Of a DNA stretch of 64,000 nucleotides, positions 1 through 64,000 are shown in pieces. The DNA comes from Clostridia bacterium (GTDB taxonomy: Bacteria > Bacillota > Clostridia > Oscillospirales > Butyricicoccaceae). The stretch spans positions 62,001-126,000 of the forward strand of contig JAFQTO010000070.1 in assembly GCA_017408985.1 (NCBI GenBank), given 5' to 3'. The position numbers and the translations under genes are program-made. How positions within the stretch are numbered: position 1 is the stretch's first letter; the number at the start of each line of letters is the position of its first letter. Under the pieces are notes generated by a model that made no database searches, was not told where the DNA came from, and was given only the letters and a program-made list of their open reading frames with translations.

Positions 1-223
1 TGTCGGCGTCAAGAGCGGCATCGCTCAGCTCTTTGATAAGCTTGCCCTTGCCCTCGATAGGCTCGTAATCTACGGCAAAATCCCTCTCGGGGTCGACGGC
101 AAGCTTCTTCTTGGGCAGATCGCGCAGATGTCCCATAGAGGCTTTTACCACAAACTCCCCGTCAAGATATTTGGTGATGGTTTTTGCCTTGGAAGGAGAC
201 TCAACTATAAGAAGTTTAGACAT
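1..223 (-). CDS. topA: DNA topoisomerase I, N-terminal part (cut by window edge)
   Basis: Only the first 74 codons are in the window; the rest lies beyond base 1. The protein opens with MSKLLIVESPSKAKTI, the hallmark start of the TOPRIM domain of bacterial type IA topoisomerase I, and continues with the conserved GHLRDLP and YEPIEGKGK stretches. The family relaxes negative supercoils by cutting one strand. An AGGAGG site sits a few bases before the ATG at 223-221. It lies 18 bases downstream of dprA on the same strand, a common dprA-topA order in Firmicutes, so it is probably cotranscribed with the two genes before it. The active-site tyrosine region is outside the window. Confidence 0.95.
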   Translation of the reverse strand, partial: MSKLLIVESPSKAKTITKYLDGEFVVKASMGHLRDLPKKKLAVDPERDFAVDYEPIEGKGKLIKELSDAALDAD

Positions 224-241
224 TTTGGTCCTCCTGATGAT

Positions 242-1327
242 TTATTTTCGTTTGAAGGTCTGTGTGCCCGTCTGCTCAACGGTGCCCATAAGCTCCATTA
301 CCGTCAGCGCGGCTGCCACCTGCTCGGCAGGCAGGGCGCAGTCGGCGGCTATGCGGTCAAGCCGTTTGGGCTCTTCAAGGGCGAGGTATATCTTCTGCTC
401 ATCTTTTGAGAGTCCCTCGGGCATACAGACCGATGATCTGTCGATAGTTTGGGGTGCGGAAAAATTATACCGTGTCCGAAACTGCGAAAGCACATCCTCT
501 GCGCAGGCGGTATAAAAAGCGCCCGAGCGCAAAAGCTCGTTGCTCCCCTCCCACTCATCGCTGGTGGGCAGTCCGGGCGACACGAACACGTATCTGCCAA
601 AATCCTCGGCAAACCGCGCGGTCTTGAGCGAACCGCTCTTTTTGCCTGCCTGAACGACAAGCACGCCTATACTCAGACCGCTGATTATGCGGTTGCGCTC
701 GATAAAACTGTCGGGATAGGTGCGCGCCCCCGGCGGATATTCGCTGATGACCGCGCCTTTTTTGATGATATCACGGTACAGACCCCAGTTTGACTTGGGG
801 TAGGGTTTGTCGATGGCTGTACCCAACACGGCGATGGTGCTGCCGGCTTTGAGGGCGCCTTCCGCCGCTTTGGAGTCCACGCCCTGCGCCATACCCGACA
901 CGATAAGCATACCCGCTTGTGTCAGCTCCTGCGCCATTTTGAGAGCAAAGGCGGATGAGTCCAGACTTGGCTTGCGGCTGCCTACGACGCCGAACACGGG
1001 AAGGGCGTCGATATCGGGCATTCTGCCGCGCACGTAAAGCACCACGGGCGGCAGGTGTATCTCGCGCAGGGCGCCTGGGTACCGTTTGTCCGAAAAGGTA
1101 ATAATATCTATGCCCGATCTTTGGCATTTATCTATGATATCCTGAGCAATTTTCAGATCCTTATTCCCCAGCGCTTCGATATCGGCGCCGTTCAGGTAGC
1201 TTTTTTGCCGCAGGGTATGCCCGCTTGCCCGATATACGCCCTCGGCACTGCCCGTTTCGCATATGAGCCTGCAGGCTTTGTCGCAGGAGAGCTTGGCGCA
1301 CTGTGACAGCCAGATATGATATATCAT
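242..1327 (-). CDS. dprA: DNA-processing protein DprA (Smf)
   Basis: A 361-residue DprA/Smf protein. The family binds single-stranded DNA and loads RecA during natural transformation. The Rossmann-like core is visible as GVVGSRKPS, VSGMAQGVDSKAAEGAL, TIAVLGTAIDKPYPKSN, SEYPPG and RNRIISGLS, the usual order of DprA motifs. The C-terminal 60 residues look like a winged-helix domain. I chose the ATG at 1327 because it overlaps the upstream stop as ATGA and has a GGAG site; a start 8 codons earlier would run further into the upstream gene. It sits between a TrmH-like methyltransferase and topA. Many non-competent Firmicutes keep dprA, so competence is not implied. Confidence 0.93.
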   Translation of the reverse strand: MIYHIWLSQCAKLSCDKACRLICETGSAEGVYRASGHTLRQKSYLNGADIEALGNKDLKIAQDIIDKCQRSGIDIITFSDKRYPGALREIHLPPVVLYVRGRMPDIDALPVFGVVGSRKPSLDSSAFALKMAQELTQAGMLIVSGMAQGVDSKAAEGALKAGSTIAVLGTAIDKPYPKSNWGLYRDIIKKGAVISEYPPGARTYPDSFIERNRIISGLSIGVLVVQAGKKSGSLKTARFAEDFGRYVFVSPGLPTSDEWEGSNELLRSGAFYTACAEDVLSQFRTRYNFSAPQTIDRSSVCMPEGLSKDEQKIYLALEEPKRLDRIAADCALPAEQVAAALTVMELMGTVEQTGTQTFKRK

Positions 1328-2076
1328 ACTCCGTCCCTCGTCATCTCCCACATAAACAGCGATGCCGCTACTGCGGCGTTAAGAGATTCGGCACCCTGCA
1401 TAGGGATAATATATGAACGGTCGGCACTTTTGACCGCCGCCTCGGACAGTCCTCTCGCTTCGTTGCCTATCATCACGCAGCAGGGAGATGCAAGGGGCGT
1501 TTCCCCTAATCTGCAGGCGGTATCATTAAGCTCTGCGGCTATCAGCGATATACCCTGCTGTGTGCAGTATTCACGCAGCTGCTCTACGGTGCAGAAATGC
1601 AGGGGCATTCTGAAAAGCGAGCCCATAGTGGAGCGGACGACTTTGGGCGCAAAACAGTCGGCACAGCTGCCCAGCATAATAACGCCGTCAATACCCAGTG
1701 CATCGGCGGTGCGGATAACGGTGCCTACGTTGCCCGGGTCGCGCACGTCCTCAAGGGCGATAAACCTATTGCCGCTGAGGGCACGGTTTTGGGGTATGCG
1801 GCAGGTAAAGACCAGACCCGACGCGCTCTCCACGCCGCTGATGACCTCGATGATCTCAGGGGTGACGGTAACGCAGGGCATCCCCTCGGGAACAAAATGC
1901 AGCTGACTCTCGAGACAGTATACCCGCTCGATCTCCATACCGCTGCGTACAGCCTCTTCAAGCATAACGCTGCCCTGACAGACAAAGGCACCCTCACAGC
2001 GGCGGAAACCACCGTCGTCAAGCAGACGGCGGAGGCGCTGTATCTCGCTGTTCTTGCGGCTGGATATGTGGGTCAT
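1324..2076 (-). CDS. TrmH/SpoU-family RNA 2'-O-methyltransferase
   Basis: About 250 residues. The N-terminus (SSRKNSEIQRLRRLL, then FVCQGSVMLEEA) resembles the substrate-binding domain that precedes the SPOUT catalytic domain. The knot motifs are present: ALEDVRDPGNVGTVIRTADALG, then MGSLFRMPL, CCVMIGNEARGLSE and IPMQGAESLNAAVAAS. The family transfers methyl from S-adenosylmethionine to a ribose 2'-OH in rRNA or tRNA; the target here cannot be told. The ATG at 2076 is preferred over one six codons upstream because AGGTGA lies 5 to 6 bases before it. It is the first gene of the operon leading into dprA and topA, with a promoter at 2159-2187. Confidence 0.9.
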   Translation of the reverse strand: MTHISSRKNSEIQRLRRLLDDGGFRRCEGAFVCQGSVMLEEAVRSGMEIERVYCLESQLHFVPEGMPCVTVTPEIIEVISGVESASGLVFTCRIPQNRALSGNRFIALEDVRDPGNVGTVIRTADALGIDGVIMLGSCADCFAPKVVRSTMGSLFRMPLHFCTVEQLREYCTQQGISLIAAELNDTACRLGETPLASPCCVMIGNEARGLSEAAVKSADRSYIIPMQGAESLNAAVAASLFMWEMTRDGV

Positions 2077-2158
2077 TTTTTCACCTACCGACACATTTTG
2101 ATGATATTGGGGGCAGTTTTGTGTCCAAAAAAGAAACGAACATAAAAATTCATTTTAC

Positions 2159-2187
2159 AATATAACACACCGATAAGATGTATTCAA
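2159..2187 (-). promoter_or_regulatory. Promoter of the methyltransferase-dprA-topA operon
   Basis: On the minus strand TTGAAT (2187-2182), 17-base spacer, TATATT (2164-2159), about 80 bases before the first start codon. Confidence 0.6.
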
Positions 2188-2250
2188 GTATTTTTTGTAT
2201 TATATATTGTATATTCATCACACGGCCCCACGATCCAAGCCCTGATTACC

Positions 2251-2279
2251 AAAAAACCGACGGACATTCCGTCGGTTTT
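2251..2279 (-). terminator. Rho-independent terminator after dapF
   Basis: Minus strand: stem CCGACGGA/TCCGTCGG with a short loop, followed by a run of six T. It lies about 20 bases past the dapF stop. Confidence 0.85.
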
Positions 2280-2299
2280 CAGATTTTTATTATTCGATT

Positions 2300-3085
2300 T
2301 CAAACTGTTTCGCCTTCAAAAACCATTGTTGCGGGGCCGGTCATCAGCGCGCTTCCGTCGTCTTTGATAACTATCTGCAGTTCTCCCCCGTCAAGCCTGA
2401 CCGTGATGGGTATATTTGCTACACAGTATCCCGCCTTTACAGCCGCTGCAGCAGAAGCGGTAGCTCCCGTTCCGCAGGCCATGGTAATACCGCTGCCCCG
2501 CTCCCAAACACGCATACGAAGAGTATGCTCGTCGATCACCTGCACGAACTCGGCGTTGACTCTGTCGGGGAAGCGCGGGTGATTTTCTACCTGCGGGCCG
2601 ACAGCCCACAGATCCAGATCTTCAACACTGTCCACAAAGGTTACCGCGTGAGGATTGCCCACCGACACGGGATAGACTGCTACGGTTACACCGCCCGCGT
2701 CAAGCTCCGTAAGCTCCCCTACCTCGGTCAATCCCATGTCAACCTGCACCAAGGTGACCGAGCCGTTATCCACGGTCAGCAACAGAGTCTTGATACCGGA
2801 CAGGGTATCAACGGTCAGGCAGGTCTTGCTCGTATATCCTTTGTCATAGACGTACTTGCCCACGCATCGGATGCCGTTGCCGCACATTTTGGCCTCAGAC
2901 CCGTCGGCGTTGAATATCCGCATGGAAAAGTCGGCGTCAAGGGCTCTGTCTATGACGATAATGCCGTCAGCACCTATGCCAAAATGTCTGTCTGACAGCT
3001 TCACAGCCATTGACTCAACGTTATCCGGCATACCGAACACGTATATATAATCGTTGCCTAAGCCGTGCATCTTTGTAAAACGCAT
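2300..3085 (-). CDS. dapF: Diaminopimelate epimerase
   Basis: A 261-residue protein that converts LL- to meso-diaminopimelate, for lysine and for peptidoglycan cross-linking. It starts MRFTKMHGLGNDYIYV, the classic DapF opening. Both catalytic cysteines are in their motifs: MCGNGIRC near residue 70 and MACGTGATAS near residue 205. The ERGSGIT and NPHAVTFVD segments also match. It is slightly shorter than the usual 270-280 residues. It stands alone between its own promoter (3116-3145) and terminator (2251-2279). Confidence 0.96.
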   Translation of the reverse strand: MRFTKMHGLGNDYIYVFGMPDNVESMAVKLSDRHFGIGADGIIVIDRALDADFSMRIFNADGSEAKMCGNGIRCVGKYVYDKGYTSKTCLTVDTLSGIKTLLLTVDNGSVTLVQVDMGLTEVGELTELDAGGVTVAVYPVSVGNPHAVTFVDSVEDLDLWAVGPQVENHPRFPDRVNAEFVQVIDEHTLRMRVWERGSGITMACGTGATASAAAAVKAGYCVANIPITVRLDGGELQIVIKDDGSALMTGPATMVFEGETV

Positions 3086-3115
3086 ACTACACTCTCCCGC
3101 TGTTTATATAGAACC

Positions 3116-3145
3116 ATTATATCCCATCGTTTAAGGTTTGGTCAA
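3116..3145 (-). promoter_or_regulatory. dapF promoter
   Basis: Minus strand TTGACC (3145-3140), 18-base spacer, TATAAT (3121-3116), about 30 bases from the dapF ATG. Close to the sigma-A consensus. Confidence 0.8.
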
Positions 3146-3148
3146 CAG

Positions 3149-3180
3149 AAAAACCCTGCCGCGGTTTGCGGCAGGGTTTA
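3149..3180 (-). terminator. Terminator of the nfn-hyd operon
   Basis: Minus strand AAACCCTGCCGC/GCGGCAGGGTTT stem with a short loop, then TTTTTCTG. It begins about 14 bases after the hydA stop and ends the redox operon just before the dapF -35. Confidence 0.9.
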
Positions 3181-3193
3181 AGTACCGTTTGGA

Positions 3194-4885
3194 TTATTCG
3201 TGTTTGCCGTAGTGGACGTGAAGCAGCTCGTGAGCCTTCTCTGCAAGTCCGTTCTTGTACAGAGACTGGATAACGGGGTTCTCGTCGGAGGAGCGGATGG
3301 ACAGAAGCTTGTCAGCCTCGTACAGACCCTTGGCGCGCTTGTCCTTACCGGGGATACGGGTAAAGGGCTGACCGCCGCCGTTTACACAGCCGCCGGGGCA
3401 AGCCATGACCTCGATGAGGTCAAACTTCTCGCCTGCTTTGAGTCTCTTGATGACGGTCTCGGCATTCTTGAGGCCGTTGGCAACTGCGATATGCAGTTTA
3501 CTGTCACCGAACTCAACGTCGAACTCCTTGATACCCTCCTTGCCGCGCTGACCGAAGGTCGCAACGGTGAGCAGGGATGTACGGGACTTGCTCTCTGCGA
3601 CTCTACGCAGAACAGCCTCGGTAACACCGCCGGTGACGCCGAAGATGACGCCTGCGCCCGAGATGGTGCCGTAAGGCATATCAACAGCTTCGGGATCGAG
3701 AGCGTCAAAGATGATGCCCGACTCCTTGATCATACTTACAAGCTCCTGAGTGGTGATAACGGCATCAACGTTGGGATCGCCGTTGACCTTGAACTCGTCA
3801 CGGGCAGCCTCGAACTTCTTGGCTGTGCAGGGCATAATTGCTACGTGGAACATATCCTCGCCCTTGGAGCGGCTCTCATCCTTGACGATAGATGCCAGCA
3901 TCTGCATAGGACTGCGGCAGGTGGAGATATTGGGCAGAAGCTCGGGATGCTTCTTCTCAACGTACTGGATCCAGCCGGGGCAGCAGGAGGTCATAAGGGG
4001 CATATTCTCGCCCTTCTCGATCCTCTCGAGGAACTCCTTGCTCTCCTCCATAACGGTGATGTCGGCGGAGAGGGTGGTATCATAGACCTGATCGAAGCCC
4101 ATACGGTGCAGGGCTGCGACGATCTTGCCCATTACGTTCGTGCCCTCGGGCAGGCCGAACTCCTTGCCTACCGCAACACGGACGGCGGGAGCGACCTGAA
4201 CGGTGACCTTCTTGCTGCGGTCGTCGATAGCCTTCCAGACCTTGGGCATATCGTTCTTGACGATGATAGCGCCCGTGGGGCAGACTGCCGCACACTGACC
4301 GCAGCCTACGCAGGGAGACTCTGCAAGAGGCTTGCCGAAAGCTGTGCTGATGACCATCTTGGAGCCGCGGTGGGCAAAGTCGATAGCACCGACGTTCTGG
4401 ATCTCCTTGCACATTCTGACACAGTCGCCGCAGAGGATGCACTTGCCGTTGTCACGGGTGATGCACAGAGAGGATGTGTCGTCATTCTTGGTGGATTTGG
4501 CGTTGTTGGGGAAACGGATACCTTCGATATTATAGCGGTCAGCAAGGCTCTGCAGCTTGCAGACGCCGTTGTTGTCGCAGGTGGTGCAGTCGCCGCAATG
4601 GTTGGCAAGGATCAGCTCGAGGATGTTCTTGCGGTATCTGCGGAGACGCTCGGTGTTGGTACGGATGTTCATACCTGCACGGGGAGGTGTGGAGCAGGCT
4701 GCCTCAAGGCCGCCCTTTTCGTTCTCGACCATACACATACGGCAGGCGCCGTAGATGGACAGGCCGGTATGATAGCAGAAGGTAGGAAGCTTGATGCCGA
4801 TCTTGGTGATGACCTCAAGCAGATTCTTTTCGCCTTCGATCTGTACGGGGATACCGTCTATTGTAAGGAATTGCTTATCAGCCAT
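3194..4885 (-). CDS. hydA: [FeFe] hydrogenase catalytic subunit, HydABC type
   Basis: A 563-residue group A [FeFe] hydrogenase that makes or oxidises H2 at the H-cluster. In order: plant-type [2Fe-2S] domain (Cys37, 48, 51, 64), a His-ligated [4Fe-4S] site (His96, Cys100, 103, 109), two CxxCxxCxxxC clusters (Cys149-159 and Cys192-202), then the H domain. All three H-cluster signatures are intact: TSCCPGW at 299, MPCTAKKFE at 351 and EVMACPGGCVNGGG at 492. It has no C-terminal extension. It is the last gene of nfnA-nfnB-hydC-hydB-hydA, 3 bases after hydB. With NuoE- and NuoF-like partners it should form a soluble trimer coupling NADH and reduced ferredoxin to H2. Maturases HydEFG are not in the window. 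Confidence 0.96.
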   Translation of the reverse strand: MADKQFLTIDGIPVQIEGEKNLLEVITKIGIKLPTFCYHTGLSIYGACRMCMVENEKGGLEAACSTPPRAGMNIRTNTERLRRYRKNILELILANHCGDCTTCDNNGVCKLQSLADRYNIEGIRFPNNAKSTKNDDTSSLCITRDNGKCILCGDCVRMCKEIQNVGAIDFAHRGSKMVISTAFGKPLAESPCVGCGQCAAVCPTGAIIVKNDMPKVWKAIDDRSKKVTVQVAPAVRVAVGKEFGLPEGTNVMGKIVAALHRMGFDQVYDTTLSADITVMEESKEFLERIEKGENMPLMTSCCPGWIQYVEKKHPELLPNISTCRSPMQMLASIVKDESRSKGEDMFHVAIMPCTAKKFEAARDEFKVNGDPNVDAVITTQELVSMIKESGIIFDALDPEAVDMPYGTISGAGVIFGVTGGVTEAVLRRVAESKSRTSLLTVATFGQRGKEGIKEFDVEFGDSKLHIAVANGLKNAETVIKRLKAGEKFDLIEVMACPGGCVNGGGQPFTRIPGKDKRAKGLYEADKLLSIRSSDENPVIQSLYKNGLAEKAHELLHVHYGKHE

Positions 4886-4888
4886 CTC

Positions 4889-6763
4889 TTAGTCCTCCTT
4901 TATTGCGTGGAATGCACAGGCGCTTATGCAGCTGCCGCAGCGGATACACTTGTCAAGATCAATGGTGTGGGGCTCTTTGACCTTGCCGTTGATAGCGGAA
5001 ACGGGGCACTGGCGTGCGCACTTGGTACAGCCCTTGCACAGGTTAGGATCGATGACGATGGTCTTGAGCTTCTGGCAGGCGCCTGCGGGGCAGCGCTTGT
5101 CATAGATGTGTGCCTTGTATTCGTCGCGGAAGTTCTTGATGGTGCTGACGACGGGGTTGGGAGCCGACTTGCCCAGACCGCACAGAGCGGTGGAGGAGAT
5201 GGTGTCTGCCAATTCCTCAAGCAGCTCGATGTCGCCGTCTCTGCCCTGACCCGCAACGATACGCTCAAGGATCTCAAGCATACGCTTGGTACCCTCGCGG
5301 CAGGGTACGCACTTGCCGCAGGACTCGTTCTGGGTGAAGTTCATAAAGAAGCGTGCGACCTCGACCATACAGGTGTTCTCGTCCATAACCACCAGACCGC
5401 CCGAACCGATCATTGCACCGACCTTCTTGATATTGTCAAAGTCAAGGGGCAGGTCAAGATGCTCTTTTGTCAGGCAGGCGCCCGAAGGACCGCCGATCTG
5501 AACGGCCTTGAACTCACCGTCACCGCGCATACCGCCGCCGATATCAAAGATTATCTCGCGGAGGGTGGTGCCCATGGGGACTTCGATAAGGCCGGTGTTG
5601 GAAATATTGCCGGTGAGCGCAAACGCTTTGGTGCCGGGGCTGCTCTCGGTGCCGATGCCCAGATACCAGTCGGCGCCCTTGTTGATGATCTCCGCAACGT
5701 TGGCAAAGGTCTCAACGTTGTTCAGTACGGTGGGCTTGTCAAACAGACCGTTCTCAACGGTACGGGGAGGCTTGACGCGGGGGAATCCGCGCTTACCCTC
5801 GATGGACGCGGTAAGAGCCGAGCCCTCGCCGCATACGAATGCGCCTGCACCGCGGTTGATATGCATATGGAAACTGAAGTCGGTGCCCATAATGTTGTCG
5901 CCCAGCAGGCCCAGCTGTTCTGCCTGCGCGATAGCGGTACGCAGTCTCTCAACAGCCAGAGGATACTCGGCACGGACGTATATGTAGCCGTGGCTTGCAC
6001 CCGTTGCCAGACCTGCGATCATCATACCCTCAAGCATTCTGTGGGGGTCGCCCTCCATAATGGAGCGGTCCATAAACGCACCGGGGTCGCCCTCGTCGCC
6101 GTTACATACCACGTACTTGGGCAGAGCCTTCTGGCGCTTGACCTGCTCCCACTTCTTGCCTGCGGGGAATCCGCCGCCGCCGCGGCCTCTGAGGCCGGAC
6201 TTGCTGATCTGCTCGACTATAAGATCGGCGTTCATCTCGAACAGAGCCTTCTCAAAAGCGGTATAGCCGCCGATAGCCACGTACTCACGGATGGAGGTGG
6301 CATCGATCTTGCCGCAATGCTCCAGAACCACGCGGGTCTGTCCTGCGTAGAAGGGGATATCGGCCTGCTTTTTGTAGATGCAGTTTTCCTTGGTGTATGC
6401 AAGGCGCTCAACGTACTCGCCCTTGCAGACGGTCTTCTCGACTATTTCTTCGCAGTCCTCCAGCTTGACCTTGGTATAAAGCCAGCCCTGAGGGTCGATA
6501 CGTACCAGAGGACCCATTTCACAGAAACCGTGGCAGCCGCTCTTTTTGAGGCCTACCGAATCGTCGTGGGGATCCACCTCAAGTTCAACGGCAACGTGCA
6601 GACCCTTTTCTGCCATCAGCTCCTTGAGACGGTCGTATATTTTGAGAGAACCGCCGGCGACGCAGCCGGTACCTGCGCATACGATGATCTTTTCTGCCTG
6701 TGCGCCGTAAGCGGCAACAGCCTCTTTGCGGTAGGCGATAAAATCCTGTCTGTTCTTAAGCAT
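4889..6763 (-). CDS. hydB: NADH-binding flavoprotein subunit of bifurcating hydrogenase (NuoF-like)
   Basis: A 624-residue HydB/HndC-type subunit. Residues about 25-105 form a thioredoxin-like [2Fe-2S] domain (CAGTGCVAGG and GCHGFCEMGP). The NuoF core follows with the NADH/FMN glycine-rich motif GRGGGGFPAGKKW, then NGDEGDPGAFMDR, and the [4Fe-4S] motif ESCGKCVPCREGTKR. The C-terminus adds two ferredoxin clusters (CKGCTKCARQC and CIRCGSCISAC). In HydABC complexes this subunit holds FMN and oxidises or reduces NAD(H); NADP preference cannot be excluded by eye. It overlaps hydC by 8 bases and is followed by hydA after 3 bases. Confidence 0.95.
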   Translation of the reverse strand: MLKNRQDFIAYRKEAVAAYGAQAEKIIVCAGTGCVAGGSLKIYDRLKELMAEKGLHVAVELEVDPHDDSVGLKKSGCHGFCEMGPLVRIDPQGWLYTKVKLEDCEEIVEKTVCKGEYVERLAYTKENCIYKKQADIPFYAGQTRVVLEHCGKIDATSIREYVAIGGYTAFEKALFEMNADLIVEQISKSGLRGRGGGGFPAGKKWEQVKRQKALPKYVVCNGDEGDPGAFMDRSIMEGDPHRMLEGMMIAGLATGASHGYIYVRAEYPLAVERLRTAIAQAEQLGLLGDNIMGTDFSFHMHINRGAGAFVCGEGSALTASIEGKRGFPRVKPPRTVENGLFDKPTVLNNVETFANVAEIINKGADWYLGIGTESSPGTKAFALTGNISNTGLIEVPMGTTLREIIFDIGGGMRGDGEFKAVQIGGPSGACLTKEHLDLPLDFDNIKKVGAMIGSGGLVVMDENTCMVEVARFFMNFTQNESCGKCVPCREGTKRMLEILERIVAGQGRDGDIELLEELADTISSTALCGLGKSAPNPVVSTIKNFRDEYKAHIYDKRCPAGACQKLKTIVIDPNLCKGCTKCARQCPVSAINGKVKEPHTIDLDKCIRCGSCISACAFHAIKED

Positions 6764-7241
6764 TGGCGATCTCCTCTCTCAGCTCCTTGATAAGTGCACT
6801 TGCCTTGTCGGGAGTCATTGCGGGATATACCACGTCATTGACTGTCAGAACGGGAGCAAGTCCGCATGCACCAAGGCAGGAAACGGTCTCAACGGTAAAG
6901 TTGAGGTCGTCGGAGGTCTTCTTCTCTGCGCTCAGACCCAGCTCGGCACGGATACGGTCAAGAATGGGAATGGAACGGCGGACGTGGCAGGCTGTGCCGT
7001 CACAGATCTTGATAACGTACTTGCCCTTGGGCTCAAGGGAGAAGTTCTCGTAGAAGGTTGCAACGCTGTATATCTCCGCCTCGCTCATATCAAGCTTGTC
7101 GGCGATATACTGAAATATCTCTCTGGGAAGATAGTGATAATGTTCCTGAATCTCCTGCAGAATGGCAATGATTCCGGACTGCTTGCAGTCGTATGCAGCA
7201 AGAATCCTGTCAACGACTGCAAAATCAAACTGTGCGCTCAT
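6756..7241 (-). CDS. hydC: [2Fe-2S] thioredoxin-like subunit of bifurcating hydrogenase (NuoE-like)
   Basis: A 161-residue HydC/NuoE protein with an N-terminal helical bundle and a thioredoxin-like [2Fe-2S] domain. The four cysteines are in CDGTACH and CLGACGLAP. The ATG at 7241 is preferred because AAGGAG lies 8 bases upstream; longer in-frame starts have no such site and the extra residues do not look like the family. It is the first hyd gene, separated from nfnB by 107 bases containing a strong hairpin, while hydC, hydB and hydA are packed tightly. The stoichiometry and any electron bifurcation are inferred from the family. Confidence 0.94.
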   Translation of the reverse strand: MSAQFDFAVVDRILAAYDCKQSGIIAILQEIQEHYHYLPREIFQYIADKLDMSEAEIYSVATFYENFSLEPKGKYVIKICDGTACHVRRSIPILDRIRAELGLSAEKKTSDDLNFTVETVSCLGACGLAPVLTVNDVVYPAMTPDKASALIKELREEIANA

Positions 7242-7301
7242 TCTGTTCTCTCCTTTATCGGTTGATAGGTGGAATGAAAACCCTTTCACTCTACCCTCAA
7301 A

Positions 7302-7335
7302 TACGGCAAACTGCACTTTTTTACAGTTTGCCGTA
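7302..7335 (-). terminator. Hairpin between nfnB and hydC (partial terminator or mRNA end)
   Basis: A perfect 12-base inverted repeat: TACGGCAAACTG at 7302-7313 and CAGTTTGCCGTA at 7324-7335, loop of 10 containing a run of A on the minus strand. What follows on the minus strand is TTTGAGGG, so the U tract is weak. It could terminate part of the transcripts or protect the nfn mRNA end. Confidence 0.55.
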
Positions 7336-7348
7336 CTGTTTATATAGA

Positions 7349-8758
7349 TTACTTTGCGCTGAGGTATTCGTCGATAGCCTTTGCGGCAGTCTTGCCTGCG
7401 CCCATAGCCGAGATGACCGTTGCGGCGCCGGTAACAGCGTCACCGCCTGCATAGACGGCGTCACGGGAGGTCAGACCGTCTTCGTTGACGATGATGCCGC
7501 CGTGGGAATTGACCTCAAGGCCCTTGGTGGTATCCTTGATGAGGGGGTTGGGGGAGGTACCGATGGACATAACGACCGTGTCAACGTCCAGAACGAACTC
7601 ACTGCCGGGGATGGCAACGGGACGGCGGCGGCCCTTTGCGTCAGGCTCGCCGAGCTCCATCTTGATGCACTTCATACCGGTAACGAAGCCGTTTCTGGGA
7701 TCTCTGGGATCGTCGGGGTTCTGATAGCCCAGGATCTCCACGGGGTTGCGCAGCAGCTGGAAGTCGATGCCCTCTTCGATGGCATGCTCGACCTCTTCTG
7801 CTCTTGCGGGCAGCTCCTCCATGGAACGGCGATATACTATGTATACCTTGTCGGCACCCAGACGGAGAGCCGTTCTTGCGGCGTCCATGGCAACGTTGCC
7901 GCCGCCGACGACAGCGACCTTGCCGCCCTTCATAATGGGGGTGACGGGGTTGTCCAGATATGCCTTCATCAGGTTGCTGCGGGTGAGGAACTCGTTGGCG
8001 GAGTATACGCCCTTGAGTGCCTCGCCGGGGATATTCATAAAGTTGGGCAGACCTGCACCGGAGCCTACGAATACGGCCTCGTAGCCCATCTCGAACAGCT
8101 CGTCGATGGTCAGGGTCTTGCCGATGACAACGTTGGTCTCAACGTCAACGCCCAGAGCCTTGAGGGTGTCGACTTCCTTGGCAACGATGCTCTTGGGCAG
8201 ACGGAACTCGGGTATACCGTATACCAGAACGCCGCCTGCGGTGTGCAGAGCCTCAAATACGGTGACCTTGTAGCCCTTCTTTGCCAGATCGCCTGCGCAG
8301 GTCAGACCGGAAGGACCGGAGCCGACGACAGCGACCTTGTGGCCGTTGCTCTCGGGAGCGGCGGGCTTTTCGGTGACGTTGGCGTTGTGCCAGTCGGCAA
8401 CGAAACGCTCAAGTCTGCCGATGCCCACGGGCTCGAACTTGACGCCCAGAGTACACTTGCTCTCGCACTGGCTCTCCTGGGGACATACACGGCCGCAGAC
8501 TGCGGGCAGAGAGGAGGTCTTGGTGATGACCTGATATGCATCCTCGAACTTGCCTTCTTTGATGCAGGAGATGAAATCGGGGATGTTGATGTTAACGGGG
8601 CAGCCGCTTACGCAGGGCTGGGTCTTGCAGTTGAGGCAGCGCTTTGCCTCTTCCACCGCTACTTCCATAGTGTAGCCGAGGGCGACCTCTTTGAAATTAT
8701 GTGCGCGCACCGCAGGATCCTGCGAGGGCATCTCATGCTTTTTGGGATCTATAGCCAT
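7349..8758 (-). CDS. nfnB: NADP-binding large subunit of NADH-dependent ferredoxin:NADP+ oxidoreductase (GltD-like)
   Basis: A 469-residue protein, the family's usual size. The N-terminal domain carries two [4Fe-4S] clusters (CLNCKTQPCVSGCP, then CGRVCPQESQCESKC). It is followed by an FAD Rossmann motif (GSGPSGLTCAGDLAKKG) and an NADPH domain (GGGNVAMDAARTALRLGA), ending with YAGGDAVTG. This layout is shared with the small subunit of glutamate synthase, but there is no glutamate synthase large subunit here. The neighbour 15 bases upstream is NfnA-like, which decides for NfnB. The NfnAB complex reversibly couples NADPH oxidation to reduction of NAD+ and ferredoxin. A GGAGG site precedes the ATG. 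Confidence 0.93.
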   Translation of the reverse strand: MAIDPKKHEMPSQDPAVRAHNFKEVALGYTMEVAVEEAKRCLNCKTQPCVSGCPVNINIPDFISCIKEGKFEDAYQVITKTSSLPAVCGRVCPQESQCESKCTLGVKFEPVGIGRLERFVADWHNANVTEKPAAPESNGHKVAVVGSGPSGLTCAGDLAKKGYKVTVFEALHTAGGVLVYGIPEFRLPKSIVAKEVDTLKALGVDVETNVVIGKTLTIDELFEMGYEAVFVGSGAGLPNFMNIPGEALKGVYSANEFLTRSNLMKAYLDNPVTPIMKGGKVAVVGGGNVAMDAARTALRLGADKVYIVYRRSMEELPARAEEVEHAIEEGIDFQLLRNPVEILGYQNPDDPRDPRNGFVTGMKCIKMELGEPDAKGRRRPVAIPGSEFVLDVDTVVMSIGTSPNPLIKDTTKGLEVNSHGGIIVNEDGLTSRDAVYAGGDAVTGAATVISAMGAGKTAAKAIDEYLSAK

Positions 8759-8773
8759 TGCTCTGTTCCTCCT

Positions 8774-9622
8774 TTAAGCCTTCTTGAAGAGGTTGCATGC
8801 CTCTTCGTATGCGTGACGCTCGAAGTCAGCATACATTCTTCCGCGGGACATAGCCTCGTCAAAATCTACTTCGTAGCCGTTGAAATCGGGGCCGTCAACA
8901 CAAGCGAACTTGGTGACCTTCTTGCCGTCCTGATTAAGGGTGAGACGGCAGCCGCCGCACATACCCGTACCGTCGATCATAATGGGGTTCATGGAGACCG
9001 TGCAGGGTACGCCGAAGGGCTTTGCAGTCAAAGTGACGAACTTCATCATGATCAGAGGACCGATGGTGATGACCATATCGAACTTCTCGCCTGCCTCAAG
9101 CATCTCCTTGAGGGGAACGGTGACGTTGCCGTGGCGGCCGTAGGAGCCGTCGTCGGTCATCATGACCAGCTTGTCGGAGCAAGCGGCGAACTCGTCCTCC
9201 AGAATGACCAGGTCCTTGTTGCGGAAGCCGATGATGCTGGTGACTTCTGCACCCAGCTCGTGAAGAGCCTGAGCGATAGGCATAGCGATGGCGCAGCCCA
9301 CGCCGCCGCCGACGATGCAGACCTTCTTGAGGCCGTCAAGATGGGTGGCAACACCCAGAGGGCCTACGAAGTCCTGAATATACTCGCCCTCGCGCTTTGC
9401 GTTGAGCTTTGCTGTTGTACCGCCGACGATCTGGAAAATGATCTTGACGGTGCCTGCGTCCTTGTCACAGCCGGCAACGGTAAGAGGTATTCTCTCTCCG
9501 TCTGCGTCCACCCTGAGAATGATGAACTGACCGGGACGTGCTTTTTTCGCAACAAGAGGTGCTTCGATCTCCAGCTGTGTTACAGTGGGATTGAGCTCCT
9601 TTCTGGAAGCGATCTTGTACAT
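8774..9622 (-). CDS. nfnA: NAD/FAD/[2Fe-2S] small subunit of NADH-dependent ferredoxin:NADP+ oxidoreductase
   Basis: A 282-residue ferredoxin-NADP reductase-like protein. It has an FAD-binding beta barrel (GQFIILRVDADGERIPLTV), a nucleotide-binding domain (VCIVGGGVGCAIAMPIAQAL) and a C-terminal [2Fe-2S] loop whose cysteines include GMCGGCR and a later FACVDGP. This is the NfnA / dihydroorotate dehydrogenase electron-transfer subunit family. Pairing with nfnB selects NfnA. The ATG at 9622 is chosen because GAGGAG sits 5 bases upstream; an in-frame start at 9640 would overlap the upstream stop. The same fold is also annotated as sulfide dehydrogenase subunit. Confidence 0.92.
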   Translation of the reverse strand: MYKIASRKELNPTVTQLEIEAPLVAKKARPGQFIILRVDADGERIPLTVAGCDKDAGTVKIIFQIVGGTTAKLNAKREGEYIQDFVGPLGVATHLDGLKKVCIVGGGVGCAIAMPIAQALHELGAEVTSIIGFRNKDLVILEDEFAACSDKLVMMTDDGSYGRHGNVTVPLKEMLEAGEKFDMVITIGPLIMMKFVTLTAKPFGVPCTVSMNPIMIDGTGMCGGCRLTLNQDGKKVTKFACVDGPDFNGYEVDFDEAMSRGRMYADFERHAYEEACNLFKKA

Positions 9623-9636
9623 AGTTACTCCTCTTT

Positions 9637-10218
9637 TCATATCGGTATTTTATGAATACATATTAAAGCTCTGACGAGCATTTCTCCGTGATCGAATGCA
9701 AGCTCTTCGTCCGACAGCGCGCTGACGGCGATCTGTCCGCCCGAGTATGCATATCCGAGTTTGATCACGCAGCTGCTGCCCGTGAGAATCACTGTGTTAT
9801 CCGTCAGACTTACTCCGAACCACTCTGCCTGACGGGCGTCGTCTCCCGCTCTTGCCTCGGGTTTCGTGCCGAGTCGGGATACAAAGCACTGGGAAACTAC
9901 CCAGCCGCGTTTGTCTCTGCCCGGCTTGCTGAAAAGTCCTACGGGGATAATGGGCGCATCTTTGACTCCCGTTTCCTCAAGCAGCTCTCTCTGTGCCGTC
10001 TGCTCGATGCTCTCCCGCTCTTCGGCAAAGCCGCCGGGAAGTGCCCATTGACCGATGCAGGGGTGACCGCCTCTTTTTATAAGCAGCAGCTGCAGATCAT
10101 CCTGCATATCTGCCAGCAAAACCACGTCGGCGGTAAGGGACGGTCCGGGATATCCCTCCCTTGAATAGCTGCTCAAAAACTCCTGCTCAGTCAGCCCGTT
10201 TTTGTCCCGTTTAGGCAT
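9637..10218 (-). CDS. Nudix hydrolase
   Basis: A 193-residue protein with a textbook Nudix box. It starts GGFAEERESI, runs through the E and REL positions and ends LLEETGV, matching Gx5Ex7REUxEExGU, with WALPGG just before. Such enzymes cleave nucleoside diphosphates linked to another moiety, with Mg2+. It is the first gene of the operon with nfnAB and hydCBA, ending 14 bases before nfnA. A substrate related to pyridine nucleotides (ADP-ribose, NADH) is therefore a reasonable guess but only a guess. No winged-helix NrtR domain is evident at the C-terminus. Confidence 0.85.
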   Translation of the reverse strand: MPKRDKNGLTEQEFLSSYSREGYPGPSLTADVVLLADMQDDLQLLLIKRGGHPCIGQWALPGGFAEERESIEQTAQRELLEETGVKDAPIIPVGLFSKPGRDKRGWVVSQCFVSRLGTKPEARAGDDARQAEWFGVSLTDNTVILTGSSCVIKLGYAYSGGQIAVSALSDEELAFDHGEMLVRALICIHKIPI

Positions 10219-10283
10219 TGAACACTACCTCTTTCGGAAATTTTTGCGCAGTATAAAACAGGAGGTCGCAATCTCCCGTGTGT

Positions 10284-10312
10284 ATTCTAACACAAACTGC
10301 GTTATTTGACAA
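10284..10312 (-). promoter_or_regulatory. Promoter of the Nudix-nfn-hyd operon
   Basis: Minus strand TTGTCA (10312-10307), 17-base spacer, TAGAAT (10289-10284), about 65 bases before the Nudix start. No other good promoter appears until hydA ends. Confidence 0.75.
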
Positions 10313-10400
10313 CAAGAAAAGAGGGTTTTTGCCACGATTTTTGATGATAATTTTTTCAAAAAAATGCATTTTTTTGAATAGGCTCCGCCTCAAAAAGCAA

Positions 10401-10438
10401 AAAAATAAGCATATCCCTATAGTGGATATACTTATTTT
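10401..10438 (-). terminator. Terminator after the flavodoxin gene
   Basis: Minus strand AATAAGTATATCC, short loop, GGATATGCTTATT, then a run of seven T. The stem has one mismatch. It ends the flavodoxin transcript. Confidence 0.8.
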
Positions 10439-10449
10439 CTAATAATTAT

Positions 10450-10875
10450 TTATCTCACCAGAAACTCGCCCTGCGCCAGACATTCGGCGCGCACTACTTC
10501 GTCGGGACTGCCGCAGCATTTGACCCCCTCGCCCATCAGTCGGGCGCCCTTATCCGCGCAGGTTCTTTCCCACTTGCGCATCCACTCGCCGCCGCCCCAG
10601 CCGTAGGAGCCGAAGAGGGCGATCTTTTTGTCCCTGAGACGGTTTTCGCATCGGGCGAACATAGGGTCAAATTCTCCCTCCTCAAGGCTCTCCGCACCCA
10701 TGGCGGGACACCCGAAGGCAACGGCGTCGTAGGCGTCCATCATAGGTGCGTCAAATTTGTCGGCGGTAAAAAGATAGGCCTGCGACCCCGCCTGCCTGAC
10801 CCCCTCGGCTATATACTCCGCCATTTTTTCGGTATTGCCCGTACCGCTCCAATATACTACTGCTACTTTTTTCAT
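10450..10875 (-). CDS. Flavodoxin
   Basis: A 141-residue flavodoxin, a soluble FMN electron carrier that can replace ferredoxin. The FMN phosphate loop WSGTGNTEKMA is at residues 9-19. The second loop (VAFGCPAMGAE) and third region (ALFGSYGWGGGEW) match short-chain flavodoxins. The ATG at 10875 follows AAAGGA; the upstream in-frame extension is not flavodoxin-like. It stands alone with its own terminator, between the glp operon and the redox operon. It could serve as an electron partner for the neighbouring hydrogenase system, but that is inference. Confidence 0.92.
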   Translation of the reverse strand: MKKVAVVYWSGTGNTEKMAEYIAEGVRQAGSQAYLFTADKFDAPMMDAYDAVAFGCPAMGAESLEEGEFDPMFARCENRLRDKKIALFGSYGWGGGEWMRKWERTCADKGARLMGEGVKCCGSPDEVVRAECLAQGEFLVR

Positions 10876-10956
10876 TTTTGTCCTTTCCTTTGCCTCGTTT
10901 TGCATCATTCGTGTATGGGTATTTTTTGCATTAACCCGCCGTCTATTCGGCAAAGA

Positions 10957-10989
10957 AAAAGAAAAATCCGCAGGCAGAACGCCTGCGGA
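10957..10989 (-). terminator. Terminator of the glp operon
   Basis: Minus strand TCCGCAGGC, 5-base loop, GCCTGCGGA, then TTTTTCTTTTTC. It lies a few bases past the glycerophosphodiesterase stop. Confidence 0.88.
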
Positions 10990-10995
10990 GAATGC

Positions 10996-11715
10996 TCACT
11001 CAAGAATATTTGTGGTTATGTAGTCGATGCCCATATCAATAAAACTCTGTGCCTGCTCAGCTTCGTCCACCGTCCATGCGTTGACCTCAACACCGTTTTC
11101 GTGGCACAGGTCGATAAGCTCTTTTGTGACGGCTTTGCGGTTTATATCCAGATCCATTCCGTCTTTTTTGAGCTTTTCCGCAAGCCCCTCCGTGTACTCG
11201 CTGCACAGAAACTGGACCTTCTGCAGGGGGTGCTTTTCTTTGACGTACAGCAGATTGTCGTAGTCAAAGGATATCAGCACCACGCCCTCGCGGTAATCGG
11301 AGCTGTCGAGGATGTCACACACCTCAAAGACCTTTTCTCTCGGCATCGAGTTTTTAAGCTCAAGCACGGCGATCTTGCCGTATTTTTTGCAGATCTTGAT
11401 ATACTCCTCCAGCGAGGGCATATACAGGTCAACACGGGGCTGCTCGTCAAAATCACGGATGGGCAGTTTGCGCAGGGCATCAAACTCCTGCTCCTCAACC
11501 ACGCTGTCAACGCCCGTCAGACGCAGGGTATTGTCGTCGTGATACACGATAAATCTGCCGTCGCGTGTCACGTGGATATCGGTCTCGATGCCCCAGTAGC
11601 TGCGGTTGCCTGCGGCGACGAATGCAGGCATGGTGTTCTCTCTTTCCAGCTTGCTGACACCTCTGTGTGCCACCATTTTTGTATTGCCCTTGTTTGCAAG
11701 TTTGACGGTATCCAT
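10996..11715 (-). CDS. Glycerophosphodiester phosphodiesterase
   Basis: A 239-residue GDPD-family TIM barrel. MVAHRGVSKLERENTMPAF near residue 14 holds the catalytic His-Arg and the Glu-Asn pair, and GIETDIHVTRDGRFIVYHDD supplies the metal-binding Glu and Asp and second His. The family cleaves deacylated phospholipids to glycerol-3-phosphate and an alcohol. There is no signal peptide, so it should be cytoplasmic. It is the last gene of the glpP-led operon, 14 bases after the HAD phosphatase, with AGGGGAGG before the ATG. Its product is the substrate of the glpA-like enzyme upstream. Confidence 0.92.
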   Translation of the reverse strand: MDTVKLANKGNTKMVAHRGVSKLERENTMPAFVAAGNRSYWGIETDIHVTRDGRFIVYHDDNTLRLTGVDSVVEEQEFDALRKLPIRDFDEQPRVDLYMPSLEEYIKICKKYGKIAVLELKNSMPREKVFEVCDILDSSDYREGVVLISFDYDNLLYVKEKHPLQKVQFLCSEYTEGLAEKLKKDGMDLDINRKAVTKELIDLCHENGVEVNAWTVDEAEQAQSFIDMGIDYITTNILE

Positions 11716-11729
11716 AGTATATCCTCCCC

Positions 11730-12530
11730 TTATTGTTTAAGTATATGCAGAAGCTCCTCGGCGCTGTCCATGACCGCGTGAGGTTTATCGCTTGATGCGT
11801 CCAATATCTCTCTCGTGGTCTCGCCGCTGAGCACCAGCACGGTATACGCGCCCGCCGAAAGTCCGCTCTTGATATCGGTGTATATCCTGTCACCGATCAC
11901 CGCCGTCTGATCGGGGGTGACCCCCGCCTTTTTCATAGCCAGCAGGGGCATTTCGGGCTTTGGCTTGCCGATTACCACGGGGCGGCGGCGGGAGACGTTA
12001 TAGAGCATATCGCACACACTGCCGCAGTCTGGCACAGAGCCGAACTCGGTGGGACAGACGTAGTCGGGGTTGGTGGCGATATAGGGGATATCGGGACGGG
12101 TCAGAAGCAGATAGGAAATATCGTGAAGCTTCTGAAAGGTCAGCTCGGTATCAAACCCCATTACGATGCAGTCGGTATCGCCGGTGTCCTCGGTTATTTC
12201 AAAGCCGTTTTTGGCAAGCTCGGCTTTGAGCGAGCGGGTGCCGCATACGTACAGCTTCTGCCCCCTGTGATGCTCAAGCAGATAGAGGGCGGTTGCCTGA
12301 GATGAGGTGAAAAAATCCTCCTCGGTGGCATCGATCCCCATTTTGGCAAGCTTTGCGACGTAGTCGCTTACGCTTTTTGACGAGTTGTTGGTCATAAACA
12401 TATATCTTTTGCCCTGAGCTTTTATGGTGTCAAGCAGCTCGATCGTAAAATCAAACAGCCTGCTGCCCAGATACAGAGTGCCGTCCATATCAAACAGAAA
12501 CAGCCTGATATTTTTGAGGGTGTTCTTCAT
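11730..12530 (-). CDS. HAD-superfamily phosphatase, NagD/class IIA type
   Basis: A 266-residue HAD hydrolase. Motif I FLFDMDGTLYLG is at the N-terminus, motif II is MTNNSSKS, and motifs III/IV are IGKPKPEMP and IGDRIYTDIKSGLSAG. The long cap between motifs II and III is the C2a type of NagD, AraL and phosphoglycolate/glycerol-3-phosphate phosphatases. The ATG at 12530 overlaps the upstream stop as ATGA and has a GGGGAG site. Position inside a glycerol-3-phosphate operon suggests a role in removing excess glycerol-3-phosphate or a related phosphoester. The substrate is not readable from the sequence. Confidence 0.88.
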   Translation of the reverse strand: MKNTLKNIRLFLFDMDGTLYLGSRLFDFTIELLDTIKAQGKRYMFMTNNSSKSVSDYVAKLAKMGIDATEEDFFTSSQATALYLLEHHRGQKLYVCGTRSLKAELAKNGFEITEDTGDTDCIVMGFDTELTFQKLHDISYLLLTRPDIPYIATNPDYVCPTEFGSVPDCGSVCDMLYNVSRRRPVVIGKPKPEMPLLAMKKAGVTPDQTAVIGDRIYTDIKSGLSAGAYTVLVLSGETTREILDASSDKPHAVMDSAEELLHILKQ

Positions 12531-12877
12531 TATTCCACGCTCCCCGTTGCAATAACCTGTGTTCCGTATATATTGTCGCATATTACGTCTCCGATTGCAA
12601 CAGGTGCAGAGGCGGTCATACCGCGCAAAACCGCCATCAGGTCAAAAATATGCTCTTTGGGGATGGGGTCTTTTGTTTTGACGCTGAGTGCTTTGCCGTC
12701 ACGGTTCACAACCCCTATAACGGCGGTCACCGTGCGCATAGGATGCAGGCACTCGCTGATGCCGTACTCCTCACCGCGTCTGCAGGCGTTGCCCGTGACG
12801 GTGACGGTGCCGTTTTCGATATGCGCCTGCAGGGTACATCCCCGCGGGCAGATTATGCAGGTAAGTGTTCTGTTCAT
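12530..12877 (-). CDS. DUF1667-family cysteine protein of the anaerobic glp operon
   Basis: 115 residues with CIICPRGC at positions 8-15 and another Cys in GNACRRGEEYG, the pattern of DUF1667 proteins. These occur almost only next to a GlpA-like dehydrogenase and an NAD/FAD oxidoreductase, as here. The cysteines could hold an iron-sulfur or zinc site, so a third subunit of a GlpABC-like complex is likely but not shown. It overlaps the FAD oxidoreductase before it and the HAD gene after it by ATGA junctions, implying translational coupling. Confidence 0.88.
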   Translation of the reverse strand: MNRTLTCIICPRGCTLQAHIENGTVTVTGNACRRGEEYGISECLHPMRTVTAVIGVVNRDGKALSVKTKDPIPKEHIFDLMAVLRGMTASAPVAIGDVICDNIYGTQVIATGSVE

Positions 12878-14121
12878 TTCTGCACCTCCACAGATACCGT
12901 AAGGCTGTCCCCGTCGCCCGACGTCAGGCCCACGGGCACCTCAAGCTTTTCCATCTCGCCGGGGGCGACTTTGAGACGGGGGAAGGTCTTTATGACCCGC
13001 CCGCCGTTTTTGACCACCATTCTGACGTTGCTTTGGGGCTCTCTGACACGCAGATACAGAGATACGCTGTCGCCCGTCAGACGCACACGCTGGGGCAGAA
13101 CGTATCTGACGCCCTCCCCTGCCCGTGTCTCAATGCAGGGTGCATCTGTATTTTTGCCCAGCACGTAGTCTGCGGCGGCAATGCCTGCCGTTTCCGCCTC
13201 GTCGGAAACGTGGTCGACCAGATCGTGTACCTGCAGTACGTTTCCGCAGGCAAACACGCCCTCACGTGAGGTCTGTCTGAACTGATCCACCACGGCGCCG
13301 CCCGTGACACGGTCAATGTCAATGCCCGCCGCCTGAGTCAGCTCGTTTTCGGGTATCAAACCGCAGGAAAGGAGCAAAGTGTCGCAGGGGATATACCGCT
13401 TGGTGCTCTCTATGGGCGTGCGGCTTGCGTCCACCTGAGCTACGGTGACCCCCTCAAGGCGCTCTCTGCCGTGTATCTCGGCAACGGTGGTGCTGAGATA
13501 CAGAGGTATACCGTAATCCTCAAGGCACTGCACGATGTTGCGGGTCAGACCGCCCGAATAGGGCAGTATCTCGCAGACCGCCTCCACCTTTGCACCCTGC
13601 AGGGTCATACGGCGCGCCATAATAAGTCCGATATCGCCCGAGCCTAAGATGACTACCCTTTTGCCCACCATATACCCGTCGCAGTTGATAAGCTTCTGTG
13701 CCGTGCCCGCGCTGTAAACGCCCGCGGGACGGGTACCGCTGATATTGAGCGCACCGCGGCTGCGCTCCCGGCAGCCCATAGCCAGCACCACGGCTTTTGC
13801 ACGAATTTTGAGGATGCCGCCCGTGCTTGTGGCGGTGACCGTTTTGTCCTCGCTGATGCTTGTGACCATAGTGTCCGAATAGACCTTGATGCCACGCTCT
13901 CTGATCATCCGCACGTACACGTCGGCATACTCGGGGCCGGTCAGCTCTCTGCCCAGTTTGTGCAGACCGAAACCGTTGTGGATGCACTGCTTGAGCACGC
14001 CGCCCGGATGTTCCTCGCGGTCAATGATAACAACGTCCCTGACCCCTCTGTCGAATGCCGCAGCAGCCGCCGCCATACCCGCAGGGCCGCCGCCTATGAT
14101 GACTATATCGTGATTCTTCAC
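12874..14121 (-). CDS. NAD(FAD)-dependent oxidoreductase of the glp operon
   Basis: A 415-residue pyridine nucleotide-disulfide oxidoreductase-like protein. The FAD motif DIVIIGGGPAGMAAAAAA is at the N-terminus, a second Rossmann motif RVVILGSGDIGLIMARRM lies mid-protein, and GVFACGNVLQVHDLVDHV is the C-terminal FAD motif. A redox-active CxxC of the disulfide reductase type is absent. The 90 residues after the FAD motif look like an added beta-rich domain. It sits between the glpA-like gene (3 bases) and DUF1667 (4-base overlap). It probably passes electrons from glycerol-3-phosphate oxidation to an unknown acceptor. Confidence 0.88.
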   Translation of the reverse strand: MKNHDIVIIGGGPAGMAAAAAAFDRGVRDVVIIDREEHPGGVLKQCIHNGFGLHKLGRELTGPEYADVYVRMIRERGIKVYSDTMVTSISEDKTVTATSTGGILKIRAKAVVLAMGCRERSRGALNISGTRPAGVYSAGTAQKLINCDGYMVGKRVVILGSGDIGLIMARRMTLQGAKVEAVCEILPYSGGLTRNIVQCLEDYGIPLYLSTTVAEIHGRERLEGVTVAQVDASRTPIESTKRYIPCDTLLLSCGLIPENELTQAAGIDIDRVTGGAVVDQFRQTSREGVFACGNVLQVHDLVDHVSDEAETAGIAAADYVLGKNTDAPCIETRAGEGVRYVLPQRVRLTGDSVSLYLRVREPQSNVRMVVKNGGRVIKTFPRLKVAPGEMEKLEVPVGLTSGDGDSLTVSVEVQK

Positions 14122-14124
14122 AGC

Positions 14125-15558
14125 TTATATCCTCCCCGTCAGCATTTTTGACCCGCCGCCGTTTTTGGTAACCTCCTCAAGCTTTATCCCCTGCTCCTCG
14201 GCGATAAGCTTCATAACATAAGGTGCGCAGAAGCCTCCCTGACATCTGCCCATACCCGAGCGGGAACGGCGCTTGACGCCGTCCATATCAAGGGCGGGGG
14301 GATTTTTGCGCAAAGCGTGGCGTATCTCGCCCTCGGTTATGCCCTCACAGCGGCATATTATCCTGCCGTAAGCAGGGTCTTTTTTGATAACGGCATCCTT
14401 TTGCTCATCGGTCAGCTTGGAAAATGCCTCTGTGTCCTCCCGCTTGCCGTTCCAATCGGGTTTTGCACAAAGCTTAACGCCCATTGAGTCCAGAATGTCC
14501 GTGACATATCGGGCGATGGCTGCGCAGGCGGTGAGACCGGGTGAGTCAATAGCGGCAACGTTGACCAGATTCTTGACCAGTTTGGACTGAGCTATGATAA
14601 AATCTCCGTCCATGTGGGATGCACGGACACCGGTGAATGATGTAATGACCTTGGACAAGTCAACCGTGGGCACGCTCTCTTTGACCGAGCGGATAACTGC
14701 GGCAAGTCCCTCTCTCGTTGTCTCGGTGCTGTCGGGTGTGTCCACTCTGACAGCGGTGGGGCCAAGGAGCAGATTTCCGTCGGCGGTGGGCGAGACCAAT
14801 ATGCCCTTTCCCTCTTTGGAGGGGGCGCGGAAGATGGTATGGCTGACCGTTTTGCCCTCGCTGCGGTCAAGGAGCATATACTCGCCCGCGCGGGGGATTA
14901 TCTCAATGGAGTCGTCGCCTGCCATAGCGGCAATTTTGCCCGAATAGCCGCCTGCGCAGTTGATGAGGTATTTGCCGCTGACCCAGTCGCCCGCGCTGCT
15001 GGTGAGACCGAAAAAGCCGTCCTTGTGCTTGATGGAGGTGACCTCAAAATTGCGCATCAGGGTAACGCCGTTGTCCATAGCGTTGCCCACGGCGGCAATT
15101 GTCAGCTTATAGGGGCAGATTATGCCCGCCTCGGGAACGTGCAGAGCAAGGGTGACCGACTGTGAGAGATTGCTCTCAAGCGCTCTTGCCTCGTCCCCCG
15201 ACAGCAGCTTAAGTCCCTGCACGCCGTTGCTTATGCCGCGGCTGTAAAGCTCTCTCAGCTGCTCCTCCTCGTACTCTGAAAAGGCGCAGACCATCGACCC
15301 GTTGCGCAGATAGGGAACAGAAAGCTCCTCCGCCGCTTCAAACAGCAGCTTTACGCCCTCGGTGTTCAGCTTCTGCTTGAGTGTGCCCGGTTCGGGGTCG
15401 TAACCGCCGTGGATGATGCCGCTGTTGGCTTTGGACGCGCCTGCGGCAACGTCGTTGGCTTTTTCCAGCAGGCAGACGCGCAGATCGTACTTTGACAGCT
15501 CTCTGGCTATCATACCGCCGCACACGCCTGCGCCGACTATAAGGATGTCGTATACCAT
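14125..15558 (-). CDS. glpA: Glycerol-3-phosphate dehydrogenase-like FAD oxidoreductase (GlpA type)
   Basis: A 477-residue FAD-dependent DAO-family protein. It begins YDILIVGAGVCGGMIAREL, with GASKANSGIIHGGYDP as the second FAD contact. The C-terminal 90 residues form a BFD-like [2Fe-2S] domain, with CRCEG near residue 395 and CQGGFC near 440. This architecture matches anaerobic glycerol-3-phosphate dehydrogenases that work with the downstream FAD protein and DUF1667. It would convert glycerol-3-phosphate to dihydroxyacetone phosphate. Its leader holds a long terminator hairpin (15592-15647), and glpP lies upstream, so expression is probably controlled by antitermination. L-2-hydroxyglutarate oxidase-like activity is the main alternative. 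Confidence 0.88.
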   Translation of the reverse strand: MVYDILIVGAGVCGGMIARELSKYDLRVCLLEKANDVAAGASKANSGIIHGGYDPEPGTLKQKLNTEGVKLLFEAAEELSVPYLRNGSMVCAFSEYEEEQLRELYSRGISNGVQGLKLLSGDEARALESNLSQSVTLALHVPEAGIICPYKLTIAAVGNAMDNGVTLMRNFEVTSIKHKDGFFGLTSSAGDWVSGKYLINCAGGYSGKIAAMAGDDSIEIIPRAGEYMLLDRSEGKTVSHTIFRAPSKEGKGILVSPTADGNLLLGPTAVRVDTPDSTETTREGLAAVIRSVKESVPTVDLSKVITSFTGVRASHMDGDFIIAQSKLVKNLVNVAAIDSPGLTACAAIARYVTDILDSMGVKLCAKPDWNGKREDTEAFSKLTDEQKDAVIKKDPAYGRIICRCEGITEGEIRHALRKNPPALDMDGVKRRSRSGMGRCQGGFCAPYVMKLIAEEQGIKLEEVTKNGGGSKMLTGRI

Positions 15559-15591
15559 ACAAATTCCCCCATTCGGTTATTATGCAAAAAT

Positions 15592-15647
15592 AAAAAAGGA
15601 AACGGAAAACAAGGCGAAGCAAACTTCGTCCTTATTGTTTCCGTTTC
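15592..15647 (-). terminator. Leader terminator between glpP and glpA, probable GlpP antitermination site
   Basis: Minus strand: a long imperfect stem, outer arms GAAACGGAAA (15647-15638) and TTTCCGTTTC (15608-15599), with an inner GACGAAG/CTTCG stem, followed by six T. It stands about 30 bases before the glpA ATG and just after glpP, the position expected for a GlpP-controlled leader. Confidence 0.85.
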
Positions 15648-15676
15648 TCTTAATCTCTTCGGAATATTAAGTTATT

Positions 15677-16237
15677 TTACAGATACCACAGCTCACTTCT
15701 GCCCGTGGACACAGCCAGCGCACCTGCGGATAATGCCGCCTGCACCTCGGCTTTGGTCTCGATAAGACCTGCCGCGATGATCGGTGTGCGGTCGCTTGCA
15801 AAATGTCTGATGACCTTGTCCACCACACCCGGCATTATCTCTACAAGGTCGGGTCGGGCGGAGTTTATCATCTCGCGGATGCTTAAAAGACCCTGTGAGT
15901 CAACGGCAAAATACCGCTGCACGGTAACCAGCCCGTACTCTTTGGCATATCTCAGCAGGTTGGCGTGGGTAGATATCACCCCGTCCGCGCCGATGGAAGC
16001 CAGATATTCTATGCCGCACTTATCCTTGCCTATTCCCCGTGTCAGGTCGGCGTGGATAAAGATAAGCTTATCGGCGTTATGGGCAAGCTCCACCGTCTGC
16101 GTGGCAGTCCTGATATTCTCGTCCAGCGCAAAAATGACCTCGGCAGGGCTGCTGAGCGCCGCCGTTAAGCCGCCCTGTCTGACGGCGGCAATGACTGGCG
16201 TCCTCTCCAGTCGTTCTTTTACTGCGGAAATATCCAT
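15677..16237 (-). CDS. glpP: Glycerol-3-phosphate-responsive antiterminator GlpP
   Basis: A 186-residue GlpP protein. In Bacillus subtilis GlpP binds glycerol-3-phosphate and the leader mRNA and prevents termination upstream of glpD. Recognisable segments are PVIAAVRQ, VIFALDENI, FIHADLTRGIGKD, GADGVISTHANLL, VQRYFAVDSQGL, EIMPGVVDKVI and PIIAAGLI. The ATG at 16237 is preferred to an upstream TTG because GGGAG lies 9 bases before it. The glp operon lies directly downstream behind a terminator hairpin. It has a clear promoter at 16282-16310. Confidence 0.95.
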   Translation of the reverse strand: MDISAVKERLERTPVIAAVRQGGLTAALSSPAEVIFALDENIRTATQTVELAHNADKLIFIHADLTRGIGKDKCGIEYLASIGADGVISTHANLLRYAKEYGLVTVQRYFAVDSQGLLSIREMINSARPDLVEIMPGVVDKVIRHFASDRTPIIAAGLIETKAEVQAALSAGALAVSTGRSELWYL

Positions 16238-16281
16238 AAGCACCAACTCCCTGCACAGGCTATCCTATGCAGTTTTGTGAG

Positions 16282-16310
16282 ATTATACTACAGCACCGAG
16301 GATTTTGCAA
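16282..16310 (-). promoter_or_regulatory. glpP promoter
   Basis: Minus strand TTGCAA (16310-16305), 17-base spacer, TATAAT (16287-16282), 45 bases before the glpP start. Probably drives the whole glp operon when GlpP is active. Confidence 0.78.
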
Positions 16311-16325
16311 GTGTTTTTTGCATAT

Positions 16326-16354
16326 TTGCCATTTTCCGCCGCTTGTGATAAACT
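16326..16354 (+). promoter_or_regulatory. Promoter of the acetyltransferase gene
   Basis: TTGCCA (16326-16331), 17-base spacer, TAAACT (16349-16354), 23 bases before the start codon; divergent from the glpP promoter 16 bases away. Confidence 0.65.
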
Positions 16355-16377
16355 ATAAAAAAACGGAGGTGCAACCT

Positions 16378-16863
16378 ATGAAAAATATAAACTACAAAAT
16401 AGCAACCGAGCAGGACTGCGCTACTATCCTGTCCTTTATCCGCGCTCTTGCCGACTATGAAAAAATGTCCGACGACGTTATCGCAGACGAAAAAACCCTG
16501 CGCGAATGGATATTCGAGCGCAAAAAAGCCGAGGTCATATTCGCACTCAACGACGAGGGAAAAGAAGTGGGCTTTGCCCTGTTCTTCCACAACTTTTCTA
16601 CATTCCTGGGCAGAGCGGGACTGTATCTTGAGGACCTGTTCGTGCTGCCCGAATACCGCGGTCAGGGCTACGGCAAAGGCCTGCTGCGCAAGCTTGCACA
16701 GATCGCCGTGGAGCGTCAGTGCGGCAGATTCGAGTGGGTGTGTCTTGACTGGAACAAACCCAGCATAGACTTCTACCTCAAGCTTGGCGCAGCGCCCCTG
16801 GGCGACTGGACCATCTACCGCCTCACCGGCGACACTTTGACAAACTTCGCAAGCGGCAAGTAA
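16378..16863 (+). CDS. GNAT-family N-acetyltransferase, spermidine/diamine acetyltransferase-like
   Basis: 161 residues of a GNAT acetyltransferase. The acetyl-CoA motif RGQGYGKGLLRKL is at about 100-112, preceded by LYLEDLFVLPEYR. The tail WNKPSIDFYLKLGA matches the spermidine/diamine acetyltransferase (SSAT) subgroup, as does the N-terminal FIRALADYEK. It starts at the ATG at 16378 with a GGAGG site 7 bases before. It is monocistronic and divergent from glpP. A polyamine substrate is suggested by subgroup resemblance only; other amines are possible. Confidence 0.88.
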   Translation: MKNINYKIATEQDCATILSFIRALADYEKMSDDVIADEKTLREWIFERKKAEVIFALNDEGKEVGFALFFHNFSTFLGRAGLYLEDLFVLPEYRGQGYGKGLLRKLAQIAVERQCGRFEWVCLDWNKPSIDFYLKLGAAPLGDWTIYRLTGDTLTNFASGK

Positions 16864-16880
16864 CAAGCTCTCTGTCAATA

Positions 16881-16909
16881 TTGACAGAACGGGTATATTA
16901 TGGTAATAT
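16881..16909 (+). promoter_or_regulatory. Promoter before the small membrane-anchored protein
   Basis: TTGACA (16881-16886), 17-base spacer, TAATAT (16904-16909). The -35 lies in the palindrome TGTCAATATTGACA (16873-16886), a possible operator. Confidence 0.72.
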
Positions 16910-16958
16910 AAAAGAAAAAGGCCTGCGGCATACGCCACAACCGTAAATATAATGATCA

Positions 16959-16991
16959 AAATGACCGCAGTCTGAATGGCCGCGGTCATTT
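16959..16991 (+). other. Leader hairpin upstream of 17021
   Basis: AAATGACCGC (16959-16968) pairs with GCGGTCATTT (16982-16991), a 10-base perfect stem inside the 5' leader between promoter and ribosome site. No U tract follows, so it is more a leader structure than a terminator. Confidence 0.5.
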
Positions 16992-17020
16992 GTGTTTCAT
17001 TCCGTAAAGGAGGTTATGCT

Positions 17021-17611
17021 ATGTCACAAAAGAAAAAAGACAAAATTATCGGAATCGTGATTTGTGCAGCAATTGTTTTGGTGCTATTCTTTTGCTTTTA
17101 CGAAAAACCTGCCGATTCCGATTATTCCACAACCTATTGGGACCGCAACACGAGAGTATCCATCACTTTTGACAGACCAACGGCTTACATAGAGATGGAA
17201 AAGGACGGAAAGTACAGTAGAATCGGGCAAAGAGCGGGTTATCGTTTAGTCGACAGTGAAACCGGAGAGATAAAACAGACCAGCGGTATGCGTATACAGC
17301 TATCCCCGGACAGCTACAATGCAAAGCATACCCGCAAAGTGACCGTATCTGATGTCGGTGCAAAGATTCGGTTCTCCATTATTCCCTGCGGCGAGAAAAT
17401 ATCTGATGTTAAGGTTTTTCGCTGGCCTGTGGAGCTTTTCGGCTGCGAAGATCCCATAGGCACTGCCGAGGTCATCCCTTATACTACCGAGAAAGCAAAG
17501 CTCAGCAGAGATAAAGACAAATCATACTTCACGGCTGAAAAGGGCTATTTGTATTCGGTCTATATCACGTGGGATGAATACTATACCGAGTATTGCTTTA
17601 TTGCAGAATAA
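17021..17611 (+). CDS. Membrane-anchored protein of unknown function
   Basis: 196 residues; I do not recognise the family. A lysine-rich start (SQKKKDKIIG) is followed by one hydrophobic segment at about 8-27. The rest is a soluble, probably extracytoplasmic beta-rich region with YWDRNTRVSITFDRPTAYIEM and a pair of cysteines. The ATG at 17021 has GGAGG 7 bases before. It is followed after 44 bases by a lipoprotein gene, and the two may be cotranscribed from the promoter at 16881-16909. Confidence 0.7.
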   Translation: MSQKKKDKIIGIVICAAIVLVLFFCFYEKPADSDYSTTYWDRNTRVSITFDRPTAYIEMEKDGKYSRIGQRAGYRLVDSETGEIKQTSGMRIQLSPDSYNAKHTRKVTVSDVGAKIRFSIIPCGEKISDVKVFRWPVELFGCEDPIGTAEVIPYTTEKAKLSRDKDKSYFTAEKGYLYSVYITWDEYYTEYCFIAE

Positions 17612-17655
17612 CCATCCAAGTAATTTCAATAGTTAAAATCTGAGGTAATAACGAA

Positions 17656-18261
17656 ATGCTAAAAAAACTTTTTGCCGCTGTCGCGGCAGCGGTATGTGTT
17701 CTTCTATTGTTTGCGGCTTGTGCGGATGATGATACAGCAGACGGTACAGCAAACGTGTACGCCGCAAACTGGTACAACGTGACACCCACGGGCTCAAATA
17801 TGACAAATGCTTTCTCTGCCGATAACTGCATTATCATTGAAAAAGCCGAGATAACAAAGACCGAGCTTCAAAATGACGGTATTGCAATATCGGGCAAGCT
17901 CAACGGTATGAGTTTTGAGGTCACGGGAGAGTTTTGCAGTATATCCGACAACGGCTGTGTATACGTGTACGACGCTTCGGATGCATCGGGCAATTATCGG
18001 GTGGTTTTCTGCGCATCTGAGACCGATATATCAAAAAGCGGCTTATTTTTTAACAGCGACGAGATATTGCAGACCCATAAAACGGTGACCAAGCTGTATC
18101 TTGCACCGCTGTCTGACGGTTCGGATTTTGACTATTGTACTATTGAGATTTTTGACACCCCCGTCCCCGAAATCGCACAGCAGACAATAGACGATCTGCC
18201 ATTGTCACATTCCGAATATCAGTATTGGTACGTCAAGGAGTTCAGCACCATCAGCTACTGA
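17656..18261 (+). CDS. Predicted lipoprotein of unknown function
   Basis: 201 residues with a clear lipoprotein signal: charged MLKK, a hydrophobic stretch, and the lipobox LFAAC with Cys at about 22. The mature part (ADDDTADGT onward) is acidic and probably beta-rich. I see no catalytic motif. It carries GAGGT about 10 bases before the ATG and follows the membrane-anchored gene by 44 bases. A hydrophobic-to-lipobox segment like the one in the next gene suggests a shared export route but not shared descent. Confidence 0.72.
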   Translation: MLKKLFAAVAAAVCVLLLFAACADDDTADGTANVYAANWYNVTPTGSNMTNAFSADNCIIIEKAEITKTELQNDGIAISGKLNGMSFEVTGEFCSISDNGCVYVYDASDASGNYRVVFCASETDISKSGLFFNSDEILQTHKTVTKLYLAPLSDGSDFDYCTIEIFDTPVPEIAQQTIDDLPLSHSEYQYWYVKEFSTISY

Positions 18262-18369
18262 AACCGAGCTTTTTTGGCGGGTCGGGGCATTATTACAGAT
18301 CGTATGCGGTTTTGTGTGACCTTGGGGCAGGTTTTTTCGTGTATAATGGTATAGGAAGGAGATGGAACG

Positions 18370-19566
18370 ATGAAGAAAGCTTATTGGTTATTATCGCTGC
18401 TTCTTGCGGCGGTTTTGATTTTTGCCGCCTGCACAGAAGAACCGACACAGAACGATGCACAGCCGCCCGTTGACGGTAAGCAAAACACGCAGGATGATAC
18501 ACCCGTTACGCCCGTGAGAGTCACTCTGCCCGATGATATAAAGAAGATCACCGTTTCGTACCCCGAGGGCGAAGAGATCAGATTCAGCTATACTTCCCCC
18601 GACAAGATAAAGGCGCTGTGCGATTATTATTCATCGTTGGAGCTTGACCCCGTGCTTATAGACACCGACCTGACATTTGCCGGACTGTGGGTGATATACT
18701 GCGAGACTCCGTCGGACACGGTGGCGCTGACACATATGGGCAATCGGCTTTTGAGCATCACAGACGGCGAGAGCGGCAATGTGTACAACATGGGCTACGA
18801 GCAGTCAATGGAGTTTTCGGACGTGCTGAGAGCCAATACCCCCGACGTTCTTCCCGACAAATACGAGAACATAATCTTTAAGGAATGGCGGATCCCCTCA
18901 AAGATCAGCATATATCGCGACAACGGCAGCACACCTGACTTTGCATACATCACAGACCCTGCGGAGATACTCGGTTGGTATGATGCTTTCAAGCCGGAGA
19001 GCCTTGTTTCTACCACCGAGCAGTTTTGGGGCTCGAGTGAGCAGGAGCGGTATTATATAGACTTCGGCAACGGTTACGGGCTTATAATTTATGCCGACGA
19101 TAACGGATTTTTCTGCTGTATCAGGGTAGACGGCGTTGACTACCGAGGTGACTCGATATCGGTGCTGATTGAGGACGCTCAGACCTATACGGTAAGCGAG
19201 GATGCGCAGCAAAAGCTCAAGGCGCTGTTTGAGAGCGAAGCATACCCCTCTCCCGACAAGGTAGTAATGTACTATTACGGCGACAAAAAGGAGATAACCG
19301 ACCCCAATGACGTTCAGTGGTGGTACAACGCCCTGAAACACGATGCACTTAACCCCGACGGCACTTCAGGCTGTCGCTGCGGAAGCGTGTACTATATTGA
19401 GTTTGGCAACGGTTACGCCCTCTCGGCTCACGCACACGCCGATGCATATCACGTGGGTACGGGGATTTCGGTGGCCGGCAGTACGGCAGGACTCTTGGGA
19501 GATACCCGTGTCGCCTATTCAGTACCCGAGTCGGTACACCAAAAGCTGAAAGATCTGTTCAAATGA
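18370..19566 (+). CDS. Predicted lipoprotein with internal repeat, unknown function
   Basis: 398 residues. The lipobox LIFAAC puts the lipidated Cys near residue 21, followed by a low-complexity linker rich in Q, D, T and P. The rest is extracytoplasmic. Two similar modules stand out: one around RYYIDFGNGYGLIIYADD, the other around VYYIEFGNGYALSAHAHAD. Each has a WY-containing segment before it (EILGWYDAF and DVQWWYNAL) and a VHQKLKDLF/AQQKLKALF-like end after it. This looks like an internal duplication of about 110 residues. GAAGGAG precedes the ATG, and a TATAAT is at 18342. The gene ends at the terminator at 19580. Confidence 0.75.
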   Translation: MKKAYWLLSLLLAAVLIFAACTEEPTQNDAQPPVDGKQNTQDDTPVTPVRVTLPDDIKKITVSYPEGEEIRFSYTSPDKIKALCDYYSSLELDPVLIDTDLTFAGLWVIYCETPSDTVALTHMGNRLLSITDGESGNVYNMGYEQSMEFSDVLRANTPDVLPDKYENIIFKEWRIPSKISIYRDNGSTPDFAYITDPAEILGWYDAFKPESLVSTTEQFWGSSEQERYYIDFGNGYGLIIYADDNGFFCCIRVDGVDYRGDSISVLIEDAQTYTVSEDAQQKLKALFESEAYPSPDKVVMYYYGDKKEITDPNDVQWWYNALKHDALNPDGTSGCRCGSVYYIEFGNGYALSAHAHADAYHVGTGISVAGSTAGLLGDTRVAYSVPESVHQKLKDLFK

Positions 19567-19579
19567 ACAACTATAGATA

Positions 19580-19615
19580 AACCGCCCGAGGATAGCTCCT
19601 TCGGGCGGTTTTTGT
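19580..19615 (+). terminator. Terminator after the repeat lipoprotein
   Basis: ACCGCCCGAGG and CTTCGGGCGGT arms with a short loop, then TTTTTG. It lies between convergent genes and could also slow leftward transcription. Confidence 0.88.
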
Positions 19616-19624
19616 TATGCCTTT

Positions 19625-21256
19625 TCAGTTTTGTTTTTGTTTGCCAAGCAGTGCGGAGAAGATGTACATACCAATGATACCGATCACGGTGCCGATGGCG
19701 GCGCCCGACAGGGTACGCACAAGGGACACAAGCACGGGGGTGAAGATATGGCAGAAGGTATTGATGACCGAGGACACCGATATAGCGGCAAATGCACCAA
19801 GAGGCACAGCCAGCAGGTAGCACCGCTTATTCGCGGCGGCGGCAAACAGCGCTATTGCAGGGAATGCCGCCAGCATTTCTTTGGTACGGGGGCGCACGTA
19901 CAGAGTATACTCCAAAAAGTTGCGGAAGCGGAGCTCAAGGGAGGATACCTGCATCATATTATCTCCCGAGCGCAGAAGAAGCACCACAACGGCGACGGCA
20001 AGCACCGCGCCTGCGGCTGCGGCAAGAGGGATGGGGACTTTTTTGCCGCGGGGCAAGTCACGTCGCTTTGAGGGTGCGTAAAGCGCGCACAGCAGCCACA
20101 GCACGGCAAAAGCGATGGGGGCAAACTGAGACAGCTTGACGCCCGAGAAGATGTCAAAGCCAAGCATATAGCTTCGGCTCGTAAGCAGCGCGCCTACGTA
20201 CATTCCGCCCGCTATGCCCAGAGACAGCAGACAGCAGAGCAGGGATGCAAAGCTGCAGGGCAGGTTTCGGCTCCCTCCTGCGGCGACCTTGCGGGCATAG
20301 GCTGCCAGCACCAGCGCGGCAGAGCAACCGAAAAGGAGCGATGCGCCGAGCGCCCAGACTTTTTGGGTAAGGGCGGGTGCGGCTATCGTTCCCACAGCCG
20401 ATACAGCGGCGGCGGCAAACAGCAGGATATTGCGCCAGCGGCGGGCGGCAGGCACTATATGCTCAAGCGCCAACACGGCGCAGGCAGGCAGGAGCAGAGA
20501 GCAGAGCCAGAACAGCAGGGGGCTGAACGATGGTGCATCAAGCAACGAAAGCTCGTCGCCCAGAGTGATGCCGCGCTCACCGAGGCGCTCTCTCAGCCCC
20601 GATATGATATCGGCGTAGGCGGAGACGTCGGTGACGATATTTTTGCTCTCGTCAACCAGAGGGGTGAATATCACAAGCCGCAGACCCCGCTCAAACACGC
20701 CGCCGTAGAGGATGTTCTCGTTTTTGGTGGCGGGCTCATTGTACTCATAGTGCCAGCTGTAGGCGTTGTACATATACATAGCCTTGATCATAGGGACATC
20801 GGCATTGTCGGGGTCAAATGAGTCGGGCATAATAACTCCGGTGCGGAAGGGGTTCTCAATGACCGCAACGGGGGTATCCTCACTGTAGAAGGCATCAAAG
20901 GCGGTAACCGCGTCAACGCCAAGCTTGGGGGTGAGGAAGCTGTCCCCTGCTTTGGGGCTGTCTCCCGCCCTGCCTATCTTGTAGCCAATACCTCTTGCAT
21001 AGTCGGCGCACAAATGCTCGTTATCATCTGTGACTATCAGGTATCTGATACCCGCGGTGTAGAGCTTGTTAAGCCAATCTTCGGCACTCTCCCCGCTCTG
21101 CTGTGACAGCGTAAGTACGGAATCGAAGCTTATTGCGCAGGCGGCGCTGTCGTTTTTTTGCTCAGCATTTATGCGCAGAGCAAGAAGGAGCAGTGATGCC
21201 AGAATGCCGACGATCAAAAATATGTATATGGGCAGGTTTTTTGCAGACTTGGGCAT
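19625..21256 (-). CDS. Multi-pass membrane protein, DUF5693-like
   Basis: 543 residues. One N-terminal membrane segment (about 9-28) is followed by a roughly 220-residue extracytoplasmic region with GIRYLIVTDDNEHL and GVIMPDSFDP, then about eight to ten membrane segments in the C-terminal half. This layout resembles DUF5693 proteins of Clostridia, which I recall near polysaccharide genes; that family call is from memory, not a search. No catalytic motif is visible. AGGAGGAG precedes the ATG. It is monocistronic with its own promoter. Confidence 0.72.
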   Translation of the reverse strand: MPKSAKNLPIYIFLIVGILASLLLLALRINAEQKNDSAACAISFDSVLTLSQQSGESAEDWLNKLYTAGIRYLIVTDDNEHLCADYARGIGYKIGRAGDSPKAGDSFLTPKLGVDAVTAFDAFYSEDTPVAVIENPFRTGVIMPDSFDPDNADVPMIKAMYMYNAYSWHYEYNEPATKNENILYGGVFERGLRLVIFTPLVDESKNIVTDVSAYADIISGLRERLGERGITLGDELSLLDAPSFSPLLFWLCSLLLPACAVLALEHIVPAARRWRNILLFAAAAVSAVGTIAAPALTQKVWALGASLLFGCSAALVLAAYARKVAAGGSRNLPCSFASLLCCLLSLGIAGGMYVGALLTSRSYMLGFDIFSGVKLSQFAPIAFAVLWLLCALYAPSKRRDLPRGKKVPIPLAAAAGAVLAVAVVVLLLRSGDNMMQVSSLELRFRNFLEYTLYVRPRTKEMLAAFPAIALFAAAANKRCYLLAVPLGAFAAISVSSVINTFCHIFTPVLVSLVRTLSGAAIGTVIGIIGMYIFSALLGKQKQN

Positions 21257-21288
21257 TATGTCTCCTCCTTTTTTCGGTATATTTTAAT

Positions 21289-21317
21289 ATTATACTACAG
21301 ATGCGGATATTCTTCAA
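21289..21317 (-). promoter_or_regulatory. Promoter of the DUF5693-like gene
   Basis: Minus strand TTGAAG (21317-21312), 17-base spacer, TATAAT (21294-21289), about 35 bases before the start. Confidence 0.7.
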
Positions 21318-21340
21318 GCACAAACAGGTCAGGGTTTGTG

Positions 21341-21369
21341 TTGCATCCTGCGCCTATGGGGTGTATACT
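21341..21369 (+). promoter_or_regulatory. Promoter of the MBL-fold hydrolase gene
   Basis: TTGCAT (21341-21346), 17-base spacer, TATACT (21364-21369), 35 bases before the ATG. Confidence 0.65.
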
Positions 21370-21404
21370 GATATGTATACTATAATAACGCACGGGAGGC
21401 ATAT

Positions 21405-22268
21405 ATGGCAAAAAGAACTTTCAGATCCTACGAAGACAGCTTCGGCGGGCATCAGCAGAGGAGCATGGATTTTTATAACCATCCCGAAAAATACGTTATA
21501 AAGCCCTTTAGGATATTCGGAAATCTCTACTACGTGGGCGACAAAAAGGTCTGCTCCCACCTCATCGACACGGGTGACGGGCTTATACTCATCGACACGG
21601 GGTATCAGCACTCACAGCACCTGCTGATAGAGTCTATATACGCTCTGGGGTTTGACCCCAGGAATATCAGAATAATCATCCACTCCCACGGGCATTTTGA
21701 CCATTTCGGTGCGGGAGATTTTATGCGTGCAGTATACGGCAGCAAAATATATATGAGCCGTGCCGACACCGAAAGTCTGCAAAAATACCCGCAGCGCGCG
21801 CTGATGGACATCTGCCCCTGCCCTCTCGCCGTTATCTGTATGCCCGACGAGGTCATAGACGACGGCGATGTTATAACTTTGGGCAACACCAGCATCCGCT
21901 GTGTGCTGACCCCCGGGCATACGGTGGGCACGATGAGCTTTTTCTTTGACGTGACCGACGGACAGACTACCCTGCGCGCGGCAAGCTTCGGCGGAGTGGG
22001 ACTGCTGACTATGCACAAGCCCTATTGCCGTCGCGACCATCTGCCCGAAAATATGTCGGAAGTTATGCTGCACTCTATCCAAAAGGTCAAAAACGAAAAG
22101 GTGGATATAGTGCTGGGCAACCACCCTGCCCAGAACAACACTCTCGGTAAACGTCAGCAGATGATAGAAAAATCCCAAACCAATCCGTTTATTGATCCTG
22201 ACGAGTGGCGCAGCTTCCTTAAAGAGCTTGACGATCAGGTCAGAGATTTTATTGAGCAGGGTTATTGA
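21405..22268 (+). CDS. MBL-fold metallo-hydrolase
   Basis: 287 residues of the metallo-beta-lactamase fold. The metal-binding motif HSHGHFDH is at about residue 91, followed by LTPGHTVGTMSF (a further metal His) and a late GNHPAQN. The N-terminal DTGDGLILIDTGYQ strand pair is typical. The spacing resembles the B3-like or general MBL hydrolase group, and the substrate is unknown. There is no signal peptide, so secreted beta-lactamase activity is unlikely. It is transcribed alone and ends in a bidirectional terminator shared with the convergent MATE gene. Confidence 0.86.
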   Translation: MAKRTFRSYEDSFGGHQQRSMDFYNHPEKYVIKPFRIFGNLYYVGDKKVCSHLIDTGDGLILIDTGYQHSQHLLIESIYALGFDPRNIRIIIHSHGHFDHFGAGDFMRAVYGSKIYMSRADTESLQKYPQRALMDICPCPLAVICMPDEVIDDGDVITLGNTSIRCVLTPGHTVGTMSFFFDVTDGQTTLRAASFGGVGLLTMHKPYCRRDHLPENMSEVMLHSIQKVKNEKVDIVLGNHPAQNNTLGKRQQMIEKSQTNPFIDPDEWRSFLKELDDQVRDFIEQGY

Positions 22269-22270
22269 TA

Positions 22271-22305
22271 AAAATATCCGTCAGTACGAAGCTGACGGAT
22301 ATTTT
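22271..22305 (+). terminator. Bidirectional terminator between MBL and MATE genes
   Basis: AAAATATCCGTCAG, a 7-base loop, CTGACGGATATTTT. A/T tracts flank both arms, so it can serve both convergent genes. Confidence 0.88.
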
Positions 22306-22310
22306 GGTTT

Positions 22311-23663
22311 TTATACTTTCTTTTCTGTGTTGGGAGTCTTGAAGATAAAATGGAGTATAAAAGGCACACATATCAGAGAGCTGATAACGTCGGCAACCGG
22401 CTGGGCGGAGAGGATGCCTTTGAGCCCGAAGGCGTTTGACAGCACTATCAGGGTGGGTATCATAGCAAGTCCCGAGCGGAGCATGGACAGGAAGGATGCT
22501 TTGCCCGCCTGACGTATGCTCTGATAGAGCATATTGGCGCAGACCGATACGGGCATTACCATAGAGCCTATGGATGCGGCGCGGAGGCCGAAGGTGCCTA
22601 TGCGGATGACCTCCTCGCTCTTCTGGAACACGGACACGATCTGACCGGGGAAGAAGAAGCCGAACATAGCCATACATCCCATAAAGGCTATGCCGATGGC
22701 CATAGTACCGAGCATGGCTTTTTTGACGCGGGTGTATTCTTTGGCCTGATGATTGAAGGATGCCACCGGCTGAAAGCCCTGACCGATGCCCAATCCCACA
22801 CAGAGCACCAGCGAGGAGTAGCGGTTGATAACGCTGATGGCGGCAATAGCCGCATCTCCGAAGGGACGGGCCAAATTATTGAGCAGGCCGTTGGAGACCG
22901 AGGTCAGACCCTGCCTGAGCATAGAGGGCAGACCCACCTTGCAGATATCGAAATAGTCGCGCGCTCTGCGGCTGACGGCTTTGAGAGAGAGGGTGCTCTG
23001 GGCGCCTTTAAGGTAGACGGTCACAAGAATGGTAAAGCTGATAAGCTGTGACACGGCAGTTGCCAGACCTGCGCCGAAAACGCCCATTTCGAGCTTGCGG
23101 ATAAGCAGCCAGTCACCGAAAATATTGATGATTCCTCCCGACACAAGGCCGATCATGGCAGAGGATGCTTTGCCCTCGTAGCGCAGGATATTGTTGAGGA
23201 TAAAGGAGCAGACGACAAAGGGGCAGGACAGACAGACCCACATACCGTAGTCAAGAGCATAAGGCAGAATAGTGTCGGTGCTTCCAAGCAGGATGGCAAA
23301 AGGTCTCAAAAATACAAGACCCAGCACGCACAGAAGCAATCCCACCCCTGCGCCGCTGAAAAATGCGGTGGATGCATACTTGGTGGCCTGCCTGACGTCC
23401 TTGTCGGCCAAAGCTTTGGCAACGTATGCGCCCGAACCGTGACCCAGCATAAAGGAAAACGCCTGAATAATGCACTGGAGGGTAAACAGTACGCCGACGG
23501 CTCCCTGCTGACTCTCTCCCAGCGTGCCGACAAAGTAGGTATCCACCAGATTATATACGTTGGTAATCAGCATCGATATAGTTGTGGGGATGCCCAGCAT
23601 TATGACCAGCTTCATGACCGGGGTTTGGGTCATTTTTATGTAGTGGGCTTCGGTTCTGTCCAT
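22311..23663 (-). CDS. MATE-family multidrug/metabolite exporter
   Basis: 450 residues with about twelve hydrophobic segments in two homologous halves. The opening (LVIMLGIPTTISMLITNVYNLVDTYFVG) and GQGFQPVASFNHQAK in the second half are characteristic of MATE antiporters, which use Na+ or H+ gradients. The ATG at 23663 with AAGTGA upstream is preferred; a GTG three codons earlier is possible. It is separate from the second MATE at 25116, with limited visible similarity beyond the family. The substrate cannot be inferred. Confidence 0.9.
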   Translation of the reverse strand: MDRTEAHYIKMTQTPVMKLVIMLGIPTTISMLITNVYNLVDTYFVGTLGESQQGAVGVLFTLQCIIQAFSFMLGHGSGAYVAKALADKDVRQATKYASTAFFSGAGVGLLLCVLGLVFLRPFAILLGSTDTILPYALDYGMWVCLSCPFVVCSFILNNILRYEGKASSAMIGLVSGGIINIFGDWLLIRKLEMGVFGAGLATAVSQLISFTILVTVYLKGAQSTLSLKAVSRRARDYFDICKVGLPSMLRQGLTSVSNGLLNNLARPFGDAAIAAISVINRYSSLVLCVGLGIGQGFQPVASFNHQAKEYTRVKKAMLGTMAIGIAFMGCMAMFGFFFPGQIVSVFQKSEEVIRIGTFGLRAASIGSMVMPVSVCANMLYQSIRQAGKASFLSMLRSGLAMIPTLIVLSNAFGLKGILSAQPVADVISSLICVPFILHFIFKTPNTEKKV

Positions 23664-23710
23664 TATTTTCACTTCTTTTTCGGTTTTTTCTTTATTTTAG
23701 CACACAAAAA

Positions 23711-23742
23711 CAAAGAGTACAAGCGGTGGCTTGTACTCTTTG
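23711..23742 (-). terminator. Terminator after the SPFH-RHH operon
   Basis: CAAAGAGTACAAGC, short loop, GCTTGTACTCTTTG; on the minus strand it is followed by TTTTTGTGTG. It sits immediately past the ribbon-helix-helix gene. Confidence 0.85.
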
Positions 23743-23748
23743 CGCTTT

Positions 23749-23952
23749 TTACTGTATCTCCAGCTCAATAGGCTTGTCTATCTCGCTGCCTACGTAGGCA
23801 CCGTTCTTTTTGCGCTGTTTGACGCACTCGGTCAGCAGGTATTCTATCTGCCCGTTGACCGAGCGGAAGTCATCCTCCGCCCACGCGGCAATGGCGGCGT
23901 ACAGCTTGGGCGACAGACGCAGAGGGATCTGCTTCTTCTGACTGTCGTTCAT
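23749..23952 (-). CDS. Arc-type ribbon-helix-helix DNA-binding protein
   Basis: 67 residues. [23 protein letters not shown] then [18 protein letters not shown] is a standard beta-strand plus two-helix Arc/MetJ-like domain. The IPLRL strand would contact DNA and NGQIEYLL is the second helix. A charged 20-residue tail follows. It begins 4 bases after the SPFH gene with no clear Shine-Dalgarno site, so translation is probably coupled. A palindrome over the operon's own -10 (25005-25025) is a natural target for such a dimer. No toxin gene is adjacent. Confidence 0.85.
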
Positions 23953-23956
23953 AGGC

Positions 23957-24982
23957 TCAATAGAGGCTGCCAGAGTTGACTACAGGCTGTGCGTCGCGGT
24001 TTCCGCAGAGCACAACAAGCAGGTTGGAGACCATGGCGGCCTTGCGCTCCTCGTCAAGCTGAACGGTGCCGTTCTCGCTGAGGCGTGCAAGCGCCATCTC
24101 TACCATACCCACGGCGCCGTCGACGATCATCTTGCGGGCGTCGATTATTGCCGATGCCTGCTGACGCTGAAGCATAACGGCGGCTATCTCGGGTGCGTAC
24201 GCCAGATAGGTGATGCGAGCTTCCAGTATCTCGATGCCGGCATCAAGTACACGGCTCTGTATCTCGTCGCGGATACGCTCTGCCACAACCTCGCTGGAGC
24301 CGCGGAGGCTGCCCTCGTCTGCCACACCGTCACCGGTGGTGTCCACGTTGGGGGCTACGTCGTAGGGGTAGATACGGACAACATTACGCAGAGCGCTGTC
24401 GCACTGCAGGGACAAAAACTCCTTGTAGTTGTCCACGTTGAACACGGCTTTTGCGGTGTCGGTGACACGCCACATTACGGCAATACCGATCTCAACGGGG
24501 TTGCCCAGGCAGTCGTTTATTTTCTGTCGGCTGTTGTTGAGGGTCATTATCTTGAGGGATATTTTGTTGCCCATAGGGTCGATATTCACCGATGCACCTG
24601 CTGCCGAAGCCGCCACCGAAACAAGCGAAGCCGTCTTGACGTCACCGCTCTGGCTCAGCTTGGTCTTGGCTGCGGGGTTGAAGCTACCCGAGAAGGGATT
24701 GACCCAGAAAAATCCGTCGCCTTTGAGGGTGCCGACGTACTTGCCGAAGAGGGTGATGACCAGAGCTTCCTGAGGTTTGAGCACACGCAGACCCAGCAGA
24801 GGTATCCAGCCGATCAGCAAAAGTAAAAGAGCGGGTATAAACAAGGCAAGACCCACGGTTTTACCGCCGTCCAGCATAATTCCGCCGAACACCACACCTG
24901 CTATCGCCGCAAGCAAAACCGCCAGATCGGCAATCAGGACTATCATACCGTTGTTCTTGTTCTGTAAAACTTTTTCTGTCAT
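23957..24982 (-). CDS. SPFH/band-7 domain membrane protein
   Basis: 341 residues. Two close N-terminal hydrophobic segments (about 13-34 and 43-63) precede an SPFH domain: [31 protein letters not shown], later [30 protein letters not shown] and a helical [30 protein letters not shown]. The family scaffolds membrane microdomains and assembles into rings. Relatives in Clostridia often sit with an Arc-like protein, as here. GGAGG precedes the ATG. The client or process is unknown. Confidence 0.9.
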
Positions 24983-25004
24983 ATTCTTGTCCTCCGATTT
25001 CTTT

Positions 25005-25025
25005 GTGATATCAAAAAGATATCAC
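25005..25025. promoter_or_regulatory. Palindromic operator over the SPFH -10 box
   Basis: GTGATATC (25005-25012), AAAAA, GATATCAC (25018-25025): a perfect 8-base inverted repeat that covers the -10 of the leftward promoter. Probably bound by a dimeric repressor; the RHH protein of the same operon is the best candidate. Confidence 0.65.
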
Positions 25026-25044
25026 ACCCAACATTTTTTGTCAA
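25016..25044 (-). promoter_or_regulatory. Promoter of the SPFH-RHH operon
   Basis: Minus strand TTGACA (25044-25039), 17-base spacer, TATCTT (25021-25016). The -10 is inside the palindrome at 25005-25025. Confidence 0.72.
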
Positions 25045-25051
25045 TAGCTTC

Positions 25052-25080
25052 TTGATATATTTTGGCGTTTACTATACAAT
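25052..25080 (+). promoter_or_regulatory. Promoter of the MATE-cysteine protein-ceramidase operon
   Basis: TTGATA (25052-25057), 17-base spacer, TACAAT (25075-25080), 36 bases before the MATE ATG; divergent from the SPFH promoter. Confidence 0.6.
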
Positions 25081-25115
25081 AGCATTGTTTGAATGATCGG
25101 GAGTGAATCGTAAAC

Positions 25116-26498
25116 ATGGCAAAAGACAACAAATATCTGGGTACTGCGCCCGTAGGGCCTCTGCTGTTTAAGCTGGCTGTCCCCACCATCGCGGCTCAGA
25201 TAATCAATATGCTTTATAACGTAGTCGACCGCATATATATCGGTCATATGGACGAGGTAGGCGATCTTGCCCTGACGGGCGTGGGTGTATGCCTGCCCAT
25301 AATACTCATCGTGTCGGCATTCTCCGCACTCGTCAGCTCGGGCGGCGCGCCGCGGGCGTCCATATATATGGGTCAGGGCGACAACAGCGGCGCGGAAAAA
25401 ACTCTGGGCACCTGTTTTTTGATGCAGCTGATCATATCGGCGGTGCTGACGGCTGTGCTGCTTGTGTGGAGCGAGCCTCTGCTGCTTGCATTCGGCGCCA
25501 GCGGAAACACCATCGGCTACTCCACCGATTATATGAGCGTCTATGCCATCGGCACGGTATTCGTGCAGCTGACGCTGGGCCTCAACGGATTCATCACCGC
25601 GCAGGGATTTGCCAAGACCGGTATGCTCACCGTCACCATCGGAGCGGTGTGCAACATCCTGCTTGACCCGCTGTTTATATACGCCTTTGATATGGGCGTG
25701 CGGGGTGCGGCGCTGGCAACCGTCATCTCTCAGGCGGTGTCCTGCATATGGGTGCTGAGCTTTTTGCTGGGCAAGAAGACCCTGCTCAGGCTCAGGCGGC
25801 AGAATATGCGGCTGAGCAGGCAATACCTGCTCCCGTGCATTGCGCTGGGACTTGCGCCCTTTGTGATGCAGGGAAGCGAAAGTGTGATCTCGGTGTGCTT
25901 CAATGCTTCCCTGCTGCGCTACGGCGGCGACGTGGCCGTGGGCGCCATGACCATACTGACCAGCGTGATGCAGTTTGCCCTGATGCCTCTGCAGGGACTG
26001 GCTCAGGGCTCCCAGCCCATCATCAGCTACAACTACGGCGCGGGCAACACAAGCAGGGTAAAAAAGACCTTTTTCATCCTGCTGGGTGTGTCGCTGTGCT
26101 ACTCCACCCTGCTGTGGGGATGCGTGATGCTGTTTCCCCGTGCATTTGCGGGGATGTTTGCATCCAATGCCGCGCTGGCTGATTTTGCCGCCTCGGCACT
26201 GCGGATATACTGTGCCGTGCTGCTGATATTCGGCGTGCAGATCGCCTGCCAGATGACGTTCGTATCTCTGGGCAAGGCGCTGTGCTCGGTGACCGTAGCG
26301 GTAATGCGGAAATTCGTGCTGCTTCTGCCACTCATATACATAATGCCCGCTCTGTTCGGTGCTGACAAAACACGGGCGGTATACGCAGCCGAGCCCGTTG
26401 CCGACCTGCTTGCGGTAAGTTTTACGGCGGTACTGTTTGCCGTGCAGTTTAAGAAGATATTGAAAACGATGCAAAGGAGCAATAACGATGAACAATAA
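25116..26498 (+). CDS. MATE-family transporter
   Basis: 460 residues, about twelve membrane segments. LLFKLAVPTIAAQIINMLYNVVDRIYIG and QGLAQGSQPIISYNYGAGN are the paired half-motifs of MATE exporters. It is the first gene of a rightward operon and overlaps the next gene by 11 bases. The partners are a cysteine-rich cytosolic protein and a ceramidase-like hydrolase, which does not point to a known substrate. GGGAG lies about 12 bases before the ATG. Confidence 0.9.
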   Translation: MAKDNKYLGTAPVGPLLFKLAVPTIAAQIINMLYNVVDRIYIGHMDEVGDLALTGVGVCLPIILIVSAFSALVSSGGAPRASIYMGQGDNSGAEKTLGTCFLMQLIISAVLTAVLLVWSEPLLLAFGASGNTIGYSTDYMSVYAIGTVFVQLTLGLNGFITAQGFAKTGMLTVTIGAVCNILLDPLFIYAFDMGVRGAALATVISQAVSCIWVLSFLLGKKTLLRLRRQNMRLSRQYLLPCIALGLAPFVMQGSESVISVCFNASLLRYGGDVAVGAMTILTSVMQFALMPLQGLAQGSQPIISYNYGAGNTSRVKKTFFILLGVSLCYSTLLWGCVMLFPRAFAGMFASNAALADFAASALRIYCAVLLIFGVQIACQMTFVSLGKALCSVTVAVMRKFVLLLPLIYIMPALFGADKTRAVYAAEPVADLLAVSFTAVLFAVQFKKILKTMQRSNNDEQ

Positions 26499-27009
26499 TT
26501 ACGAAACTCTGTCCCAATATTCCAAAGACGAGCTTATTGAGCTTATTGCCATGTATTCCAAAAACTGGCTGGCACACGACGGGGTATGGTTTCAGGCTAT
26601 AGAGCAAAAAGCCGGTATGGACGAGGCTATGTACTACGATATCGAGGCGTGGCGGAGGTTTACAGTTATCGAGGCAAAGAAGATCAAGGCGTTTTTGGGG
26701 CTTTCGGAAAAGCCCGGTCTTGAAGGACTCAAAAAAGCGCTGCGTCTTCGTCTGTACGCAAATATCAACAAGGACAAAATAGAGATAGAGGGCAACAAGC
26801 TGATATACACTACCGTTGAGTGCCGTGTACAGCACGCAAGAGAGCAGAAAGGTATGCCCTATCATCCCTGCAAGTCGGTGGGTATAGTCGAGTATTCGGG
26901 ATTCGGCAAGACTATAGACGAGCGCATCAGCTGCCGCTGTCTCAGCTGTTATCCCGACGTTACCGATGACAGCTGCTGCTGCAAGTGGGAGTTCACACTT
27001 ACTGAATAA
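26488..27009 (+). CDS. Cysteine-rich cytosolic protein, DUF6125-like
   Basis: 173 residues. The N-terminus YSKDELIELIAMYSKNWLAHDG and the WF.AIE pattern recall DUF6125 proteins, a family I know only by its recurring DEL-E---KNWLAHDG start; the assignment is tentative. The C-terminal third has six cysteines, including RCLSCYPD and SCCCKWEF, preceded by ECRVQ and HPCKS, suggesting a metal or cofactor site. Its start lies inside the end of the MATE gene, with AAAGGAG just before it. No catalytic function can be assigned. Confidence 0.72.
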   Translation: MNNNYETLSQYSKDELIELIAMYSKNWLAHDGVWFQAIEQKAGMDEAMYYDIEAWRRFTVIEAKKIKAFLGLSEKPGLEGLKKALRLRLYANINKDKIEIEGNKLIYTTVECRVQHAREQKGMPYHPCKSVGIVEYSGFGKTIDERISCRCLSCYPDVTDDSCCCKWEFTLTE

Positions 27010-27033
27010 TACGTATAAACGGGAGGCGGAATT

Positions 27034-28506
27034 ATGTCGTGTATCAGATTCGGTTGGGCGGAAACGGATATCACACCCAAGCAGAAGATATCCCTTGCCG
27101 GTGAGTTTTTTGAGAGGGTGACCGACGAGGCGGAGACCCCGATTACCGCCACCGCTCTTGCAATAGAGTGCGGCGGTGAGCAGGCGGTAATATGCTCGCT
27201 GGACGTGGTCAGCATCGGTGCAAATCTGGTGGATATGGTCAAGAGCAAAGTTCGTGCAGAGGGGCTCGACCCCGAAAAGATCATCATCTGCGCGCCCCAT
27301 ATACACAACTCGTATACCTATAAGCGGGACTCGGGTATGGGCAAGCCTACCTCCAAGCTCATATTTGAGCATATGCCCGAGGGGTGCCGCTACGTCAGTC
27401 AGGCGCCCTCCGAGGAGGCACTTGACCCTGAGCTGGCGCTGGAGTATCTGGTCAGCAAAGCCGCAGAGGTCATAGACAAGGCGTGGAGCAAGCTCAGTTA
27501 CGGCTGTTTTGCCTACGGATTCGGCAGGGCGGCAATAGGTATGAACCGCCGTGTCTGCTACTCGGACGGCACGGCAAAGATGTGGGGCGACGCGGACACC
27601 CCCACCTTTACGGGGCTCGAGTACGGCGACGACAACGGCGTGGAGATGCTGTTTATCTATGACAGCGCACGCAGGCTGACGGGCATAGTCTGCAACGTTG
27701 CCTGCCCTGCGCAGGTGATGGAACAGCGCACCATAATATCCTCCGACTACTGGGGCAAGCTGAAAATTCTCCTCCGCGAAAAGTACGGCGGGGATATTAT
27801 GCTTCTGCCCCTCTGCTCTGCGGCGGGCGATCTGTGTCCACGCGATCTCGTACGCTGGGTAGAGCCCGAGACACCTATAAAAGACCCCAACGTCATACGC
27901 GTCAGTCCCAAGTACCGCCGTGCCGACCCCTCCATGTTTGACGTCAAGGGCACCTGGAAGATAGGCAGGCGGCTTCTTAGCGAGATAGATATGGCGCTGG
28001 AGGAAGTTGCGGAGTATCACACCGAAGTGCCATTTGAGCATCGGAGCCGTGAGCTGAGACTGCCCCTGCGAAGGGTCACCGACAGCGAGTATCACAGTGC
28101 GCTTAAATCTATCGGGGAGTTCTTCAAGGGCAAGACGGTGGTAAATTATGCCGACTCTGCCGCCCTGCATATCTATATGGGTATAGTCAGACGGTATGAG
28201 GTACAGCGCGAGCGTGACACGGTGGCTATGAACGTCCACTATATGCGGCTTGGCGATATGGCGTTCTGCACCAATCCTTTTGAGCTGTTCGTCAATTACG
28301 GGCACAAGATAAGAGCCCGTTCTGCGGCGGCACAGACTATGATAATCCAGCTGTGCAACGGCTCACTGGGCTATCTGCCCACCGAGGAAGCCGAAAAACA
28401 CAGCCACTACTCCGCCTACGTTGCCAGCGGACATATAGGTCACGCAGGCGGTGAGCTATTGGTGCGTGAAGCGCTGACAAACATCCGTGAAATGTTTGAT
28501 AAATAA
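27034..28506 (+). CDS. Neutral ceramidase-like / alkaline hydrolase-fold protein
   Basis: 490 residues. FGWAETDITPKQKISLAG is the N-terminal signature of the neutral/alkaline ceramidase-like superfamily, followed by LDVVSIGANLVD, CAPHIHNSYT (a probable zinc histidine pair) and CNVACPAQVMEQ. The C-terminal GSLGYLPTEEA and GHIGHAGGELLV also match. There is no signal peptide, unlike secreted ceramidases, so many such proteins may act on another N-acyl or amide substrate in the cytosol. GGGAGG precedes the ATG. It ends the MATE operon at the terminator at 28537. Confidence 0.82.
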   Translation: MSCIRFGWAETDITPKQKISLAGEFFERVTDEAETPITATALAIECGGEQAVICSLDVVSIGANLVDMVKSKVRAEGLDPEKIIICAPHIHNSYTYKRDSGMGKPTSKLIFEHMPEGCRYVSQAPSEEALDPELALEYLVSKAAEVIDKAWSKLSYGCFAYGFGRAAIGMNRRVCYSDGTAKMWGDADTPTFTGLEYGDDNGVEMLFIYDSARRLTGIVCNVACPAQVMEQRTIISSDYWGKLKILLREKYGGDIMLLPLCSAAGDLCPRDLVRWVEPETPIKDPNVIRVSPKYRRADPSMFDVKGTWKIGRRLLSEIDMALEEVAEYHTEVPFEHRSRELRLPLRRVTDSEYHSALKSIGEFFKGKTVVNYADSAALHIYMGIVRRYEVQRERDTVAMNVHYMRLGDMAFCTNPFELFVNYGHKIRARSAAAQTMIIQLCNGSLGYLPTEEAEKHSHYSAYVASGHIGHAGGELLVREALTNIREMFDK

Positions 28507-28536
28507 GATGATGTAAAGTTATTTTCTTTACACCTG

Positions 28537-28572
28537 AAAAGCTCTGTTTCAAGCCTGAAACAGAGCTTTTTT
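28537..28572 (+). terminator. Terminator of the MATE-ceramidase operon
   Basis: AAAAGCTCTGTTTC, short loop, GAAACAGAGCTTTTTT. It also faces the convergent S1-domain gene. Confidence 0.9.
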
Positions 28573-28580
28573 AACGTTTT

Positions 28581-29489
28581 TCAGAACACGGTCTGGATGA
28601 TCTTATCCTCACATTCCACGGGACTGTAGCGCCACATCGACAAAACACCCTCGGTAATATAGTAGTCGCGGGGTCTTATGAGCCTGCGCTCGCATTTGTC
28701 CTCCGAGTCGATTATGATGAGCTTTATCTTCATCTTTTCGGGGGTGATGGATTTTATGTAGACCGATACCGAGTCGCCTATTTTGACTCCCTCTTTGCGC
28801 TCGGCAAGTCCCGAGATATTGGGCAGAAGCTCCACGAATATCCCGTAATCCTCCACACCTCTGACCACGCCGCTGACCGTCTCCCCCGGATGAAGCAGAC
28901 CTGCGCACTGCTCCCAGGTGCCCAGCAGTTCTTTGTGAGACAGAGACACCCTTCCGTTTTTGGGGTCCTTGCCCGTGACCACGGCATACACGTCCTGCCT
29001 CAGGGCAAACCGCTCGGCAGGGTGGCTGATGCGGGACACCGAGATATTCTCGATGCCTATCATGGATATAACTCCGCAGCCGATGTCCACGAACGCACCG
29101 AAGCTCTCCAGATGGGTCACCCTGCACCTGATCACCTCACCCGTCTGCACGTTATTCATATAATGCTCCAGCGCTTCAAGCTGTGCGGCTTTGCGTGACA
29201 GAATAAAGCTGTCCCCCATGCGCGAGAGCACCTTGAAGCAGACGCTTTTGCCCACACGCGACAGTATGGCGATCTCTTTAGTTTTACCCGTGTCTATGCC
29301 TATGGCGGCTTCCTCTCTGGGGATTATTCCCCGTATGCCGTTTATATCCACGACCAGTTCGTGACGGTCGGTGCATCTTACCGCTTTGCCCTCCAGCACG
29401 CTTCCTTCTCTTATTGCCCGCTCAAGAGCCTCCCGAGTGCAGACGCCTGCGCCCAGCCTGCCCTCGGGAAGATATTTCCCCTGTGACAT
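28581..29489 (-). CDS. S1 RNA-binding domain protein
   Basis: 302 residues with repeated S1-type folds. Residues about 30-100 form a degenerate copy (GSVLEGKAVRCTDRHELVVDINGIRGIIPREEA). Residues about 117-185 form a standard copy (GEVIRCRVTHLESFGAFVDIGCGVISMI). A third copy is at about 200-260 (GETVSGVVRGVEDYGIFVELLPNISGLAE). It is shorter than ribosomal protein S1, and similar Clostridial proteins are usually named S1-like. A role in translation or RNA binding is likely, not specific. An AGGAGG site precedes the ATG. Confidence 0.88.
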   Translation of the reverse strand: MSQGKYLPEGRLGAGVCTREALERAIREGSVLEGKAVRCTDRHELVVDINGIRGIIPREEAAIGIDTGKTKEIAILSRVGKSVCFKVLSRMGDSFILSRKAAQLEALEHYMNNVQTGEVIRCRVTHLESFGAFVDIGCGVISMIGIENISVSRISHPAERFALRQDVYAVVTGKDPKNGRVSLSHKELLGTWEQCAGLLHPGETVSGVVRGVEDYGIFVELLPNISGLAERKEGVKIGDSVSVYIKSITPEKMKIKLIIIDSEDKCERRLIRPRDYYITEGVLSMWRYSPVECEDKIIQTVF

Positions 29490-29555
29490 CTGTTTACCTC
29501 CTCAGTTTTTGTTTGCTGTTCGTATTTATATGCACAAAGGGAGCATAAGTTGACT

Positions 29556-29583
29556 TTGCAAAGCGGTTTTGTTGTGGTATACT
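29556..29583 (+). promoter_or_regulatory. Promoter of the uridine phosphorylase gene
   Basis: TTGCAA (29556-29561), 16-base spacer, TATACT (29578-29583), 41 bases before the start. Confidence 0.55.
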
Positions 29584-29623
29584 ATAACCAAAGTCAAAAA
29601 CCTCTCAAAAAGGAGCGATCAGC

Positions 29624-30388
29624 GTGATAGTAAACGGTAAGCAAATGCATATAGCTCTTTCCCACGGTGACGTGGGCGAATACTGCATCCTGCCCGGTGA
29701 CCCCGGCAGATGCGAAAAAATAGCCGCGCTGTTTGATGAGCCCAAGCAGGTAGGGCACAACCGTGAGTTCGTGACCTATACGGGTACGCTGGACGGTGTC
29801 AAAGTCTCGGTCTGTTCCACGGGTATCGGCGCTCCGAGCGCGGCTATTGCCGTTGAGGAGCTGTTTGAGTGCGGTGTACGCACCTTTATCCGCGTAGGCA
29901 CCTGCGGCGGCATAAACCTCAAGGTCTGCCCCGGCGACCTTGTCATCGCAACGGGCGCTGTACGGCAGGACGGTACCACGCCCCAGTACGTGCCTATGGA
30001 ATACCCTGCCGTTGCCGATATTGACGTGACACTTGCACTTCGTCAGGCGGCAAAAACGGCAGGCAAGCCTCACCATCTTGGCATAGTTCAGGCAAAAGAC
30101 TCTTTTTACGGTCAACACTCCCCCGCGCGTATGCCCGCATCGGGCGAGCTGCTCTACAAATGGGATGCGTGGAAAAAAGCAGGTGTGCTTGCCAGCGAGA
30201 TGGAGTCGGGCGCGCTGTTCGTTATCGCGTCCATCCTCGGTGCGAGAGCCGGTGCCGTGTTCCATACCATATGGAATCAGGAGCGCAGGGACGCGGGCAT
30301 AGTTGAGGAGCAAAAGCACAACACCGCCGACGCTATAGAAACGGCGGTGCAGGCTATCCGTATACTGATCGCCAATGACAAAGGCTGA
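29624..30388 (+). CDS. udp: Uridine phosphorylase-like nucleoside phosphorylase
   Basis: 254 residues of the PNP/UDP phosphorylase family, which splits nucleosides with phosphate. [36 protein letters not shown] and the [13 protein letters not shown] motif fit uridine phosphorylase best. It uses a GTG start at 29624 with AAGGAGCG upstream. Its end overlaps the next gene's start by 14 bases, although that next gene is a membrane ligase with no obvious link to nucleosides. Purine specificity cannot be fully excluded. Confidence 0.88.
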
Positions 30389-31829
30389 GTCTGTCATCAA
30401 CGACGTCTACGTCTGGCTGATGCTGGGCGTGTTCCCGCTGTTCGTACTGCCCTCGGGCTACACCAATATAACCAATACCAAGTATTGGTTTTTTGCTGTT
30501 GTCACCGCGGCTTATGCTCTGACGGTGCTGACCATAAAGCTTATAAAACGCCGCAGGCTGTGTACCCCCTCTCCCGCGCTGTGGGCGGTGCTGGCGTTTT
30601 TGGCGGTGGCTGTGCTGTCGGCCGTGCTGTCCCCCTATCCTCTCAAAACGGTGATGGGGATAGGCAGGGATGAGGGAGTGCCCACTCTGGCGCTGTACGT
30701 TCTTGTGTTTTTGTGTGCGCGCAACATAAGCTGTAAACGCTCATACGTACTGCCCCTTGCGCTGTCGAGTACGGTATTCTCGGCGGTGGCTATTCTGCAG
30801 TTTACGGACAAAAACCCTCTGCACCTCTACCCCGCGCAGTATTATTACTACGCCGCGCAGGATATCTACACGGCGAGATTTCTGGGCACCTTGGGCAACG
30901 AGGGCATCGCCTGCGCTTTTATGTGTATAGCCGTACCCTTTATGTTCGCGCATTTCGTCACCGCCCGTTCCAAACGCTCGGCGCTCGTACTGCTTCCTAT
31001 GACGGTGACCTTCTTCGTACTGCTGTATACGGGCGTGCTGGGCGGTATGCTTGGCTGCTGCGGTGCGCTGGCTGTTGCCTGCGTGATGCTGTTTACCTCC
31101 TCACGCAGACTGAGCAGGATACTGACCGCCCTCTCCGCGCTCACCCTTGCCGCTGCGGCAAAGTACCTGATAGTGCCTCACTACCAATATCCCGACCTGA
31201 GTTTTGAAATAAGAGCGAATATAATATTCGTGTTTATGCTGATTTTTGCTCTCGTGCTGTGGGTTTTTGCCCTGCTTGCGCATCTGTGCCCGTTCAGGGT
31301 CAACGTCTCACGCACACGTGGGGTACTGTTTCTTGCTTGTGCCGCCGCTCTGATCCTCGCTTTGCTGTTTGTGCTCTCAAGCACCGCTCAGGAAGGGTTC
31401 GTGTATGAAGTGCGGGAGATATTAAGCGGCAATATCAGCAAAGAATTCGGCTCAAACCGCGTGCGGATATGGACACGCTCACTGGAGCTGTTTTCGGAGC
31501 AGCCCCTGCTGGGCAGCGGGCCAAACACGGTACTGCAGAGGATGGATATAACATTTGAGCGGTATTCGCCGCTCAAGGGAGACTACGTTTATACCTCGGT
31601 GGACAACTCCCACAACGAGTACCTCAATCTGCTGGTCAATCTGGGACTATTGGGGCTCGTGCCGTTTATACTGGCGCAGGTGTTTGCGCTGTGCGGCAAA
31701 AAACGCCCCGCACCCTGCCTGTATGCGCTGGTGGGGTATATGATCCAATCCATGTTTCTGTTCAGTATATGCATAACGGCGCCGCTGTACTGGCTGATGC
31801 TTGGAATGTGCAGAAGAAAAAGCGAATAA
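30375..31829 (+). CDS. O-antigen ligase/polymerase-like membrane protein
   Basis: 484 residues with about eleven to twelve membrane segments. The large loop and the segment [22 protein letters not shown] and [20 protein letters not shown] are the Wzy_C/WaaL signature. Such proteins polymerise or ligate lipid-linked glycans at the outer face of the membrane. In a Gram-positive cell the role would be in a surface polysaccharide or glycosylation. It overlaps udp by 14 bases and is followed by a hairpin at 31836. No glycosyltransferases are nearby. Confidence 0.87.
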
Positions 31830-31835
31830 ACGGTT

Positions 31836-31864
31836 ACACCTCGGCATAAGATTTGCCGAGGTGT
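31836..31864 (+). terminator. Terminator-like hairpin covering the next gene's ribosome site
   Basis: ACACCTCGGCA (31836-31846), loop TAAGATT, TGCCGAGGTGT (31854-31864), then TATTTT. An 11-base perfect stem. Its 3' arm contains AGGTG, the only ribosome site for the gene starting at 31871. Confidence 0.7.
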
Positions 31865-31870
31865 TATTTT

Positions 31871-32380
31871 GTGCTTTCTGTATTGCTGAACGGGCGCGCC
31901 GTAGGCGATGCCGAACTGAAAAGCGGCGTTCTTCGCGCTCAATGCCCCATAGACGGCAGGTATATCTACAGACTTGAGCTTGTGGGCGAGCGGGTGCTGA
32001 CTCTGGGCGTTATGGTGCCCAAAAACGGCTTTTTCACCCTCACCAAAAGCGGCATCACACAGAACGGCTGGCAATACTGCGAGATCAAGCGGTGCCTGCC
32101 CGACGAGAGCGCGGCGGCGCCGCTGCCATTTGCTCTGTCTCACGGTGAGGATGCACTCGGGTGCGATTTTTGCGCAGACGAGCTTCTAAAAGCCTGCCTG
32201 CAAAGCACCCCGCAGCTCAAGACCGCACTGTACAGAGGAGAGAGGTTTCTGTATTTTCCCATTGATCTGGCTTCTCCCTGCCCGATGGCACCTTTTTTCT
32301 TTTGTCTGCGGTGTTTTGAGGTATCCGGGCATACCTACGCCGCACTAAAACTTAAAGATGATATCCCCCGCCCTTTATAG
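31871..32380 (+). CDS. Protein of unknown function upstream of spoIIGA
   Basis: 169 residues; not recognised. It would start at GTG 31871 (AGGTG 7 bases upstream, within a hairpin). The N-terminal half (AVGDAELKSGVLRAQCPIDGRYIYRLEL) looks beta-rich. The C-terminal half has scattered cysteines (GCDFCADELLKACL, FFCLRCF) that might bind metal. There is no signal peptide or membrane segment. Position 38 bases before spoIIGA suggests, but does not prove, a link to sporulation. Confidence 0.55.
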   Translation: MLSVLLNGRAVGDAELKSGVLRAQCPIDGRYIYRLELVGERVLTLGVMVPKNGFFTLTKSGITQNGWQYCEIKRCLPDESAAAPLPFALSHGEDALGCDFCADELLKACLQSTPQLKTALYRGERFLYFPIDLASPCPMAPFFFCLRCFEVSGHTYAALKLKDDIPRPL

Positions 32381-32388
32381 AGACAAAC

Positions 32389-32412
32389 TTCGACGGGTGC
32401 GTATTATACAAT
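32389..32412 (+). promoter_or_regulatory. Possible Spo0A box and promoter before spoIIGA
   Basis: TTCGACG (32389-32395) matches the 0A box TTCGACA (the TGTCGAA complement) in six of seven positions. TACAAT lies at 32407-32412, just before the spoIIGA ATG. In Bacillus the spoIIG operon is Spo0A-activated with unusual spacing, so the position is plausible, but one box is weak evidence. Confidence 0.4.
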
Positions 32413-32418
32413 CTCAAT

Positions 32419-33258
32419 ATGAAAGTCGTTTATATAGACCTGCTGTTTATTACCAACCTGATACCTGATTATCTGCTTTTAAGGCTGACTTCTGTCCTCC
32501 TGGGCAGGTTTGTCAGACCGTGGCGGATGGCGCTGGGTGCGGTTTTTGCCGCGGTGTGCGCTCTGCCGCTCTATCTGCTGCCCTTGAGCGTGTATTCGGC
32601 GCTTTTGGCAAAAGCCGCCGTCTGCGCACTTGTGTGTCTTATAACCTTCGGCAGGCAGAAGCTGACGGGGGTCTGCACTCTGTTTTGCGGTATGTCCTTT
32701 GCTTTTGCGGGGGCGGTCAGCGCCGTGTGCTGGCTGGGTATATCCGACAGAATAAGCGTGCATGGCACGTCGCTGTACGCCAATCTGTCTTTGCCTATGC
32801 TCTGCTGTGCCGCCGTGCTTGCCTACTGCCTGATGCGCCTTGTTTTTGCAGGGGGCAGAGCGCAGCGGGGCGGCAAGAAAGTCACCGTGCAGGCTTCTCT
32901 GCTTGGGCGGGAGGTGCGTTTTTGTGCCTATCCCGACAGCGGAAACCTGCTCCGCGAGCCGTTTTCGGGCAAGGCGGTCATAGTGACGAGCCTCAGTCAA
33001 TGCCTGCCCCTGCTTCCCCCCGACGCAGCTGAGATAATCGCCGCAGAATCAATGCCGCATCTGTGCTTTGAGCGCCTTTGCAGGATGTATCCGCGGATAT
33101 TTTCGCTTATCCCATACTCCACCGCAGGAGGAAGCGGGCTGATGCTGTGTATCCGCCCCCAAAAGGTGATAACGGACGGCAAAAAAGACGACCGCGTCAT
33201 AGGTATAAGTCCCGAGGAGATAACCGCCGACGGATGCACCGCAATAATAGGAGTGTGA
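32419..33258 (+). CDS. spoIIGA: Pro-sigma-E processing protease SpoIIGA
   Basis: 279 residues, near the family's usual 300. Five hydrophobic segments fill the N-terminal half ([19 protein letters not shown] onward). The C-terminal aspartic-protease-like domain carries [20 protein letters not shown] with the catalytic Asp in DSGN. SpoIIGA sits in the sporulation septum and removes the N-terminal pro-sequence of sigma-E in the mother cell. It lies 4 bases before sigE. The order spoIIGA-sigE is strongly conserved in spore formers and identifies it with confidence. Confidence 0.95.
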
Positions 33259-33262
33259 AAAG

Positions 33263-33985
33263 ATGAAAGTTCGTATAGCCGTTATATTGGATAAGCTGAG
33301 CCGTTTTCTGCGCAGGCTGGGGTTTGGCGCAGGCGGCGGCGTTCACTACATAGGCGGAAGCGATACCCTGCCCCCGCCTCTCAGCGCCGAGGAGGAAGGG
33401 GCGCTTATTGCCAATTATACGGGGCAGGAGCAGGACATAAGACAGAAGCTTATCGAGCATAATCTGCGGCTCGTGGTGTATATTGCGCGGAAGTTTGACA
33501 ACACGGGGGTGGGCACCGAGGATCTGGTGTCCATAGGCACAATAGGGCTCATAAAAGCGGTGAACACCTACCGTGCCGACAAGAATACCAAGCTTGCCAC
33601 CTACGCATCAAGGTGTATCGAGAACGAGATACTGATGTACCTGCGCAAAACGGCAAATCAGCGTAGCGAGGTGTCCATAGACGAGCCGCTTAACACCGAC
33701 TGGGACGGAAATGAGCTGCTTTTGTCGGATATTTTGGGCACCGAGCCTGACAGCGTGATGCGCCCCGTTGAGGACGATGCCGAGCGGAATATACTGCTTG
33801 AGCTGCTGAGTAAGCTGCCCGAAAGAGAACAGACCATAATCGCTATGCGCTTCGGACTCGGCGGCAGGGACGAAATGACCCAAAAAGAGGTCGCCGACAA
33901 GCTGAACATCTCACAGTCCTACATCTCCCGACTGGAAAAAAAGATCATCAACCGCCTGCGAAAAGACCTGTCAAGGGTTATGTGA
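33263..33985 (+). CDS. sigE: Sporulation sigma factor sigma-E
   Basis: 240 residues, the length of Bacillus pro-sigma-E. Region 2 is [57 protein letters not shown]. Region 4 ends with [24 protein letters not shown]. The hydrophobic-basic N-terminus (about 1-28) is the pro-sequence expected to be cut by SpoIIGA. It directs mother-cell gene expression early in spore formation. GGAG precedes the ATG, and a strong terminator follows. Confidence 0.96.
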
Positions 33986-33990
33986 AAATT

Positions 33991-34026
33991 AAAACGGGAC
34001 TTCTTTTTGAGAAGTCCCGTTTTTTG
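33991..34026 (+). terminator. Bidirectional terminator after sigE
   Basis: AAAACGGGACTTCT, 6-base loop, AGAAGTCCCGTTTTTT. It also ends the leftward YtrA-type operon. Confidence 0.92.
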
Positions 34027-34034
34027 TGCTCTGT

Positions 34035-35426
34035 TCAGTCAAAATTTATGGTCAGCCAGTCGTAGTTTGAGAATGATACGGTGTCGTTTGTTTTTCCCCC
34101 CGACATAAGGCTTGGGGTATATCTGCCGCGGTACTGCAGTCCGTTCTTTGTGTACACCATCATACACAGAGAGTAGGTGCTGTAGTCGGTCTTATCGGTG
34201 TCGAGCTTGCACACCACAAGCCGTTCTCCGTCGCAGTTCAAGAAGAGGTCGGATTTGGTAAGATAGTATATTTCTTCTTCATGGCGGTCTATCTCGGTCT
34301 TAAAGCTCAGAGCATACGTGCCGTCGGGATTCTCAGTATAAACGTAGAGATCGAATCTGTCCAGCATAAACGCTATAAATCCGTCGCCACGGTAATGGGA
34401 ATATCTGCTCTCCTGCTCCCCTGCTTTGCCAATATACAGCTTCTGCACCTGCTCATAGGTACTTGTATCTATCAGAGTCAGGGTGTATATGCCGTTCTCC
34501 ACGGTATACAGATACATCAGTCTGCCGTCGTCGCTTATTTCAAGCTCGATAATATAGGCGTCAGGGTCAAGAGTGAATACCGTCTGCATAGAGTCAACGC
34601 AGACCTCGTACCCGTCGCCCGAGCTTATATAGGGCAGCTTATATATGCCGAAGCCGCCTTTTATCAGGCTCGTGTCAACAAGCTTGTCGGCGTTGGTGTG
34701 TGCATCGAACACAAAACAGAAAGAGTCCCCGGTCTGCACGCTGTGGGTATAGATCTCAAAATGATCGCTCCCAGTATATCCGCCGCCCGTTGACACGCTG
34801 TTGCCGCTTATGCTCTTGCCTATGGATATGGTCAGGCGGCTTTCGGGCAGGACGGGTATTTTGAAATACTCGGTAAATGGGGTTATATACCGCCCGTGAT
34901 CGGCTTTGAGCGACTCGTCATTGCTGTACAGAACGTGGCTCGACCATCCCATATAGTTACCCGGCAGATTGATGAAAACCGCCAACGGATAATAGTCGTA
35001 GTAGTCCGAGAGGGCTACCTCTATCTCCTTTTGCTCACCCGGCTTGACCTCATTGTACAGCTGATTGTAGGCTTTTGTTATGCCCCCGTTGAGGCCGGTA
35101 TCAAAGCCGTACTTGATGTCGTCCTGCATCTCCATGGGGTGACTGTTGTCTACGTGCTCAAAACGCTGCTGGATATCGTAAAAGGTGTAATCGGTCTGCA
35201 CCACGTCTGCCGCGTCCACGCTGTAACGGGTATTCCAGAAGAGATACCGTCTGTAGTCGGTATCGATATCAAGGGTGATACCGCGTGCGGCACTCTCATC
35301 GCCGTACAGAGTCTGCTGTGCGACCGATACCTTGTCCTTGCCGCTCATAATGACCGCCGTTACGGCAGCGGTGGCGGCTATAAGCACCGCCAGCAGCACG
35401 CACGTTATACTCAATGCTTTTTTCAT
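34035..35426 (-). CDS. Exported membrane-anchored protein, paralogue 1 of the ABC operon
   Basis: 463 residues, no family recognised. A basic start (KKALSITC) and one membrane segment at about 5-28 leave the rest outside the cell. The N-terminal half is followed by a C-terminal region of repeated strands such as ISDDGRLMYLYTVENGIYTLTLIDTSTYEQ, which looks like beta-propeller blades. It is clearly homologous to the gene at 35490: shared GKDKVSVAQQT, GDESAARGITL, FVFDAHT, KGGFGIYKL and QTVFTLDP. The ATG at 35426 with GAGGAGG 7 bases upstream is chosen. It is the last gene of the operon. Confidence 0.82.
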   Translation of the reverse strand: MKKALSITCVLLAVLIAATAAVTAVIMSGKDKVSVAQQTLYGDESAARGITLDIDTDYRRYLFWNTRYSVDAADVVQTDYTFYDIQQRFEHVDNSHPMEMQDDIKYGFDTGLNGGITKAYNQLYNEVKPGEQKEIEVALSDYYDYYPLAVFINLPGNYMGWSSHVLYSNDESLKADHGRYITPFTEYFKIPVLPESRLTISIGKSISGNSVSTGGGYTGSDHFEIYTHSVQTGDSFCFVFDAHTNADKLVDTSLIKGGFGIYKLPYISSGDGYEVCVDSMQTVFTLDPDAYIIELEISDDGRLMYLYTVENGIYTLTLIDTSTYEQVQKLYIGKAGEQESRYSHYRGDGFIAFMLDRFDLYVYTENPDGTYALSFKTEIDRHEEEIYYLTKSDLFLNCDGERLVVCKLDTDKTDYSTYSLCMMVYTKNGLQYRGRYTPSLMSGGKTNDTVSFSNYDWLTINFD

Positions 35427-35489
35427 ACTCACGCCTCCTCGGTGTCTGCACCTCTGCCCACATTTTTCCCTCGGACAGAGGGTTTATGA

Positions 35490-36869
35490 TTATTCAAAGG
35501 ATATCTCAACCGGGCTGTCGGTCACAAAGCCGACCCTGTCGTCGTTCGTACCGCCCAGATGATCGGGGGCGTACCTGCCGTAATACTCAAGTCCGTTTGC
35601 CGTATACACCAGCATACCCAAAGTGTAATTATCCTCCAGTCTGCATACCGCAAGTCTGTCACCGTCACAGCCGTAGAACAGCTCAGGTGTAATATAAATG
35701 CTTGACTGTCTGAGGACAGTGATATTCTCGCCGTTTTGGTTAATGTAGGTTGCAAAGCGCAGCTCATAGGTACCGTCGTCTTTTGCGGAAAGCACGCAGA
35801 GTCGGTTTTTGTTTATAAGCACCGCAAGAAAGTTGCTGCCAAAAACATAGGAATGGCTTTTTGTCTCATCCACGGCTATGCCGAGGTGAAGTTTCTGCAG
35901 TTGGGTATAGTCCGTGGTGTCTATAGTGGTCACGGTATACATTCCGTCCTCTATGGTGAGCAGATAGAGACGTCTGCCGTCGTCGCTGAGCCTGAGCTTG
36001 AGGATGTTGGCTTTGGGGTCGAGGGTGAACACCGTCTGCAGAGAGTCGATATCCACGTCGATGTCACCTGACGGATACCCTTTTGTATAGGACAGTCGGT
36101 AGATGCCGAAACCGCCCTTTATCTCATTGGTTCGGACAAGATGTTTACCCGACGTGTGTGCGTCAAAGACAAAGTATATACAGTCGCCGCTGATAACGCT
36201 CTGAGAGTTCAGCTCAAAATGCTCTCCGCCGCGGTTTCCCTTTATGATGGTGGAGTTGCCCAGCTTGTTCATAGACACCTCAAGCTTATACGTCTCCAGC
36301 TCGTACAGTGGTATCTTGAAATACTCCCTGAACGCCGCCGTGACCCGGTCTATGTTATCGGCGTCTGAGTACACTCTCTTGCCCGACCACCCCACAGATG
36401 ATGCGGGGATATTGAGTGAAACGGTAATGGGGTAATACTTGCAATACTTGTACAGAAGCACGGTTTTGTCCACCGTTTCGCCTGCTGTGACTTCGGCTTT
36501 AAGCTGGGTGTACAGCTCGTTCATATCCCAATGGGTATCTTTTTTGTGGTCATAGCCGAAATCAAGACCCAGCAGCAAAGGCTCACTCTCGGTGCTGCTC
36601 ATATAATCCTGAGGCAGGTTTGTCAGTCTTTGGGTGGTGACGGGCGCAGAGCCGGAGCTTGCGGCACAGCTTGTATTCCAGAACAGCTGACGGTTGTATA
36701 CAGTCTGCATATTGAGTGTGATACCGCGTGCGGCACTCTCATCGCCGTAGATGGTCTGTTGTGTGACCGATACCTTGTCTTTGCCGTCCATAATGAGCAT
36801 TGATACGGCAACGGTGGAGGCTGTAAGCAGTATAAACAGCACGCACGTTATGCTCAATGCCTTTTTCAT
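35490..36869 (-). CDS. Exported membrane-anchored protein, paralogue 2 of the ABC operon
   Basis: 459 residues with the same plan as the gene at 34035: N-terminal anchor (KKALSITCVLFILLTAS), extracytoplasmic body, propeller-like C-terminal half (LRLSDDGRRLYLLTIEDGMYTVTTID). The coding DNA around the anchor is nearly the same in both copies: bases 36721-36783 and 35278-35340 share a 27-base run. This suggests a tandem duplication followed by divergence or local gene conversion. It begins 2 bases after the ABC ATPase, so it is cotranscribed. I would guess a surface sensor or accessory for the transporter, with no direct proof. Confidence 0.82.
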   Translation of the reverse strand: MKKALSITCVLFILLTASTVAVSMLIMDGKDKVSVTQQTIYGDESAARGITLNMQTVYNRQLFWNTSCAASSGSAPVTTQRLTNLPQDYMSSTESEPLLLGLDFGYDHKKDTHWDMNELYTQLKAEVTAGETVDKTVLLYKYCKYYPITVSLNIPASSVGWSGKRVYSDADNIDRVTAAFREYFKIPLYELETYKLEVSMNKLGNSTIIKGNRGGEHFELNSQSVISGDCIYFVFDAHTSGKHLVRTNEIKGGFGIYRLSYTKGYPSGDIDVDIDSLQTVFTLDPKANILKLRLSDDGRRLYLLTIEDGMYTVTTIDTTDYTQLQKLHLGIAVDETKSHSYVFGSNFLAVLINKNRLCVLSAKDDGTYELRFATYINQNGENITVLRQSSIYITPELFYGCDGDRLAVCRLEDNYTLGMLVYTANGLEYYGRYAPDHLGGTNDDRVGFVTDSPVEISFE

Positions 36870-36871
36870 AC

Positions 36872-37606
36872 CTACACCTCCCCGTCGCAGAGTTCATCAA
36901 GGGCGCGGCTGACACGGTCGGCGCGGTAATGATAGGTCTCCTTTATATAGGTTATGAGATCTTTGCCCTCGTCCTCAAGCTGACTTGTGTACACGTCGCC
37001 CACGATCTCGCCGCCGCGGATAAGCACCGCTCTGCCGATAAAGTCGGACACTTCCTCTATCAGATGGGTACTTAAGAGCACGGTCTCACGCTCGGTAAGA
37101 ATGCCCAGAAGCACTTTGTAAAAATCCTCGCGGTTAAAGATATCGTTGCCTGCAAATGGCTCATCCATCAGGATATAATCAGCGCCCTGACAGAGGGCTA
37201 AAATGACCTCAAACTGGTTCTTCTGTCCGGTGGAAAAGCTCTTGACGGGCTTGCTCATAGGCAGCTCAAAAAAGTCCATCAGCGCCATAAACCGCTTGTC
37301 TGAAAAATCGGGAAAGTGCTCCTTGTAAAAATCTCTGTGGCCCTCAGCCGTAAGATTGCCGAAAAATGAATGCTCGCTGGTGGCAAAGGATATTTTGGCG
37401 ATATTTTTGCGGGTTATTTTCTCCCCGTCAAGGGTGATGTCTCCCGTATAGGGCAGAAAACCTAAGATACACTTCATCAGCGTACTTTTGCCCGCGCCGT
37501 TTTCACCGAAAAGACCCACTATCTCGCCTCTCGGCAGCTGCAGGGACACGCCCTTGAGGGCTTCTTTTCCGCCGTAGCTTTTTTTGAGTTCTTCTATTCT
37601 TATCAT
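36872..37606 (-). CDS. ABC transporter ATP-binding protein
   Basis: 244 residues. Walker A is GLFGENGAGKSTLMKC, the signature is SFSTGQKNQFEVILAL (a variant LSGGQ), Walker B is YILMDEPFAGND, and the His switch is LLSTHLIEE. The variant signature STGQK and short length match the YtrB-like group of ABC ATPases. The ATG at 37606 with GGAGG is chosen: the longer in-frame reading (to 37858) runs over the permease gene in another frame. It overlaps the permease stop by 4 bases. Confidence 0.92.
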   Translation of the reverse strand: MIRIEELKKSYGGKEALKGVSLQLPRGEIVGLFGENGAGKSTLMKCILGFLPYTGDITLDGEKITRKNIAKISFATSEHSFFGNLTAEGHRDFYKEHFPDFSDKRFMALMDFFELPMSKPVKSFSTGQKNQFEVILALCQGADYILMDEPFAGNDIFNREDFYKVLLGILTERETVLLSTHLIEEVSDFIGRAVLIRGGEIVGDVYTSQLEDEGKDLITYIKETYHYRADRVSRALDELCDGEV

Positions 37607-38121
37607 ATTATATTCCTCCAAAGTTTTGCCCATTGATGGGGCTGCAGGCATTGATCGGGTGTAAATATCATATATGTGGCAAAGCATATCATAGTCATTA
37701 CAAAGGCGACAACCAATATTGCCGCAATTGCAAGCAGGGGGAGCGTGATGCTTCGCTTGTGTATCTCCCAGCGGTCGGGCAGACGGCGCATAGTGTAGAT
37801 GCTCTTGCTGCCGCGATAATATGACATATAAAAATACACTGCATATCCCAGCATCCAAAGCGCCAGAATGTTAAAGATTATAAGACTGCCGCCTAAAGTG
37901 TCCGTAAAGTCGGGCATGACCGCGCCTTCGTATATATGCTTCACCCCTAAGTAGGTGTAATACAGATCGTCAAGATCAGCAGAGTAGCTGATCAAAAAGG
38001 CGAAAAACGCCCAGAGTGCCGCGATTATATTGCCGCCTACAAAGCTGTCGGTCATATGCTTGAGGGGCATACCCGGGGGCGCAAAGCGGTCAAATCGCAG
38101 CGCCGTTTTCGTAGATCTCAT
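37603..38121 (-). CDS. Small membrane permease subunit of the YtrA-type ABC operon
   Basis: 172 residues with about three to four membrane segments (around 30-50, 78-98 and 128-155). It is not recognisable by motif, but position between a second permease and the ATPase, with overlaps at both ends (32 bases and ATGA), supports a transporter subunit. GGGAGG lies 6 bases before the ATG at 38121. Its small size suggests a partner for the larger permease in a heterodimer. Confidence 0.78.
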   Translation of the reverse strand: MRSTKTALRFDRFAPPGMPLKHMTDSFVGGNIIAALWAFFAFLISYSADLDDLYYTYLGVKHIYEGAVMPDFTDTLGGSLIIFNILALWMLGYAVYFYMSYYRGSKSIYTMRRLPDRWEIHKRSITLPLLAIAAILVVAFVMTMICFATYMIFTPDQCLQPHQWAKLWRNII

Positions 38122-38821
38122 CTTCTTCCTCCCACGTAAAGACGTCGAACAGAGCTTTTCCCGCAGTCAAAAAGGTAACGAAAGGCAGCATTCCGAAATA
38201 TCCCAGTTTGTTGACGAAAGAGAACATGACCACGACCGTATTGACCACCACCGTAAATCCGAAGCTGCCGCGGCGGTTCATAAAGGGGAAATGGGCGGTG
38301 CATACAGCCATACTCACAAGAGCCATAACTATATATGCCCATCTTACCGTTTCCTGCAGGGGCAGGATGCTGTGCAGAAAGTCACTGCGGTAAAAGGCGA
38401 GGAACACCGTATGACCGCTTACCATATCCGCAGGGGCAAGATGGGTATAGAGCATACACAGTCCGTATGCGGTCAATATCTGCATACAGAGGAGCATCAC
38501 GAATGCCGTCAGATTGTATACGCTCTGGCAGACGAACACGGCTTTTTCGCTTATTTGCAGGCGGCGGAAGGTGTAGCCGCTGCGGCTTTTGAAATCGCAG
38601 CCGGGCAGAACGAGAATAGCGGCAAACAGCACGAACCATACTGCAAACACTATGGCTGTACGGGAGCTTTTTACAAGCAGCTCGATCCCGTAGTCGGGGT
38701 AGGTCTTCATAGCGGTAATAAACATTATTATCTCGGCGGCAACGGCAAGCACCGACACGCCCAGCAGCTTATACAGAGTGCTGCGGCAGAAAAGTCCTGC
38801 AACGGATAGATATTTCTTCAT
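38090..38821 (-). CDS. ABC transporter permease subunit
   Basis: 243 residues with six likely membrane segments, ABC-2 type: LLGVSVLAVAAEIIMFI, IVFAVWFVLFAAILVLPG, AFVMLLCMQILTAYGLC and further stretches. No motif assigns a substrate. The ATG at 38821 has GGGAGTG upstream and lies just after the regulator's stop at 38827. The last 32 bases overlap the next permease. Homologous operons controlled by YtrA-type repressors respond to cell-wall-active agents in Bacillus; whether that holds here is unknown. Confidence 0.82.
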   Translation of the reverse strand: MKKYLSVAGLFCRSTLYKLLGVSVLAVAAEIIMFITAMKTYPDYGIELLVKSSRTAIVFAVWFVLFAAILVLPGCDFKSRSGYTFRRLQISEKAVFVCQSVYNLTAFVMLLCMQILTAYGLCMLYTHLAPADMVSGHTVFLAFYRSDFLHSILPLQETVRWAYIVMALVSMAVCTAHFPFMNRRGSFGFTVVVNTVVVMFSFVNKLGYFGMLPFVTFLTAGKALFDVFTWEEEDEIYENGAAI

Positions 38822-38826
38822 AGTTT

Positions 38827-39198
38827 TCACTCCCAATTCCTGTCTATGAGCTCCAAAGCGGCGTCTTTTGCAAGTCCCAGATGTTTCAGCGCTTCCACCG
38901 ATTTTTGTATCTCGGCTTTGACAAGCTCTGCTCTGATATCGCTTCTGCGGCTCTCGGTCACCGATACCACGCTGCCCGCGCCCGGGTGGGACAGAATGAT
39001 GCCCTCGTCCTCGAGCAGTTTGTACGCCTTCTGCACCGTGTTGGGGTTGACGCCCAGAAGTGTGGACAGCACACGCCTCGAGGGCAGCTCGTCGCCGTTT
39101 GCAATACTGCCCGATGCCACACCGCTTTTGACGTACATTATTATCTGCAGATAAATAGGCGAGCCGTCTGTAATATTAAGGTCTGCAAAGGATATCAT
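38827..39198 (-). CDS. GntR-family regulator, YtrA subfamily
   Basis: 123 residues, the short YtrA type: an N-terminal winged helix (PIYLQIIMYVKSGVASGSIANGDELPSRRVLSTLLGVNPNTVQKAYKLLEDEGIILSHPG) with a brief helical tail instead of an effector domain. Such regulators usually repress their own ABC operon. Two near-identical palindromes (39216-39241 and 39243-39272) overlap and follow its promoter. The ATG at 39198 is preferred; AAGGA lies about 11 bases upstream. It is the first gene of the operon. Confidence 0.93.
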   Translation of the reverse strand: MISFADLNITDGSPIYLQIIMYVKSGVASGSIANGDELPSRRVLSTLLGVNPNTVQKAYKLLEDEGIILSHPGAGSVVSVTESRRSDIRAELVKAEIQKSVEALKHLGLAKDAALELIDRNWE

Positions 39199-39215
39199 CT
39201 GTATCACCGTCCTTA

Positions 39216-39241
39216 AACTGTATTAGTTGTGTAGTACAGTT
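39216..39241. promoter_or_regulatory. YtrA-type operator, downstream copy
   Basis: AACTGTATTA, 6-base spacer, TAGTACAGTT, one mismatch between arms. It lies between the promoter and the start codon, its centre 29 bases from that of the second operator. Confidence 0.7.
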
Positions 39242-39242
39242 C

Positions 39243-39272
39243 TCAACTGTATTATACAAGTAATACAGTTGA
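39243..39272. promoter_or_regulatory. YtrA-type operator, upstream copy
   Basis: TCAACTGTATTA (39243-39254), 6 bases, TAATACAGTTGA (39261-39272): perfect 12-base arms covering the -10 and most of the spacer of the operon promoter. Confidence 0.78.
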
Positions 39273-39280
39273 GTTGTCAA
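39251..39280 (-). promoter_or_regulatory. Promoter of the YtrA-type ABC operon
   Basis: Minus strand TTGACA (39280-39275), 18-base spacer, TATAAT (39256-39251): full consensus for both boxes, so a strong promoter likely held by a repressor. Confidence 0.85.
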
Positions 39281-39297
39281 TATATTTTTTGCACAGC

Positions 39298-39332
39298 AAA
39301 AAGCCGCCCCCATAAAAATCGGGGCGGCTTTG
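39298..39332 (-). terminator. Terminator after the FadR-type regulator
   Basis: Minus strand AAAGCCGCCCCG, loop of T and A, GGGGGCGGCTTTTTG. It separates the regulator gene at 39353 from the YtrA operon. Confidence 0.85.
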
Positions 39333-39352
39333 GTTTTTGGCTATCAGACCGT

Positions 39353-39973
39353 TCAGTCCTCTTCCTCAATGTAGAAGAGCAGGTCGGTCTTTATCGCCTC
39401 TTCCAGGGCGGGCAGGTCTCTGTTTCTCAGAGCTTTTATCATCATCTCGTGACGTTCCACCGATGCGTCGTTCTCCGAATTGTCAAAGAACAGCAGATAG
39501 ATGGTGCATTTGTTATATATCTCATTAAGGAACTTTTCCAGATAGGGGTTGCCCGATGCTTTGACAAGCTCCCAATGTATCTCACGGTTGATGCGCACGA
39601 ATTCGGGCAGGGAGAATTTCCGCAGCAGGCGTTTCTGCGCTCCGACCATACTCTCCATACGGTCAATGGCTTCGTCGGTTATCTTGTCAATAGCGGCACG
39701 GGCGGCGGCTGTCTCCAGAAGCAGACGTGTCTCAAACGCCATTATCATCTCGTCCTTGGTAGGGGTGATGAGGCAGGCGGAATGGTTGGGGGTACTGACT
39801 ATATAACCCTCGTGCTCCAGTCTGGTCAGCGCGCTTCGCACAGATATACGGGATACGTTGGTTTTTTTGGCGATATCCTCTTCTATAATGCGGTTGCCCG
39901 GAAAGATGGCTCTGGCAAGTATCTGTTCTCTGATATAGTTATATACGATGTCAACGCTTGTCGATTCTCTCAT
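39353..39973 (-). CDS. GntR-family regulator, FadR subfamily
   Basis: 206 residues. The N-terminal winged helix reads IVYNYIREQILARAIFPGNRIIEEDIAKKTNVSRISVRSALTRLEHEGYI. The C-terminal all-helical FCD effector domain includes RLLLETAAARAAID, FVRINREIHWELVKASGNPYLEKF and RHEMMIKALRNRD, with probable metal-binding His/Asp residues. The ATG at 39973 is chosen; a 25-codon extension upstream runs through the promoter. No metabolic genes adjoin it, so its target and ligand are unknown; the sugar-acid genes at 57.7 kb are possible but far away. Confidence 0.9.
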   Translation of the reverse strand: MRESTSVDIVYNYIREQILARAIFPGNRIIEEDIAKKTNVSRISVRSALTRLEHEGYIVSTPNHSACLITPTKDEMIMAFETRLLLETAAARAAIDKITDEAIDRMESMVGAQKRLLRKFSLPEFVRINREIHWELVKASGNPYLEKFLNEIYNKCTIYLLFFDNSENDASVERHEMMIKALRNRDLPALEEAIKTDLLFYIEEED

Positions 39974-40018
39974 CCTATCCCTCTCTCGATCACACGGTAT
40001 ACTTTTCAGTCTATCTGT

Positions 40019-40048
40019 ATTATATACTGAACAGCTACGGGTTGTCAA
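40019..40048 (-). promoter_or_regulatory. Promoter of the FadR-type regulator
   Basis: Minus strand TTGACA (40048-40043), 18-base spacer, TATAAT (40024-40019), 46 bases before the start. It lies just past the RNase J stop. Confidence 0.82.
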
Positions 40049-40054
40049 TCGGCA

Positions 40055-41956
40055 TTATTCTATCTCTGTTATTACGGGTACGATGGCGGGGTTGCGCTTG
40101 GTCTTTTTGTACAGAAAATCGCTCAGCTTGTCGCTTACCGCGTCTCTGACGGCTTTGATGCCCACCTCTCTGCGTGAGAGTGCGAAGTTAAGGGCATCGC
40201 GGGTGACCTGCTCCATTTCGGAGATAAGCTCCTCGGCTTCCTTGACGAAGATAAAACCGCGGGAAATTATGGTGGGTTCGGTGAGTATTCTGCGCTCGTA
40301 CATATCCACGGCGGCGGATGCAACTATAACGCCGTCCTGACCTATCAGTCTGCGCTCACGGAGCACCGAGGTACCCACGTCGCCTACTCCGTAGCCGTCC
40401 ACAAGCACCCTGCCCGAGGGCACCGACGCGCCCCAGCGGGCTTTGCCGTTTCCTATCTCCAGCACTCTGCCCAGATCGGTGAGGAAGATATTTTCGGAGT
40501 CCATTCCCGTCTGCTGAGCAAGAAACGCGTTGCATTTGAGATGTCTGTACTCACCGTGAACGGGCATAAAATACTTGGGTTTGATAAGGGACAGCATCAG
40601 CTTGAGCTCTTCCTGACAGGCGTGACCCGACACGTGTATGTCGGCAAGACGCTCGTATACCACCTCTGCGCCCTTGCGGATAAGCTCGTTTATCATATGA
40701 TAGACAGATTTTTCGTTGCCGGGGATGGGGCTTGCGGCGATAAGTATCTTGTCGTTGGGACCTACGTCCACCTGACGGTGGCTGGAATACGCCATACGGT
40801 ACAGCGCACTCATAGCCTCGCCCTGACTGCCCGTGGTGATGATGACCAGCTTGTCGTCGGGGTATTTTTTGACCTGAGCAAGCTCTATGATACGGTTCTT
40901 GTCGGGACGGATATAGCCAAGCTCACTGCCGACCTTGAGGATATTCTCCATACTCCTGCCCGACACGGCGACCTTGCGGTCGTGCTTGGCGGCGATCTCG
41001 ATGATCTTCTGGATACGGTGGACGTTGGAGGCAAAGGATGCGACTATGATGCGCTTTTTGCAGTCCTTGAACTCACGCTCAAAGGAGTCGCTGACGCGCC
41101 GCTCACTCATAGCGATGCCCGCTCTGTCGGCGTTGGTGGAGTCCATCATAAGCAGCTCCACGCCCTTTCTTCCCAGCTCGCCGAAGCGCTGCAGGTCGAT
41201 CATCTCACCGTCAACGGGGGTGGTGTCTATCTTGAAGTCGCCCGTAAACACCACCATACCCACGGGGGTCTTGATGGCAAGGGCGCAGGCATCGGGGACA
41301 GAGTGATTGACTCTGACAAACTCCACGGAGAAGCAGCCTATCTTGACGGTGTCACCTGCTTTGCGCACCTTGAGCTTGACGTCTCGGAGGTTCTTATGCT
41401 CCTGCAGGCGCAAAGATACCAATCCCTCGGTCAGCGCAGTACAGTATATGGGCACGTTGAAGTTGCGCAGAAAATAAGGCAGACCGCCTATATGGTCCTC
41501 GTGGGCGTGAGTAATGAAAACGCCCTTGACCTTGTCTATGTTCTTCTGCAGATAAGTAGTATCGGGAATGACCAGATCGACGCCTAACAGCTCATCGTCG
41601 GGGAAGGTCATACCGCAGTCGATAACGATTATCTCGTCGCCGTACTCCAGCACGGTCATATTCTTGCCTATCTCACCCACGCCGCCCAGCGGGATAACGC
41701 GTAGGAGCTTGGACTGTTTGCCGCGGCTGTTTTCCTCCTGCTGCTCGATGAGCTGGGCGAGGGTTTTGAACTCTTTTTCCGTCTTTTTGGTTTGGGCGGT
41801 CTTTTTTGCGGGCAGGCGTTTTTTGCCCTCGCTCTTTGCCGCTTTGGCAGGCTTTGATTTGTCCTGAACAGGCTTGCTCTTTGTGCTTTTGCGGGTCCTG
41901 TATTTGGTCAGCGATTCTTTTTCTTTTTTGTCTTTTGAAGATGTTTTTTCTGCCAT
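40055..41956 (-). CDS. rnj: Ribonuclease J with lysine-rich N-terminal extension
   Basis: 633 residues. The RNase J core starts near residue 84 (LLRVIPLGGVGEIGKNMTVLEY). The beta-lactamase metal motif HAHEDHIGG follows, then NHSVPDACALAI, FTGDFKID, the beta-CASP block with TTGSQGEAMSAL, HVSGHACQEEL and PVHGEYRHL. It degrades and matures RNA from the 5' end and internally. The first about 83 residues are lysine-, serine- and threonine-rich and probably unstructured, longer than in Bacillus RNase J1. GGAG precedes the ATG. It is headed by a promoter at 42108-42136 and a leader of about 150 bases. Confidence 0.95.
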   Translation of the reverse strand: MAEKTSSKDKKEKESLTKYRTRKSTKSKPVQDKSKPAKAAKSEGKKRLPAKKTAQTKKTEKEFKTLAQLIEQQEENSRGKQSKLLRVIPLGGVGEIGKNMTVLEYGDEIIVIDCGMTFPDDELLGVDLVIPDTTYLQKNIDKVKGVFITHAHEDHIGGLPYFLRNFNVPIYCTALTEGLVSLRLQEHKNLRDVKLKVRKAGDTVKIGCFSVEFVRVNHSVPDACALAIKTPVGMVVFTGDFKIDTTPVDGEMIDLQRFGELGRKGVELLMMDSTNADRAGIAMSERRVSDSFEREFKDCKKRIIVASFASNVHRIQKIIEIAAKHDRKVAVSGRSMENILKVGSELGYIRPDKNRIIELAQVKKYPDDKLVIITTGSQGEAMSALYRMAYSSHRQVDVGPNDKILIAASPIPGNEKSVYHMINELIRKGAEVVYERLADIHVSGHACQEELKLMLSLIKPKYFMPVHGEYRHLKCNAFLAQQTGMDSENIFLTDLGRVLEIGNGKARWGASVPSGRVLVDGYGVGDVGTSVLRERRLIGQDGVIVASAAVDMYERRILTEPTIISRGFIFVKEAEELISEMEQVTRDALNFALSRREVGIKAVRDAVSDKLSDFLYKKTKRNPAIVPVITEIE

Positions 41957-42107
41957 AAAATCTCCTTTTTTGCACCGCAACAACAGCCGCACGCAAATAT
42001 CCTGCGCGCGGTCGGGTTGACGGCTTTGTATTTTTTGTATATGCAGGCTTAATCAGTTAAGCCCAAAAGTCTAACTAAAAGTTTTAAAATATCTTGTATC
42101 TTTTGCA

Positions 42108-42136
42108 ATCATATCACATTAAGGGAACTTTTGCAA
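42108..42136 (-). promoter_or_regulatory. Promoter of the RNase J gene
   Basis: Minus strand TTGCAA (42136-42131), 17-base spacer, TATGAT (42113-42108). The leader of about 150 bases to the ATG holds a small GCTTAACTGATTAAGC palindrome (42047-42062) and no known riboswitch that I can recognise. Confidence 0.62.
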
Positions 42137-42143
42137 ATATTTT

Positions 42144-42794
42144 TCATTGCCCTTTTTCGGCATTTTTCTCATCGATCATTCTGTGCAGACAGAAAAGGGC
42201 GTGACTGAGGCTTCCCACCTCGTCGCACAGTCCAAGTCTGACGGCGTCCTCGCCGCAGACCACGCTGCCTATATCCCCCATCAGCTGTCCCGTCTGCATC
42301 ATCAGCTCCTTCATACACTCGGCGGTGACATTGGAGTTGGAGGTGACAAAATCCACTATCCTCTCCTGTATCCGCTCAAAGTATGACACCGTCTGCGGCA
42401 CACCCAGCACCGTACCGTTAAGCCGTACGGGGTGCAGGGTCATGGATGCGGTGGGAGCGATAAAGCATCTTTTTGCCGCAACTGCCAGAGGCACTCCTAT
42501 GGAATGTCCACCGCCCAGAACAAGGGAAACCGTAGGCTTGCTCATACCCGCAATAAGCTCGGCAATGGCAAGCCCCGCCTCTATATCTCCCCCTACGGTA
42601 TTGATGAGAATAAGCAGTCCGTCTATATCGCCGCTCTCCTCTATAGCGGCAAGATCGGGCAAAAGATGTTCGTATTTGGTGGTTTTGGTCTGAGACGAAA
42701 GCTCATAATGCCCCTCTATCTGCCCGATTATGGTCAGGCAGTGGATATTGTGTCGGGGGCCGTCGGTCTGTGTGGTTATTTTTTCGTTATTCAT
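42144..42794 (-). CDS. TepA-like ClpP-family serine protease
   Basis: 216 residues of the ClpP/crotonase fold: [37 protein letters not shown] with the nucleophile Ser in GHSIG, and [12 protein letters not shown] with a candidate His. These match the TepA (translocation-enhancing protein) group of Firmicutes rather than canonical ClpP. There is no signal peptide. Between the upstream stop (42817) and the ATG a small palindrome AGGGG-N7-CCCCT (42795-42811) covers the apparent ribosome site. A role in protein quality control or sporulation-associated proteolysis is inference. Confidence 0.87.
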
Positions 42795-42816
42795 AGGGGT
42801 AGTATGCCCCTACACA

Positions 42817-44406
42817 TCAGATCTTAATCAGTTTTTCTGCGATTTTACGCAGGGCGTTCAGGTCGTCACCGTCGTTTTTGACCATAAGATCACAGCGGTC
42901 AAAATAGAATTTAAGCTCCGGCTGGGCATCAAGGCGCAGTTTTGCCGCCTCGGCGCTGATGCAGTCACGGGCGCAGATACGGTCGAATATAAGCTCCTCC
43001 CCGGCGTACACGCCCAAAGTCGCCGTACACATTCTGTCTATGCCGCTCTCAAAGAGCAGAGGCACGTCCAGCACGGCACCGCCCCGCGCGCGGGCAAACT
43101 CACCTGCGGCTTTTGCCACAAGGGGATGGGTGATGCTCTCAAGCAGGGCTTTTTTGCGCCCGTCGCGGAAAACGATATTGCCCAAAGCCCGTCTGTCCAC
43201 CCTGCCCTCTGCATCGGCTTCGGGGAAAGCTTTAAGTATGGCTTTTGTCAGCTCGCCGTTTTCCCGCAGCATCTTTTTGTACTCCATATCCGAGTCAAAG
43301 ACCGCAAGACCCAGCATTTCACCCAATTTGCGTGACAGATAGCTCTTGCCGCTGCCCGAGCGTCCCGTAACGCCGATAACGGGATATGGCGAGCAAAGGG
43401 TACTGTCAAATCCCGAAGCACGCATCAGACGGTTGACCGATGCCGCACCCATACCGACCCTGCGGGGACACTGTATGTATATCTTTTTGCCGCCGTCGGA
43501 TACCCGCAGCGCATCGAATATTCTGCGTGCGTGCGCAGCGTGATCCCAGCTGCTGCCGATGCTCACGCAATCAAAGCCCAGAGCTTCGAACTCTGCTTTG
43601 TACTCGTCAAAGCATATCACCGCGGATGCGGGCAGGGTAAGTATCTCCCTTGCCGTATCGTCGGGTGCACCGCAAAAAAGAGAAACGGGCGACTCGGGTG
43701 CGTAATGGCGGTATTTCATACCCGGAGAGCGCACCTGCTGACCCTCTTTGAGCCCGCCCTCCACAGCGGGGTCGGTGCAGGCATCGCCCAGCACCTCGGA
43801 TATCATCTCCTCGGTAACGGCACCCGGGCGCAAAACACGGGGCACCTCCCCCGTCATATCCACAACGGTGGACTCAACGCCAACCGAGCAGGCGCCGCCG
43901 TCAAGTATGGCGTCTATCCTGCCCTGCATATCCTCCGCAACGTGGGAGGCAAGCGTGGGCGACGGTTTGCCCGACAGATTTGCCGAAGGTGCGGCAAGGG
44001 GCACGCCTGCAAGCTCTATAACACGCCTTGCAACCGGATGCTCCGGGAATCTGACTCCAACGGTGTCAAGACCGCAGCTGACCTCATAAGGTACGGCGGC
44101 GGTCTTCTTCATGACCATAGTAAGAGGCCCCGGCCAGAACTCCTGCGCCAGTCTGAGTGCCTGCTCGGGAACAAAGTCCCACAGCTCAAACAGGGTGGAA
44201 AGGTCGGCAATATGGACTATCAGAGGATTGTCCTGGGGTCTGCCCTTTGCCTCAAAGATCTTTTTGACCGCTTCGCCGTTATAGGCGTCGGCGGCAAGTC
44301 CGTAGACCGTTTCGGTGGGTATGGCGCACAAGCCGCCCTTTTTGAGTACCTCAGCGGCAGAGAGTATATCGTTGTCACGGTCTCCGCTCAATTGCAGCGT
44401 TTTCAT
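42817..44406 (-). CDS. Fusion of threonylcarbamoyl-AMP synthase (Sua5) and dephospho-CoA kinase (CoaE)
   Basis: 529 residues in one uninterrupted frame. Residues 1-338 are Sua5-type: [56 protein letters not shown], and a Sua5 C-terminal domain starting [14 protein letters not shown]. It makes threonylcarbamoyl-AMP for tRNA t6A. Residues 342-529 are CoaE-type: Walker [14 protein letters not shown] (346-358), DVPLLFESG (447-455) and [16 protein letters not shown] (480-495). That enzyme phosphorylates dephospho-CoA in the last step of CoA synthesis. Both halves look complete. It overlaps prfA by 4 bases. Confidence 0.92.
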
Positions 44407-45440
44407 TTATTGCCCTCCCTGATAAGAGCCTCAATAAGCTCGTCAAGGTCTCCGTTCATCATCTGTTCTATCTTGTGCAGTGTCAGACCTATTCTGTGGT
44501 CGGTAACTCTGCCCTGAGGGAAGTTATATGTGCGTATTCTTCCCGAGCGGTCGCCCGAGCCTACCTGCTCGCGCCGCTCGCCTGCGCGCTCGGCTTCGGC
44601 TTTTTCTTTTTCGGCTTCAAGCAGCCGCGAGCGCAGGACCTTCATCGCCTTGTCCCTGTTCTTGTGCTGGGAGCGCTCGTCCTGACACTCAACCACCACG
44701 CCCGTGGGGATATGGGTGATGCGTATGGCGCTCTCGGTCTTGTTGACGTGCTGACCGCCTGCACCGCCCGAGCGGAAGGTGTCTATCATCAGGTCGTTAG
44801 GGTTTATCTCAAGCTCCACCTCGGACGCCTCGGGCAGTACGGCAACGGTAACTGCCGATGTGTGTATCCTGCCCGAACTTTCGGTCTCGGGCACACGCTG
44901 AACGCGGTGTATGCCGCTCTCGTACTTGAATCGGGCAAAAGCTCCGTCGCCCTCCACCAAAAAGGTCAGCTCGCGGTATCCGCCCAACTCGGTCTCGTTG
45001 GCGTTGAGCACCTCCACGTCGAAGCCTTTTTTCTCGGCGTACATAGAGTACATCCTGAAAAGATCGGAGGCAAACAGAGCCGCCTCGCCGCCGCCCACGC
45101 CGCTGCGTATCTCCACGATGACGCTCTTCTGCCCGTCGGGGTCTTTGGGGTTGAGGGCATCGTTAACGGCGGCTTTGGCGCTGTCGTAGTCTGCCTGCGC
45201 CTGCGCCAGCTCTTCCTGTGCAAGCTCGCGCAGTTCCTTGTCAGCCATAAGCTCCTTTGCGCTCTCTATCCTCCGGCGGGCATCCTCAAGTCTGCCGTAT
45301 GCCGTCAGCACCGGCTCAAGACTGCGCTTTTCGCGCATAAGAGCGGCGTAGCTTGAGGGGTCGGAATAGACCTCGGGCGAGGATATCTGCGCATCTATCT
45401 CGTTTGCTCGGTTTATGATCTTTTCAAGTTTTTCCTGCAT
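44403..45440 (-). CDS. prfA: Peptide chain release factor 1
   Basis: 345 residues. [20 protein letters not shown] contains the universal GGQ that triggers peptide release. [19 protein letters not shown] carries the PxT codon-recognition element (PET) of class RF1, so it reads UAA and UAG. The N-terminal coiled region and [16 protein letters not shown] are standard. The ATG at 45440 with GAGG 8 bases upstream is chosen over a GTG three codons earlier. It lies directly upstream of the Sua5-CoaE fusion with a 4-base overlap. The prfA-sua5 neighbourhood is common; the CoaE fusion is not expected. Confidence 0.95.
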
Positions 45441-45502
45441 ATTCTGCACCTCTTATATTGCCCTTTGCGTATACTGTGGCAAAGTACATTAGGGGGTTTT
45501 TT

Positions 45503-46519
45503 ATGGTTTGTTCCTTCTTTTTGGGCGCAAATACGCCCGACGGGTTCTACTCGCTGTTTGATGAGCTGAACGGTTTTGATCTCAGCGTAATAAAAGGCAG
45601 CTGCGGCAGCGGCAAGTCTACCCTGCTCAAAAATCTTATTGAAAAAAGCGGCTGTGACGGGATATGTGAGAGGATACTGTGCGCAAGCGACTTAAACTCA
45701 CTTGACGGGGTGATATTCCACGGCCGCAACGCAGCCGCAGTGGACGGCACTATGCCGCACACAGCCGAAACGGCGGGGCTGGGCAGATACATAATCATGC
45801 CGCCGCCACGCAGGGGTATAGAAAAAGAGCGTGAAGCCATCGCCGCTCTCAAGGCGGCAAAGGCAGGTGCGTACAAACTTGCATACCGCTGTCTTAACGG
45901 TGCAAGATACGCACAAAACTGCGCATCGATGCTGATAGGCTTCGACTCACAAAAGCTTATCCGCCGCGCTGACGGGATAATCGACCGCGAAGCAAAGCCC
46001 AAAGGTGCAAACGGCAGACTTCACCGCAGATTCATAGACGCATTCACGCCCGACGGTGTGGTGACACTGACAAGCACGGTAAGCGCCCTTGCCAAACGCA
46101 TATATGTGATAGAGGACCGTCTTGCGCTGGCGTCTCCCCTGCTCAAAGAGCTGCAGAGCAGACTGCTTGAGCGGGGATATGAGGTATACTCCTGTCTGTC
46201 GCCCATGTATCCCGAAAAGGTGCGGCACCTGATAGTGCCCGAACTGCAGCTGGCATTCGTGACCTCCGACCGCCTGAAAAGCTTTGACTGCACGCCCTTC
46301 AGACGTCTGCATCTGACCGCTTACACCGACCAAAACAGTCTGCGGGCAAACAAGGTCAAGATACGGCTGTTTGAGAAGCTATCGGATGAACTGACAGAGC
46401 AGGCGTTTTGCGAGCTTAAGGCCGCAAGGCAGGCTCACTCAATGCTGGAAAGTCTCTATCTGCCCTATCTGGACATTCCCGCGCTGAAAGAATTAAACGA
46501 CAATATAACTCTCGGCTGA
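45503..46519 (+). CDS. P-loop ATPase of unknown role (PRK06851-like)
   Basis: 338 residues. Walker A KGSCGSGKSTLLKNLIEKS is near residue 32. The second half reads as another nucleotide-binding-like half without an intact P-loop. FFLGANTPDGFYSLFDEL at the start and PRRGIEKEREAI resemble an uncharacterised Clostridial ATPase family I recall as PRK06851, with moderate confidence. No membrane segment is present. The ATG at 45503 follows AGGGGG. It is convergent with glutamine synthetase and divergent from prfA, so it is likely monocistronic. Confidence 0.72.
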   Translation: MVCSFFLGANTPDGFYSLFDELNGFDLSVIKGSCGSGKSTLLKNLIEKSGCDGICERILCASDLNSLDGVIFHGRNAAAVDGTMPHTAETAGLGRYIIMPPPRRGIEKEREAIAALKAAKAGAYKLAYRCLNGARYAQNCASMLIGFDSQKLIRRADGIIDREAKPKGANGRLHRRFIDAFTPDGVVTLTSTVSALAKRIYVIEDRLALASPLLKELQSRLLERGYEVYSCLSPMYPEKVRHLIVPELQLAFVTSDRLKSFDCTPFRRLHLTAYTDQNSLRANKVKIRLFEKLSDELTEQAFCELKAARQAHSMLESLYLPYLDIPALKELNDNITLG

Positions 46520-46523
46520 ACCC

Positions 46524-48638
46524 TTATTCCACGCCGAAGAGCAGGGCGTTGTAGGTGGGGAAAGGCCAGCTCTTTTCGTCTACGCAGCTTTCAAGCTTGT
46601 CGGCGTATTCACGCATCTCCGCCATAATGGGCAGCACCTTGTCTCGGTAGGCTGTGGCTTTGGAAATGTTGTCACCGGCGTTCTGTGCGCTCTTGAGGGC
46701 TTTGGCAAGCTTCTGACCTGCGTTTTTGAGCCCTGCGGTGGCTGCCGAAACGTCCTTGAGGATGGCGGCGGGCGCGGAGATATCAAGAGCGATGGCTGTG
46801 TCGCGCATATCCACTATAGACTTGGCAAGGAAGGATGCAAAAGCGATTACGGCAGGCAATATCTGACGGTTGCACATCTCAAGCATGGTCTCCGCTTCTA
46901 TCTTGCAGTGCTTGATATAGCTCTCAAGCCTGATCTCATAACGTGCCTCAAGCTCCTTGCGTGTGTAGATGCCGTATTTTTCGAACAGCTCCACGGCGGC
47001 AGGCTTGATAAGCTCGGCGGCGGCGGTAACGGCGTCGGGGATATCCTGCAGACCGCGCTCTTTGGCTTCTTTGCGCCACTCATCGGAGTAGTTGTTGCCG
47101 TTAAAGATTATGCGCTTATGCTCCCGCATAACGTCGGAGATTATGGCGTTGGTCTCACGGAAGATATCGTCGGCTTTTTCAAGTCGGTCGGCCATCTTGC
47201 TTAAAGTCTCGGCAACTATGGTATTGATGACCGTATTGCACTCGGCGATGGAGGAGCTTGAGCCCTGCATACGGAACTCAAACTTCTTGCCCGTAAAGGC
47301 GAAGGGCGAGGTACGGTTGCGGTCGGAAACGTCCTTGGGCAGGTTTGGCATAGTGGTAACGCCCAGCTGCATATTGCCGCCCTCGCGGATATTGGATGCA
47401 CCGCCCGTTGCTATCTCGCACAGCACGTCGGTGAGCATATCGCCCAAAAAGATGGACATAATGCAGGGAGGCGCTTCGTTGCCGCCCAGACGGCAGTCGT
47501 TGCTGGGGGATGCCACCGACACACGCAGCAGGCCTGCGTACTCGTCCACCGCCCAGATAACGGCGGCAAGGAGCAGCAGGAAACGTGCGTTGGTCACGGG
47601 GGTCTTGCCCTGGTCCAGCAGGCTCTTGGTGCCGTCCGAGTTGACGGCGTTTATCGACCAGTTGTTATGCTTGCCGCTGCCGTTGACACCCTCGAAGGGC
47701 TTTTCGTGGAGCAGGCAGATCATATCACGGCGGAGGGCGACCTTTTTGAGGGTCTCCATGACCAGCTGATTCTGGTCGCAGGCGATGTTTGCCGAGCTGT
47801 ACACGTTGGCAAGCTCGTGCTGAGCGGGTGCGGCTTCGTTGTGCTCGGTCTTTGCAGGCACGCCCAGACGCCACAGCTCGTTGTCCACCTCACGCATAAA
47901 CGCCATAACACGGTCTTTGATGTTGCCGTAGTAGTGGTCGTCAAGCTCCTGACCCTTGGCGGGGCGGGCACCGAACAGCGTCCTGCCGCAGGTGATGAGA
48001 TCGAGGCGCTTGGAGGCAAGCTTCTTGTCCACAAGGAAGTATTCCTGCTCTGCGCCTGCCATAGCGACGACCCTCTTGGTATCATTGTCTCCGAATGCGC
48101 GTACTATACGCATACTCTGGGTGTTGATGACCTCCATGGAGCGCAAAAGTGGAGTTTTCATATCCAGCGCTTCACCCGTAAAGGAGCTGAAGCAGGTGGG
48201 GATATACAGAGTCTCGTCCTTGACGAATGCAGGCGAGGTGCAGTCCCATATAGTATAGCCTCTTGCCTCAAAGGTAGCACGCAGGCCGCCCGAGGGGAAG
48301 CTGGATGCATCCGACTCACCTCTTACCAGCTCTTTGCCCGAAAAGCTCATAATAATACCGCCGTCGGGCAGAGGATTGATAAAAGAATCGTGCTTCTCAG
48401 CGGTAAAACCGGTCATAGGCTGGAACCAATGGGTATAATGGGTGGCACCCTGATCCAGCGCCCAGCGCTTGAGTCCGTTGGCAACTATGTCTGCCAGAGC
48501 AGGGTCAAGCGGCTTGCCGTTGTCGATGGTCTTTTTGAGCTGCTTGTAGGTCTCGCCGGGTAGATACTTGCGCATAGCCGTCTCGTTGAACACGGCTGAC
48601 GCATAGGATGTCATAAGCTTATCTGCTATCTCATTCAT
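46524..48638 (-). CDS. glnN: Glutamine synthetase type III
   Basis: 704 residues, the length of GSIII enzymes (about 700-730). MRKYLPGETYKQLKKTI, ATHYTHWFQPMTGFTAEKHDSF, ASSFPSGGLRATFEARGYT, EHNEAAPAQHELANVYSS, GKHNNWS and GNEAPPCI are GSIII signatures and include the ammonium and ATP site residues. It condenses ammonia and glutamate to glutamine. The ATG at 48638 has AAAGGGG upstream. Its own promoter is at 48680-48708. The regulator is not obvious. Confidence 0.95.
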   Translation of the reverse strand: MNEIADKLMTSYASAVFNETAMRKYLPGETYKQLKKTIDNGKPLDPALADIVANGLKRWALDQGATHYTHWFQPMTGFTAEKHDSFINPLPDGGIIMSFSGKELVRGESDASSFPSGGLRATFEARGYTIWDCTSPAFVKDETLYIPTCFSSFTGEALDMKTPLLRSMEVINTQSMRIVRAFGDNDTKRVVAMAGAEQEYFLVDKKLASKRLDLITCGRTLFGARPAKGQELDDHYYGNIKDRVMAFMREVDNELWRLGVPAKTEHNEAAPAQHELANVYSSANIACDQNQLVMETLKKVALRRDMICLLHEKPFEGVNGSGKHNNWSINAVNSDGTKSLLDQGKTPVTNARFLLLLAAVIWAVDEYAGLLRVSVASPSNDCRLGGNEAPPCIMSIFLGDMLTDVLCEIATGGASNIREGGNMQLGVTTMPNLPKDVSDRNRTSPFAFTGKKFEFRMQGSSSSIAECNTVINTIVAETLSKMADRLEKADDIFRETNAIISDVMREHKRIIFNGNNYSDEWRKEAKERGLQDIPDAVTAAAELIKPAAVELFEKYGIYTRKELEARYEIRLESYIKHCKIEAETMLEMCNRQILPAVIAFASFLAKSIVDMRDTAIALDISAPAAILKDVSAATAGLKNAGQKLAKALKSAQNAGDNISKATAYRDKVLPIMAEMREYADKLESCVDEKSWPFPTYNALLFGVE

Positions 48639-48679
48639 ACTGTTATGCCCCTTTGCACGGCTGTATTTTTTCTGTACCA

Positions 48680-48708
48680 ATGATATCACAACGCCGCTCC
48701 GTTTACAA
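48680..48708 (-). promoter_or_regulatory. Promoter of the glutamine synthetase III gene
   Basis: Minus strand TTGTAA (48708-48703), 17-base spacer, TATCAT (48685-48680), about 42 bases before the start. Confidence 0.62.
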
Positions 48709-48736
48709 GCCAAAACAGAAAAATGATTTCAAAATT

Positions 48737-48776
48737 AAAAACGGTGTCAAAATCCGATGGATCCTGACACCGTTTT
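48737..48776 (-). terminator. Terminator after the E2-like gene
   Basis: Minus strand AAAACGGTGTCA, a 15-base loop, TGACACCGTTTTTAATTTT. It lies 24 bases past the E2-like stop. Confidence 0.8.
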
Positions 48777-48799
48777 GTGTGTTATATCAAACAAATGAC

Positions 48800-49663
48800 T
48801 TATTCAACGTCTCTCTCGACCTTTTCGAGAGGCTGTGAGAGCTGCTCAGGAGCCTCAAGGATCTTTCTGAACAGACGCATTGCACGGGCGTGATAAAGTC
48901 CGTCGCAGATGCGCTCGTCAGCCACCACCTTGATCTCGAGAAGCTTGGCAGGCTTGATCTCCATGGTTTTTCTGTCGACCACGGGCATATACTGCTCCTT
49001 GCCGACGCAGACGAACATACCGATGGTACCGAAATCGTAGATATGGTGATAGATACTGCGGATGCCGATGCTCTTGAGGTAGGTTACAAAGATGCTGCTG
49101 TGGAACGGAAGGGCATCAATAAGCGAGGAAGGAAGCGCGTTGATGCGGTCCAGCCACTTGAGAATAGCTACGAGCACTCTCAGTATGGGAGTAGGCAGAG
49201 ACATAAGTGTCTCCATAAGCTTGTCGGTGGAGTTGGATGAGTCAGCCTCTTTGTTCTTCCATATCTCCTTGTGGAACTTCTCCTGCACCTCTGCGGCTGT
49301 TTCGTGGCCGGTGTAGCTGACCTTGATGGTGGTGCTGTCACCGTCGTCACGCATGGACTTCTTGATAGCCATAGCTATCTTGATATCGTTGTTGGCAAAA
49401 ACTCTGCCGTTCATAACAAAGCGGTTAAGAGCGGGCATCTTTGCGTATACGCGCACCAGAGCGGCGTTGACAACATCCAGATAGGACAGCCTGACGCCCG
49501 TCTGCTGCTCCACATCCTTTATGTACCGATCAATGGGAGCGCAGTCGATATTATCGGTAAAATAGACCTGCGCATCCGAGCGCTTGGTCATAACGTGGCA
49601 GAGTATTCTGTCATAAGGGCTGAGGGTCTTGAGTAGGCGAGCACCCTTTCTCTTCCAAAACAT
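48800..49663 (-). CDS. E2-acyltransferase-fold protein without the catalytic histidine
   Basis: 287 residues. The core resembles the catalytic domain of 2-oxo acid dehydrogenase E2 and chloramphenicol acetyltransferase: SYLDVVNAALVRVYAKMPALNRFVMNGR and the C-terminal VADERICDGLYHARAM. In true E2 enzymes the last motif reads DHRxxDG, with His as base; here it is Asp249-Glu250-Arg-Ile-Cys-Asp254-Gly. No lipoyl or peripheral-binding domain is present and no dehydrogenase genes adjoin. The protein may be a non-acyltransferase offshoot. It is cotranscribed with the coiled-coil gene 15 bases upstream. Confidence 0.8.
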   Translation of the reverse strand: MFWKRKGARLLKTLSPYDRILCHVMTKRSDAQVYFTDNIDCAPIDRYIKDVEQQTGVRLSYLDVVNAALVRVYAKMPALNRFVMNGRVFANNDIKIAMAIKKSMRDDGDSTTIKVSYTGHETAAEVQEKFHKEIWKNKEADSSNSTDKLMETLMSLPTPILRVLVAILKWLDRINALPSSLIDALPFHSSIFVTYLKSIGIRSIYHHIYDFGTIGMFVCVGKEQYMPVVDRKTMEIKPAKLLEIKVVADERICDGLYHARAMRLFRKILEAPEQLSQPLEKVERDVE

Positions 49664-49678
49664 AATGTATTCCCCCTT

Positions 49679-50260
49679 TTATTTTTTCTTGACGTAGGAC
49701 AAAATCGCCCTGACGGGGTCGGTTTTTATCCTCTTGATGACCTGCTCACGTGCAGCCTGCCGCTTCATACGGGCGTTTTCCGTTTCAAGCTCGGCAATAC
49801 GCCTGCGTGCAATGTCAAGCTCGGCACTCAGCTGAGTTTTTTCGTTCTCAAAGGTGATGAGATCATCACTTGCGGCAGCGGCACACTTATCATACTCGGC
49901 TTTGACTTCGGTCAGCTCCTCAAGCTGAGAAGCCAGCGCGGTCCTGAGCGACTCGACAGCGGCTTTCTGCTCGTCAAGCTGAGAAGCCAGCCGCAAGTTT
50001 TCCGCCCCGCATCTGTCAAGGGAGTCTGCCATCTCTTCCTTTTGCGAAATGAGTGCGGCACGCTGCAGGGCAAGCTCCTCGTTTTGGGCTTTGAGCTCTT
50101 TTATTCTGCATTCAAGCTCGGTTTTGTTCTGCTCAAGCTTTTTTGCGTCGTTCTCAGCGTCCATCAGTCGGTCGTTATGCTCGTTTTTCTGTGCTTCAAG
50201 ATAGGCTATCACCTGTTTTTTGCGAAAACCGAAAACCGAGGTTTTGAAGCCTTTGTCCAT
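49679..50260 (-). CDS. DivIVA-like coiled-coil protein
   Basis: 193 residues. The start GFKTSVFGFRKKQVIAYLE looks like the short DivIVA/GpsB N-terminal domain that binds curved membrane, followed by a long coiled coil from about residue 20 to 165 (ENDAKKLEQNKTELECRIKELK and many repeats). The tail is basic. Such proteins mark poles or septa in Gram-positive cells. The ATG at 50260 follows AAAGGAG 10 bases upstream. It is transcribed with the E2-like gene. A direct link to sporulation or division is inferred only from the N-terminal motif. Confidence 0.7.
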   Translation of the reverse strand: MDKGFKTSVFGFRKKQVIAYLEAQKNEHNDRLMDAENDAKKLEQNKTELECRIKELKAQNEELALQRAALISQKEEMADSLDRCGAENLRLASQLDEQKAAVESLRTALASQLEELTEVKAEYDKCAAAASDDLITFENEKTQLSAELDIARRRIAELETENARMKRQAAREQVIKRIKTDPVRAILSYVKKK

Positions 50261-50296
50261 ATAAACCCGCTCCTTTATCAAGCCGATTATTTTATT

Positions 50297-50325
50297 ATAA
50301 TAACACAGACCGCCGTTTTAGTCAA
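50297..50325 (-). promoter_or_regulatory. Promoter of the coiled-coil/E2-like pair
   Basis: Minus strand TTGACT (50325-50320), 17-base spacer, TATTAT (50302-50297), 37 bases before the coiled-coil start. Confidence 0.75.
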
Positions 50326-50387
50326 CAAAACGCTGATACCTGTTGTTTTTATCCCGCAAAAAAACTCCGCCGCGACTCAATCACGAG

Positions 50388-51092
50388 TCAATTATCGGTC
50401 GAGCGCCTGTGATTTGTCAGCCGATAGCGCATACACGGTCTGCCGCCGGTTTCGTAGTCGATCTCAGAGAGCAGCTCGCCTTTTTCGGCAAGATGGTTGA
50501 GGTACCGTCTCACCGTAACTCCCGTAAGCCCGATGCGCTCGGCAACCTCCTCGCCCGTCATCCATGCAGACGGGTTCTTTTTCATTTCGTCAAGAATTGT
50601 ATTCAGGGTCTTTTCCTGTATGCCTTTAGGCGACTGTTCATCGTTCTTTTTATGCGAGTTGCCAAAGATGTAGTCTATATTTTTCTGATTCAGGACATCC
50701 ACGCTCTTAAACGCCTCGAGATGGGAGATATACTTATCAAGTGCAATACGAAAACGATCGTATGTAAAGGGCTTGACGAGATAGTCCACCGCGCCGAGAT
50801 GAAGAGCTTCTTCCAGAGATGAGCGGTCGTTTGCCGCTGTCACCATAATAACATCAACCGATTTTTTGTTTTTTCGTATCTGCCGCAGCGTTTCAAAGCC
50901 GTCCATCAACGGCATGAACACATCAAGCACCATCAGATCAACGTCATTTTGTTCAAGAAAATCAAGGGCGCTTTTGCCGTCCCTGCATTTGCCAACAACA
51001 CGGAAATCTTTGCTGCGGTTGACGTACTGTTCGTTGATCATAGATACCATCGGATCATCCTCAACGATCAAAACTCTGTATTGATGCTGCAT
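50388..51092 (-). CDS. Response regulator, CitB/DcuR family
   Basis: 234 residues. The receiver domain has VEDDPMV (acid pocket), DLMVLDVFMPLMDG with the phospho-accepting Asp, MVTAAND and DYLVKPF. Residues about 115-210 contain a helix-turn-helix MTGEEVAERIGLTGVTVRRYLNHLAEKGEL typical of CitB/DcuR. It pairs with the sensor kinase whose 3' end it overlaps by 32 bases. Members usually control uptake of C4-dicarboxylates or citrate; here the divergent genes are a SemiSWEET-like protein and an SGNH-like protein, so the target may differ. Confidence 0.92.
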   Translation of the reverse strand: MQHQYRVLIVEDDPMVSMINEQYVNRSKDFRVVGKCRDGKSALDFLEQNDVDLMVLDVFMPLMDGFETLRQIRKNKKSVDVIMVTAANDRSSLEEALHLGAVDYLVKPFTYDRFRIALDKYISHLEAFKSVDVLNQKNIDYIFGNSHKKNDEQSPKGIQEKTLNTILDEMKKNPSAWMTGEEVAERIGLTGVTVRRYLNHLAEKGELLSEIDYETGGRPCMRYRLTNHRRSTDN

Positions 51093-52722
51093 AACTACTC
51101 CTCTGTTTGTCGAATATTACAGTTACGGATGTTCCCGTGCCGTACTGCGAGTCAAGATGCACCTGCCCACCCAGATTTTCCACCAGACGCCTGACCTGAT
51201 AAAGCCCCGTGCCGCGGCCGGTCCCCTTGGTGGAATAGCCGTTTTCAAACACCTTGTCCATGTCTTCCGCACGGATGCCTACACCCGTATCGTTTGCGGT
51301 GATCAGAAGTGCGTTCGGCTTTGAATAAATACCGAAAATAAGCTCTTTCGGCTTTTCAAAACCGGCCGTCTCATTCATCGCATCAAAGGCATTGTCAATA
51401 AGGTTGCCGATAATAGTGACCAGCGTTTCGTTGGGCATGGGATAATCGTTCTTTGAAAACTCCGAACCCTCCCGCAAAATAAACTTTACGTTCAGTTCGG
51501 AGGCTCTCGCCGTTTTACCGATCAGCAGCGCGGCAACGGCAGGCTCTTTTACGGCGGACATAATCTTGCTTATGGTTTCTCTTTGTACAATGGTGATGTT
51601 CTCAATATACGAGGCAGCTTCATCATACATTTCCATCTGCAAAAGGCCCAATATTACGTGCAGCTTATTGGTAAAATCGTGATTGTTGGCACGCATGGAG
51701 TCCACAAGATACCGCGTACCCGCAAGATCCTCCATCAGCTTGATGTACTCCTCACGGTTATGGAGAATACCGACCGCTCCTACCGTCTCCCCGTCCTTGG
51801 TGATGGGAATACGGTCTATGAGAAGATTGCTGTTTCGAAGCCTTGCATCGTGTGCGCCAAACTCCTTTTCGCCCATCAAAAGGGTGGTTTCGAACACCCC
51901 GGGATCGCAAACGGCTTCCAGCGACCCGCCTACGATGTCCTGCTCGACGGAGGACACCTCGCACCCAAGCATTTTTACCGCAGAGCTGTTGATGAACTGT
52001 ACTCGGTTGTTCCCGTCGATGGCAATGACACCTTCGGCAAGGGACTCAAGAATATTATCCCTGATCCGGTACATCGCCGAGAAAACGTCGGGCTCGTAGC
52101 CGTGAAGCTTCTTTTTTATGTTTTCCGAAAGCTCTGCCGAAACAATGACCTCCATCAAAACAGCAGCCACGGTGATCAATGCAAATACCAACATAGTAGG
52201 CAGCATTTCTTTTTTTATGCTTTCACGAAGCATGACCGAAATAACAAAACCTGCGTAATTGCCGTTTTCGTCGTAGATAGCGGCATAAGCACGGCGCTGT
52301 TTTCCGGACGGGCCGCTACTGTCCTCGGTATAAAAATCGGTGTCATCAAAGCTCGGTATTGTGCCGTCGTACACCGTGCCGATCAGATCGTGGTTTGAGT
52401 GATACAGTCTTTTATTGTCGGCACTTATGATGGAAATAACGTCGATATCCCCCAGAGATTTTTGAAGTGAATCGAGATAATCGGTCAGATGCCCGCCGTT
52501 TGTTTCGCTTGTAATATCATCCATCATCGGCGAAGTTGCTATGGTTTGAGAAATATTCTGCAGGTTGCGGTCACGCTTTTGGGTCTCAAAATGAACGTTG
52601 ATAAGAACACCCGTGCCGCCAAGCACCACGGCAAGCAATATAATAAGTATCAGCTGGGTCATAAAAATCTTCCGTTGGATCTGATGCAGTGAATTGCTGA
52701 GCATCCGTTTTTTCCTTTTCAC
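51061..52722 (-). CDS. Sensor histidine kinase, CitA/DcuS family
   Basis: About 553 residues. An N-terminal membrane segment (QLILIILLAVVLGGTGVLI) is followed by a roughly 130-residue extracytoplasmic sensor domain with ISADNKRLYHSNHDLIG, typical of CitA/DcuS. Then come a second segment (MLVFALITVAAVLM), a cytoplasmic PAS (GVIAIDGNNRVQFINSSAVKML), the H-box NHDFTNKLHVILGLLQM, and the ATPase domain (LIDNAFDAM, DTGVGI, GTGRGTGLYQVRRL). The GTG at 52722 is preferred, with GGGGAGG 8 bases upstream; ATG at 52704 with AAAGGA is nearly as good. The ligand is probably a small carboxylate. Confidence 0.92.
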   Translation of the reverse strand: MKRKKRMLSNSLHQIQRKIFMTQLILIILLAVVLGGTGVLINVHFETQKRDRNLQNISQTIATSPMMDDITSETNGGHLTDYLDSLQKSLGDIDVISIISADNKRLYHSNHDLIGTVYDGTIPSFDDTDFYTEDSSGPSGKQRRAYAAIYDENGNYAGFVISVMLRESIKKEMLPTMLVFALITVAAVLMEVIVSAELSENIKKKLHGYEPDVFSAMYRIRDNILESLAEGVIAIDGNNRVQFINSSAVKMLGCEVSSVEQDIVGGSLEAVCDPGVFETTLLMGEKEFGAHDARLRNSNLLIDRIPITKDGETVGAVGILHNREEYIKLMEDLAGTRYLVDSMRANNHDFTNKLHVILGLLQMEMYDEAASYIENITIVQRETISKIMSAVKEPAVAALLIGKTARASELNVKFILREGSEFSKNDYPMPNETLVTIIGNLIDNAFDAMNETAGFEKPKELIFGIYSKPNALLITANDTGVGIRAEDMDKVFENGYSTKGTGRGTGLYQVRRLVENLGGQVHLDSQYGTGTSVTVIFDKQRSSYAASIQSFDR

Positions 52723-52762
52723 ATTCTCTGCCTCCCCGTATGCTTGTCTGTATCTTATCATA

Positions 52763-52797
52763 ATTTTACTTTATAAAACAGCTTTTGAAAGTAAAAT
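52763..52797. promoter_or_regulatory. Inverted repeat between the sensor kinase and the SemiSWEET-like gene
   Basis: ATTTTACTTT (52763-52772), 15 bases, AAAGTAAAAT (52788-52797): perfect 10-base arms in an A/T-rich gap. A dimeric site for the CitB-like regulator is plausible; the divergent promoter lies to the right. Confidence 0.55.
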
Positions 52798-52840
52798 AAA
52801 CGGGAAAACCCGCAAAAATATGTTGGTTATTTTGTTAAAA

Positions 52841-52869
52841 TTGATATGCATCAGTCCTTGTGATATGTT
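52841..52869 (+). promoter_or_regulatory. Promoter of the SemiSWEET-like/SGNH-like pair
   Basis: TTGATA (52841-52846), 17-base spacer, TATGTT (52864-52869), 34 bases before the ATG. Only fair match, consistent with an activator-dependent promoter. Confidence 0.5.
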
Positions 52870-52902
52870 GATAGCACCAAACATCACAAAGGAGATTTTA
52901 TT

Positions 52903-53187
52903 ATGGAGATCGCACCTGTCCTCGAAACCGTTATGCTCGTATGCTTTGGCTTTTCCTGGCCTATGAATCTGATCAAGGTATATAAATCAAGAACAGCAAA
53001 AAGCACAAGCCTGCCGTTCATTCTTCTTATTCTTACCGGATATGTAGCCGGAATTTCGGCCAAAATCGCACTCGGCAACATCAACTACGTTTTGGTGGCA
53101 TACCTGCTTAACCTTTCCATCGTTTCTCTCAACCTCATAATCTACTTCCGCAATGCATCACTCGATAAAAAAGCAAACAAGGCATAA
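52903..53187 (+). CDS. Small three-helix PQ-loop/SemiSWEET-like membrane protein
   Basis: 94 residues with three membrane segments (about 7-25, 38-56 and 63-82). VCFGFSWPMNLIKVYKSRTAKSTSLPFILLILTG has the PQ-loop layout of SemiSWEET sugar transporters, with Trp-Pro at the PQ position and the K-S--T-S-S-P pattern after it. Bacterial SemiSWEETs work as dimers. The substrate could be a sugar or a carboxylate. AAAGGAG precedes the ATG. It is the first of two genes divergent from the two-component system and is likely its target. Confidence 0.75.
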   Translation: MEIAPVLETVMLVCFGFSWPMNLIKVYKSRTAKSTSLPFILLILTGYVAGISAKIALGNINYVLVAYLLNLSIVSLNLIIYFRNASLDKKANKA

Positions 53188-53201
53188 GGAGATACACGAT
53201 C

Positions 53202-53789
53202 ATGTATGAAAACGAAATTACAAAGTTCAAATCCTTAAATCAGCTTGCAGCATCCGGCGGCATCGTCATTCTGGGCGGCAGCGAGGATGTCAGTATTCCT
53301 CTGGCAGAACTGAAGCAGGCATTTTCGGTAAGCGACAATATCTACAATCGCAGTATCGCGGGACTTAAGGCCGCCGATGCGGCAAACGTTTATTACGAGT
53401 GTATCGCGGAGCTTTGCCCCGACACGGTCATCCTGCACATCGGCGAAGCCGATCTGCCGGGCTTTTCGGGAAATGAGGCCGCTTTTGAAAAAGACTGCCG
53501 CGCCCTCATCAATGCCGTCAGATGCAAAAACAAGCACACACGTATCGTGATCGTATCATTGAAAAATCACGACAATCACTCTGTCACGGCCAAGCTCAAC
53601 AAGAGTCTTGAATACATTGCCGACTCGGAAAAATGCGAGTTTGAGGATATTTCGGTAAAGCGGGTCCAAAGCGCAAAAGAAAGCCGCGAGATAACAGCCT
53701 TCCTGTATGACATCGGTTTTTTGAGACCGCTGAACATCAAGCGTCCCGTCAATAATCTGGTAAGAACATTTTTCTGCTACGGCGCTTAA
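53202..53789 (+). CDS. SGNH-hydrolase-like protein of unknown function
   Basis: 195 residues, probably cytosolic. IVILGGSEDVSIPL, NRSIAGLKAADA and TVILHIGEADLPGFS follow the order of SGNH blocks I, II and III (GDS-, G-, and GxND-like) but the key residues are changed: the first block reads GGSED and the third IGEAD. The final Asp-His pair is not obvious. Either a divergent hydrolase or a fold relative without activity. A role beside a small transporter could be processing of its substrate. It ends at the terminator at 53808. Confidence 0.6.
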   Translation: MYENEITKFKSLNQLAASGGIVILGGSEDVSIPLAELKQAFSVSDNIYNRSIAGLKAADAANVYYECIAELCPDTVILHIGEADLPGFSGNEAAFEKDCRALINAVRCKNKHTRIVIVSLKNHDNHSVTAKLNKSLEYIADSEKCEFEDISVKRVQSAKESREITAFLYDIGFLRPLNIKRPVNNLVRTFFCYGA

Positions 53790-53807
53790 ATATATCAAAA
53801 TATCAAA

Positions 53808-53842
53808 AAAGCGAACCCGGCACTTCGATCCGGGTTCGCTTT
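53808..53842 (+). terminator. Bidirectional terminator between the SGNH-like and M20 genes
   Basis: AAAGCGAACCCGG, 9-base loop, CCGGGTTCGCTTT, followed by TCTCTGTTTT. It separates convergent genes. Confidence 0.85.
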
Positions 53843-53916
53843 CTCTGTTTTGGCAATTTACACTACGTCATATGCAGTCCTGCGGGAACCTGCCGTAATG
53901 CAGAGGTTTGGGTATA

Positions 53917-55086
53917 TTACTTGGCACCGAAGTTTTCGGGCAGCTCGATTATTGCCGCCGACAGCATCTTGGCGCGTTTTGTGATGGACTCCAGGTTGAC
54001 AAACTCCTCGGGAGAATGGGCTCTGCCGCCGGAGGGGCCTACGCTGCACACGCTGGGTGCGCCTGCCATAGTGGTGTAGGATGCATCCGAGCCGCTTGAC
54101 TTGAGCTTGGGCTCAAGGGGGCCGAAGCCGTATTTTTCGGAAACAAAGCTGATGTGGGCTGCAAGAGCATAGTTGTCCTCGGTGGCATCCATGGGCAGTC
54201 TCTCGCCTACGATATCAAAGGAGGACTCGGTACCCTCAATATAGGACTTGGCTATAATACCCTCCACATGGTCGCGGATGATCTGTCTCTGCTCAAGCTT
54301 CCAATAGCGGTTATACAGAGTGAACATAGCCTCACCGGGAACGGTATTGGGGGAGGTGCCGCCCTTGATCATACCGCAGTTATAGGTGATCTGAGCCTGA
54401 TCGGAGGGCGCCTCGATAGCCAGTATCTTGTGAGCGGCCTCCTTGATGGCGCTGATGCCCTGCGCGTATGCGGAGCCTGCGTGGGTTGCTCTGCCTTTGA
54501 TGTATACCTTGTAGCGGATAGAGCCTTTTCTGCCGACGGTGATGCTCTTGCCGTCGCCGCCCTCAAGGGTGATAGCGGCGGCACAGCCGCGGGCGTTGTT
54601 ACGGATAAAATCCTTGCCCTCCTCCAAAGAGAGGCCCTCGCTGAGCTCCTCGTCGGGGATCATAATGAATCTGACGGGACGGCTTATATAGCCGCAGTCC
54701 TTAAGCGCCGACATAATAAGCAGACCGATCACCAGACCGCCCTTCATATCCACCGTGCCGGGGCCGTACATTTTGCCGTCCTCTGTACGGCAGACGGGCT
54801 CTTTGAAGGTACCGCGGGGATGCACTGTATCAAGATGCCCGGTAAAGGCAACGGGCAGCATCGACGCCTGCTCGTTCATAGTGATAAGCAGACCGTTGCC
54901 GGCTTTTTCGAACTCTTTGACAAAAACGTTGAGGCCGCGGCTCTCGGCAAATTTTTTGATAAAATCGGCTAATGCCGATACGTCGTCCACGTCAGGGGTA
55001 TAGCTCTCAAGCTCCACCATTTCTTTGAGAAGCTGCACGTATTCGCTCTCGTGCTCTTCTATGTATCTGAATACTTTTTCTGTCAT
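53917..55086 (-). CDS. M20-family metallopeptidase
   Basis: 389 residues of the M20 (carboxypeptidase G2/dipeptidase) family. Zinc ligands and catalytic residues: FTGHLDTVHP, GPGTVDMKGG, PDEELSEG and a C-terminal GGRAHSPEEF with the last His. The dimerisation domain lies between about 195 and 310. There is no signal peptide. It is likely a cytosolic aminoacyl-peptide or amide hydrolase. Its promoter overlaps a palindrome and its neighbour upstream is a LysR regulator, which probably controls it. Confidence 0.92.
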   Translation of the reverse strand: MTEKVFRYIEEHESEYVQLLKEMVELESYTPDVDDVSALADFIKKFAESRGLNVFVKEFEKAGNGLLITMNEQASMLPVAFTGHLDTVHPRGTFKEPVCRTEDGKMYGPGTVDMKGGLVIGLLIMSALKDCGYISRPVRFIMIPDEELSEGLSLEEGKDFIRNNARGCAAAITLEGGDGKSITVGRKGSIRYKVYIKGRATHAGSAYAQGISAIKEAAHKILAIEAPSDQAQITYNCGMIKGGTSPNTVPGEAMFTLYNRYWKLEQRQIIRDHVEGIIAKSYIEGTESSFDIVGERLPMDATEDNYALAAHISFVSEKYGFGPLEPKLKSSGSDASYTTMAGAPSVCSVGPSGGRAHSPEEFVNLESITKRAKMLSAAIIELPENFGAK

Positions 55087-55163
55087 TTTGCTCGCCTCCG
55101 TGTTTCAGTATATATTTTTCTGCCGCGGTTTTCAAGCTCATAAAGGGCAGAATCTGTGTCCCG

Positions 55164-55192
55164 AATATAGTTTTGGGCTATATTAATATCAA
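55164..55192 (-). promoter_or_regulatory. Promoter of the M20 peptidase gene with overlapping palindrome
   Basis: Minus strand TTGATA (55192-55187), 17-base spacer, TATATT (55169-55164). The inverted repeat ATATAG-N7-CTATAT (55165-55183) covers the -10 and spacer; its shape suits LysR-type T-N11-A sites. Confidence 0.6.
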
Positions 55193-55270
55193 AATATGCT
55201 ATATCTTTTTGCATTTTTGCTATTTAATACCGGGTTTATTCAAGTTATAATAATAATGCAGCCGTATCGG

Positions 55271-56194
55271 TTATCCTTCCAGCACTTTTATATACGGGAT
55301 GTCGGCTGCGTATTCCCTGAAGCACTCAAGCAGCGATCTTTGGATATGCTCACGGCCGCAGCTCTTGCTGATAAGCAGAGAGCAGATACGCGGGGCGGGC
55401 GCAGGCGATATCCTGCGGTAGGTCAGCTTATTGCTGCTGTCCCCCGCCAGCATCACCGCAAGTCCCGCAGGCGCGATGCACCAGCATCTTCTGTCGGTCA
55501 GGTACTGATATGCAGACATAAGATTGCTGACCGTGAAGTAGGGGCGGCTGTTTTCGCCGAAATGTGTTTTGTGCCAACCGTCTGTACTGCCGTGCTTGCT
55601 GTAACAGACCTCAAAAGCTCTGTCCAGCATATCGGGGGTCACCGTTCCGTCAGGCAGCGGAGTGGAGGCAGGACACAGAATATACTGCTCCTCCTCGAAC
55701 AGCTGAACGGTGATCACATCCTCGTGGTATATGGGCTCACCGAACACGAAAGCCACGTCAAAGCTGTTTTTTTCTATCGCAGACGGGATCTCCCGACGCT
55801 CCACGCCCCGCAGCTGCAGTTCTATATCCGGATGTCTGCGCATAAGCCTGCAGACTATGTGGGACACAAGATACTGATGTCCGTTGGAGCTTGCCGCTAT
55901 GCACAGTGAGTTTTTGCGGCAGGAGCGTGCAAAGTTTTCGATCTCACGCTCAAGCAGCTGATGCTGCTGCATCCATCTGCGCGCTATGGGCAAGAAAGCT
56001 TTGCCCTCCTCGGTCAGCACGGCTGTGCGGCTGCCCTTTTCCCGTCGGATCAGTCTTACGCCCACGCAGCCTTCCAGCTGTCTTAAGTATTCCGACGCGG
56101 TAGGCTGGGAAAAATGCAGCTGTCTTGCCGCCGCCGACAAACTGCCGTACTCGGCAACAGCCAGAAATATCCCTATACTGTGTTCGCTTATCAC
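55271..56194 (-). CDS. LysR-family transcriptional regulator
   Basis: 307 residues. The N-terminal winged helix is EHSIGIFLAVAEYGSLSAAARQLHFSQPTASEYLRQLEGCVGVRLIRREKG. The rest forms the periplasmic-binding-protein-like effector domain. It uses GTG at 56194 with GAGGGGG 6 bases upstream. It is followed 184 bases later by the M20 gene on the same strand, which has a separate promoter and palindrome, so it probably regulates that gene. Its own promoter is a perfect consensus. Confidence 0.93.
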   Translation of the reverse strand: MISEHSIGIFLAVAEYGSLSAAARQLHFSQPTASEYLRQLEGCVGVRLIRREKGSRTAVLTEEGKAFLPIARRWMQQHQLLEREIENFARSCRKNSLCIAASSNGHQYLVSHIVCRLMRRHPDIELQLRGVERREIPSAIEKNSFDVAFVFGEPIYHEDVITVQLFEEEQYILCPASTPLPDGTVTPDMLDRAFEVCYSKHGSTDGWHKTHFGENSRPYFTVSNLMSAYQYLTDRRCWCIAPAGLAVMLAGDSSNKLTYRRISPAPAPRICSLLISKSCGREHIQRSLLECFREYAADIPYIKVLEG

Positions 56195-56229
56195 GGCTTT
56201 GCCCCCTCTCAGATATTCTTTTCACATTC

Positions 56230-56258
56230 ATTATAAAACCGCAACTTCGGTATGTCAA
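56230..56258 (-). promoter_or_regulatory. lysR promoter, perfect sigma-A consensus
   Basis: Minus strand TTGACA (56258-56253), 17-base spacer, TATAAT (56235-56230), 35 bases before the GTG start. Confidence 0.85.
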
Positions 56259-56302
56259 TCTGCCGTCAATAATACCATTCATCATCCAAGGAGGCTAACA
56301 TA

Positions 56303-57616
56303 ATGAAACTTCCCAAAACCACATTTACCTGCGCAGGCGATATGCTTGTTGCACGCCTGATCCCCACCACCTACAAAGGCTTCAGCCAGATCGCCGACTA
56401 CATTAAGCAGGGCGACGTGCGCTTCTGCAATCTTGAGACGGTACTGCACAACGGCGAAAACTACGGCAACCAGTTCAACGGCGGATCTTTCCACGGCTCC
56501 GACCCCAGAGTGCTGAATATCGCCAAAGATTTCGGATTCAACGCTCTGTCGTTTGCAAACAACCATACCTTTGACTTCGGCTACGGCGGTCTGCTGCGAA
56601 CCCTTGACGAGCTTGACAAAGCAGACTTTGTCCACACGGGCGTGGGCAGAAATTTAGACGAGGCCGCCGCCCCCGCATATATCGAGGCAAAGGACAGCCG
56701 CGTGGCGCTGATATCTTTTACCGCGTCATTCGTCAACGACGCCGCTCTGGCAGGCAGACAGTCCCGCCGTTTTCCCGGCAGGCCCGGCGTAAACGGTCTG
56801 CGTCTCAGTGAGCACGTTGAGGTGCCCGAGGAGCACTTCAAGTACCTCAAGGATATATCCGAAAACAGCGGCATCAACGCTTCCGTCGCCATCTCCCGCA
56901 AAGAAGGCTACACCCAGACCAAAGAGAGTGACACTCAGGTGATCCTCGGCTTCAACAAGATGAAGTTTATCAAGGGTGACAAGCTCAAGTACCACGCAAG
57001 CTGCAATCAGAACGATATCGCACGCCTGCAGAAGGCCATCACCGAGGCGCAGGCACAGTCGGACTATATAGTAGTCAGCATCCACGCGCATCAGACGGGC
57101 GGCGCTACCAAGGAGACCGTGCCCGAGTTTCTTTCCGAGTTTGCCCACACCGCGATAGATATGGGCGCTCACGCCGTTATCGGTCACGGCCCGCACCTCT
57201 TAAGACCCCTTGAGATATACAACGGCAGACCCATATTCTACTCTCTGGGCGATTTTATGCTCCACAACGAGAGCTTCGGTGCCGCGCCCGAGGACTTTTT
57301 TGAAAAATACAAGCTCACCTCCGACGATCCTCTGTGCGAGGTCTACCGCAAGCGCTCCCGCGGCTACACCTGCGGCCTGCTTACCGACCGCCGTATGCTT
57401 GAGGCGGTTATCCCCTGCTTTGAGTTTGACGACGGAGTGCTTACAAAACTTGAGCTGATGCCCATCGAGCTGGGATTTGACAAGCCCCGTTACCGCACGG
57501 GCGATCCCGTATTCTGCCCCGACAGAGGTATTATAGAGCGTTACGCCGAAATGAGCGCACCCTACGGCACCCGCCTCACCGTAACCGAAAACGGCTTCGG
57601 TGTTGTTGAGCTTTGA
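56303..57616 (+). CDS. CapA-family protein (PgsA-like metallophosphatase fold)
   Basis: 437 residues. TFTCAGDMLVARLI, VRFCNLETVL, SFANNHTFDFGYGGL, VVSIHAHQTGG and VIGHGPHLLRPLEIYNGRPIFYSLGDFM are the canonical CapA/poly-gamma-glutamate-synthesis-type order. There is no signal peptide or anchor here, unlike many capsule CapA proteins, so a cytosolic hydrolase of the same fold is more likely. AAGGAGG precedes the ATG. A 112-base gap with a palindrome separates it from the next gene. Confidence 0.87.
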   Translation: MKLPKTTFTCAGDMLVARLIPTTYKGFSQIADYIKQGDVRFCNLETVLHNGENYGNQFNGGSFHGSDPRVLNIAKDFGFNALSFANNHTFDFGYGGLLRTLDELDKADFVHTGVGRNLDEAAAPAYIEAKDSRVALISFTASFVNDAALAGRQSRRFPGRPGVNGLRLSEHVEVPEEHFKYLKDISENSGINASVAISRKEGYTQTKESDTQVILGFNKMKFIKGDKLKYHASCNQNDIARLQKAITEAQAQSDYIVVSIHAHQTGGATKETVPEFLSEFAHTAIDMGAHAVIGHGPHLLRPLEIYNGRPIFYSLGDFMLHNESFGAAPEDFFEKYKLTSDDPLCEVYRKRSRGYTCGLLTDRRMLEAVIPCFEFDDGVLTKLELMPIELGFDKPRYRTGDPVFCPDRGIIERYAEMSAPYGTRLTVTENGFGVVEL

Positions 57617-57651
57617 GCGGGCAGATATCCATAACGCCAAAAGTATCTGAG

Positions 57652-57685
57652 TATATATAATTTGATATTTTACAAATTATATATA
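57652..57685. promoter_or_regulatory. Large palindromic operator upstream of the aldolase gene
   Basis: TATATATAATTTG (57652-57664), 8 bases, CAAATTATATATA (57673-57685): perfect 13-base arms. The right arm overlaps the -35 and spacer of the promoter at 57670-57698, as for a repressor site. Confidence 0.65.
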
Positions 57686-57698
57686 TCGGGGGTAAAAT
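57670..57698 (+). promoter_or_regulatory. Promoter of the aldolase-FAD oxidoreductase pair
   Basis: TTACAA (57670-57675), 17-base spacer, TAAAAT (57693-57698), 31 bases before the aldolase ATG. Confidence 0.55.
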
Positions 57699-57728
57699 AA
57701 AAGAAAAACTTATTCTTTCGGAGGAATT

Positions 57729-58373
57729 ATGAGAGATTTTATTATCCAGAAAATACTTGAGCACAAGGCTATCGCAATAGTGCGCGGCGTGTACGGTGAG
57801 GACTGCCTCAATCTTGCAAAGGCTCTGTACGCGGGCGGCATCAGACTGCTTGAGGCTACCTTTGATCAGAAGAGCGAGAGTGAGCGCATAAAGACCGCCG
57901 AGACCATCAAGCTGCTCTGCCGTGAGCTGGGCGATCGCATGTACTTCGGCGCAGGCACGGTGACCACCACCGAGATGGTCAAGCTTGCTAAAAGTGCGGG
58001 TGCGACTTTTATCATCTCCCCCGACACCTGCGAAGAGGTCATAAAGTGCACCGTTGCCGAGGGTCTTGTTTCCATCCCCGGTGCGCTGACCCCCACCGAG
58101 ATAGCTCAGGCACACAGATACGGGGCAGACTTCGTCAAGGTGTTCCCTGCCAATGCTATGGGCCCTGCTTATATCAAGAACGTTGCCGCACCTCTCAGCC
58201 ACGTGCGTATGCTGGCTGTAGGCGGCGTTGACGGTTCTACCATCGGCGCATATCTGGGTGCAGGCGCGGTAGGCGCAGGCGTGGCAAGCTGTCTGTTCAA
58301 AAAAGAATGGATCAAAAACGGTCAATGGGATCTGATAACACAGGCATCCAAGGAGTTTACCGCTCTGCTGTGA
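57729..58373 (+). CDS. eda: KDPG/KHG aldolase-like protein
   Basis: 214 residues of the class I aldolase family that splits 2-keto-3-deoxy-6-phosphogluconate or 4-hydroxy-2-oxoglutarate. IAIVRGVYGEDC, LLEATFDQKS (Glu base), FGAGTVTTTEM, FIISPDTCEEV, IPGALTPTEIAQAH and DFVKVFPANAMGP with the Schiff-base Lys are all present. GGAGG precedes the ATG. It is cotranscribed with the FAD oxidoreductase 25 bases downstream. Together they may degrade a sugar acid or hydroxy-keto acid, under the palindrome upstream. Confidence 0.92.
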   Translation: MRDFIIQKILEHKAIAIVRGVYGEDCLNLAKALYAGGIRLLEATFDQKSESERIKTAETIKLLCRELGDRMYFGAGTVTTTEMVKLAKSAGATFIISPDTCEEVIKCTVAEGLVSIPGALTPTEIAQAHRYGADFVKVFPANAMGPAYIKNVAAPLSHVRMLAVGGVDGSTIGAYLGAGAVGAGVASCLFKKEWIKNGQWDLITQASKEFTALL

Positions 58374-58397
58374 TGCACGTTTAGAGGAGGCGGCACT

Positions 58398-59771
58398 ATG
58401 AACGAATACAGATACACCTATGATATTGCCGTAGTAGGCGGAGGGCCTGCGGGACTTGCCGCTGCCGTTACCGCCGCGCGCAAGGGCAAACGGGTGGTTA
58501 TAGTAGAGAAGAACGGCTATTTGGGCGGAAATCTGACCATCGGCATACCTCCGCTGGGTTTTCTTGACGATCGGGGCAGGCAATGCATAGCAGGCTTTGG
58601 CGAGGAGTTTATAGAAAGGCTCAAAGCCGAGGGTGCCTGCTACGGTCACCGCTACTGTCCCAAACACAATTCGGTGTCCAATCTTGATGCAGAGTACGTC
58701 AAGATAGCGGCGTTTGAGATGTGCCGGGAGGCAGGGGTGGATATCCTGCTGCATCTTGAGACCCTGTCGGTGGAGTGCGAAAGCGGCAGGATAAAGAGCG
58801 CACTTTTCTACGGCAAGTGCAACAAGGTCACGATTAGTGCCGATATATTCATCGACTGCACGGGCGACGGTGATCTGAGCTATCTTGCAGGCTGCAGTTA
58901 TGAAAAAGGCCGCGGTGACAAGGGTGAGCTTATGCCCCCTACCGTTATGTGCACCATAGAGGGCGTGGACGACAGCAAGCTGCTCGACTACGTGGAAAAA
59001 CATCCCGACGAAATGCGTCCTATGTGCGCCACCATCGACACGCCTGTCGGGTATGATGCGGCGTATTTCAAGGCCGACCCCAACTATATATTCGTGGGCA
59101 TGACCACCCTGTTCGACAAACTGAAAAAAGAAGGCAAAAACCCCGTTGCGAGGGGAAATATGATAGTCATAAACGGCGTTCACAAGGGGCAGATGTACGT
59201 CAACACCACCCGTCTGCTTCACGTTGACGCAACCGACGTGCTTGACCTGACCCGTGCCGAGATTGAGGGACACCTGCAGCTCAAAAAGCTGGTTGAGGTG
59301 TTCAGGGAGTACGTGCCTGGGTTTGAAAACTGCTACATATCCTCTATCGCACCCTCGCTGGGTGTTCGCGAGACCCGCAGGTTCAAGGGTGTACGGTGCG
59401 TGACCTATCAGGATGCCCTCTCTGCCGCCGTTCCCGACGATACCGTTTGTCTGTCGGGCTACAAGATAGATATCCACTACGACGGCACGGGCGGCACACT
59501 GTTCCAGCGGGTGGACAAGCCATTCGGCGTACCTTACGGCGCGCTGGTCAGCGCCGATATGCGCAATCTGCTGTTTGCGGGCCGAAATATCTCGGTGGAC
59601 GAGCACGTAATAGGCTCCACCAGAGTAATGTCCTGCTGTATGGCTATGGGTCAGGCGGCAGGTCTGGGTGCCTGCATGGCACTGGAAAACTCCTGTGCCC
59701 CCAAGGACGTGGATATTGCCGCCCTGAGGAGCGAACTGCTTAACCAAGGCGCGATACTAAGCATGGAATAA
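58398..59771 (+). CDS. FAD-dependent oxidoreductase (FAD_oxidored family)
   Basis: 457 residues. The FAD motif DIAVVGGGPAGLAAAVTAARKGKRVVIVEK opens the protein. DCTGDGDLSYLAGC and the late FAGRNISVDEHVIGSTRVMSCCMAMGQAAG motif are hallmarks of the FAD_oxidored family (PF12831), enzymes with poorly known substrates. The ATG at 58398 has GGAGGCGG upstream. It follows the aldolase by 25 bases and is likely part of the same catabolic route. A terminator follows its stop. Confidence 0.88.
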   Translation: MNEYRYTYDIAVVGGGPAGLAAAVTAARKGKRVVIVEKNGYLGGNLTIGIPPLGFLDDRGRQCIAGFGEEFIERLKAEGACYGHRYCPKHNSVSNLDAEYVKIAAFEMCREAGVDILLHLETLSVECESGRIKSALFYGKCNKVTISADIFIDCTGDGDLSYLAGCSYEKGRGDKGELMPPTVMCTIEGVDDSKLLDYVEKHPDEMRPMCATIDTPVGYDAAYFKADPNYIFVGMTTLFDKLKKEGKNPVARGNMIVINGVHKGQMYVNTTRLLHVDATDVLDLTRAEIEGHLQLKKLVEVFREYVPGFENCYISSIAPSLGVRETRRFKGVRCVTYQDALSAAVPDDTVCLSGYKIDIHYDGTGGTLFQRVDKPFGVPYGALVSADMRNLLFAGRNISVDEHVIGSTRVMSCCMAMGQAAGLGACMALENSCAPKDVDIAALRSELLNQGAILSME

Positions 59772-59778
59772 TATAGTA

Positions 59779-59823
59779 TATATGAAAAAACGGCAAGGGA
59801 TGCTTGCCGTTTTTTCATATATG
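59779..59823 (+). terminator. Terminator after the FAD oxidoreductase
   Basis: TATATGAAAAAACGGCAAG, 5-base loop, CTTGCCGTTTTTTCATATA: a very long near-perfect stem with the T run in its 3' arm. Ends the aldolase-FAD pair. Confidence 0.88.
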
Positions 59824-59830
59824 GGACGGG

Positions 59831-59859
59831 TTTACATTGAGCTATATATAATGTATAAT
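59831..59859 (+). promoter_or_regulatory. Promoter of the S9 peptidase gene
   Basis: TTTACA (59831-59836), 17-base spacer, TATAAT (59854-59859), 31 bases before the ATG. Confidence 0.75.
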
Positions 59860-59889
59860 GAGCTTATATCCAAATATACGGAGGATTCT

Positions 59890-61827
59890 ATGAACAAGAT
59901 AGAGATCAGGAGTTTTCTGGAGTTTGTTTTTCCCTCTGCGCCGGCCTTTTCTCCCGACGGGAGCAAGATAGCCTTTGTGGTGCAGACTCCCTCCTTTGAC
60001 AAGAACAAATACATAGGCAATATATGGATCATGGAGCGCGACGGCAGCGGCTGCCGTCAGCTGACACAGGGCGGGGACGCCAAGAGCTTTGTGTGGAGCA
60101 AGGATAACACCATCCTCTTCTCCGCGAGCCGCGACGGCGGTGTGACCGCTCCCGAAAAGGGCGCTTCCCACTGGTTTGAGATCGACCCCCGCGGCGGCGA
60201 GGCAAAGCTGGCCTTTTCCATCCCGCTCAAGGTGACAAAGCTCTATCCCGTTGACTCGGACAGATTCATTGTCACCGCAAATCATCAGAACGCCGCAGGC
60301 GGAGATTTCACCGATGCCGACTGTCAGGTCATAGAGGAGACGCCCTTCCGCGCCAACGGGGTATCGGGCTTCACTGCCGGCAGGCGCAAGCGACTGCATC
60401 TGTACCGCCGCTCCACGGGTGAGCTGACGGCTATAACCGGCGAGTGGTTTGACACTACCGGCTACTCTGTCCGCGGGGACAAGCTGCTCTACAAAGGCTC
60501 TGAGTGGCGCGGTGCCAAGGATAGGCTCAACTACGACGGATATTGGCTGTATGATCCGGCGAGCGGCGAGACGAGGCAGATTCTGGCTCCCGGCACCATC
60601 CGCACACAGTCATTCTGTCTGTGGGACGACACCACCGCACTTGTTGCCGCCTCGGACGACACGCGCTACGGACGGATGCAGTTTGTGGACTTCTACACCC
60701 TCGACATCACAAGCGGATGCATCAGTCCCTTTGTGCCCTATGAGGCCGAGGTTGGCAGCAGCACCACCGGCTCGGATGCCCGTCTTGGCGGCGGCTTCGG
60801 TACAAAACTGCAGGGAGACAGATATTACTTCCTGACCACGCTGGGTGACTGCGGATACCTGAGATACATAGACAAATCGGGCACACTCTCTCCCCTGCTG
60901 ACTCCCGACGGATCGGCAGACAGCTTTGACGTTTGCGGCGATGACGTGATCGTCTGCGGAATGAACGGGCAAAAACTGCCCGAGCTGTACCTCAACGGCA
61001 GGCAGGTGACACACTTCAACGATGAGTGGCTGAACTCTCACAGCGTAATCACACCCGAGTACCACGAGTTTTTAGCCTCGGACGGATTTGAGATACACGG
61101 CTGGGCAATGAAGCCTGCAGGCTATGAGGCGGGCAAAAAATACCCTGCCATACTGCACATTCACGGCGGACCCCGAACCACATTCTGCGATATATTCCAT
61201 CACGAGATGCAGATGTGGGCAAATGCGGGATATTTTGTCATATTCTGCAACCCTCGCGGCAGCGACGGCAGAGGCAACGAGTTTGGATATATTCAGGGCA
61301 AGTACGGCACGGTGGAATACCGTAACATTATGGAGTTTGTCGATCAGATGCTTGCAAAATACCCCGACATTGACGAGGGAAGAATGGGTGTTGCGGGCGG
61401 CAGCTACGGCGGATTTATGACCAACTGGATCATCGGGCACACAGATCGGTTTGCCGCCGCCGTATCCCAGCGCTCCATATCCAACTGGGTGACTTTTGAG
61501 CACACGTCCGATATCGGCTACTACTTTGCCCACACCCATCAAGGCTCAACCACCCGCGAGAACGCAGCGCAGATGTGGGAGCACTCTCCCCTGCAGTACG
61601 CCCCCAACTGCACCACCCCCACCCTGTTCATCCACTCGGATGAGGATTTCAGGTGCTGTGAGGTAGAGGGAGTGTCTATGTTCACCGCACTGAAAAACAG
61701 CGGGGTCGAGGCAAAGATGGTACTGTTCCACGGTGAAAACCACGAGCTGTCCCGCTCGGGCAAGCCCCGCAACCGCATCCGCCGCATGGAAGAGATCCTC
61801 AGCTGGCTGGACAGGCATCTCAAATAA
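59890..61827 (+). CDS. S9-family (prolyl oligopeptidase/acylaminoacyl-type) peptidase
   Basis: 645 residues. An N-terminal propeller region has APAFSPDGSKIAFVVQTPSFD and later strand repeats. The C-terminal alpha/beta hydrolase has the nucleophile Ser in GVAGGSYGGFMTNW, Asp in FIHSDEDFRC and His in GENHELSR. Substrates are short peptides with a blocked or proline-adjacent end. There is no signal peptide. The ATG at 59890 has GGAGG 6 bases upstream; a longer reading from 59782 runs through the terminator and promoter and is rejected. Confidence 0.93.
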   Translation: MNKIEIRSFLEFVFPSAPAFSPDGSKIAFVVQTPSFDKNKYIGNIWIMERDGSGCRQLTQGGDAKSFVWSKDNTILFSASRDGGVTAPEKGASHWFEIDPRGGEAKLAFSIPLKVTKLYPVDSDRFIVTANHQNAAGGDFTDADCQVIEETPFRANGVSGFTAGRRKRLHLYRRSTGELTAITGEWFDTTGYSVRGDKLLYKGSEWRGAKDRLNYDGYWLYDPASGETRQILAPGTIRTQSFCLWDDTTALVAASDDTRYGRMQFVDFYTLDITSGCISPFVPYEAEVGSSTTGSDARLGGGFGTKLQGDRYYFLTTLGDCGYLRYIDKSGTLSPLLTPDGSADSFDVCGDDVIVCGMNGQKLPELYLNGRQVTHFNDEWLNSHSVITPEYHEFLASDGFEIHGWAMKPAGYEAGKKYPAILHIHGGPRTTFCDIFHHEMQMWANAGYFVIFCNPRGSDGRGNEFGYIQGKYGTVEYRNIMEFVDQMLAKYPDIDEGRMGVAGGSYGGFMTNWIIGHTDRFAAAVSQRSISNWVTFEHTSDIGYYFAHTHQGSTTRENAAQMWEHSPLQYAPNCTTPTLFIHSDEDFRCCEVEGVSMFTALKNSGVEAKMVLFHGENHELSRSGKPRNRIRRMEEILSWLDRHLK

Positions 61828-61835
61828 ATCACAGC

Positions 61836-61870
61836 AAAAAAATCGGCTTGCGTGAGCAAGCCGATTTTTT
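61836..61870 (+). terminator. Bidirectional terminator between the S9 and putative anti-sigma genes
   Basis: AAAAAATCGGCTTG, short loop, CAAGCCGATTTTTT. T runs are available on both strands for the convergent genes. Confidence 0.9.
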
Positions 61871-61872
61871 GT

Positions 61873-63435
61873 TCAGTTTATGATATATCCGCCGGAGTCG
61901 TAAACGTAGAACTGCAAAGCATCCTGCACCAGCTTGAACTTTTTGTTCTCGCTCCATATTCCGGTCTTGCGGCTTTCGATGGCGGTATATGCGGGATACT
62001 GCAGACACTTATTGTGATGTAGATAGTTGATCCAGCAATCGGTTATATAGCCCTCGGCTATTTTCATGTCCTGACCCTCCGAAACAGAATATGAGATATA
62101 GCCGCGGTGGTTTGTGCCGCCATTGGGCAGAGAGAAGGCAGCAAAAATATCGGTATTGGTCTGTTTGCCCCAGAATATACTGTCAGACTCATAGGTCTCG
62201 CTGCCGAGATAGTGATAGGGCGAGGTGTAGGTCACGCCGCCTTTGTCGTACAGCAGTCTGCCGCTTAATACTCCCCCGTCGCTCCAGCCGTCAATGTCCC
62301 TATATGCGGGCCACAGCTGTATACACTCGGTACCGAAAAATCCGGGATTCTCAGTCCACAGAAAATGATGGATGATAAGCCAGCTTTCTTTTTCGGCGGG
62401 CAGACGGACGGCAACGCCCGTGATCTTCAGCTCTTTTGTATCATAGACCGTGTGATGATTTATATAGTAGTCGATGCCGCTGCCTTCTTCGCCGGGAGTT
62501 TTGGTGGTGACCGTTCTTCCGTCATTGACCGGGTGGTCGGTAACATCGCTTATCACCTGCACGGCGTCTTTGCAGGCCAGTATATCCTGCGCGGTCAAAT
62601 CATTGAGGACGTATTCGGGGAAACCAAGCTCAAGCAGGTGGCTCTTGATGTCCTCGATATTGCTGTTTACGGTATTTTGAGATACCGTCCAGTCCATTTT
62701 GTAGCTGCTGCCGAAAACGTACCCACACACAGCGCCAACCAGCAAAAGCAGGGCAATAATAAACGCCAGAGCCTGATCGTTCAGCCTGACGGGGGCGGCT
62801 GTGATGGCGTAGCCTGCCTCGTCCGACTCTCTTGACAGTTTGAACAGATTGCAGATGATACAGACGTAAGCTGCGATCATACCTATGAATATGATCCAGC
62901 CGACGTTGCCCACAAGCCCCAGCAGGCAGGTAACCGTATGCCATGCCATAAGCCACACGCCCGCACCCGAAGAGGGGTCGAGGTCGGCTTTTTCTCTGAC
63001 CTCACGCAGGCCTCGCCACAGACAATAGTACTGGACAAACTGAAGCAGCAGATTAACAACCGTCAGGACTGTTATCCAGTCTGACCCATAAACCACGCCA
63101 TGGTATATTGTGGTATTGAGCACCAGCAGCGGGAAGAAATAGCAGGCACGGATGACGGCGATCGCGTAGCATAATCCGAAATACCTGTTCTCCCGCCTGA
63201 GTGCGCGGAAGCCCAAAAGCACCATTACCATACCGATTGCAGGCAGGATATAGTTGAGCATTGCAAAGTTAAAGGTTACTGCACCCAGCGCAAATCCGAT
63301 GAGTACGCGGTCCATAGCCTTTTTCCACGGGGTGACGCTGTCCACCACGTCCTCGGGCGGTGCGTCGGGAAGGCTCTTTTTGAGCAGCAGGTCAAAATCG
63401 GAGTCAAGCAGGATATTACGCTTGTCAGCACTCAT
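61873..63435 (-). CDS. Membrane protein, probable anti-sigma partner of the ECF factor
   Basis: 520 residues. A short cytosolic N-terminus (about 1-40, DFDLLLKKSLPDAPPEDVVDSVTPWKKAMDRV) precedes about seven to eight membrane segments between about 42 and 245, then a roughly 275-residue extracytoplasmic domain with a WSDGG stretch. The PEDVV-TPWKKAM pattern is one I associate with Clostridial membrane partners of ECF factors. The gene overlaps the sigma factor by 11 bases, with GGGAGG before its ATG. Anti-sigma function and the signal are inferred from this arrangement only. Confidence 0.75.
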   Translation of the reverse strand: MSADKRNILLDSDFDLLLKKSLPDAPPEDVVDSVTPWKKAMDRVLIGFALGAVTFNFAMLNYILPAIGMVMVLLGFRALRRENRYFGLCYAIAVIRACYFFPLLVLNTTIYHGVVYGSDWITVLTVVNLLLQFVQYYCLWRGLREVREKADLDPSSGAGVWLMAWHTVTCLLGLVGNVGWIIFIGMIAAYVCIICNLFKLSRESDEAGYAITAAPVRLNDQALAFIIALLLLVGAVCGYVFGSSYKMDWTVSQNTVNSNIEDIKSHLLELGFPEYVLNDLTAQDILACKDAVQVISDVTDHPVNDGRTVTTKTPGEEGSGIDYYINHHTVYDTKELKITGVAVRLPAEKESWLIIHHFLWTENPGFFGTECIQLWPAYRDIDGWSDGGVLSGRLLYDKGGVTYTSPYHYLGSETYESDSIFWGKQTNTDIFAAFSLPNGGTNHRGYISYSVSEGQDMKIAEGYITDCWINYLHHNKCLQYPAYTAIESRKTGIWSENKKFKLVQDALQFYVYDSGGYIIN

Positions 63436-63970
63436 AGCCTTCACCTCCCAGCTTACTGCGAAGCCGCTTGCGTATTCTGTACAGCCTGCCCTCCACCGCG
63501 CGCTCGGTCATACCAAGCTCGGCGGCTATCTGAGAAGTGGACTGCAGGTAGTAATACTTGCGGTAAAAGATCGTCTTGTCGCGAGATGTCAGTCCGTCTA
63601 TTGCCCTGCCCAGCGCCGCTTTGCGCTCGGCTATGAGCACGGCTTCTTCGGGAGTCGGCTCGGGCGACGGGGTCTCTTTGGGTATATCTTCGGTGCTTTC
63701 GGCAGCAGGGACACCTCTTGCGCGGTTGAGTGCGGCGTTTCGGGTGACTGCCGTAAGCCATACGCTGAAACTGCCCCGCAGATCGTCAAAGCTGTCGATC
63801 TTGTCCCACACACGCAGAGCAACGTCGCTGAGGCAGTCCTCTCTGTCCCGCGCATCGGACAGAATGGGCGCAATGATATACCGCATCAGCGGTCCGTAAT
63901 GAAGCATCAGCTCGCTGATACCGCGCTCGTCACGGTTCAGAAGCAGCTCGACGATCTCACGCTCGTGCAT
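63425..63970 (-). CDS. ECF-type RNA polymerase sigma factor
   Basis: 181 residues. Region 2: MRYIIAPILSDARDREDCLSDVALRVWDKIDSF, then SVWLTAVTRNAALNRAR. Region 4: LTSRDKTIFYRKYYYLQSTSQIAAELGMTERAVEGRLYRIRKRL. Between them lies a proline/glutamate-rich linker (ESTEDIPKETPSPEPTPEE). No C-terminal extra domain. The ATG at 63970 has GGGGGG upstream and is preferred over a GTG two codons earlier. It is followed by the membrane protein as an overlapping pair. Targets are not visible here; its promoter lies beyond the window edge. Confidence 0.92.
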   Translation of the reverse strand: MHEREIVELLLNRDERGISELMLHYGPLMRYIIAPILSDARDREDCLSDVALRVWDKIDSFDDLRGSFSVWLTAVTRNAALNRARGVPAAESTEDIPKETPSPEPTPEEAVLIAERKAALGRAIDGLTSRDKTIFYRKYYYLQSTSQIAAELGMTERAVEGRLYRIRKRLRSKLGGEGYEC

Positions 63971-64000
63971 ATCCACGCCCCCCTCTCAATAATCTTCTAT

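Follow-up and report, generated by a model that had tools for sequence, protein, structure and literature searches.

The window, a 64,000-nucleotide stretch of a Clostridia bacterium genome, carries on its minus strand a locus that reads, in the direction of transcription, as a predicted promoter, glpP, a pair of GAG triplets, an intrinsic terminator, a glpA-like gene, and genes for an oxidoreductase, a DUF1667 protein, a HAD phosphatase and a glycerophosphodiesterase (Table 1). The layout proposed by the first-pass annotation, namely glpP followed by a strong intrinsic terminator and then by a glpA-like gene, is borne out, and its enclosing coordinates (15592-16237) are correct. The order of the genes is kept in a sibling genome (G066, locus L052), where glpP, leader, glpA, oxidoreductase, DUF1667, HAD and glycerophosphodiesterase genes are followed by flavodoxin and NUDIX genes.

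GlpP has been known from Bacillus since the 1990s. The protein encoded here matches Pfam family PF04309 (G3P_antiterm) over its full length (1-173 of 173; E 2.8e-54; 183.6 bits against a cut-off of 27), matches the solved structures 3kts and 1vkf, and keeps every column that is invariant among the aligned relatives. The glpA-like product is a GlpA/GlpO-type FAD dehydrogenase with DAO and Fer2_BFD domains; its best NCBIfam match, which falls under the family cut-off, is NF033460, type 2 glycerol-3-phosphate oxidase. Two side observations concern glpP: by eye, a short hairpin at 16251-16272 (minus strand) in the predicted glpP 5' UTR overlaps the ribosome-binding site and has no U-tract, and Cytobacillus citreus (L003, L080) has two divergent GlpP paralogues (~40% identical), of which the one away from glpFK has no nearby leader.

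Table 1. Features of the glpP-glpA locus, numbered from the first letter of the window.
Feature	Position	Strand	Basis or remark
Predicted sigma70-type glpP promoter, TTGCAA-17-TATAAT	16282..16310	-	10/12 consensus match, the best of the region
glpP, glycerol-3-phosphate responsive antiterminator	15677..16237	-	PF04309, structures 3kts and 1vkf, invariant residues
Antiterminator 5' arm (UUCCG), predicted	15660..15664	-	pairs with 15643-15639; arms covary across relatives
First GAG, predicted GlpP recognition loop	15655..15657	-	GAG-N3-6-GAG in all leaders compared
Second GAG, 5' base of terminator	15647..15649	-	leader comparison
Antiterminator 3' arm (CGGAA), shared with terminator 5' arm	15639..15643	-	folding
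Intrinsic terminator hairpin	15597..15649	-	~-25 kcal/mol; U-rich tail 15596-15586
glpA-like FAD-dependent glycerol-3-phosphate dehydrogenase/oxidase	14125..15558	-	PF01266 and PF04324
Pyridine nucleotide-disulphide oxidoreductase, glpB-like partner	12874..14121	-	PF07992
DUF1667 protein, third subunit-like operon gene	12530..12877	-	PF07892
HAD-IIA phosphatase	11730..12581	-	TIGR01460 over cut-off; same order in sibling L052
Glycerophosphodiester phosphodiesterase	10996..11715	-	PF03009; same order in sibling L052

The terminator follows the glpP stop (15677) after 12-27 nt and precedes the glpA-like start (15558), and a 19-nt gap separates glpP from the GAG pair. Between the predicted transcription start and a glycerol-metabolism gene there is an intrinsic terminator. 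The 66-nt terminator stretch folds with a z-score of -5.9, and none of 200 shuffled versions folds equally well. An RNA model matches positions 15588-15669 with 76 bits, a score to be read with the window itself among the model's own sequences. When both strands of the window were scanned, the GAG-pair terminator site was found only once, and among 81 terminator-like hairpins in 99 kb of its own genome the GAG-N5-GAG signature occurs on one, the terminator behind glpP.

Is this terminator the target of GlpP, as the first-pass annotation presumed? GlpP genes were gathered from the family and order of the window, and about 45 leaders from relatives were compared. Where glpP and glpA adjoin in these relatives, a terminator recurs between them, each time with a GAG pair at its 5' base, and the suggested search for the same leader in relatives yielded GAG-pair terminators in the sibling and in distant relatives. 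The two GAGs stand 5 nt apart in 24 of 36 leaders, and the other spacings range over 3-6 nt. Genes behind GAG-pair leaders are mostly glpA-like, glpP, glpF and Bacillus-type glpD, joined in some genomes by genes that we named by eye as apparent ABC permeases, an MFS transporter and FAD-linked oxidases. The GAG-N5-GAG seen at the terminator base in the window recurs in a Bacillus-group locus (L080), where the leaders of both glpF and glpD have it. The rarity of the signature among terminators of its own genome, together with its recurrence in relatives before glpA, glpP, glpF and glpD, provides good comparative evidence that the terminator is a GlpP site, and on this comparison we regard it as most likely the GlpP target.

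At six loci (L004, L006, L008, L010, L011, L012), the strand divergent from glpP carries a second leader of the GlpP type, which has a promoter of its own and precedes an apparent ABC permease gene, a predicted glycerol-3-phosphate-regulated transporter. Another locus (L057, 5499-8412) has three GlpP-type leaders; the genes that they precede encode an apparent MFS transporter and, in two cases, an FAD-linked oxidase. On an Enterococcus plasmid (L083), glpP and an FGGY kinase gene are separated by a terminator; this copy was set aside as lacking a clear GAG-N5-GAG at that place. Three entries listed as E. coli plasmids (NZ_CP134663, NZ_OL790696, NZ_CP141089), 4.8-4.9 Mb in length, resemble chromosomes.

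The GAG pair comes with a second structural feature. In most relatives a short antiterminator hairpin has both GAGs in its loop, and its 3' arm doubles as the 5' arm of the terminator; in the window, the UUCCG that precedes the first GAG forms a stem with the CGGAA that follows the second, and the 16-nt loop holds both triplets. The arms of other leaders differ in their letters and keep their pairing, for example UUGUUUC/GAAACAA, CGUUUU/AAAACG, AAUUACUU/AAGUAAUU, CACCU/AGGUG and UUUGCU/AGCAAA. Since leaders were picked by GAG pair and terminator only, the pairing of the arms formed no part of the search; two leaders (L027, L028) were added by hand because their GAG spacing is 3. For 25 dissimilar leaders situated before glpA, glpP, glpF or glpD, the mean stem score is 12.6, as compared with 7.9 +/- 0.8 when partners are swapped, and none of 10,000 swaps equals it. 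With other targets included (31 leaders), the scores are 12.5 and 8.0, and 15 GAG-pair matches that lack a glycerol context score 5.5. The hits with glycerol context were chosen by hand, after some of the pairings had been seen by eye, and it is for this reason that the narrower test (n=25), restricted to leaders of glycerol genes, was run. This register-free partner-swap test took the place of a single-register covariation count, which is only moderately above its controls because loop length varies, registers with 14- and 16-nt loops both forming peaks. A whole-leader MAFFT alignment was poor and was left out of the results. The two Bacillus-group leaders have the GAG pair, but their flanking arms pair over 3-4 bp only, such that the antiterminator hairpin may not be general.

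Stepwise folding of the growing transcript places these structures in order. The antiterminator is the earliest to form (-3.4 kcal/mol) and is still in place when the top of the terminator folds, and the terminator base displaces it in the last few nucleotides only; in the computed folding, antiterminator and terminator are mutually exclusive.

We are fairly confident that these features constitute a GlpP-dependent conditional terminator that immediately follows the gene for its own antiterminator. In B. subtilis, GlpP with glycerol-3-phosphate bound disrupts 5' UTR terminators at glpD, glpFK and glpT (PMC9604022), and GlpP binds the antiterminator (PMC7430163); it is by analogy with that organism that we infer the ligand, the binding of GlpP and the read-through for the present locus, and conservation points to the GAG loop as the putative site of contact. 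Transcription from the glpP promoter would yield glpP mRNA and would by default stop at the hairpin, with the weak antiterminator (UUCCG/CGGAA) of the nascent RNA forming first and then giving way to the stronger terminator. When glycerol-3-phosphate is present, GlpP would bind the GAG loop and hold the antiterminator, the base of the terminator could then not close, and read-through into the glpA-like, oxidoreductase, DUF1667, HAD and glycerophosphodiesterase genes would follow. As the terminator base closes only in the last nucleotides, a protein on the GAG loop would block termination at the last moment.

Whether regulator and operon share a transcript is a separate matter. A consensus scan of the minus strand from mid-glpP (15795) to the hairpin, a method that misses some promoters, returned none of 8/12 or better. 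With no promoter recognisable in that interval, glpP and the attenuated operon probably form one transcription unit, as the first-pass annotation had it; we hold a single shared transcript to be the likelier arrangement. A variant of the same GlpP switch, in which a weak promoter within the last part of glpP serves the leader and regulator and target are transcribed separately, as they are in Bacillus and most of the family, is a less likely but serious contender. Most relatives with the order glpP, leader, glpA have a recognisable promoter whose -10 element ends 28-34 nt before the GAG pair. A compact layout that leaves no room for a promoter outside glpP occurs in the sibling locus L020 and, in another family, in L031, L032, L034 and L038, and L020 has a TATAAT over the glpP stop codon, 24 nt before its GAG pair and with a weak -35, which makes a promoter within the 3' end of glpP possible. 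In the window, however, the best candidate just before the leader reaches 7/12, and none reaches 8/12 within 140 nt upstream of the hairpin.

The hairpin could also be a plain terminator of glpP that acts constitutively, glpA being transcribed from a promoter of its own after the hairpin, a reading that we consider improbable. Such terminators are frequent at gene ends, and of the hairpin-to-glpA promoter that had been named as grounds for rejecting the attenuation proposal, there is a trace in the form of a weak 8/12 promoter-like match, which overlaps the end of the hairpin and itself ends at 15579. The hairpin nevertheless bears the GlpP-leader signature, unlike 80 other terminators in its own genome, and that signature is conserved in the sibling and in distant relatives; moreover, a promoter after the hairpin would leave a conserved regulator and an adjoining conserved leader without a role. 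Still more improbable is a leader whose main effect is on the stability or translation of the mRNA, with bound GlpP serving to protect the glpA transcript. In B. subtilis GlpP does have a stabilising effect on glpD mRNA as well (PMC7430163), but transcription termination is indicated first by the competing hairpin and by the conservation of U-tract terminators, and the two roles are compatible.

With GlpP-dependent antitermination as the preferred reading, what kind of circuit does the locus form? Two statements of the first-pass annotation need amendment here. The first, that in Bacillus GlpP acts at a separate locus, does not hold for the Cytobacillus locus L080, in which glpP also adjoins the glpFK leader; the order there (glpP, promoter, leader, glpF, glpK, leader, glpD) makes regulator and target neighbours in this Bacillus-group genome too. 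The difference between it and the window is the intervening promoter, not distance. The second, that the design is one of feedback, fails on the position of glpP, which lies upstream of the switch and so does not control itself: antitermination leaves its own transcription unchanged, and on neither strand of the window was a GAG-pair terminator found upstream of glpP. The design of the window is feed-forward in cis.

Other genomes place the same parts differently. In loci of a sister genus (g3; L053-L055), glpP lies inside the attenuated glpA operon, at its end and downstream of the leader, and two further loci (L071, L081) likewise end an attenuated glpA operon with glpP downstream of the leader; from gene order, positive autoregulation is implied for all five as a predicted property. 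The leader precedes glpP in L042, L045 and L049, and leaders flank glpP on both sides in L034 and L038 (1371-1413 and about 2049-2102), a bglG-like layout; these arrangements too would be autoregulatory. We lean towards the view that GlpP targets are one definable RNA element of the Bacillota, with two GAGs in an antiterminator loop whose 3' arm is the 5' arm of a terminator, and that this element has been moved around glpP to give at least four circuits. The four that we would name, with similarly measured confidence, are a promoter between regulator and switch, a shared transcript (the window), a regulator gene placed after its switch, for positive feedback, and a regulator gene with a switch on either side.

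How far does the GlpP regulon extend in this organism? Pattern and covariance-model searches of the whole of its own genome found no second leader; the next covariance-model match (25.9 bits) is an ordinary terminator after ribosomal-protein-like genes, is without a GAG pair, and was rejected. The glpK gene lies elsewhere (G000:C32:32036-33511) and has no leader of the GlpP type, and the genome search did not find a MIP/glpF glycerol facilitator gene. These results are suggestive only: GlpP may here be dedicated to the neighbouring operon, and the operon may serve glycerol-3-phosphate from phospholipid turnover, but more targets may exist, given that the genome is only ~85% complete and that distant leaders are detected at just 16-22 bits.

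A specific, testable GlpP target, consisting of two GAGs and a competing hairpin, would permit prediction of GlpP regulons in Clostridia, and neighbouring genera appear to combine the same parts into feed-forward or feedback circuits. Rfam has no match in the window and only a chance-level match in seven leader loci; neither Rfam 15 nor the accessible literature contains a defined, covarying GlpP RNA element, and an earlier description in older papers on the glpD leader is possible.

Among known systems, the closest is GlpP of B. subtilis with its glpD, glpFK and glpT leaders, which is alike in protein family, in the terminator within a 5' UTR and in the glycerol genes that are targeted. The window differs in that its target is a glpA/oxidoreductase/DUF1667 operon with HAD and glycerophosphodiesterase genes, and in that a single leader was found in the genome; the Bacillus-group locus L080 has a clear promoter (TTGACA-17-TATACT) between glpP and leader, whereas the window has none that is recognisable. 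In the hut operon of B. subtilis, the antiterminator HutP is encoded by the first gene and a terminator lies just behind, so that the two systems are alike in having the gene of an RNA-binding antiterminator first and a terminator right after. Protein and ligand are unrelated, however, and HutP reads NAG triplets at sites made of two clusters of three NAGs (PMC7430163), in place of the two GAGs in the hairpin loop of GlpP leaders. The pyr operon of B. subtilis includes the gene of its own regulator, PyrR, and that gene is immediately followed by an attenuator (PMC7430163); the layout is alike, but PyrR promotes termination and GlpP prevents it. BglG/LicT with its RAT is comparable in that a protein-stabilised antiterminator shares an arm with the terminator, although fold and control are unrelated and what GlpP leaders have in common is a GAG pair within a loop of 12-17 nt. 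In E. coli, bglG is flanked by two terminators of the antiterminator type, and the flanking of glpP in L034 and L038 resembles it. The mechanism is already known, and the arrangement varies a familiar bacterial theme, of which the layout in the window is an unusual form.
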